Source: Betaproteobacteria bacterium
GTDB taxonomy: Bacteria; Pseudomonadota; Gammaproteobacteria; Burkholderiales; Burkholderiaceae_E
Assembly (NCBI GenBank): GCA_016868175.1
Contig: VGHO01000006.1
Location: 1-32,906 of the forward strand
Reading direction: 5' to 3'
Length of the DNA: 32,906 bases
Shown piece after piece: positions 1-32,906 of this stretch. The position numbers and the translations under genes were made by a program. Numbering within the stretch: position 1 is the first letter of the stretch; every line of letters starts with the position of its first letter. A model generated the notes under the pieces. That model saw only the letters and a list, made by a program, of their open reading frames with translations, was not told where the DNA came from and did no database searches.

Positions 1-396
1 CTGGTCGATGCGCGACCGGCCGCCTTCTACCGCGGAGAAACCCGCCATGGGTCGGCGCTTGCCGCCGGAACCCTCAAGGGAGCGAGCAATCTCGAACACG
101 ACCGCTGGTTCGTGCCTGGCACCGCCCGGTTCGTTCCGGTCGAAGCAGCCCGAAGCATTGCAAGTGCGGAACAACTCAGTGCCCAGACCGAAACCGTTTC
201 GTTCTGCAACACCGGCCACTGGGCTGCCACCAACTGGTTCGCGCTCTCCGAGGTCCTCGGCCACAGCAACGTCAAGCTCTATCCCGGATCCATGGTGGAG
301 TGGACCCAGGACCGCGAGGCGCTTCCGATGGACCATGTGCCGAACCGGCTCAAGGCCCTGCTGATCGATACCAGGCTCTGGATGGAACGACGCTGA
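1..396 (+). CDS. Rhodanese-type sulfurtransferase, C-terminal part
   Basis: The reading frame is open from base 1, so the 5' end lies outside the window; 131 residues are visible. The motif CNTGHWAATNWF has the form of the rhodanese active-site loop (C-x-x-G-x-x-A), whose Cys carries the persulfide. It is followed by the family's usual C-terminal stretch (VLGHSNVKLYPGSMVEWT), here ending LIDTRLWMERR. The family moves sulfane sulfur from thiosulfate or 3-mercaptopyruvate to cyanide or other thiols. The next gene, 85 bp downstream on the same strand, is a YeeE/YedE-type sulfur transporter, which supports a joint thiosulfate role. Whether the full protein has one or two rhodanese domains cannot be seen. 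The family call is firm; the substrate is inferred. Confidence 0.85.
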   Translation: MVDARPAAFYRGETRHGSALAAGTLKGASNLEHDRWFVPGTARFVPVEAARSIASAEQLSAQTETVSFCNTGHWAATNWFALSEVLGHSNVKLYPGSMVEWTQDREALPMDHVPNRLKALLIDTRLWMERR

Positions 397-481
397 TCCG
401 GTCAGCGCGCGTACCCCGGTCGGTTCGGGGCCGAACCCAAAACCCGCTAACGATCGGAACCTTCGTGGCAGATTCAGGTTG

Positions 482-1561
482 ATGCAGCGCTGGTTTGTCC
501 CTGGGCTTTCGCTTGCGTTCTTTCTCCTGCTCGCAGCCGAAGTCTCGATCCGTCAGGCCTTTCTCTTTCTGATCGGACTGGGACTCGGCGCAGCGCTCGC
601 AGGTGCGCGCTTTGGCTTCACCACCGGATGGCGCGATCTGGTGGAGCGCAGAGACCCCCGCGGCTTTGCTGCCCAGGTGCTGCTGCTCGGCCTCGCCACC
701 GGAGTGGCTTTGCCCCTTCTCGCAAGTTTCGATGAACTGCAGGCTGCACTCGGGCCGGTAAGCCTGAGCCTCGTCCTGGGTGCCTTCGTGTTCGGCGCAA
801 GCATGCAGATCGCCGACGGATGCGGTTCGGGCACCCTCTACAAGGCCGGACTCGGAACTCCGCTCAACATGGCAATCCTGCCGCTTTTCGCGTTCGGAAG
901 CTTCCTCGGCGCCACGCATCTTCACCACTGGCTCGCCCTCGGAGAGATCGGACCTGTAGCGCTTGCGGAGCAGTTTGGCACCTCCGGAGCGCTCCTGCTT
1001 TCCTTTGCGCTGCTCATCGTCCTTCTGGCGCTTGCCCGCCTGTACGTGGGAGCGGGCAAGGCCTGGCTCGGAACCCGGTGGCTGCGCGGCGCAGCGCTGC
1101 TGGCGGCACTTGGCGCCTTGCATCTGATCCTTGCCGGGCAACCCTGGGGCGTGGTCTACGGCTTCGGACTCTGGGCTGCCAAGCTGTCGCAGGCCGCAGG
1201 CGGGTTCGATACAGCGTCCAACCCTTTCTGGGGGCTCGAGGGACAGCAAATCCGCCTCGAGCAGAGCCTGCTGCTCGATATCACCTCGATCACCAACATC
1301 GGTATCCTCGCAGGCGCATGCGCGGTGGCCAACCTGCAGGCATCCGACAGCCCCCCGAAGCCACTGAGCCCGACACAATGGATGATTGGGCTCACAGCGG
1401 GCTTCGTGATGGGCTACAGCGCAAGGTTGGCTTTCGGCTGCAACGTGGGCGCGATGCTCAGCGGCATCTCCACAGGAAGTCTGCATGGCTGGATCTGGAT
1501 GCTTGCGGCCTTCCCGGGCACGCTCCTTGGCATCGGCCTGCGGCGTCGCTTCGGTTTCTGA
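482..1561 (+). CDS. YeeE/YedE family (TsuA-like) thiosulfate/sulfur transporter
   Basis: This 359-residue protein is almost entirely hydrophobic, with about nine to ten membrane segments. It shows the two family hallmarks: ADGCGSGTLYKAG (Cys114) and LAFGCNVGAMLSGI (Cys320), plus a further Cys at 280 in GILAGACAVAN. In characterised YeeE/TsuA proteins, three pore-lining cysteines relay thiosulfate across the inner membrane, and these three are the candidates. ATG at 482 was chosen; a TTG directly before it (479) would add one residue. It follows a sulfurtransferase gene and precedes a small membrane ORF, so the three may form one transcript ending at the hairpin at 1782-1809. Thiosulfate as substrate is inferred from the family and the neighbour. 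Confidence 0.85.
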   Translation: MQRWFVPGLSLAFFLLLAAEVSIRQAFLFLIGLGLGAALAGARFGFTTGWRDLVERRDPRGFAAQVLLLGLATGVALPLLASFDELQAALGPVSLSLVLGAFVFGASMQIADGCGSGTLYKAGLGTPLNMAILPLFAFGSFLGATHLHHWLALGEIGPVALAEQFGTSGALLLSFALLIVLLALARLYVGAGKAWLGTRWLRGAALLAALGALHLILAGQPWGVVYGFGLWAAKLSQAAGGFDTASNPFWGLEGQQIRLEQSLLLDITSITNIGILAGACAVANLQASDSPPKPLSPTQWMIGLTAGFVMGYSARLAFGCNVGAMLSGISTGSLHGWIWMLAAFPGTLLGIGLRRRFGF

Positions 1562-1602
1562 CGCGACCTTGCCCGCCCCGAGGTTTCAGTGAAGGCAACG
1601 GC

Positions 1603-1770
1603 ATGATCGATCCCGGTCAATCAAGGCGGATCTTCTGGGTTGCACTGCTGATTCTGGTTTGCTGGGATTGGCAGCGCTCGCCACCGGTCGACCTTCGCTT
1701 TGAGCCTCCACTGATTGCAGCGGGTTCAGGCAAGATCAGCGCAGGGGGGCACTGCGCCTTGCCTCGCTGA
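1603..1770 (+). CDS. Small single-span membrane protein, unknown function
   Basis: This 55-residue ORF starts with ATG after a GAAGG ribosome-binding site (1591-1595, seven bases upstream). It has one hydrophobic segment (residues about 10-22, IFWVALLILVCWDW) followed by a short polar tail with one Cys. It lies 41 bp after the YeeE/YedE gene and its stop is 11 bp before a strong hairpin, so it sits in the right place to be the last gene of that transcript. No family is recognised. It could be a small partner of the transporter or a chance ORF in GC-rich DNA. Confidence 0.45.
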   Translation: MIDPGQSRRIFWVALLILVCWDWQRSPPVDLRFEPPLIAAGSGKISAGGHCALPR

Positions 1771-1781
1771 ACGCAGCGGCG

Positions 1782-1809
1782 GCCCGCTCCAGAGGCATCT
1801 GGAGCGGGC
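1782..1809 (+). terminator. Perfect 12-bp-stem hairpin, probable terminator
   Basis: Bases 1782-1793 (GCCCGCTCCAGA) pair perfectly with 1798-1809 around a four-base GGCA loop. The hairpin starts 11 bases after the stop of the small membrane ORF. There is no T-tract, so termination strength is uncertain, but position and perfection fit a transcript end. Confidence 0.6.
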
Positions 1810-1838
1810 ACCGGGTAGGCTCCCGGGCGCTGGCCCAC

Positions 1839-1907
1839 GGTAGGCACGCGGTGCTGCAGGCGGTAGTCACGCGGCGCTGCAGCCGGTAGTCACGCGGCGC
1901 TGCAGGC
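1839..1907 (+). repeat. Three 23-bp tandem repeats upstream of the histidine kinase
   Basis: Units are 1839-1861, 1862-1884 and 1885-1907. Units 2 and 3 differ at one base and unit 1 at two or three. Each contains GGTAGTCACGCGG or a variant, then a CTGCAG core. A more degenerate relative may begin at 1814. The last unit supplies the likely -35 element of the downstream promoter. This could be an array of regulator sites or neutral slippage DNA. Confidence 0.85.
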
Positions 1908-1915
1908 GCTATAAC
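1887..1915 (+). promoter_or_regulatory. Candidate sigma-70 promoter for the hybrid histidine kinase
   Basis: TAGTCA (1887-1892, four of six consensus bases) is followed after 17 bases by TATAAC (1910-1915, five of six). Transcription would begin near 1922, about 53 bases before the TTG start of the kinase. The -35 hexamer lies inside the third 23-bp repeat. Confidence 0.45.
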
Positions 1916-1974
1916 CACAGTTGCGTGCAGCCATCTTCGTGTGAAGCCTGGATGCGCCGTCATTTGGGACTCCG

Positions 1975-3789
1975 TTGAACGCTCCATTTCAGCACGATCA
2001 GGCGCTGCGATTCCCGGCGGGCGAAACCCGCGCGAGCGATCGCCGACGGGAACTCATTGAGTCCGAGCGCTACCGCTACGCCTGGGACAGTTTCCCACTC
2101 TTCATCGCGGCGCTCTGCGGCGGATCCGCGCTCGAGATCGCGGCGTCGTGGAAAACGAGCGATTCAGCGGCCGTGCTGGTATGGGGCGGCTTCATCACCG
2201 GCTGGATACTGTGGGGTATCTGGCTACTCTCCTACGGTCGCAAGCCCGATTTCGAGGCACTCGGACGCGCCGGGCGCGACCCCCGGATGCAGACGCTGCT
2301 GATTGCAGTGGGTACGCTGGTCGGCGCGGGCTGGCTGGCGCTCTTTCCGGAGAGCGAAAGCAACTCGGTGAGCTTTGTGTTCTTTCACACGGGCTACATG
2401 GTGATCAGCCTGCTGTGTTTTGGGGGTGTCCAACGGCTCTTTCTGCTCGCGATTCTCCCAACGCTGGTTCCCATCCCGCTCGCGCTCCTTCTCACGCTCG
2501 ACACGGTTCGCCTTCCCTTGCAGGTGGCCGTCGTGCTCACCCCGGGAATCATCCTGGCGTTTCAGTTGCGCTTCCGGGCGATGGCCAGCGAGTTGCTCGA
2601 ATTGCGTTTCAGGAACGTCGACCTTCTCGAGGATCTGCAACGCCAGCGCGACGCCGCCGAATCCGCCAATCTGGCCAAGTCCACGTTTCTTGCAACCGCA
2701 AGCCATGACCTGCGCCAACCGATGCATTCGCTCAATCTGTATCTCGCCTCCACTGCCGCCTATCCGCTCAGCGAGGATCTGCGCGAGATGGTCCAGCGCA
2801 TGCAGCAGTGTGCGCGCTACATGAACGAGATGTTTGATTCGCTGCTCGACATCGCCAGGCTCGATGCCCAGGTGATTGCCCCTCGCCTCGAGGCGCTGAG
2901 CCTGCAACCGATCCTCCTGCGGCTTCAGTCGGAGTTCACGCCGGTGGCGAGCGCGAAGGCGCTCAGCCTCGAGTTCGTGAGCGAACCCCACCTCTATGTG
3001 ATGAGCGACGCCGGAATGGTGGAACGTATCCTGCGCAACCTGCTGGCCAATGCGCTCAGCTACACCCGCCTTGGAGGGGTACAACTGGTGGCCAAGCGCC
3101 GGGGCAACCGGGTGCGGGTGGCGGTGATCGATTCAGGTCCGGGCGTGCCGAGGGCGCTGCGCGGATTGATCTTCGAGGAGTTCGCCCGCGCGCCCGAAGA
3201 CAATCAGTCGGGCTCGCGCGGTTTCGGGCTCGGTCTTGCGATCGCCCGAAGGCTTGCCCAGATCCTGCGTATCCGCTTGCGTCTGCGCTCGAGCGCCTTC
3301 CGCGGTTCGAGTTTCTCGATCAACATGCCTGCCGCACCCTTTGCCCAGTTCAGGCTCGAGGATCGGGTCGAGCGCAGCGCAGCTTCGCTCTCGGGCCTGC
3401 TGGTGCTGGTGGTGGATGACGATCTGGAGGTGCTCACCGCGATGACGCTTTTGCTCACCCTGCAGGGCTGCCGCGTGCTGGCGGCCGGCAACTCGCAGGA
3501 GGCCTTGCAGCAGGTCGAACGCATGCGGGAGCCGCCCTCGCTTCTCATTTGCGATTTCGCACTTGGCCCGGCAGATAATGGCCTCGAGTTGATCGAGCGC
3601 ATCCGGGACGAATTCAACGAGGATCTGCCCTCACTCCTGATCACCGGCGACACATCTCCTGCGCAGGTGCAACTTTTTGCCCGATCCAACGTGGAGGTGC
3701 TGCACAAGCCGGTCGATGGGGACGCTGTGGTTCAGGCCATGCAGCGGGCAATGCATCGCCGGGGACTTCACAAGGAACTGGCCAGCTGA
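1975..3789 (+). CDS. Membrane hybrid sensor histidine kinase with C-terminal receiver
   Basis: 604 residues. Residues about 38-200 form roughly six membrane helices. A short coiled linker leads to the dimerisation/phosphoacceptor helix FLATASHDLRQPMHSL, with His244 as the site of autophosphorylation. The ATP-binding domain shows an N box (RILRNLLANALSYT), DSGPGV and GFGLGLAIARRLAQ. A receiver domain follows, with acidic residues in LVVDDDLEVL, phosphoacceptor Asp527 in LLICDFALGP and the conserved Lys in [11 protein letters not shown] is used as start because no ATG or GTG lies in frame near the N terminus; GGGA just upstream is a weak ribosome-binding site. No separate response regulator with an output domain is next to it, so the target is unknown. 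Its 3' end is overlapped for 159 bp by the convergent ABC ATPase ORF. Confidence 0.9.
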   Translation: MNAPFQHDQALRFPAGETRASDRRRELIESERYRYAWDSFPLFIAALCGGSALEIAASWKTSDSAAVLVWGGFITGWILWGIWLLSYGRKPDFEALGRAGRDPRMQTLLIAVGTLVGAGWLALFPESESNSVSFVFFHTGYMVISLLCFGGVQRLFLLAILPTLVPIPLALLLTLDTVRLPLQVAVVLTPGIILAFQLRFRAMASELLELRFRNVDLLEDLQRQRDAAESANLAKSTFLATASHDLRQPMHSLNLYLASTAAYPLSEDLREMVQRMQQCARYMNEMFDSLLDIARLDAQVIAPRLEALSLQPILLRLQSEFTPVASAKALSLEFVSEPHLYVMSDAGMVERILRNLLANALSYTRLGGVQLVAKRRGNRVRVAVIDSGPGVPRALRGLIFEEFARAPEDNQSGSRGFGLGLAIARRLAQILRIRLRLRSSAFRGSSFSINMPAAPFAQFRLEDRVERSAASLSGLLVLVVDDDLEVLTAMTLLLTLQGCRVLAAGNSQEALQQVERMREPPSLLICDFALGPADNGLELIERIRDEFNEDLPSLLITGDTSPAQVQLFARSNVEVLHKPVDGDAVVQAMQRAMHRRGLHKELAS

Positions 3790-5622
3790 TCCCAACCCAC
3801 CGGGTTGCCGGGCCGGCGCACCGGGTCGCAGGGCTGGTGCACCGGGTGGCAGGGCCGGCGCACCGGGTCGCAGGGCCGGCACGAGCGGCGCGGCGACGCC
3901 ACACTCAAGTGCGCTCCCGCTCAACTCAGCCGCCCGATGCAAACGGAAAGAGCCGCCCGATGCAAACGGAAAGTTGCGTCCCGGCGCGGCGGCAAAGAGT
4001 GCCTGTGTGTAGGGATGCTGCGCCCGGCTGAAGATCGCTTGCGTTTCGCCGTACTCCACCACTTCGCCTTCGGACATCACCGCGATGTCGTCGCAAACCT
4101 GCGCAGCCACCCGCAAGTCGTGGGTGATGAAGATGATGGCAAGGTTGAGTCGCTGGCGGATTTCCTCGAGCAACTCCAGCACCTGCGATTGCACGCTCAC
4201 ATCGAGTGCAGACACGGCCTCGTCGGCGACCAGCAACTCCGGTTCCATGGCGAGCGCACGCGCAATGCTGATGCGCTGGCGTTGGCCCCCCGAGAACTGG
4301 TGCGGATAGCGCACCAGAGCCGCAGGATCCATGCGCACCCACTCCATGAGCGCCTGCGCCCGACGCATCGCCTCCGCACGCGGGAGTCCGAAATTCATCG
4401 GACCTTCGATGATCGCATCGCCAACGGTGCGTCGCGGGTTGAGCGAACGATAGGGATCCTGGAACACGATCTGAACCCGTCTGCGCATCTGGCGCAGTGC
4501 AGCGCCACCAAGGTGCGCCAGGTCCCGCCCGTGGAGTTCGATGGCGCCCCCCGAGGGTTCGATCAGCCGCACGATGCAGCGCGCAACGGTTGACTTGCCC
4601 GAACCCGACTCGCCGACGATCCCGAGTGTCTCACCCTTGCGCACGGAGAGGGTCACCTGGCTTGCCGCGTGCACTGGCGCACGCTTGCGCAACCACCCCT
4701 GGCCGGGGTAGGTCTTGTCGAGCGCGCGAACCCGGAGTACGGTTTCAGCAGAGGTGTCGCGCGGCCGCAGCCTGGGGGTCATTCCCGGCACCGCGCCGAT
4801 CAGCATGCGCGTGTAGGCATGCTGCGGAAGCCTGAGCACCGCATCCCGTGTTCCCACCTCCACCAGTTCACCCAGTCGCAGCACCGCGACCCGATCGGCC
4901 ACCTCGGCCACCACACCGAAGTCGTGCGTGATCAGCAACACCCCGGTGCCGTGCTTGCGTTGCAGCGCGCTGATCAGTCGCAGGATCTGGGCCTGGGTGG
5001 TGACATCGAGCGCCGTGGTGGGTTCGTCGGCAATCAGCAGGGCGGGTTCGAGCACCAGCGCCATCGCGATCATGATGCGCTGGCGCTGACCCCCGGAGAG
5101 TTGATGCGGATAGGAGGCAAACATCCGCGCGGGGTCGGGCAGCGCAACCTCGTCGATGATCTCCAGGATGCGCTGCCTGCGTGCGCCCTCGGTGAGGCTT
5201 GTGTGCGCGCTCAGCACCTCGTCGATTTGCTCGCCACACCGCATCACCGGGTTGAGTGCGGTCATTGGCTCCTGGAAGATCATCGACATCCGTGTGGTGC
5301 GCAAGGCGCGCAGGCGGCTCTGCGCAACATGCGTGATGTCCTCGCCCTCGAGCCGAATCGTTCCAGCGCTCACCGGCAGCGACTTGGGGAGCAAACCCAT
5401 CACCGCCTGCGCGATGACCGACTTGCCCGATCCCGACTCACCCACGAGGCACACCACCTCACCCCGGCCCACCGCGAGGCTGACGCCGCACGCCGCCTCG
5501 TCGCGGTCGCTTCCCTTGGGCAGCGCAATGCGCAGACCGATCAGTTCGAGGACCGGCCGGTTCACCACTTGCGCTGCCGCAGGATGCTCCTGAGGCGCGC
5601 CGTGGAGGGCATCGGCAACCAC
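3631..5622 (-). CDS. Fused double ATPase of a peptide-type ABC importer, with aberrant C-terminal extension
   Basis: 663 residues. Two DppD/DppF-like nucleotide-binding domains lie in tandem. The first has Walker A GESGSGKS (61-68), signature LSGGQRQR and Walker B LLIADE near 195-200. The second has GESGSGKST (337-345), FSGGQRQR and [12 protein letters not shown] near 463-474. This is the YejF-like arrangement that powers uptake of oligopeptides or similar solutes. Family members are about 530-560 residues. Here residue 557 (FPFASGG) is where the protein would have ended: an exact 23-bp duplication (3928-3973) shifts the frame and skips a TGA. Translation then runs through four 21-bp repeats and antisense to the kinase gene. 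GTG at 5622 lies seven bases after the permease stop. It is the last gene of the minus-strand operon. The transported solute is unknown. Confidence 0.88.
3798..3881 (+). repeat. Four 21-bp tandem repeats
   Basis: Units 3798-3818, 3819-3839, 3840-3860 and 3861-3881 begin CACCGGGT and differ at one to four positions. The period keeps frame, so the minus-strand ATPase extension reads as a Pro/Ala-rich heptad repeat (like PALRPGA). The array sits just past the stop of the convergent histidine kinase and was probably intergenic before the ATPase lost its stop. Confidence 0.85.
3928..3973 (+). repeat. Exact 23-bp tandem duplication that removes a stop codon
   Basis: Bases 3928-3950 and 3951-3973 are identical (core CGCCCGATGCAAACGGAAAG). 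Read on the minus strand, a single copy would give ...FPFASGG followed by TGA. The second copy shifts the frame by two, so the ATPase ORF continues to 3631. See the ATPase entry and the findings. Confidence 0.95.
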
Positions 5623-5629
5623 GCTTCGA

Positions 5630-6559
5630 TCAGACCCGCTTGGCCATCTTCGGATCGAGCGTGTCGCGCAGCCCGTCTCCAAAGATGTTGACCGCGAGAA
5701 CGGTGAGCGCAAGAAACACGCCGGGAAAGAAGATGTTGTGCGGATACTGGATGAACTGGGGTCGACCCTCGGCCATGATGTTGCCCCAGGTCGGAATGTC
5801 GGGCGGCAGCCCCACGCCGAGGAAGGAAAGGATCGCTTCCACCAGGATGGCCGAAGCGCAGATGTAGGTCCCCTGCACAACCAGAGGTGCAACCGTGTTT
5901 GGCAGGATGTGCATCAGCAGGATCCGCCAGGTGGGGGTGCCCAGCGCGATGGCTGCCTCCACATAGGGCTCTTCCCGGATCGAGAGCACGAGCGAACGCA
6001 CCAGTCGCGTTACCCGCGGAATCTCCGGAACCGTAATGGCGATGATCACGGTGAGCAGACTGCCGCGCCACATCGCCACGAGCGCAATCGCAATCAGGAT
6101 CGCCGGAATCGACATCAGGCCGTCCATGAAACGCATGATGAGGTTGTCGGCCCAGCGCAGGTATCCCGCAAACAGGCCCAGGAAGATGCCAACCGCGAGT
6201 GAAGCCAGGGCGGTGAAAAAGCCCACCAGTAGCGACACCTGGGTGCCGTAGAGGACCCTACTGTAGATGTCCCTGCCGAAGGAATCCGACCCCATCAGGA
6301 ACACATGCGCGATGGTTTCGCCCTCGAGCGTGATGATCTCGCCTGCCTTGCCCGGCAGCAGATCGCGGCTGGCGGCATCAAACAGCGTTGGGTCGACGGT
6401 GCCGAGCCACGGGGCGAGCAACGCGATCAGCGCAAGCAGCAGCATGAAAGCGCCGCCAAACCGTACCGAGCCGCTTGCACGCATCCGCTCCCACACCGAG
6501 GGCTGCCGCCGCACGGTGGCAGGTTCCACCGCGGGCGGGATTTCGTCAGACGTGGCCAC
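5630..6559 (-). CDS. ABC importer permease, DppC/OppC-like
   Basis: 309 residues. A short cytoplasmic N terminus is followed by a first helix (FGGAFMLLLALIALLAPWLG), a periplasmic loop with the family motif MGSDSFGRDIYSRVLYG, and about five more helices. The binding-protein-dependent transport motif is EAAIALGTPTWRILLMHILP; family members dock onto the ATPase through this EAA loop. The end (FGDGLRDTLDPK) is typical of DppC. GTG at 6559 lies eight bases after the stop of the DppB-like gene, and the ATPase starts seven bases after this gene's stop, so the genes are probably translationally coupled. It forms the inner-membrane channel with the DppB-like protein. Confidence 0.92.
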   Translation of the reverse strand: MATSDEIPPAVEPATVRRQPSVWERMRASGSVRFGGAFMLLLALIALLAPWLGTVDPTLFDAASRDLLPGKAGEIITLEGETIAHVFLMGSDSFGRDIYSRVLYGTQVSLLVGFFTALASLAVGIFLGLFAGYLRWADNLIMRFMDGLMSIPAILIAIALVAMWRGSLLTVIIAITVPEIPRVTRLVRSLVLSIREEPYVEAAIALGTPTWRILLMHILPNTVAPLVVQGTYICASAILVEAILSFLGVGLPPDIPTWGNIMAEGRPQFIQYPHNIFFPGVFLALTVLAVNIFGDGLRDTLDPKMAKRV

Positions 6560-6567
6560 GGTGCACG

Positions 6568-7509
6568 TCAATAGCGGATGCGGGGGTCGAACACCACATA
6601 GGAGAGGTCGACCAGGAGATTGACAAACACATAGAGCAGGGAAAAGAACAGGATCAGGCCCTGTATCGTTGGAAAGTCCCTTGCGAGTACCGCGTCCACC
6701 GTGAGCCTGCCGAGGCCAGGGATCGCATACACCGACTCGGTGACCACAACACCGCCTATGAGAAGCGCCACGCCAATGCCAACCACCGTCACGATCGGGA
6801 TGGCGGCGTTGGCAAGCGCATGCCGCACCAGCACCTGCGACTCGCGCAAACCCTTGGCTCTGGCAGTGCGGATGTAGTCCTCGCCGAGCGCCTCGAGGAC
6901 CGAGGCTCGGGTAACCCGCGCAATGAGTGCGATGTAGATCACCGAAAGCGTGACCGCGGGAAGGATCAGGTGGTAGAGGAAGGGTCCGAAACCGTCCGAC
7001 AGCCGCTTGAATCCCTGCACCGGGAACCAGCCAAGCTTCACCGAAAGCAGCCAGATCAGGATGTAGGCCAGCACGAACACCGGCACCGAGAAACCCATCA
7101 CCGAAAAACCCATCAGACTTCGGTCGAGCCACCCGCCAAAGCGCCAGGCCGCGAGGGTACCGAGCGGCACCGACACAAGCACCGCCACCACGATCGTGAG
7201 CAGGGCAAGCGACAGGGTCGGCTCGAGGCGCTGGGCGATCAGGTCGACAACGCGAATCTTGAAGTAGAACGACTCGCCCAGGTCCCCGCTTGCGATCTGC
7301 TTGAGCCAGATGAAGAACTGCACCAGGAGCGGCTCGTTGAGCCCAAGGTTCTCACGGATTCTTGCGATCTGCTCCGGCGAGGCTGCGTCGCCTGCCAGGA
7401 TTGCCGCAGGATCGCCGGGCGTGATCCGCAGGAGGAGGAACACCAGCACAGCCACCACAGCCACCGCCGGAAGGGTGGCGGCCACGCGGCGAAGCAGATA
7501 GCCGAGCAT
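6568..7509 (-). CDS. ABC importer permease, DppB/OppB-like
   Basis: 313 residues beginning MLGYLLRRVAATLPAVAVVAVLVF. It has the N-terminal helix and RITPGDPA motif of the DppB family, about six membrane helices, and the EAA loop EDYIRTARAKGLRESQVLVRHAL. It ends YVVFDPRIRY, the standard family C terminus. It pairs with the downstream DppC-like permease to form the translocation pore. It lies 58 bp after the binding-protein gene. Length and motifs match the family, and nothing appears missing. Confidence 0.93.
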   Translation of the reverse strand: MLGYLLRRVAATLPAVAVVAVLVFLLLRITPGDPAAILAGDAASPEQIARIRENLGLNEPLLVQFFIWLKQIASGDLGESFYFKIRVVDLIAQRLEPTLSLALLTIVVAVLVSVPLGTLAAWRFGGWLDRSLMGFSVMGFSVPVFVLAYILIWLLSVKLGWFPVQGFKRLSDGFGPFLYHLILPAVTLSVIYIALIARVTRASVLEALGEDYIRTARAKGLRESQVLVRHALANAAIPIVTVVGIGVALLIGGVVVTESVYAIPGLGRLTVDAVLARDFPTIQGLILFFSLLYVFVNLLVDLSYVVFDPRIRY

Positions 7510-7567
7510 GGGGCGGCGCAGCGGCGCGGCAGCGCGCCCGTCGGGATTTCGGCGGCGCCTCCCTGAA

Positions 7568-9286
7568 TCAGTCCTTGCGTATGCCCCAATAGATGTTGGC
7601 GAGCCCCGAAACGTTCAACCCGGTGATATTCTTCCGGAGGCCCACAGGCTGCACAAACTCTCCCACCGGTGCGTGCGTTGCGACCTCGAAAGCCCTCGAC
7701 TGGATTTGCTCGGCGAGCTTCTTCTTGCCTTCATCGTCGGTGGCACGCAGGAATTGCGCACGCAACTCCTCCAGCTTCGCATCTTCGCCCCAGCCAAACC
7801 AGCCGGACTTCTCGCCGCGCGAATCGAGCGCGGCGTTGTTGATCGGCGACCAGATGTCGGGCGATACCCAGGCAGTGCAGAACATGTTCCAGCCTCCCTG
7901 AGCCGGTGCGTCCTTCTTCGCACGCCGCGATACGAGGGTCTGCCAGTCCATCGCCTGCAGGTCAACCTTGAACCCGGCCTGGCGCATCAGCTGCGCTGCA
8001 ACATCCGGAAGTTTCGTGATCGACATGAGGTCGGTTGGCTTCATCACGACCACCGGGGTTCCGTCGTAGCCGGATTTCTTGAGCAACTCCTGCGCAAGCT
8101 TCATGTTTGACTTGGACTGGACATCCGTCCCGATCGCGCTCCCGTAGGGCGTGCCGCAGGTAAACATCGAAGGGCAGGGCTTGTAGAGTTCCTTTACGCC
8201 CACCTGAGCCCTCAGGAAAGCCTCCTGGCTGAACGAGGCGAGCGCGGCCCGCCGCACTTCAGGCTTGTTGAAGGGCGGATGCAAGTGGTTGAACCGGCAC
8301 ATGTACTGCAAACCGATCGTGGGCTTGAGCACACTGATCGCACTTTCCTTCGTTGCCGACTCGTAGAGGTCGAAGGCAACCTGCTCTAGAATGTCGACCT
8401 CCCCCTTGATCAGGGCGCTCAGCCCCGCCTGCCCGTCGCGCAGGGCCAGATTCCACACCACCCGGTCAACAAAAACTTCCTTGCTGCCGGCAGTGCCCGA
8501 AGCCGGCTCCGGGCGCGGCTTATAGTTTCGGAACTTCAGATACACCGCCTTGTCGCCCGGCTTGAACTCGTCGGCCTTGAAGGTGTAGGGGCCCGAGCCA
8601 ATGTGCTCGGCGATCTGCTTGAAAGGGTCGGTGTCGGCGATCCGCTTGGGCATGATGAAGGGAACGTTTGAGGAGGGCTTGCCGAGTGCCTCCAGCACGA
8701 AGCCGCAGGGTTCCTTGAACACGATGCGAAAGCGGTTGACGCTGATCGTTTCGAGGCGGTCGACGAAGCTGTACATTGCCACGCCCATCGCGTCGCGCTT
8801 GCCCCAGCGGTTGAGCGAGGCGATCACATCCTCCGAGGTCACCGGATTGCCGTCGTGAAACTCGAGACCGTCGCGCAGCTTGAACTCCCAAACCTTCCTG
8901 TCGGCCGAAACCAGCCAGGTCTCCACCATTTGCGGCTTCACTTCATTCTTTGCGTCTGTACCGAATAAAGTGTCGTAAATCATGTAGCCGTGATTGCGGC
9001 TCATGTACGCGGTGGTCCAGATCGGGTCGAGGATCGCCAGGTTGGAGTGCGGCACCACGTTAAGCACCTTCTCCTGCGCCTTCACAACTGCGGGGAGCGT
9101 GAGGGCGCAGGCGGCGAGCGCAAGGCCGGCCATCGAAACCACAGCAGCCTTGCCTTTCAGCCAGCCACCTGCCTGCGACAACCGGGAGCGCTGTGCAGAA
9201 CGGTTCTGTCCCCCCGCACAACCGGTATCCGACGCCGCCGGAGGCGCGCCGAACCCGCCACCGTCCGTGTTTGTGTTGTTTAGCAT
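7568..9286 (-). CDS. Extracellular solute-binding protein of a peptide-type ABC importer (SBP family 5)
   Basis: 572 residues. ATG at 9286 is chosen because AGGAG (9294-9298 on the complement) lies seven bases upstream; the ATG at 9301 would place that site inside the gene. The N terminus is unusual: about 45 polar residues precede the hydrophobic export segment (AAVVSMAGLALAACALTLPAVVKAQ). The mature part starts near EKVLNVVPHSNLAILDPIWTT and shows family-5 features such as WEFKLRDGLEFHDGNPVTSEDV. Such proteins capture peptides, nickel chelates, opines or other solutes in the periplasm and hand them to the permeases. First gene of the minus-strand operon. An LAAC sequence resembles a lipobox, but a type I cleavage after AQ seems as likely. 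Confidence 0.9.
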   Translation of the reverse strand: MLNNTNTDGGGFGAPPAASDTGCAGGQNRSAQRSRLSQAGGWLKGKAAVVSMAGLALAACALTLPAVVKAQEKVLNVVPHSNLAILDPIWTTAYMSRNHGYMIYDTLFGTDAKNEVKPQMVETWLVSADRKVWEFKLRDGLEFHDGNPVTSEDVIASLNRWGKRDAMGVAMYSFVDRLETISVNRFRIVFKEPCGFVLEALGKPSSNVPFIMPKRIADTDPFKQIAEHIGSGPYTFKADEFKPGDKAVYLKFRNYKPRPEPASGTAGSKEVFVDRVVWNLALRDGQAGLSALIKGEVDILEQVAFDLYESATKESAISVLKPTIGLQYMCRFNHLHPPFNKPEVRRAALASFSQEAFLRAQVGVKELYKPCPSMFTCGTPYGSAIGTDVQSKSNMKLAQELLKKSGYDGTPVVVMKPTDLMSITKLPDVAAQLMRQAGFKVDLQAMDWQTLVSRRAKKDAPAQGGWNMFCTAWVSPDIWSPINNAALDSRGEKSGWFGWGEDAKLEELRAQFLRATDDEGKKKLAEQIQSRAFEVATHAPVGEFVQPVGLRKNITGLNVSGLANIYWGIRKD

Positions 9287-9312
9287 CTGCTTACTCCTCA
9301 TGGTTCAAGTGC

Positions 9313-9342
9313 AGAATAGCCGATCTTCGCTTTGCCGTGCAA
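9313..9342 (-). promoter_or_regulatory. Candidate promoter for the peptide-type ABC operon
   Basis: On the complement, TTGCAC (9337-9342) and TATTCT (9313-9318) are separated by 18 bases. The predicted start near 9305 would give a leader of about 20 bases that includes the AGGAG site. Match to consensus is moderate (3/6 and 4/6). Confidence 0.33.
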
Positions 9343-9686
9343 GCGAAGGCGATTTGACGGTGCTGGCGAAACCCGGGAATGCGGCGCCTCACGCTGCAGT
9401 GCGCCCTGCACCGTCACCCTCGGCGCGCTTCGCCCCACCACTTCGCCCCACTACTTGGCCCCCTTGTGCCGCTCGCCCCAGGCAGAAACACCGCCAGTCG
9501 GTTTCCCGTGCTCGCTGATCCGATCGTTGCACGGTGGAACCAACCTCGCCCGTTTGTCCGTGTTAGCGTTCGGTGAGGATGGTTAGCCTCGGTCCACCGC
9601 GGATGTATTTCGGCCGATCGCGATCAGCCCTCAACCCAAAAAGATCCCAGGCAGTGCCCGTCGCAGCAATCAAGGAGACCAACCCC
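9343..9686. other. Divergent intergenic region between ABC and TRAP operons
   Basis: About 340 bp between the ABC-operon promoter candidate and the TRAP binding-protein gene. It contains a pyrimidine-rich stretch with short CACTTCGCCCC-like repeats (about 9425-9470). No convincing coding frame, operator or riboswitch was recognised. TTGACG at 9354-9359 has no good -10 partner. The TRAP promoter should lie here, but I cannot place it. Confidence 0.5.
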
Positions 9687-10736
9687 ATGAAGACAACGCT
9701 GAGGACTCTTGGCGCCCTTTTTCTTTCCCTCGCGGTTCTGACTACATCTGCCCTTGCGCAAGACAAGAAAGTCCGTGCACAAATGGGCTGGGCCTTCCCC
9801 AGCAACACTGGATTGCTGGGCCCCGCCCAGACCCGGCTGGTAGAAACGATCCGCACCATGTCGGGCGGTTCGATCGATGTCCGGGGCTTCGAACCGGGGG
9901 CGCTCGTCCCCGCCAACCAGTACCTGGATGCTGTGGGAAACGGTTCGCTCGACATGGCTTTCACCGTGTCGGCGTTCTGGACCGGCAAGGATATTGCATT
10001 CGCCCTCTACGGGGCGGTACCCTTTGGCCCGGAAGGCGGCGAGTACATCGCATGGATCAAGCACGGCGGTGGCGAGGCGCTGATGAAGGAGCTCCACGCA
10101 AAGTACAACGTGGAAGTGATTCCCTGCGGCCTCATTTCACCGGAGGCATCGGGCTGGTTCCGCAAGGAAATCCGTTCGCTCGATGATCTCAAGGGCTTGA
10201 AGATGCGCTTTCTTGGACTCGGCGCCAATGTGATGCAGAAGTTTGGCGTGTCCACGCAACTGCTGCAGGCTGGCGAGATCTTTCAGGCGCTTCAACTCGG
10301 CACGATCGACGCTACCGAGTTCTCCATGCCGGTCATGGACGCCACCCTGGGCTTCCATCAAGTGGCCAAACATTACTACTTCCCCGGCTGGCATCAGCAG
10401 TCCACGCTCAACGAGTTGATCATCTCGAAGAAGAAGTGGGCTGAGCTCAGTCCGACCCAGCAAGCAGTGCTGCGTACCGCTTGCGACGCCAACATGCTGC
10501 AGATGTTTGCCGACGGCGAGGCCGCACAGTTCTCGGTGCTTCAGGATCTGCAAAAGAACAAGGGCGTAACCCTCCACCGCTGGTCTCCGCAGATCCTCGC
10601 CGCGTTCGAAAAGGCCTGGGAGGAGGTGGCCGCCGAGCAGTCGGCAAAGAGCGCCGACTTCAAGAAGGGCTATGAGTCCTACACCAACTTTCGCAGGAAC
10701 TACAAGATCTGGAAGGATCTGGGCTACCTGAAGTAG
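9687..10736 (+). CDS. TRAP transporter solute-binding protein (DctP-type, mannitol/chloroaromatic-like group)
   Basis: 349 residues. ATG at 9687 is chosen because AAGGAGA (9672-9678) lies just upstream and it gives a clean signal peptide, MKTTLRTLGALFLSLAVL then SALAQ cleaved before DKK. The mature protein carries the DctP-type core, including LKGLKMRFLGLGANVMQKFG, where the Arg normally binds a substrate carboxylate, and IDATEFSMPVMDATLGFHQ. In sequence style it resembles the FcbT1-like group (COG4663) rather than the C4-dicarboxylate DctP proper. It binds an organic acid in the periplasm and delivers it to the permease pair encoded next. The exact ligand cannot be read from sequence. Confidence 0.9.
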   Translation: MKTTLRTLGALFLSLAVLTTSALAQDKKVRAQMGWAFPSNTGLLGPAQTRLVETIRTMSGGSIDVRGFEPGALVPANQYLDAVGNGSLDMAFTVSAFWTGKDIAFALYGAVPFGPEGGEYIAWIKHGGGEALMKELHAKYNVEVIPCGLISPEASGWFRKEIRSLDDLKGLKMRFLGLGANVMQKFGVSTQLLQAGEIFQALQLGTIDATEFSMPVMDATLGFHQVAKHYYFPGWHQQSTLNELIISKKKWAELSPTQQAVLRTACDANMLQMFADGEAAQFSVLQDLQKNKGVTLHRWSPQILAAFEKAWEEVAAEQSAKSADFKKGYESYTNFRRNYKIWKDLGYLK

Positions 10737-10808
10737 CCCCGACGAGCGCCTGCCGCGCCGCGTTGGGACGCGCTTCGCCCTCCCAGCCCAGCCAGCAAGT
10801 CAGCCGCC

Positions 10809-11372
10809 TTGAATTTTCTCCTCCAGTTCGCAGATCGTGTCGAAGACGCCCTGCGCCGGATCGCAGACCTTGGCGCATGGGCCTTCATCGCATGCATTGT
10901 CGTGATCACCTTTGACGTGATCACCCGGAAGATGGGCTTTCAACTCCCTGGCCTCGGATCAACCCGCCTGCAGGAACTCGAGTGGCACCTGCATGCGGTG
11001 CTCTTCTGTACCTGGCTCGGCTACGCCTATTTGCGCAACGGTCATGTGCGGATCGATGTCTTCTCAGCCCCGCTTGCTCCCCGCACGAAGCTTTGGCTCG
11101 AACTGGTCTGCTGCCTCGTCTTTGCCGCTCCCTACCTGTGGATTGCACTGCCCAACGCCTACGATTTCTTCATGGTGTCCCTGAGACAGGGCGAATCCTC
11201 CGACGCACCCACGGGACTCCCTTACCGCTGGGTGGTGAAATTCCTGCTTTTCGTGGCCTTCCTGACCGTTGCCGCTGCAGTGGCGGCGGTTGCGGCCCGC
11301 TGTCTTGTTGCACTCTACGGCACACAGGATCAGCAAAGGAGGGCTCAGGTGCCTTTTGCACGCCAAGACTGA
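10809..11372 (+). CDS. TRAP transporter small permease subunit (DctQ-type)
   Basis: 187 residues with four membrane helices. DctQ-like features include ELEWHLHAVLFCTWLGYAYLRNGHVRIDVFS in two adjoining pieces and the late PYRWVVKFLLFVAFL segment. The subunit scaffolds the large permease in the inner membrane. TTG at 10809 is taken as the start because the N-terminal sequence from there looks complete (MNFLLQFADRVEDALRRIAD); the upstream ribosome-binding site is weak. It lies 72 bp after the binding-protein gene and 12 bp before the large permease gene. Confidence 0.88.
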   Translation: MNFLLQFADRVEDALRRIADLGAWAFIACIVVITFDVITRKMGFQLPGLGSTRLQELEWHLHAVLFCTWLGYAYLRNGHVRIDVFSAPLAPRTKLWLELVCCLVFAAPYLWIALPNAYDFFMVSLRQGESSDAPTGLPYRWVVKFLLFVAFLTVAAAVAAVAARCLVALYGTQDQQRRAQVPFARQD

Positions 11373-11384
11373 GGGCACGCCCCG

Positions 11385-12767
11385 ATGACCGACTGGCTCA
11401 TCGACCACCTCGCGGTGATCATGTTCTTCGCGCTGGTCTTCGTGATGTTCCTAGGCTATCCCGTGGCATTCCTTCTTGGCGCCATTGGAATCGGGTTCGG
11501 ATTCCTTGGAATCGCCTTCGAGGTGTTCAGCATGACCCAGTTTGCGAACCTTCTGCCGCGCATCTACGGCCAGGCTGCGCAGAATCAGGTGCTGGTGGCG
11601 ATCCCGATGTTCGTCTTCATGGGAACCATGCTCGAAAGGAGCGGCGTGGCCGAAGAGCTGCTCAAGATCCTGCAGTCCATGCTGCGCAATGTACCCGGTG
11701 GGCTGGCCATCGCCGTCACGCTGCTTGGCACGATCATGGCAGCCACCACCGGAATCGTTGGCGCCTCGGTGATCATGCTCACGCTCATTGCACTGCCGGT
11801 GATGCTCCAGAGCGGCTACAACAAGTCCCTGGCGGTGGGCACGATCGCCTCGGCAGGCACCCTTGGGATCCTGCTCCCACCAAGCATTATGCTGGTGATC
11901 ATGGGAGACTTGATGGGCATCCCCGTGGGAACACTCTTCACAGGAGCGATTGCCCCCGGGTTGTTGATGTCGTTGCTTTACGTGATCTTCATCGCTTGCG
12001 CTTGCTGGTTCAACCCCGCGCTCGCGCCGATTCTCAAGGGCAAATCCCCTGCCGAGGGGGATCGTCTGAGTGCCGCAAAAATCCTTCGCGGCTTTGTACC
12101 GCCCACGTTTCTGATTGCCTTGGTCCTGGGCTCGATCTTTGCCGGCTGGGCAACGCCGACCGAGGCTTCAGGGATTGGCGGCCTCGGCGCGATTCTCCTG
12201 GCAATCGCGAATCGACGCCTCTCAATGCAGACCTTGCGCGAGGTGATGCGTTCGGCTGCGCTCACAAACGCAATGGTGTTTTTCATCATTTTCGGAGCGA
12301 CCCTGTTCTCCTACGTCTTCAGGGCGCTCGGGGGCGACGATGTCGTCGCCGAACTGCTCAAGGCAATGGGCCTTGACACGGGGTGGGAGGTCATGGTCTT
12401 CGTGCAGATTCTGGTCTTTTTTATGGGCTTTTTCTTCGACTGGATCGAGATCTGCCTGATCGTGCTGCCGATCTTTGCACCGATCATTGCCAAGCTCGAC
12501 TTTGGCACCTTCATCCAGGGCAAGCCACTCATCCTCGCCTGGCTTGCGATCACACTCTCGGTCAACATGCAGACCGCCTTCCTCACGCCGCCCTTCGGTT
12601 TTGCGCTCTTCTACATGAAGGGAACCGTACCTCCATCCGTGAGCATGACTGATATCTACAAGGGAATCACACCGTTTGTGGTTGTGCAACTGATTGCACT
12701 CGCGCTGTGCCTTGCTTTTCCCGCCCTTGTCCTGTATCTCCCGCGTGAATTCGGATTTCTGGACTGA
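11385..12767 (+). CDS. TRAP transporter large permease subunit (DctM-type)
   Basis: 460 residues, about 12 membrane helices plus re-entrant hairpins. Typical DctM motifs are seen: VAIPMFVFMGTMLERSGVAEELL, in two pieces, then ATTGIVGASVIMLTLIALPVML, GTLGILLPPSIMLVIMGD, and the late FFDWIEICLIVLPIFAPI. This subunit carries out sodium- or proton-driven uptake of the solute bound by the periplasmic protein. The group with a separate DctQ and a roughly 460-residue DctM fits the mannitol/chloroaromatic type (COG4664). It closes the TRAP operon, followed by a hairpin at 12800-12820. Confidence 0.92.
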   Translation: MTDWLIDHLAVIMFFALVFVMFLGYPVAFLLGAIGIGFGFLGIAFEVFSMTQFANLLPRIYGQAAQNQVLVAIPMFVFMGTMLERSGVAEELLKILQSMLRNVPGGLAIAVTLLGTIMAATTGIVGASVIMLTLIALPVMLQSGYNKSLAVGTIASAGTLGILLPPSIMLVIMGDLMGIPVGTLFTGAIAPGLLMSLLYVIFIACACWFNPALAPILKGKSPAEGDRLSAAKILRGFVPPTFLIALVLGSIFAGWATPTEASGIGGLGAILLAIANRRLSMQTLREVMRSAALTNAMVFFIIFGATLFSYVFRALGGDDVVAELLKAMGLDTGWEVMVFVQILVFFMGFFFDWIEICLIVLPIFAPIIAKLDFGTFIQGKPLILAWLAITLSVNMQTAFLTPPFGFALFYMKGTVPPSVSMTDIYKGITPFVVVQLIALALCLAFPALVLYLPREFGFLD

Positions 12768-12799
12768 CCCACTGCGGCAAAACGCCCGGAGCGTCGTTT

Positions 12800-12820
12800 G
12801 GGCGGCCGTTGGCCAAGCCC
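12800..12820 (+). terminator. Hairpin between convergent TRAP and VWA genes
   Basis: GGGCGGCC (12800-12807) pairs with GGCC (12811-12814) and GCCC (12817-12820) around a GTT loop, with a two-base AA bulge. It begins 32 bases after the dctM-type stop and lies before the 3' end of the convergent VWA gene. There is no T-tract, so termination is only likely. Confidence 0.35.
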
Positions 12821-12874
12821 ACCGGGCGCTGCAGGCACCCTGAGACGGGAACCTGCAGGCACCGTTGCCGATGC

Positions 12875-13888
12875 TCAGGCGCTGCGCGCTGCCCTTCGTG
12901 CAGGCCACCAGAGCATCGCAAGCGCCAGTGCGCCGAGCATCAGCATCAGCGCTGCGAGCGCAAACGACACCTCGGTTTCACGCGTCTCGAGGCCCATCCT
13001 GCCCTGCAGGCTGCGATAAGCAGCGATCAGCTGCTCGGCGCTCGCGGCGTAGAAGTACTCGCCCTCGGTGATCCGCGCCACCGCCTTGAGTGATTCCTCG
13101 TCGACCTTCACGAAAAAGGAGTAACCCTCATAACCTGGAATCACCCCGTTGGGCGTGCCGAACCCCACGGTGTACACCCGGATACCCAGGTCTGCCGCGC
13201 GCTGCGCCACTTCCACCGGATCGGGCCCGGTGGTGCGACGGCCGTCCGACAACAGCACAATGGCGCCGTCGCGGTGGCTGCCTGACGCCACCGGCGTGGG
13301 CCACGTCACTTGCGAGGGTGAGTACACCGCCTGCTCCAGATCGATCGACAGATCAGGCCTCAGCAGTTTCATCGACATCAGCAGTCCGCTACCCGTGGCC
13401 GTGGCCCGCTGGAGTTCGAAGCGATCGATCGCGGCAAGCAAGGCCTCGCGATCCTCGGTTACGCCCTGTACGACCTGCGCAGTACCTGCGAAGGTCACCA
13501 GCCCCACCCGCACGTCTGCGGGGAGCTGTGCCACGAAGGCGCGGACCGCAGCCTGGGCAGCCTCGATCCGGCTCGGCTCCACGTCGCGAGCCAGCATGCT
13601 CCGTGAGACGTCGATGGCGAGCACCAGGCTGCGGTGATCGGTGGGCAGCGTGAGATGCGCGCTTGGGCGCGCAAGCGCGACCACTCCTGCGGCGAGCGCA
13701 AGCCAGAGGAGGAAGGCGGGGATATGCCGCTTCCACGAGGGGCCTGGCCCCGCGGCAGCGCGCAGAATGCGGATCGTGGAAAATCGCAGCACAAGCTTCT
13801 TGCGGCGACGCCATGCCCAGCCATACACTGCCAGAGGCAGCGCAAGCGCCGCCAGTGCCCACAACATCTCAGGTGCCAGCCAACGCAT
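12875..13888 (-). CDS. VWA-domain inner-membrane protein, BatA/BatB-like (paralogue 1)
   Basis: 337 residues. Two N-terminal membrane helices (about 5-25 and 55-75) are followed by a von Willebrand A domain with an intact MIDAS motif DVSRS (Asp93, Ser95, Ser97) and LLSDGRRT, then a C-terminal helix (about 305-328). This is the layout of BatA/BatB proteins encoded with MoxR AAA ATPases; the VWA face binds Mg2+ and a protein partner. ATG at 13888 is preceded by GAGGAGGG. It is transcribed away from the MoxR/DUF58 genes and is divergent from the protease (51 bp between starts). The second VWA protein (17025-18038) has the same length and the same tail pattern (SLxGRxGLExR), so the two are paralogues. 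Confidence 0.88.
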   Translation of the reverse strand: MRWLAPEMLWALAALALPLAVYGWAWRRRKKLVLRFSTIRILRAAAGPGPSWKRHIPAFLLWLALAAGVVALARPSAHLTLPTDHRSLVLAIDVSRSMLARDVEPSRIEAAQAAVRAFVAQLPADVRVGLVTFAGTAQVVQGVTEDREALLAAIDRFELQRATATGSGLLMSMKLLRPDLSIDLEQAVYSPSQVTWPTPVASGSHRDGAIVLLSDGRRTTGPDPVEVAQRAADLGIRVYTVGFGTPNGVIPGYEGYSFFVKVDEESLKAVARITEGEYFYAASAEQLIAAYRSLQGRMGLETRETEVSFALAALMLMLGALALAMLWWPARRAARSA

Positions 13889-13939
13889 GTCGATTACCCT
13901 CCTCGCACTCTCAATCGAACCGGCAAGCGCAGGAGCATC

Positions 13940-14905
13940 ATGCCAGCATTCCTGAGGCATACCTTCGGTCGGGTACGGCCGCCCCATGAACCGCTGCCGC
14001 ATCGGATCGGGCCGCGGCTGCGCCTTGCCGCTGCTGCGCTTTGCGGTGCGCTGATCAGCTGGCTTGGACTTGCCCTCTGGTGGACCTTCGGTTCGGGCCC
14101 GGAAACCATCCTCCCTGCCGCAGTGCGGCCGCATACGGATGGCAAGACCGGAAAGATCACGCGTCCGATGAGCTTTCCCGATCGCGAGAGCTTTCAGCGC
14201 GCGGTGGAGCGAAGTCTTGGCGAGGTCGACATCCCTTCGGTGGCCGAGCGTGCAGCCCGCCAGATGCTGCCCTCGGTTGTGCATCTGCGCATCGAGTCCG
14301 CTGGCGAACCCGGCAGCAGCCCTGCGTCAAAGCCCGGCGTGGCCGCGCCCGAGCCCGGAGCCCAGGGCAACAGCGGCTCGGGCGTTGTGATCCGCGAAGA
14401 CGGCACGATCCTCACCAACCTGCACGTGGTGGCCGCAGCCGACAAGGGGCGGCTGGTCGTGAGCTTTGCCGACGGCTCGGAGTCGGAAGCGCGCGTGCTG
14501 CAAACCCTCCCCGCCAAGGACCTCGCGGTCATCCGCCCCTTGCGCATCCCCGACGACCTCACCCCGGCCACGCTTGCGAGCAGCAGGGATCTGCAGCAGG
14601 GCGATCTGGTGGTCGCCGTGGGGTTTCCCTTCGGCATCGGGCCTTCGGTGAGCGCAGGCGTGGTCTCCGGACTCGACCGGGAGTTCCGCAGTCCCGACGG
14701 CACCCGCAGTCTGAGCGGGCTGATCCAGTTTGATGCTGCGGCGAACCCGGGCAGCTCGGGTGGCCCGCTCGTGAACCGGCTCGGTGAGGTGGTTGGCATC
14801 GTGACTGCGATCCTCAACCCCGAGAAGTCGCGCACTTTCATCGGGATCGGCTTTGCCACCACCATGGAAAGCGCCGGAGCCGCCACCGGACTGCCCCCGT
14901 TTTGA
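13940..14905 (+). CDS. Membrane-anchored trypsin-like serine protease, HtrA-type without PDZ domain
   Basis: 321 residues. One N-terminal membrane helix (about 28-49) is followed by a linker and a trypsin-like domain with the triad His162 (LTNLHVVAA), Asp194 (AKDLAVIRP) and Ser273 (NPGSSGGPLVN). The family usually has GNSGG; GSSGG keeps the nucleophile. The protein ends shortly after the last strand (IGIGFATTMES), where DegP/DegS/DegQ would continue into a PDZ domain. ATG at 13940 has AGGAG only four bases upstream. It stands between a divergent VWA gene and moxR, suggesting a periplasmic quality-control role tied to the MoxR/VWA complex; that link is inference. A truncation that removed a PDZ domain is possible, but no PDZ remnant is seen downstream. 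Confidence 0.87.
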   Translation: MPAFLRHTFGRVRPPHEPLPHRIGPRLRLAAAALCGALISWLGLALWWTFGSGPETILPAAVRPHTDGKTGKITRPMSFPDRESFQRAVERSLGEVDIPSVAERAARQMLPSVVHLRIESAGEPGSSPASKPGVAAPEPGAQGNSGSGVVIREDGTILTNLHVVAAADKGRLVVSFADGSESEARVLQTLPAKDLAVIRPLRIPDDLTPATLASSRDLQQGDLVVAVGFPFGIGPSVSAGVVSGLDREFRSPDGTRSLSGLIQFDAAANPGSSGGPLVNRLGEVVGIVTAILNPEKSRTFIGIGFATTMESAGAATGLPPF

Positions 14906-15060
14906 ACGGTTTCCTCACACCCACCACCCCTTGCTGAAGGCTGGCCCACGGCGGTCCACCCTCCCTGGTGAAGGCCTCCATCCCTCTGCCCAGCGCACCC
15001 GGTCCTGTGGCGCAATCTCCGGGATCGTTCCTGCAACCCCCTACTGTGGAGTACACGCGT

Positions 15061-16062
<1,002 letters not shown>

Positions 16063-16066
16063 GCGT

Positions 16067-16954
16067 GTGATACCGCAGCGACTGCGCTGGCGCCTGATCC
16101 GGCGCATGCCGGGACTCATCCAGGGCGACTTCCTCAGCCTCTCGAGGGGGAGCGGCTTTGACCTCGTCAACCTGCAGCTCTACCAGCCAGGCGACGATGT
16201 GCGCCGCATCGACTGGAATGCGAGTGCCCGCAGTGGCGAATTGCAAGTGCGCCTGCTGCGCGAAGACCGCGACCTGAGCGCCTGGGTTGTGGCGGATCTG
16301 AGCGCATCGCAGGACGGCGGCACGGGCCGCCGCAACAAGCGATCGCAGTTGATCGATCTTTGTGAACTGGTGGTGGCGAGCATTGCGCATCGCGGCAATC
16401 GCATCGGCCTGTGGATCGACGACGGCGGCACGAAGACGCCCGTGCATCTTCCACCGCGCGGAGGACGCGCCCAGCAGCTGCGAATCGTGCATCAGTTACG
16501 CACCCACCGCGCGCCCCTGCCCCCTGAGCCGAGCGACTTGCGCAGGCTCTTTGTGCAACTGAGCGCTGCGCTGCGGCGACGCAGCCTGCTCTTCCTGCTG
16601 TCGGACTTCCTCGGTCATGGCCAGGCGCCTGCCGACTGGCAATCGCACCTGGCGGTTCTTGCGCGACGCCACGACCTGATCGCGGTTCACCTGGAGGATC
16701 CGAGCGAGTGGGAGCTTCCAGCGGAGGGGCCGAGCATCGTGGAAGATGCCGAAACAGGCGAGCAGATCTGGATCGACGGCGACGACGCAGGCTTTCGCGC
16801 ACGTTATGCACAGGCGGTCGACGATGAACGGCAGGCGGTTCATCGGGCCCTGCAGCGCTCCGGCGCGCGCTATCTCGCCTTGAGGACCGACCATCACCCG
16901 CTCGAGGAACTGGTACAGTGGCTTCGGCGTCCTGCACGAATCCGGACCGGCTGA
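16067..16954 (+). CDS. DUF58 protein, MoxR/VWA partner
   Basis: 295 residues. The DUF58 hallmark GDDVRRIDWNASARSGEL is at residues about 42-59, followed by the LLREDRDLSAWVVADLSAS stretch. This stretch belongs to a degenerate VWA-like fold in which DLSAS still resembles a MIDAS motif. DUF58 proteins nearly always occur directly after moxR and are thought to serve as its adaptor or client. GTG at 16067 is used; it sits five bases after the moxR stop, and no ATG lies nearer than MPGLIQGDF. The C-terminal part (YLALRTDHHPLEELVQWLRR) is typical of the family. Predicted soluble. Confidence 0.88.
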   Translation: MIPQRLRWRLIRRMPGLIQGDFLSLSRGSGFDLVNLQLYQPGDDVRRIDWNASARSGELQVRLLREDRDLSAWVVADLSASQDGGTGRRNKRSQLIDLCELVVASIAHRGNRIGLWIDDGGTKTPVHLPPRGGRAQQLRIVHQLRTHRAPLPPEPSDLRRLFVQLSAALRRRSLLFLLSDFLGHGQAPADWQSHLAVLARRHDLIAVHLEDPSEWELPAEGPSIVEDAETGEQIWIDGDDAGFRARYAQAVDDERQAVHRALQRSGARYLALRTDHHPLEELVQWLRRPARIRTG

Positions 16955-17024
16955 GGCGGGCACGGCCGGCACCGATACCCCCACCAGGCGCGCGGTCGTT
17001 GCGGCTGCGGCGAGGATAAGGCCT

Positions 17025-18038
17025 ATGCCCGACCTGCTCACCCTCAACGTGCAGTGGCCGCTCGCACTGCTCTTGCTGATCCTTCCGGGGATCGTGCTGG
17101 CACTCGGGCTTCGCAGGCGGCACAAGGGTGATCCGCTGTCGCGGCCCTCGCTCGCGCTATGGGTCCTTGGCATGGCAGTGCTGGCTCTTGCCTGCGCCCG
17201 ACCGAGCGCGGAATGGATCCAGTCGGTGCCGCTCGACCGGCTGGTGATTGCGATCGACAGCTCGGGCAGCATGCGCGCCGACGACGTCTTGCCGAGCCGC
17301 ATCGACCAGGCACGCACGATCGCGCGGCAACTGATCGACGCGATGCCCTCCACTGCCATGATCGGCCTGGTCAGCATGTCGGCCAACGCTGCGCTGGTTC
17401 AGGCACCCACCCGCCGCAAGGAGGAGTTGCACACCGCACTCGAGCGACTCGCCTTGCAGCCTGGAAGCGCGCTGGGCTCGGGCCTGGCCATGGGACTTGC
17501 ACACCTGCTGCCGGAGGCAAAGATCGATGTGGAGCATCTCACCGGTGGAGTTTCACGGCGCAGCTGGGCCGCCAACGCGCAGGCCGACGGCGCCACGCCG
17601 AGCCCCTACGGCGTACCTAACCCCCCCGTCGAGGTGGGCTCGCGCAAGGACGCAGTGCTCGTGGTGCTCGCCGACGGCGAAAGCAACGTCGGACCTGCCC
17701 CGGCCAGGATCGCCGAGATCGCCCGCCTCTGGGGACTGCGGATCTACACCGTGGGGGTGGGTACTGCGCGCGGTGCGGTCCTGCGCGCCGAGGGCGTCGC
17801 GGCCCGGGTGAAGCTCGAGGAGCAGACGCTTCGCGACATCGCCTCGATCAGTGGCGGCGAGTACTACGCGTTGAGTGAACAGGCTGCACTGGCGCGTATC
17901 TTCTCCTCGCTGAGCGGGCGGATCGGGCTCGAGCGACGCCAGCGCAGCGAGATCAGCGCCTGGGTGGCGCTTTTCGGTGCGGCGCTGCTCAGCGCCGGTG
18001 CGCTCCTAAGCGTTGCCCGCCGAGGCAGAATTCTTTGA
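17025..18038 (+). CDS. VWA-domain inner-membrane protein, BatA/BatB-like (paralogue 2)
   Basis: 337 residues. Two N-terminal membrane helices (about 11-29 and 43-59), then a VWA domain with MIDAS DSSGS (Asp78, Ser80, Ser82) and VLADGESN, then a C-terminal helix (about 310-330). The position of the MIDAS Thr is taken by Ser or Ala in GSALGSGLA, a mild departure from paralogue 1, which has TATGSGL. ATG at 17025 follows a GAGGATAAGG sequence. It lies 70 bp after the DUF58 gene and completes the order moxR, DUF58, VWA. Likely assembles with MoxR at the inner membrane; substrates are unknown. Confidence 0.9.
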   Translation: MPDLLTLNVQWPLALLLLILPGIVLALGLRRRHKGDPLSRPSLALWVLGMAVLALACARPSAEWIQSVPLDRLVIAIDSSGSMRADDVLPSRIDQARTIARQLIDAMPSTAMIGLVSMSANAALVQAPTRRKEELHTALERLALQPGSALGSGLAMGLAHLLPEAKIDVEHLTGGVSRRSWAANAQADGATPSPYGVPNPPVEVGSRKDAVLVVLADGESNVGPAPARIAEIARLWGLRIYTVGVGTARGAVLRAEGVAARVKLEEQTLRDIASISGGEYYALSEQAALARIFSSLSGRIGLERRQRSEISAWVALFGAALLSAGALLSVARRGRIL

Positions 18039-18148
18039 GTCTTTTTCAAGCTGTGTTTCAATCATCTTCGGCGTTGGAAGGCAGGTAGTACTCGAGAATT
18101 CCACCGCGCCATCAGGTCATTTCACACCTCTCATTCCAGGGCTATCTC

Positions 18149-19015
18149 ATGTTCAAGAAGAGCGATCTCGCGCGTGGTTTCCTCAACCTTGTCACCATAA
18201 CCGTCCTGAGCATCACTGCGGTGGCCGCCTGGGCGCAGGCCAAGGGCGGCGACAACCTGTACCAGCCCCAGGTGGGCCAAAGCGGCAAGGACGTCGTCTG
18301 GGTTCCCACTGGCGACGAACTCGTGACCAAGATGCTGCAAACTGCGAAAGTTACCAAGGAGGATCTGGTCTACGACCTTGGCGCGGGCGACGGAAAGATT
18401 GCCATCGCAGCAGCCCGCGAATTCGGTGCCCGCGCGGTTGGCATCGAATACAACCCCGACATGGCCGCACTTGCGCAGCGCAACGCGGAGCGTGCCGGCG
18501 TGGCCGACCGTGTGCGGATCATCCGGGGCGACATCTTCAAGGAGGATTTCTCCAAGGCCACCGTGATCACGATGTATCTGCTTCCCGACCTGAACCTGCG
18601 GTTGCGCCCCACCCTGCTCAAGCTCAAGCCCGGCACCCGCCTCGCCACGAACTCCTTCACCATGGGCGACTGGGAACCCGATCAGGTGATCAGCACCAGC
18701 GGCAACACCGGCTACTACTGGGTTGTCCCAGCGCAGGTTGAAGGCCGCTGGAATCTCAACGGGATGGACGGCAACGCATCGGTGCGCCTCGACCTTCAGC
18801 AGCGCTACCAGCGGGTTGGAGGCACGATCACGGTGGGAACCAGCGCGCCACAAACCATTCTCGGACCCGAGCTTGAGGGCGACCAGCTTCGCTTTCGCTT
18901 CATCGACGGCTCGAACAACCTTGTGAACGTGCGCGCCACGATCCGCGGCAATGCCATCGACGGCGAAATCGTTGGCACCTACAGCAACAACAAGTTCAGC
19001 GGCAAACGTTCATGA
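18149..19015 (+). CDS. Exported class I SAM-dependent methyltransferase-like protein
   Basis: 288 residues. The N terminus is a clear export signal (MFKKSDLARGFLNLVTITVL then AVAAWAQA). The middle is a Rossmann methyltransferase domain with motif I DLGAGDGKI (76-84), acidic motif II GIEYN, and RIIRGDIFKEDF, resembling the DOT1/class I group. A C-terminal beta-rich part of about 90 residues (from QVEGRWNLNGMDG) has no recognised family. An exported enzyme is odd because SAM is cytoplasmic; it may bind another ligand or the signal may act as an anchor. ATG is preceded by a weak AGGG. Its stop overlaps the start of the amino-acid permease (ATGA at 19012-19015). The reaction is unknown. Confidence 0.83.
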   Translation: MFKKSDLARGFLNLVTITVLSITAVAAWAQAKGGDNLYQPQVGQSGKDVVWVPTGDELVTKMLQTAKVTKEDLVYDLGAGDGKIAIAAAREFGARAVGIEYNPDMAALAQRNAERAGVADRVRIIRGDIFKEDFSKATVITMYLLPDLNLRLRPTLLKLKPGTRLATNSFTMGDWEPDQVISTSGNTGYYWVVPAQVEGRWNLNGMDGNASVRLDLQQRYQRVGGTITVGTSAPQTILGPELEGDQLRFRFIDGSNNLVNVRATIRGNAIDGEIVGTYSNNKFSGKRS

Positions 19016-20445
19016 CGCCCGCCACAGGCGCCCACCCCACTCGTCCCCGGCCTGCAGGCTCACTGCCCCCAGGCTCACTGCCCCCAGGCAACCCGTCCAC
19101 CGCTGCCCAGCCCGAACGCATCGTGAGCATCTTCACGGCGGTTGCGATCATCGTTGGCATCGTGATCGGAGCCGGTATCTTCAAAACGCCCTCGATGGTG
19201 GCGGGCGTTACCGGCGACCCGGGCTGGATGTTCGCAGCCTGGATCGCAGGTGCGGTGATCTCGGTGGCGGGCGCCTTGTGTTACGCGGAGCTCTCGTCGC
19301 GGCACGCGCATGCCGGTGGCGACTACCACTTTCTCGAACTGGCCTACGGCAGGCACCTGGCCTTTCTCTACGCCTGGGCCAAGGCGGCCGTGATCAACAC
19401 CGGATCGATCGCGCTCCTCGCCTTCGTATTCGGCGACTACATGAGCAAGGTGATCAGCCTCGGACCCCATTCGGCAGCGATCTGGGCGCTCGCGGTGGTG
19501 GTGGTGCTCACCGTAGTGAATCTGATCGGCATACAGGCTTCGGGCAAGGTGCAAACCACACTCACCATCGTCGAGGTGCTCGGACTCCTTGCGGTGGTGG
19601 TGGCGGGCTTCAGCGTCCAGGCCCCTGCAGAAGCCACGCCTGCCTGGTTCAGTTCCACGCCACCGATGGGCCTGATCGGACTCTCGCTCGTGTTCGTGCT
19701 GCTCACCTTCGGCGGATGGAACGAGTCGGCGTTCATCTCGGCGGAGGTGCGCGGCGGACCGGGAAAAATCGTCTTTGTGATCTTGGTGAGTCTGGCGATC
19801 ATCACCGTGGTCTACCTGCTGGTCAATGCTGCGCTGCTTCACGGCCTCGGGCTCAAGGGCCTGGGCGACTCGAAGGCTGCAGCAGCAGACCTGATGGCGG
19901 TTGCCTTCGGGCCAGCGGGTCAGCAGGCGATCGGACTTTTTGTTGCGCTCGCGGCGCTCACCAGCATCAACGCCACGATGATCGTGGGGGCGCGCAGCAA
20001 CTTCGCACTCGCAGCAAGCTGGAAGCCGCTCGGTTTCATGGCTTCGTGGCGGCAGGAGTCGGGCACTCCGGTCGTGGCCATGCTGGTGCAGTCGGTCGTT
20101 GCGCTTGCGCTCGTGGTGTTCGGGATGTTCCAGCACGACGGCTTTGAGGCAATGGTGGAGTTCACCGCGCCGGTATTCTGGAGTTTCCTCTTCCTGGTTG
20201 GGCTTGCACTCTTCAGGTTGCGCGGCCGTGGTGCTCCCGAAGGCTTTCGCGTGCCTCTCTATCCCTTCACCCCACTATTGTTCTGTGCCGCAAGCGCCTA
20301 CCTGGCCTACTCGAGCATCAACTACGCAGCGAGCAAGAACGCAGTACACATTTCCTTCGCAGTCATGGCCGTGGGTCTTATGGTGATGTTGCTGCTCAAC
20401 CTGGGCGAACGCAAGCTCACTCAGTCGCGCAGCACCGCTTCCTGA
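19012..20445 (+). CDS. APC-family amino-acid permease
   Basis: 477 residues with about 12 membrane helices. A Pro/Gly-rich N-terminal tail (residues 1-35) precedes helix 1, which has the glycine-rich, partly unwound motif IGAGIFKTPS of LeuT-fold APC carriers. Helix 6 region (LTFGGWNESAFISAEVRG) matches the APC pattern in which FGGW-like residues line the substrate site. The substrate is likely an amino acid or polyamine, which cannot be resolved further. It is translationally coupled to the preceding methyltransferase-like gene by an ATGA overlap, an unusual pairing. A 15-bp tandem repeat in the tail region adds GSLPP twice. The 3' end overlaps the convergent spermidine-synthase-like gene by 25 bp. 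Confidence 0.9.
   Translation: MTPATGAHPTRPRPAGSLPPGSLPPGNPSTAAQPERIVSIFTAVAIIVGIVIGAGIFKTPSMVAGVTGDPGWMFAAWIAGAVISVAGALCYAELSSRHAHAGGDYHFLELAYGRHLAFLYAWAKAAVINTGSIALLAFVFGDYMSKVISLGPHSAAIWALAVVVVLTVVNLIGIQASGKVQTTLTIVEVLGLLAVVVAGFSVQAPAEATPAWFSSTPPMGLIGLSLVFVLLTFGGWNESAFISAEVRGGPGKIVFVILVSLAIITVVYLLVNAALLHGLGLKGLGDSKAAAADLMAVAFGPAGQQAIGLFVALAALTSINATMIVGARSNFALAASWKPLGFMASWRQESGTPVVAMLVQSVVALALVVFGMFQHDGFEAMVEFTAPVFWSFLFLVGLALFRLRGRGAPEGFRVPLYPFTPLLFCAASAYLAYSSINYAASKNAVHISFAVMAVGLMVMLLLNLGERKLTQSRSTAS
19056..19085 (+). repeat. In-frame 15-bp tandem repeat in the APC permease N terminus
   Basis: AGGCTCACTGCCCCC occurs at 19056-19070 and 19071-19085 without change. It encodes GSLPP twice in the cytoplasmic tail and preserves the reading frame. 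Confidence 0.9.
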
Positions 20446-21317
20446 GCCGAAGTCCAGTCTGGCCTGCGGAAGCCCTCCGCCACGATCGCCCCGAGATCGA
20501 AGGCCAGGCCGAGGCGACGCGAGGTTTCGGCAGCCACCTGGGTAAAGCTTGCGGAATGAAGGCCGAGTACCCGGGCGCTTGCCAGCACAATCCGGTTTTC
20601 CACTCCGGCAAGCTCAACCAGGTAGAGATCCGCAAAGACCGCTTGGTAGGTTCGCAGCATTGGTCCAAACAGCGGATTCATCGAAGGGCCCCAGAGGTTG
20701 CTCACCACGAGTCCCTCGGGATGCGTGGCCCTGAGCACTGCAAGCAGAAATTCACGGGTTGCAAGGTGCACAGGCACCGCCTCGGCGCTGTAGGCATCGA
20801 GAAAGATCAGGTCGTAGGCCGCTGCAGGCGCCGTTTCCACGAACCGCCTTCCGTCCACCGCATGACTGCGCAAAAAGGGATCTTCGCGAAACCCGAGGAA
20901 ACGACGGGCCACCTCGATCACCACCGGGTCGATGTCAACCGCATCGATCTGCACAAGCGGAAAGACGCTCCTCAGAAACATCGGCAGGCTGCCCCCACCG
21001 AGTCCCACAACCAGTACCCGCTGCGGCGCCGGAACGAGCGCCAGGCCGAGCATTGTCGCCCGGGTGTAGCGCAACACGAGCTCCCGCGGATACCCCGGCC
21101 TCACCACCGACTGGCGCGGCCCCCCAATCCCGAAGCGCAGGGTTCGAAGCCCGTTGTCCTCCTCGGTTACAACCACAAGACCGAACATGCCCCTTTGCTG
21201 ATGGACCAGCCTTGCGCGGCCTGCCTTTGCCTCAGACTTTCCTTCCGGCGGGGATTCCCCGGGCGAAGCCGCCAGATCTGCCGAGAATCCGAGCAGTGCG
21301 CCCCCCGCACAAACCAT
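20421..21317 (-). CDS. Spermidine-synthase-like (polyamine aminopropyltransferase fold) protein
   Basis: 298 residues from ATG 21317. The nucleotide-binding core is clear: VLVVGLGGGSLPMFLRSVFP (101-120), IDAVDIDPVVIEVARRFLGF, the HAVDGRRFVE segment, and YDLIFLDAYSAEAVPVHLAT, where the catalytic Asp region of spermidine synthases lies. The group contains true aminopropyltransferases and many uncharacterised fused-synthase-like proteins, and this one lacks a full N-terminal putrescine-lid pattern, so activity is uncertain. The N terminus (MVCAGGALLGFSADLAASP) looks like a short export or membrane segment. The frame stays open to a GTG at 21524, which would add 69 polar residues without family character; neither start has a strong ribosome-binding site. 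The 3' end overlaps the APC permease gene convergently. Confidence 0.8.
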   Translation of the reverse strand: MVCAGGALLGFSADLAASPGESPPEGKSEAKAGRARLVHQQRGMFGLVVVTEEDNGLRTLRFGIGGPRQSVVRPGYPRELVLRYTRATMLGLALVPAPQRVLVVGLGGGSLPMFLRSVFPLVQIDAVDIDPVVIEVARRFLGFREDPFLRSHAVDGRRFVETAPAAAYDLIFLDAYSAEAVPVHLATREFLLAVLRATHPEGLVVSNLWGPSMNPLFGPMLRTYQAVFADLYLVELAGVENRIVLASARVLGLHSASFTQVAAETSRRLGLAFDLGAIVAEGFRRPDWTSAQEAVLRD

Positions 21318-21616
21318 CTTCACGAGGCGCGCCCGGGAGTGCGCGGTGCGCTGTGCCGCAGTATCGCGGCTGTGGTCCTGGTGACTGCGGCTCTCGTTGT
21401 GCAGAGCGCCTGCCCGCTCCCGGCTTGCTCCGGTGCCAGAAAGCACCTGCGCGCCGGAGGGTTCGCTCTCGAGTTCGCCTGGCCGCTCGCCAGACCGCTT
21501 GTGGTGAATCCCGTTGCGCTTCACGCTTCATCCATGCGACAGTGCACTTCGCAGGCCAAACGCCAAACCTCCCACGCAAGCAAAGCACCAAAGCTCAGTT
21601 CTCGAGGAGCACGATC
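21318..21616. other. Intergenic stretch between divergent speE-like and hppD units
   Basis: About 300 bp. On the minus strand it could encode a 69-residue polar N-terminal extension of the spermidine-synthase-like protein (GTG at 21524). On the plus strand it must hold the promoter of the hppD unit. No clear sigma-70 hexamers, operator or hairpin was recognised. Confidence 0.4.
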
Positions 21617-21739
21617 ATGCACACCCCCCAGCGTAGCGCATCCGGAGAACACAGCGCTCCCGATGCGCCCGAACGGATGACCCGGGAAATGCTCGTGCGC
21701 GATGGGGAGGCGCCGGCCGCCGCAAAGGAGTCCGCATGA
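21617..21739 (+). CDS. 40-residue ORF translationally coupled to hppD
   Basis: ATG at 21617 has a near-ideal ribosome-binding site, GAGGAG at 21604-21609, seven bases upstream. The ORF encodes a hydrophilic 40-residue peptide ([20 protein letters not shown] then [20 protein letters not shown]). Its stop TGA overlaps the hppD start codon as ATGA (21736-21739). Strong initiation signal plus start/stop overlap argues that it is translated and feeds ribosomes onto hppD. No family is recognised. It could be a leader peptide, a small protein, or the remnant of a larger gene. Confidence 0.55.
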
Positions 21740-22830
21740 ACATGCCTGATCGTGCATCCGACGACGTCTCGAATCCGATGGGACTGATGGGGTTCGAGTT
21801 CGTGGAGTTCGCATCACCGCAACCCGGGGTGCTCGAGCCGCTCTTTGAGCAGATGGGTTTTGCACAGGTGGCGCAGCACCGGAGCAAGGACGTCGTGCTC
21901 TATCGCCAGGGTGAGATCAACTTCATCGTGAATCGCGAACCGCGCAGCCTCGCCGGCTACTTCGCGGCCGAGCACGGTCCGGGAGCCTGCGCGATGGCTT
22001 TTCGGGTGCGCGACTCGCACCACGCCTATGAACGCGCACTTGCACTTGGTGCGCAGCCGATCGAGGTGCCCACCGGGCCGATGGAACTCAAATTGCCTGC
22101 GATCAAGGGGATCGGCGGCGCTCCGCTCTACCTCATCGACCGCTTCGAAGACGGCAGGAGCATCTACGACATCGACTTCTCGTTTGTCGGCGAAGCCCAC
22201 CGCCGGCCTGCGGGCCACGGCCTGCTGCGGATCGACCACCTCACGCACAACGTCTACCGGGGGCGGATGGCGCACTGGGCATCCTTTTACGAGAGACTCT
22301 TCAACTTTCGCGAACTGCGCTACTTCGACATCAAGGGCGAGTACACAGGTCTGAGCAGCCGCGCGATGACCGCGCCCGACGGCATGATCCGCATTCCGCT
22401 CAACGAGGAGGCCGGACGCGGTGGCAGCGGCCAGATCGAGGAGTTCCTGATGCAGTTCAATGGCGAAGGGATCCAGCATATCGCGCTGCTCTGTGAGGAT
22501 CTGCCAACCGCGGTGGGCGCACTGAGGCGAGCCGGAGTACCGCTCATGCCGGCGCCCAATGCGCACTACTACGCGATGCTGGAGGAGCGTCTGCCGGGTC
22601 ATGGAGAGCCTGTCGACGTGCTGCGTGCGCACGGCATCCTGCTCGACGGCACCACCGCAGGCCACGAGCCACGGTTGCTGCTGCAGATCTTCAGTCAGCC
22701 GGTGCTCGGGCCGGTCTTCTTCGAATTCATCCAGCGCAAACGCGACGAAGGATTTGGCGAGGGCAACTTCAAGGCGCTTTTCGAGTCGATCGAACGCGAT
22801 CAGATCCGGCGCGGGACGCTACAGGTCTAG
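21736..22830 (+). CDS. hppD: 4-hydroxyphenylpyruvate dioxygenase
   Basis: 364 residues, the normal bacterial length. The enzyme converts 4-hydroxyphenylpyruvate and O2 to homogentisate and CO2 in tyrosine catabolism, using one Fe(II). The three expected iron ligands are present: His168 in [14 protein letters not shown], His248 in [10 protein letters not shown], and Glu330 in [11 protein letters not shown]. The C-terminal segment [18 protein letters not shown] is the family's closing helix over the active site. ATG at 21736 has AAAGGAG five bases upstream and overlaps the stop of a 40-residue ORF. No other homogentisate-pathway gene is in the window. The last 12 bp overlap the convergent YhgE-like gene. 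Confidence 0.96.
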
Positions 22831-24816
22831 CGCCGGCGGGATCCGGCGTCGCGGCCGGTAGTCCCACCGGCCGAAGTACGCGGCCACCATCAGAAACACT
22901 GCGGCCACTGCAAGCATCAGCATGAGCGGGGTGGCCCAGTTGCCCTCATAGGCTCCGAACATCGAGGCCTTGAGTCCCTTGACCACCCAGGTCATCGGCA
23001 GCCAGGGGCTGATCTCCGCGTAGAAGCTTCCGCTCAATTCCACCGGAAGGAGACCCCCTGAAGACGCCATCTGGATTGCGAGCAGGATCATTGCAAGCGC
23101 CTTGCCTGCGTCGCCCCAGATCCTGCTGAGGGCGATGACGATGAGGAGGAAGGCCAGCACCGAGACCAACATGCAGGCCGCGAAACCGAACGGGTCGGCA
23201 ATCTTCACATCGAGTACACACACGAGCACAAGAGCGAGCACCACAGCCTGCATGCACGCGACCAGCGCAGGGATCGACAATTTGCCGAGCAGCTTCGGCA
23301 TGCGTGCAAAGGGACGAAGCGCGAGAGCGATCGTTCGCGACCGCACGAGGAACGCAGCCACCCCAACGCCAAGCCACAGGCCGATCGGAACGATGTTGGG
23401 AGCCATACCGCTACCGTGGTTGGCAACCGGTGCGATGAGTTGCACTTGCGGAACCACCGACTGCGCAAGCCCCTCGGCGCTCCCCACGATGCGCGACCCC
23501 TGCGACGGCAGCGCACCCGCGAGCGCGTCAACCCCGGCCCCAAGGAGCACCACTTTCTGGCGAAGTTCCGCAAGTGCGAGTTCCAACTGCGCCTGCCCCT
23601 GACTCAGGGTGCTCCCCGCCAGAAGCAATCCGTTGGCACCCGCGGCCTCGGCGGGTATCGCCTCGGCAAGGCTGCGCAAACTGGCACGGTGGTCGCGGAT
23701 CCTCGAGGCGAGTTCCCGCGCCGACGCGTTGAGATGCGCGCTACCCTCGAGCAGCCTCTGGTGCATGCGAACGCTTCGATCGAGCCTGCGCTGCAATTCC
23801 TCGGTGTCGCTTTGCAAGGGATCGAAGGCGCCTGCCTGCAGCCCGGATTCGAGCTGCGAAGGCTCAAGTTCCTTGCGCAGCCCCTGGGCATGCCCCTGAA
23901 GCCTTCCGGCAATCTGCTCGAGTGCCACGATCTCCCGGTCGAGTTCCTGCTGTTCGCGGCTCAGACCCTCGGCCGCAAGGCGTACCAAACGCACCTCGGC
24001 AGGCGGAGGCATCGTGGATTCGGCTTCCCGGATGCCGCTCGCCGCACGTGCATAGTCCTGGCTGAGGCTGTCAACGCCGCCGTAGAGCTGGAGCGACGAT
24101 TGGCGCGCAGCACCCAGGCGCTCCTCCAGAGCGTCAAGCGCCTTGCGCATCTGGGCACTGGCCTGCTGAAGCTGCGCAAGTCCTGCGACAAGCCGACCGA
24201 GGGTTGCCGCCGACTCGGCAGACTCCTCGAGCACCACCGCCCAACGCCTTGTGTTGAGCGCGACGTTGATCTCCTCGCCGAGCGCCTTGGCAAACTGCGC
24301 CGCCAGTAGCGCACCCTCATAGTTGTTGCCCGCAGAGCTCAAGACCCTGAGTTCGGCGTCTCCAGCCCTTCGTCCTGCGATCGACTGCGCACTGAAACCC
24401 CCGGGAATCACGAGCGCAAAGGCAAGTTTTCCGCTGCGCACCAGCGCCTGGGCCTGCGCTTCGCTCTCGGGCTCAACGTAGGCGAACTGCTCCCGGGCGC
24501 GCAGTCGCGCCGAGAGTTCGGCGCCCAGGTTCACGCCCTGCCCCCGGGTGCTGCTGCCGAGGTCGAGATTCACGATGCCCACTGGCAGCGCGCGGCTGTT
24601 GGCCGCCGGGTCCCAGACGCCGCCTAGATAGATCAGGATGTAGACGCTCGGAATCAGCGCAACCAGAATGGCAGCCCAGCGCAGCCTGGCATCCTTGAAG
24701 TAACTGGCCGCCTCAACCGCGATTGCGATGCGACACTGGTCGAGCCAACCAGGCCGCGTCTGGCCACCCGGTCTTCTCCAAGGTTTTCGCACGGAGGGTG
24801 CGGGCGAGGATCGCAT
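22819..24816 (-). CDS. YhgE/Pip-type ABC-2 family membrane protein
   Basis: 665 residues from ATG 24816. After an N-terminal helix ([21 protein letters not shown]), a large extracytoplasmic region of about 400 residues begins with the YhgE/Pip fold ([13 protein letters not shown]). It continues as long Ala/Glu/Arg/Leu-rich coiled-coil segments. The C-terminal part has about five ABC-2-type helices, including [28 protein letters not shown] and [14 protein letters not shown], the last typical of the family. Relatives include phage-infection and type VII-associated proteins in Firmicutes and uncharacterised transport proteins in Proteobacteria. No ATPase gene is adjacent. Start is uncertain: GTG 24792, ATG 24816 and TTG 24834 are in frame and none has a good ribosome-binding site. 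Confidence 0.82.
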
Positions 24817-24991
24817 GGATCGCGGTAGGGTCAATTGGCAAGCGCGCTCTGAAGTCGTCACACTCCATCGTAAACGTGTAGTAGACCGCAGGTATCCGGC
24901 CTGGGTCACGTGCAAACCTCAACATACCGCGCCTCGTTGGTAAAGGACGCAAACGCTGGGCGGGCCCTTTCCTCAATCTTTCCACGATCAA

Positions 24992-25191
24992 GGAGTTCCG
25001 TATGAAACGATCCCTCGTTGCCGCATCGATCTGCCTGTTCTCGGGTGCCGCTCTCGCCGGCGACTGTGGTGGCGGCAAGATGAAGCCCACCGGAGTTCCG
25101 TATGAAACGATCCCTCGTTGCCGCATCGATCTGCCTGTTCTCGGGTGCCGCTCTCGCCGGCGACTGTGGTGGCGGCAAGATGAAGCCCACC
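24992..25191 (+). repeat. Exact 100-bp tandem duplication
   Basis: Bases 24992-25091 and 25092-25191 are identical. Each unit runs from the ribosome-binding site (GGAGTTCCGT) through the signal-peptide region to the sequence encoding GGGKMKPT of a small exported protein. The length is not a multiple of three, so only the second copy joins the gene's remaining codons in frame. Confidence 0.97.
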
Positions 25192-25268
25192 GACGCGCAG
25201 GCCCCGGCCGCCACAAAAGTAGCCGAAGCGCCGAAGGTGAGGGTTGCCGCGAACCCCACGGAGCGTGA
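25002..25268 (+). pseudogene. Upstream duplicate start of the small exported protein, frameshifted
   Basis: The first copy of the duplicated 5' region has its own GGAG site and ATG. It encodes the same first 30 residues (signal peptide, then DCGGGKMKPT), but then reads the second copy out of frame and ends after 88 residues in an Arg-rich tail with no family character. If transcribed it would still be initiated efficiently and would produce an exported, abnormal peptide, or compete with the second start. Present only because of the 100-bp duplication. Confidence 0.75.
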
Positions 25269-25335
25269 AGGCGCTCGCCTCGTTGCGCAAAACGCTGCCA
25301 CGCCCGCAAGCGCGTCCCAGTCCGCCACGCGCTGA
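25102..25335 (+). CDS. Small exported protein, unknown function
   Basis: 77 residues. A signal peptide (MKRSLVAASICLFSGAALA) is likely cleaved before GDCGGGKMKPT, leaving a mature chain of about 58 residues rich in Ala, Pro, Lys and Val with a single Cys near its N terminus. GGAG lies about six bases before the ATG. The organisation (signal, Cys-Gly-rich start, Ala/Pro/Lys tail) resembles small periplasmic proteins of unknown function in Burkholderiales; that resemblance is from memory. This copy, the second of the 100-bp duplication, is the intact one. A GC-rich hairpin follows at 25346-25371. Confidence 0.75.
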   Translation: MKRSLVAASICLFSGAALAGDCGGGKMKPTDAQAPAATKVAEAPKVRVAANPTEREGARLVAQNAATPASASQSATR

Positions 25336-25345
25336 CGCTCAGCGA

Positions 25346-25371
25346 GAGCCCGTGGGTTCCGCCCCGGGCTC
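25346..25371 (+). terminator. Hairpin after the small exported protein gene
   Basis: GAGCCCG (25346-25352) pairs with CGGGCTC (25365-25371), extended by GGG/CCC across a one-base bulge, with a five-base loop. It begins 10 bases after the stop. Only a weak T-containing tail (CGTTCCT) follows. Confidence 0.5.
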
Positions 25372-25599
25372 GTTCCTGCGATGAGTCAGGCCTTTGCGCG
25401 ATGGACGTGATCGTGGAAATCCACGAATGTCTTGTCCCCTGGATCACTTCCCCGCTGGTCCTTGCTAGTCATGCGTGCGAAGCGACCGTGACGCACCACG
25501 GGCCAGCAACCTTCCTGCCGATAGGAGCTTGACAGGGGGGTATCCGTCGCGAGTTGCGTGCCGGCGACCGATTCGGGTGCAAGAGCGGATAATCTCCGG
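25372..25599. other. Intergenic region upstream of the Wadjet operon
   Basis: About 230 bp with no convincing gene. It contains a near-perfect palindrome at 25411-25426, a second shorter inverted repeat at 25486-25501, and a full -35 consensus TTGACA at 25529-25534. A good -10 hexamer at the right distance is not evident (AGTTGC at 17 bases). GATAAT at 25588-25593 is too close to the ATG at 25600 to be an ordinary -10 for jetA. The jet promoter is probably here. Confidence 0.45.
25411..25426. promoter_or_regulatory. 16-bp palindrome upstream of jetA, possible operator
   Basis: TCGTGGAAATCCACGA has seven-base arms around a central AA. It lies 174 bases before the jetA ATG, in the space between the preceding hairpin and the TTGACA element. 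It is the most symmetric site in this region and could bind a dimeric repressor. No regulator gene is adjacent, so the function is a guess. Confidence 0.3.
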
Positions 25600-27054
25600 A
25601 TGCTACCCAGTTACGCCACGCTCGAAGCGCTTCGCCACGACCATCCTGCGTGGCGTCTTCTGAGGTCGGACCATGCCTCGTTGATCAGCAGCTTCCTGCA
25701 CCGTTGCTTCATCGCGCCCAACCAGCGCACCATTGCCGCGGTTGAACTTGCCGAAGCACTCGACGACGAGCTCTACACGCTTCGACTCCATTGGGGCGAG
25801 GATGCCTTTCCGCGCAGTGCCGCCGATTACCTCAACGACTGGTCCGCGCCCGACCGGGGATGGCTGCGCAAGTTCTACAAGTCCGGCACCGACGAGGCTC
25901 AGTTCGATCTCACGCCCGCGACCGAAAAGGCGATCGGCTGGCTTTCCCAGCTGAGCGAGCGGCAGTTTGTGGGGACCGAGTCGAGGCTGCTGATCCTCTT
26001 CGATCTTCTCAAACAGATGAGCGAAGGCAGCGAGGCCGATCCCGGGAAGCGGCTCGCCGAGTTGCAGCGAAAGCGCGCTGCGATCGACGAAGAGATCGCA
26101 CGGGTATCTGCGGGCGAGATCGTGCTCCTCGAAGACAGCGCACTCAAGGATCGCTTCCAGCAATTCACACAGGGTGCCCGGCAGTTGCTCGCCGACTTTC
26201 GCGAGGTGGAATTCAACTTCCGTCAGCTCGACCGGAGGATCCGCGAGCGCATCGCGCAGCGGGACGGCAGCAAGGGCGCACTGCTTGAGGACATCATGGG
26301 CGAGCGCGACGCAATTGCCGATTCGGACCAGGGTCGGAGCTTTCGTGCCTTCTGGGACTTCCTGCTCTCGAGCCGCCGGCAGGAGGAACTCGGTGAACTG
26401 CTCGACCGGGTACTTTCCCTGCCTGCAGTGGCTTCAACGAACCCAGACCCCCGCACCCGCCGGGTGCACTACGACTGGCTGGAGGCGGGTGAACACACCC
26501 AGCGCACTGTTGCAGCGCTTTCGCAGCAACTCCGGCGCTTCCTCGACGATCGGGCCTGGCTCGAGAATCGCCGGATCATCGAGCTGCTCCATGCGATCGA
26601 GGTGCATACGCTTGCGGTGCGCGAGGCCCCCCCGCCCACGCCTTTCATCGGGCTTGCCCCAGTGCATGCGGAAATTTCCCTTGCCACCGAACGACCGCTC
26701 TACACGCCTTCGACACGGCCCACACTCGAAGCCCTCACGGTGATGCTTGCTGCGGAAGACCTCGATCCTGCAGCGCTCTTCAACGCGGTGACGGTGGACC
26801 GCGATGCCGTGCGGCAACACATCGAGCATCGTCTTCAGGGAAGTAGCCAGGTCAGTCTGTGTGAACTCGTCGCGTCGAGACCGCTGCAGCACGGACTTGC
26901 CGAACTGCTCACCTACCTTCAACTCGGTACCGACGCCTTCAAGACCATCACCGACGAGCGGAGCCTCGAGCGGATCGCATGGGAATCGGTCACAAGCGCA
27001 GGCGAGCCGGTCAACCGTACCGCCACGCTTCCACGCGTGATCTTCGTCCGCTAG
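25600..27054 (+). CDS. jetA: Wadjet anti-plasmid protein JetA (DUF3375)
   Basis: 484 residues. The N terminus (YATLEALRHDHPAWRLLRSDHA) is the DUF3375 signature, and the helical body with KRLAELQRKRAAIDEEIARV matches the kleisin-like JetA subunit of type I Wadjet. JetA bridges the two JetC heads in an SMC-like complex (JetABC) that extrudes loops on small circular DNA, so that JetD can cleave it. ATG at 25600 is preferred over upstream non-ATG starts because family homology begins there; the ribosome-binding site is weak. First gene of the four-gene operon, with jetB starting a few bases after its stop. Nothing appears truncated. Confidence 0.92.
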   Translation: MLPSYATLEALRHDHPAWRLLRSDHASLISSFLHRCFIAPNQRTIAAVELAEALDDELYTLRLHWGEDAFPRSAADYLNDWSAPDRGWLRKFYKSGTDEAQFDLTPATEKAIGWLSQLSERQFVGTESRLLILFDLLKQMSEGSEADPGKRLAELQRKRAAIDEEIARVSAGEIVLLEDSALKDRFQQFTQGARQLLADFREVEFNFRQLDRRIRERIAQRDGSKGALLEDIMGERDAIADSDQGRSFRAFWDFLLSSRRQEELGELLDRVLSLPAVASTNPDPRTRRVHYDWLEAGEHTQRTVAALSQQLRRFLDDRAWLENRRIIELLHAIEVHTLAVREAPPPTPFIGLAPVHAEISLATERPLYTPSTRPTLEALTVMLAAEDLDPAALFNAVTVDRDAVRQHIEHRLQGSSQVSLCELVASRPLQHGLAELLTYLQLGTDAFKTITDERSLERIAWESVTSAGEPVNRTATLPRVIFVR

Positions 27055-27062
27055 GCTCGGGT

Positions 27063-28040
27063 TTGCCATCAACCGCCTCGGTCCCGTATGCGAAGAACCA
27101 GCCGTGCGCCCGCACTCCGCCCAAGCCCGCAACACCCCGAGGCAAACGCGGAATTTGCCGCACCGCACGATTTCGCCGCCCTCGCGCAACACGGTGGCGC
27201 AGCGTCCCACCTCCGCACGATTTCGCCGCCCTCGCGCAACACGGTGGCGCAGCGTCCCACCTTTTGGGCGCAAGAGCGCAATCCACGGCGGCGGCTTCGG
27301 CTTCGGGCTCGTCATCGCCCGAAGCGCCCTGGGGGCCTGCCGCCGGTTTCGGGGCTTCGGAACTTCCGGGGCTGTTGATCCGGTTACTCAAGACAGTGAT
27401 CTATCGCGACGACGACGAACGGACCTGGTCGGAGTTGCTCCGGAGGCAGTCGGCGGTGCGCGACTTCATGGGCCAATTGCACCTCGAACTCGCGATCGAT
27501 GAGGCGGAGGGCTACGCATTCCTGCGTTCGCGCGAGGACGGCCCCGAGGAGCCCGAGCGCAAGATTCCGAGGCTGATCGCCCGGCGGCCCTTGTCGTTTC
27601 CGGTGAGCCTCCTTCTTGCCCTGCTGCGCAAACGGCTGGCCGAATTCGACGCAATCGGCGGCGATACCCGCCTGATCGTGAGCCGCGACGACATCGTTGA
27701 ATTGCTGAGGATCTTCCTTCCGGAGGGCCCCAATGAGGCGCGCATGATCGATCAGATCGAATCGCATGTTCAGCGGGTGGTGGAGCTTGGTTTCCTGCGC
27801 AAGCTCAAGCCGGGGAGCGACGCATCCTCTGCAGCTGCGCATTTCGAGGTGCGCCGTATCCTCAAGGCCTTTGTGGATGCGCAGTGGCTGGCCGAGTTCG
27901 ACGTGCAGCTTGCGCGCTACCGAGCCGTGCTCAGCGATGGCGCGGACACCCCGGTGGCCCACAACTTAGCACCCGCTGGCGCGGGCGCACCAGCGGCTGC
28001 CCACGACGAGCCCGGTGGCGGCGACCCTCGCCATGCTTGA
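27063..28040 (+). CDS. jetB: Wadjet protein JetB (DUF4194), with disrupted 5' region
   Basis: As drawn, 325 residues from a TTG nine bases after the jetA stop. The DUF4194 core is intact: LLIRLLKTVIYRDDDERTW, EAEGYAFLRSRE, RRPLSFPVSLLLALLRKRLA and FEVRRILKAFVDAQWLAEFD. JetB is the winged-helix KITE-like subunit binding JetA. The N-terminal roughly 95 residues are low complexity. An exact 50-bp duplication (27163-27262) lies in them. With one copy, ATG at 27088 would read straight into the core (300 residues). With two, that ATG frame is lost and only weak non-ATG starts (TTG 27063 or TTG 27264) reach the core. The gene may therefore be poorly expressed or switched off. The last eight bases overlap jetC. 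Confidence 0.82.
   Translation: MPSTASVPYAKNQPCARTPPKPATPRGKRGICRTARFRRPRATRWRSVPPPHDFAALAQHGGAASHLLGARAQSTAAASASGSSSPEAPWGPAAGFGASELPGLLIRLLKTVIYRDDDERTWSELLRRQSAVRDFMGQLHLELAIDEAEGYAFLRSREDGPEEPERKIPRLIARRPLSFPVSLLLALLRKRLAEFDAIGGDTRLIVSRDDIVELLRIFLPEGPNEARMIDQIESHVQRVVELGFLRKLKPGSDASSAAAHFEVRRILKAFVDAQWLAEFDVQLARYRAVLSDGADTPVAHNLAPAGAGAPAAAHDEPGGGDPRHA
27163..27262 (+). repeat. Exact 50-bp tandem duplication in the 5' part of jetB
   Basis: Bases 27163-27212 and 27213-27262 are identical, each beginning CCGCACGATTTCGCC and ending AGCGTCCCACCT. Fifty is not a multiple of three; the duplication uncouples ATG 27088 from the DUF4194 frame. Confidence 0.97.
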
Positions 28041-31000
28041 GGCCACCCTCCAGCTCGATTTTCTCGGCGACGACACCCGATCGGGATTCCGCCTCGCGCG
28101 GCTCGAGGTCCTCAACTGGGGGACTTTCGATGCACAGGTCTGGACCCTGGTTCTTGACGGGCGCAATGCGCTGCTCACCGGCGATATCGGCTCCGGAAAA
28201 TCCACCCTCGTCGATGCGATCACCACCTTGCTGGTTCCCGCGCATCGGGTGGCCTACAACAAGGCGGCCGGCGCCGATTTTCGCGAGCGAAGCCTGCGCT
28301 CCTACGTGCTCGGGCACTACAAGTCCGAACGGCTTGAAACTGCAGGTTCGGCCAAACCCGTTTCGCTGCGGGATGCGCGCAACTACTCGGTGATCCTCGC
28401 GGTCTTTCACAACGCAGCGTACGACCAGACGGTGAGCCTGGCGCAGGTCTTCTGGCTCAAGGAAGCCCAGGGGCAGCCCGCGAGGCTATACCTGGGAGTC
28501 GATCGAGCGATCTCGATTGCGGGCGAACTTTCCGGCTTCGGTCCCGACGTGCAAGCGCTTCGCAAGCGCTTGCGTGGCCTTGGCGCGGAAGTGCACGACA
28601 GCTTTCCGCCCTACGGCGCCTGGTTTCGGCGTCGGTTCGGTATCGAAAACGATCAGGCGCTCGAGCTGTTCCATCAAACCGTCTCGATGAAGTCGGTTGG
28701 GAATCTCACCGACTTTGTTCGGCTGCACATGCTCGAGGCCTTCGAGGTTGCGCCGCGAATCCAGGCGCTGATCAGTCACTTCGACGACCTCGACCGCGCG
28801 CATCAGTCGGTGGTGAAGGCGCGCCAGCAACTGCAGCTGCTCACGCCAATGGTCGAGGACTGCACCGCGCACGGTGATCTTCATGCCGCAATTGCCCATG
28901 CGCGGCAGTGCCGGGATGCAATAGCCGCCTACTTCGCAGGTCTGCGGGTCGTTTTGATCGACGCCCGCGCAAAGCAGCTCACTGCGGAACTCGAGGAAAC
29001 AGCGGCGCATCTGGCGCAGCACGAAAAGTGGCGCAGCGAGCATGCCGAGCGCGTCGAGGAACTCCGCCGCGCGATCCTTGATCAGGGCGGAGATCGGCTC
29101 GAGCGTATCGCCGCCGAGATCCTCCGGCGCCTGACCGCGCAGCGCGACGCACGCAGGGTGAAGGCAGAGCGCTACGCCCAACTTGCGGGCCTCCTCAATG
29201 CGGCGCTGCCCGAAGATGCCCTCAGCTTCGCCACACAGCGCACCCGGATCACGAGCCTGCGTGCGGCGATGCTGCAGCAGGAGGCCGAGCTCCACGGCAC
29301 GATCACCGAGCAAGGCGTTACCCTCCGACAGGCGCGCAACGACGAGGAGGCTCTCGGCAGGGAGATCGAAGGCTTGCGCCGGCGCCGCAGCAACATCGAG
29401 GAGCCACAGATACGGATCCGCGAAATGCTCTGCAGCCACCTTGGATTCCCGCCGGATGAGCTTCCCTTCGCGGGTGAGCTCATTCAGGTGCGTGAGGAGG
29501 AACGTGACTGGGAAGGGACCGCCGAAAGGCTTCTGCGTGGGTTCGGGCTTTCGCTGCTGGTGCCTGAGGCGTTATACAGGCCGCTTGCAGAATGGGTGGA
29601 TGCACAGCACCTCGCTGGCCGGCTCGTGTACTTCCCCCTTCGGCCACGCAAATCGGGCACCATGCCGGCCTTGCATCCCGACTCGCTGGTGCACAAGCTT
29701 GCGGTGCGCAGCGAATCACCGCACAAGCCCTGGATCGAGCGCGAGCTTGCGCAGCGCTTCGACCTTGCGTGTTGCCTCAACCTCGAGCAGTTCCGTCGTG
29801 AGGCGCGCGCCATCACGAGAGCGGGTCAGATCAAGGACCCGGGCGGCCGTCATGACAAGGACGACCGCTTTCACATCGATGACCGCAGTCGCTATGTGCT
29901 GGGTTGGAGCAACCAGGCGAAGGTCGAGGCGCTTCTGGCGCGGCAACGCGGCGCAGCGCTCCGCAGCGCCGCATTGGCGGGAACGCTTGCCGGGCTGCAG
30001 GAAGCCGGGCGCAAGCTGCGTGGCCTGCTCGATGCGGCAACCCGCCTGGAGGAAGTGTCGAGTTTTGAGGAACTCGACTGGGCGGGCGCTGCTGCCGCGA
30101 TCGCAGGACTCGAGGACGAGCGAAGGGTGCTCGAGGCGGCCTCCGATCACCTTGCGCGGCTTAACCGCTTGCTCCACGCGACGCAGCGAAAACTTCAGCT
30201 TGCCGAGTCGCAACTCAATACAACCCGCGAGAACAGGGCGCGCCTGCAGCAGCGTCTGTCGGATCTCGAGGAGACACGCAGGCAAGCCGTGGCTGTCGAG
30301 TCGAGTCTCGTGATCAACGAGGCGCTGCACAAGGCGCTCGAGGCGATGCGCGAGGAGGCGCTCGGCGCGCAGATCCTGAGCCTTGAGCATTGCACCGCAC
30401 GCGAGCAGGCAATGCGTGATTGGCTGGTGGCGCGAATCGACCGCCAGGAGGTGGCCCTCAAGGGACTGGGCGAGCGCATCGTCCGCGCGATGGTGGCGTT
30501 CAAGGAACGGTTCAAGCTCGAGACCTCCGAAATCGATGCGTCTGTCGAAGCGGGATTCGAGTACGCACGGCTGCTCGAGCAACTGCGGCGCGATGATCTT
30601 CCGCGCTTTGTCGAGCGCTTCAAGGAACTGCTCAACGTGAACACGATCAACGAGATCGCGCACTTCAACGCCCAACTGGCCCGAGAACGCGAGACGATCC
30701 GCGAGAGGATCGCGAAGATCAACGCGTCGATGGGCATGATCGACTACAACCCGTCCCGCTATATCGTCCTCGAGGCCCAGGCGAGCGGCGATCCGGAGAT
30801 TCGTGACTTCCAGCAGGACCTGCGTGCCTGCACCGAGGGGGCGCTTGGCGGCGCCGAGGATCTGCAGTACTCGGAGATTCGCTTCCTGCGCGTGAAGGCA
30901 ATCATCGATCGGCTGCGTGGTCGCGAAGGTCTGTCGGAGCAGGACCGCCGCTGGACGGCCAAGGTCACCGATGTGCGCAACTGGTTTGTCTTCGGCGCAA

Positions 31001-31437
31001 GCGAGCGTTGGCGCGAGGACCACACCGAATACGAGCACTACTCCGACTCGGGGGGAAAATCGGGCGGACAGAAGGAGAAACTCGCCTACACCGTGCTTGC
31101 GGCAAGCCTTGCCTACCAGTTCGGCCTCGAGTGGGGCGCGGTGCGCTCGCGATCGTTCCGTTTTGTAGTGATCGACGAGGCCTTTGGTCGAGGCTCCGAC
31201 GACTCGGCGCGCTACGCGCTGAGGCTCTTCGAGCAACTCGGACTCCAGTTGCTGATCGTGACACCGCTGCAGAAGATCCACATCATCGAACCCTTTGTGG
31301 CGAGCGTGGGCTTCGTGCACAACGAGAACGGGCGCAACTCCAGGTTGCGCAACCTCAGCATCGAGGAGTACCGCGCCGGACGCAGCACCTCCCGGATCCC
31401 GACCTTCGGGGCAGTCACGACGACGCAGGAGGGTTGA
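28033..31437 (+). CDS. jetC: Wadjet protein JetC, SMC/MukB-like ATPase
   Basis: 1134 residues. An N-terminal head half has RLEVLNWGTFD and Walker A GDIGSGKST (50-58). Long coiled-coil arms surround a central hinge-like globular region (about 480-640). The C-terminal head half has the ABC signature SGGKSGGQKEK (1006-1016), Walker B FVVIDEAF with Asp1048 and Glu1049, and TPLQKIHIIEPF. This is the motor of the Wadjet complex, which reels in plasmid DNA by ATP-driven loop extrusion. ATG at 28033 overlaps the jetB stop (ATGCTTGA); a GTG at 28015 is an alternative adding six residues. All catalytic motifs are intact. Confidence 0.94.
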   Translation: MLEATLQLDFLGDDTRSGFRLARLEVLNWGTFDAQVWTLVLDGRNALLTGDIGSGKSTLVDAITTLLVPAHRVAYNKAAGADFRERSLRSYVLGHYKSERLETAGSAKPVSLRDARNYSVILAVFHNAAYDQTVSLAQVFWLKEAQGQPARLYLGVDRAISIAGELSGFGPDVQALRKRLRGLGAEVHDSFPPYGAWFRRRFGIENDQALELFHQTVSMKSVGNLTDFVRLHMLEAFEVAPRIQALISHFDDLDRAHQSVVKARQQLQLLTPMVEDCTAHGDLHAAIAHARQCRDAIAAYFAGLRVVLIDARAKQLTAELEETAAHLAQHEKWRSEHAERVEELRRAILDQGGDRLERIAAEILRRLTAQRDARRVKAERYAQLAGLLNAALPEDALSFATQRTRITSLRAAMLQQEAELHGTITEQGVTLRQARNDEEALGREIEGLRRRRSNIEEPQIRIREMLCSHLGFPPDELPFAGELIQVREEERDWEGTAERLLRGFGLSLLVPEALYRPLAEWVDAQHLAGRLVYFPLRPRKSGTMPALHPDSLVHKLAVRSESPHKPWIERELAQRFDLACCLNLEQFRREARAITRAGQIKDPGGRHDKDDRFHIDDRSRYVLGWSNQAKVEALLARQRGAALRSAALAGTLAGLQEAGRKLRGLLDAATRLEEVSSFEELDWAGAAAAIAGLEDERRVLEAASDHLARLNRLLHATQRKLQLAESQLNTTRENRARLQQRLSDLEETRRQAVAVESSLVINEALHKALEAMREEALGAQILSLEHCTAREQAMRDWLVARIDRQEVALKGLGERIVRAMVAFKERFKLETSEIDASVEAGFEYARLLEQLRRDDLPRFVERFKELLNVNTINEIAHFNAQLARERETIRERIAKINASMGMIDYNPSRYIVLEAQASGDPEIRDFQQDLRACTEGALGGAEDLQYSEIRFLRVKAIIDRLRGREGLSEQDRRWTAKVTDVRNWFVFGASERWREDHTEYEHYSDSGGKSGGQKEKLAYTVLAASLAYQFGLEWGAVRSRSFRFVVIDEAFGRGSDDSARYALRLFEQLGLQLLIVTPLQKIHIIEPFVASVGFVHNENGRNSRLRNLSIEEYRAGRSTSRIPTFGAVTTTQEG

Positions 31438-31438
31438 G

Positions 31439-32906
<1,468 letters not shown>

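What the first reader, a model, noticed from the sequence alone, without database searches (positions are those of the whole stretch)
27063..28040. jetB of a Wadjet system carries an exact 50-bp tandem duplication that breaks its ATG-initiated frame
Bases 27163-27212 are repeated perfectly at 27213-27262. With one copy removed, ATG 27088 reads without interruption into the DUF4194 core (300 residues). With both copies, that frame stops after 96 residues and only TTG starts (27063 or 27264) reach the core. A perfect tandem duplication is unstable and can revert by slippage or recombination, so the anti-plasmid system could be reversibly switched off or attenuated, which would be a phase-variable Wadjet. 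Wadjet limits uptake of useful plasmids, so a switch would make sense. This is a hypothesis; an assembly artefact is the main alternative.
Basis: partly seen in the sequence, partly recalled or inferred. Interest (0 to 1): 0.72.

Follow-up and report, generated by a model that had tools for sequence, protein, structure and literature searches.

The report
Tandem duplication before Wadjet jetB core
A bacterial anti-plasmid gene cluster carries a perfect 50-base repeat just in front of the conserved part of one gene; it is real in the sequence, but it looks like one of many recent random duplications in this genome and not like a purpose-built on/off switch.

Summary
Bases 27163-27212 are repeated exactly at 27213-27262, inside a complete type I Wadjet operon (jetA-jetB-jetC-jetD). 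The ATG 27088 frame does stop after 96 residues. The switch reading gains no support. (1) The folded JetB core begins at 27360. In 76 relatives JetB starts 10-32 residues before that point, so the repeat lies upstream of everything conserved. TTG 27264 (32 residues before the core) stays open, with the same 50 bases in front of it whatever the copy number. (2) The repeat is one of 19 tandem duplications (45 bp or more, 95% or more identical) in 1.36 Mb of this genome, another being an exact 100-bp one 2 kb away; a same-genus genome has none in 0.37 Mb. (3) None of 80 GTDB relatives scanned has it. (4) The junction has no homology, so loss should be easy and re-gain rare. Lengths divisible by three (11 of 17 others) and mostly non-synonymous copy differences suggest real duplications, without proving it. 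An attenuating frame break therefore stays possible (about one in four).

The parts
25558..27054 (+). jetA (DUF3375, kleisin); likely start ATG 25600 (inferred), stop 27052-27054
   Evidence: PF11855 E 1.6e-142; PADLOC JetA1 E 1.4e-208, match from residue 18; ORF
27055..27359 (+). Enlarged G+C-rich (70%) spacer or disordered tail between the jetA stop and the JetB core: 305 bp, against 11-202 bp in 77 relatives
27163..27212 (+). copy 1 of the exact 50-bp tandem duplication
27213..27262 (+). copy 2 of the exact 50-bp tandem duplication (in frame with the JetB core)
27088..27378 (+). 96-codon ORF from ATG 27088, which leaves the JetB frame because of the duplication
27264..28040 (+). jetB from its most likely present start, TTG 27264 (258 aa; the start is inferred); folded core from 27360
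   Evidence: PF13835 and JetB1; start-position survey; AlphaFold2 core from residue 33
28033..31437 (+). jetC (SMC, MukB-like), likely start ATG 28033
   Evidence: PADLOC JetC1 E 0
31439..32746 (+). jetD (Toprim nuclease); likely start TTG 31439 behind AGGAGG at 31427-31432
   Evidence: JetD_C and DUF3322; PADLOC JetD1; sequence
24992..25191 (+). second exact tandem duplication (2 x 100 bp); the downstream copy keeps its own ATG 25102 and an open 77-aa ORF without a Pfam match

Best explanation
A recent tandem duplication, apparently private to this genome, in the enlarged disordered leader of jetB within an otherwise complete type I Wadjet operon. It is one product of a genome-wide habit of forming short tandem duplications. 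JetB is most likely translated from TTG 27264 (or another start close to the core), so the folded KITE domain is made with or without the second copy, and the effect is nil or a modest change in translation. The copy can be lost by replication slippage but not readily regained, so it is a transient polymorphism, not an evolved switch. Shown: the repeat, the intact operon, the core boundary, the relatives' start positions and the excess in the sampled part of the genome. Inferred: the TTG start, near-neutrality and instability.
For: The core begins at 27360 and residues 7-30 of the TTG 27264 protein are predicted disordered (pLDDT under 50). 76 relatives start 10-32 residues before that point and are 208-239 aa long. 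Among matches in 399 sampled order-level genomes, only the window's own reaches the first 14 residues encoded by copy 2. TTG 27264 has the same 50 bases upstream with one copy or two. The same operon appears to start jetD with a TTG. The genome sample has 19 tandem duplications in 1,363,980 bases, against 0 in 369,895 (G042, same genus), 0 in 68,074 (G041, same genus), 1 in 400,000 (G032, same family) and 1 in 781,578 (80 GTDB loci). The other in-window one leaves a 77-aa ORF open. Reality of the set: 11 of 17 periods outside the window divisible by three, P=0.008, or 11 of 19 with the window, P=0.024; 7 of 11 copy differences inside coding frames are non-synonymous. The junction shows no homology.
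Against: TTG 27264 has no Shine-Dalgarno sequence and lies 209 nt after the jetA stop, while relatives' median is 23 nt and the 95th percentile 39. The JetB-frame codons from 27264 to 27359 score -5.5, like a wrong frame (mean -6.2, sd 4.4), while another frame scores +5.0. That tail has net charge 0 and no acidic-Phe motif, whereas 77 of 78 relatives have a negative tail. Another exact duplication in this genome appears to break a gene: an acyltransferase split by the 91-bp repeat in L194, one half matching PF01553 just above and the other just below the curated cut-off.
Confidence: 0.5

Rival explanations
1. Frame break: the ancestral one-copy gene started at ATG 27088 and made a 300-aa JetB whose tail carries a motif that contacts JetD. 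The duplication throws this start out of frame and leaves only weak TTG starts, so Wadjet is attenuated in two-copy cells and restored when a copy is lost.
For: ATG 27088 lies 33 nt after the jetA stop, within the relatives' usual range. The 27088-27212 frame scores +2.2, like gene N-termini (mean 3.0, sd 6.6) and above wrong frames (mean -7.7, sd 5.3). The tail holds EF and DF; two such pairs arise in 0.46% of shuffles (post hoc), and [DE]F is enriched in relatives' tails, 18 of 74 against a shuffle mean of 4.2. A review reports that JetD contacts an IFDR motif at the JetB N-terminus (PMC10586767, section 7). No forward frame of the 305 bp holds a stop, which is so for 0 of 51 same-strand spacers of 200-400 bp.
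Against: It needs a 74-residue tail where 76 relatives have 10-32. The 41-residue tail has no convincing relative in 399 sampled order-level genomes: 25 other genomes match at E up to 0.1, best 0.0029; only one of the 25 also has a JetB match, on another contig. The absence of stops is largely explained by base composition (P 0.26 in an order-1 simulation). There is no Shine-Dalgarno sequence before ATG 27088.
Confidence: 0.27
2. Assembly artefact: overlapping contig ends or strain variants were joined end to end, and the cell carries one copy.
For: The genome is a 353-contig draft. It has a strong excess of two-copy tandem repeats not seen in samples of two same-genus genomes, and lengths of exactly 50 and 100 lie 2 kb apart. 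Most junctions are blunt: 14 of 19 have 0-1 bp of homology, with no Ku gene detected. Two duplications lie in the gene that holds the genome's only YgbB (IspF) match, and by spacing its 132-bp one is absent from two same-genus genomes.
Against: 11 of 17 other periods are divisible by three, P=0.008, including both in the IspD-IspF gene; an assembler does not know the reading frame. 7 of 11 copy differences inside coding frames are non-synonymous, unlike ordinary strain variants. Composition of the contig is typical of the genome.
Confidence: 0.18
3. N-terminal remodelling: in the two-copy form JetB starts at TTG 27063, 8 nt after the jetA stop, and gains a 99-residue basic tail; the duplication created this frame.
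For: The frame is open, its spacing to jetA is typical, and copy 2 still supplies a DF pair.
Against: The tail is strongly basic (+12) where relatives are acidic, and far longer than in any of 76 relatives. No Shine-Dalgarno sequence.
Confidence: 0.05

Closest known systems
Type I Wadjet (JetABCD / MksBEFG / EptABCD)
   Same: All four genes in order, each with its best match to type I PADLOC models; the JetB model's best fold matches are JetB of P. aeruginosa PA14 (8dk1) and E. coli (8as8), E 1.8e-8 and 8.3e-8, though with low TM-scores
   Different: An enlarged stretch between jetA and the JetB core (305 bp against 11-202 bp in 77 relatives) carrying a 50-bp tandem duplication
Pneumococcal capsule phase variation by spontaneous tandem duplication (cap8E/wchA, tts; Waite 2001, 2003)
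   Same: A tandem duplication changes the reading frame of one gene and could be lost precisely
   Different: There, the titles report phase variation; here no variation, reversion or phenotype is known, and the duplication lies outside the conserved domain. Seen only as passages and reference titles in PMC4022640
[quoted passage not shown] coli
   Same: Gives the expected route by which one copy would be lost (passages of PMC8378479)
   Different: A plasmid assay with engineered repeats, not a natural locus

Membership tests
Type I Wadjet | JetA (DUF3375), JetB (DUF4194), JetC (SMC ATPase), JetD (DUF3322 + JetD_C/Toprim) in one operon | tested here: met
   jetB-jetC overlap and jetC-jetD abut, jetA-jetB are 305 bp apart to the core
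Type I Wadjet | Type I rather than II or III | tested here: met
   Best PADLOC models are JetA1, JetB1, JetC1, JetD1; JetC2 only at E 0.00037
Type I Wadjet | JetB KITE core complete | tested here: met
   DUF4194 1-165 of 165; aligned with 41 relatives at 54-62% identity; confident core from residue 33
Type I Wadjet | Restricts plasmids | not testable with these tools
   needs a transformation assay
Phase-variable locus | A repeat whose copy number changes the reading frame | tested here: inconclusive
   True for ATG 27088, not for TTG 27264
Phase-variable locus | Copy number varies within the population | not testable with these tools
   no reads available
Phase-variable locus | Repeat retained or recurrent in relatives | tested here: not met
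   No JetB in the three same-genus genomes searched, one of them 62% complete; the tandem scan of the 80 GTDB jetB loci found one repeat of 45 bp or more at 95% identity, L112 6772-6867, downstream of its jetB
Phase-variable locus | Both directions frequent (short homologous units or a recombinase) | tested here: not met
   Two copies only, junction homology 0 bp; two 10-nt inverted pairs only

The most novel reading that the evidence does not exclude
A contingency-controlled Wadjet: the two-copy form lacks the JetB tail that engages the JetD nuclease, so most cells accept plasmids while slippage to one copy continually seeds restricting cells, in a lineage whose high tandem-duplication rate keeps regenerating such states.
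Probability: 0.06. Interest if true: 0.75.

Novelty: new member of a known kind. Interest (0 to 1): 0.3.

Why it matters
For Wadjet the finding is mostly a caution: a frame break counted from an annotated ATG is not a gene break when the folded domain starts later. If the repeat did control the JetB tail, it would give a natural test of whether the JetB N-terminus is needed to activate JetD. The unplanned result, a genome with an apparent excess of nearly blunt tandem duplications, even inside an isoprenoid-synthesis gene, may be the more useful lead, either as a mutational habit or as a warning about such assemblies.

Tried and rejected
Rejected: a mobile or repeated insert as the source of the long jetA-jetB stretch (no second place better than E 0.12 in the genome). 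A sigma-70 promoter or terminator in the stretch (none found). A foreign contig (composition typical). Ku-dependent end joining as origin (no Ku match in four genomes of the genus). A conserved N-terminal extension of JetB. Codon scores as decider of the start: ambiguous. My first reading that all in-gene duplications are in frame was partly circular, because a frame-breaking repeat ends the ORF; on checking, the 91-bp repeat in L194 appears to split an acyltransferase and the 56-bp one sits at a truncated acetyltransferase.

No close relative: the jetA-jetB stretch was not found in three same-genus genomes. The closest JetB proteins are 57-69% identical in the best segment (80 GTDB loci kept of 530); the best in family and order genomes reach 62% and 67% and in plasmids 62% (DNA search). 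Viral contigs gave no relative.

Literature: Wadjet with phase variation gave one review using the two terms in separate contexts (listing and passages); 'defence system' + 'phase variable' + 'tandem duplication' gave none; Wadjet + MAG + tandem repeat gave three, seen for this question only as a listing. Of two searches on repeat deletion one gave none and one listed eight of 20 papers, of which I read passages of one. Searches are listings from which I opened only the papers named in the report.

Rows dropped: one search used 76 of 80 GTDB loci for start positions (L107 has no placed jetA, L095 no start, L112 and L141 only starts more than 30 nt before the jetA stop) and 77 for the jetA gap (L107, and L095 and L141 with negative gaps, left out). 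My start rule takes the most upstream ATG from 30 nt before the jetA stop onward, other start codons only if there is no ATG. In one search the G041 rows were false hits on runs of N; one search repeats the count without N. One search lists 13 copy differences; two that lie partly outside an ORF are not in the 11, and repeats L022 15536, L053 and L197 were not classified. L035 (a repeat with a third copy) was kept; without it the count is 5 of 9. The structure model used 41 of the 76 relatives. The own-genome sample is the 66 lowest-numbered contigs (longest first in the tables), in whole or part, not a random draw.

Full report
What is there. The 50 bases at 27163-27212 are repeated without change at 27213-27262, and the genome record agrees. 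They lie between jetA and the core of jetB in a complete type I Wadjet operon: jetA (DUF3375), jetB (DUF4194), jetC (SMC ATPase) and jetD (DUF3322 and JetD_C), all best matched by type I PADLOC models. The window is contig C6 of a 353-contig, 2.95-Mb draft genome, 93% complete.

Where JetB begins. I placed the jetA stop and the JetB core in relatives. In 76 of 80 GTDB loci, JetB starts 10-32 residues (median 21) before the residue aligned with window 27360, and the protein is 208-239 aa long; the stretch from the jetA stop to that residue is 11-202 bp in 77 loci. Thirty-three further loci from the family, the order and a plasmid, some of them repeats of the first set, show the same pattern; in one the jetA stop lies 821 bp away, and in the plasmid locus my script found no start, although its record places jetB 4 bp after jetA and 212 aa long. 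In the window the stretch is 305 bp. An AlphaFold2 model on 42 sequences (the window and 41 of the 76 relatives) folds confidently from residue 33 of the TTG 27264 protein, which is base 27360; residues 7-30 score below 50. Its best fold matches are JetB of P. aeruginosa and E. coli, then MukE, with low TM-scores overall. The repeat therefore lies wholly outside the conserved, folded protein.

Which start is used. Three candidates remain. TTG 27264 gives a 32-residue tail, the top of the relatives' range, and because the repeat is a tandem one, the 50 bases in front of it are the same whatever the copy number. It has no Shine-Dalgarno sequence and lies far from jetA (209 nt). ATG 27088 has the commonest start codon (by a rule of mine that prefers ATG) and the usual distance from jetA (33 nt), but needs a 74-residue tail and, with two copies, leaves the frame. 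TTG 27063 reaches the core only with two copies and gives a 99-residue basic tail. jetD in the same operon appears to start at TTG 31439 behind AGGAGG, so TTG starts are plausible here. Codon scores do not decide: 27088-27212 scores +2.2 and 27264-27359 scores -5.5 (another frame of the latter +5.0), against 3.0 (sd 6.6, 41 codons) and 2.2 (sd 5.5, 32 codons) for gene N-termini. The stretch has no stop in any forward frame, which its base composition alone would give about one time in four.

A review states that JetD contacts an IFDR motif at the N-terminus of JetB (PMC10586767, section 7 read; the primary paper is not held). Relatives' tails are acidic in 77 of 78 cases, and 18 of 74 distinct tails hold [DE]F, against 4.2 expected from shuffles. 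The ATG 27088 frame holds EF and DF, the second inside the repeat unit; two such pairs occur in 0.46% of shuffles of that peptide. I looked for this after seeing the relatives, so it is suggestive only. If this is the JetD-binding tail, the duplication would cut it off from its ATG.

Genome-wide context. I scanned 81 stretches of this genome (1,363,980 bases, 46%) for tandem copies of 45 bp or more at 95% identity or more and found 19, two of them in the window. The same scan found 0 in 369,895 bases of a same-genus genome, 0 in 68,074 of another, 1 in 400,000 of a family member, and 1 in 781,578 across 80 GTDB loci. So duplications of this kind are unusually common here, and jetB is not singled out. 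Ten of the 19 junctions have no homology, and 14 have at most one base. No Ku gene was found.

Real or artefact. For real: 11 of the 17 duplications outside the window have periods divisible by three, P=0.008 (11 of 19 with the window, P=0.024), and 7 of 11 copy differences inside coding frames change the amino acid, whereas strain variants joined by mistake should be mostly silent (rule of thumb, recalled). For artefact: the excess is confined to this assembly among those sampled, the junctions are mostly blunt, and two duplications lie in the gene with the only YgbB (IspF) match of the genome, the 132-bp one being absent from two same-genus genomes by spacing. I put real at about four to one.

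Why not a switch. The 50-bp repeat can be lost by slippage, as shown for 101-bp repeats in E. coli (PMC8378479, passages). Going back from one copy to two would need a new duplication without flanking homology. The scan of 80 GTDB loci shows no such repeat before jetB, the three same-genus genomes searched lack the gene, and the leading start candidate is not affected. The nearest precedent is pneumococcal capsule variation by spontaneous duplication, seen here in passages and reference titles of PMC4022640. Spontaneous loss of Wadjet is known as a large deletion in Clostridium cellulovorans (PMC12287153, passages) and as a null mutation in Mycobacterium smegmatis (PMC10586767, passages), not as phase variation in anything I found.

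Verdict. The best reading is a private, unstable, probably near-neutral duplication in the jetB leader (0.50), then an attenuating frame break of an ATG 27088 gene (0.27), an assembly artefact (0.18), and remodelling from TTG 27063 (0.05).

Noticed in passing
window 24992-25191: A second exact tandem duplication (2 x 100 bp) covering a possible ribosome-binding site and the first 30 codons of a small ORF that looks like a secreted protein (by eye); the downstream copy leaves a 77-aa ORF open (ATG 25102; no Pfam match).
   Followed up: yes
L002-L061 and L187-L206 (own genome): With the window, 19 tandem duplications of 47-201 bp in 1.36 Mb, mostly with blunt junctions, against 0-1 in samples of other genomes: a possible tandem-duplication mutator or a peculiarity of the assembly.
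   Followed up: partly
L194 8628-10448 (- strand): An IspD-IspF fusion gene, holding the only YgbB match of the genome, with two in-frame internal tandem duplications (132 and 201 bp); spacing in two same-genus genomes indicates that the 132-bp one is absent there.
   Followed up: partly
L194 8064-8245 and 2431-2542: Exact 91-bp and 56-bp tandem duplications that appear to break an acyltransferase gene and an acetyltransferase gene.
   Followed up: partly
window 31427-31441: jetD appears to start with TTG 31439 behind a perfect AGGAGG.
   Followed up: partly
window 22819-24915 (- strand): A YhgE/Pip-type membrane protein gene upstream of the Wadjet operon.
   Followed up: no
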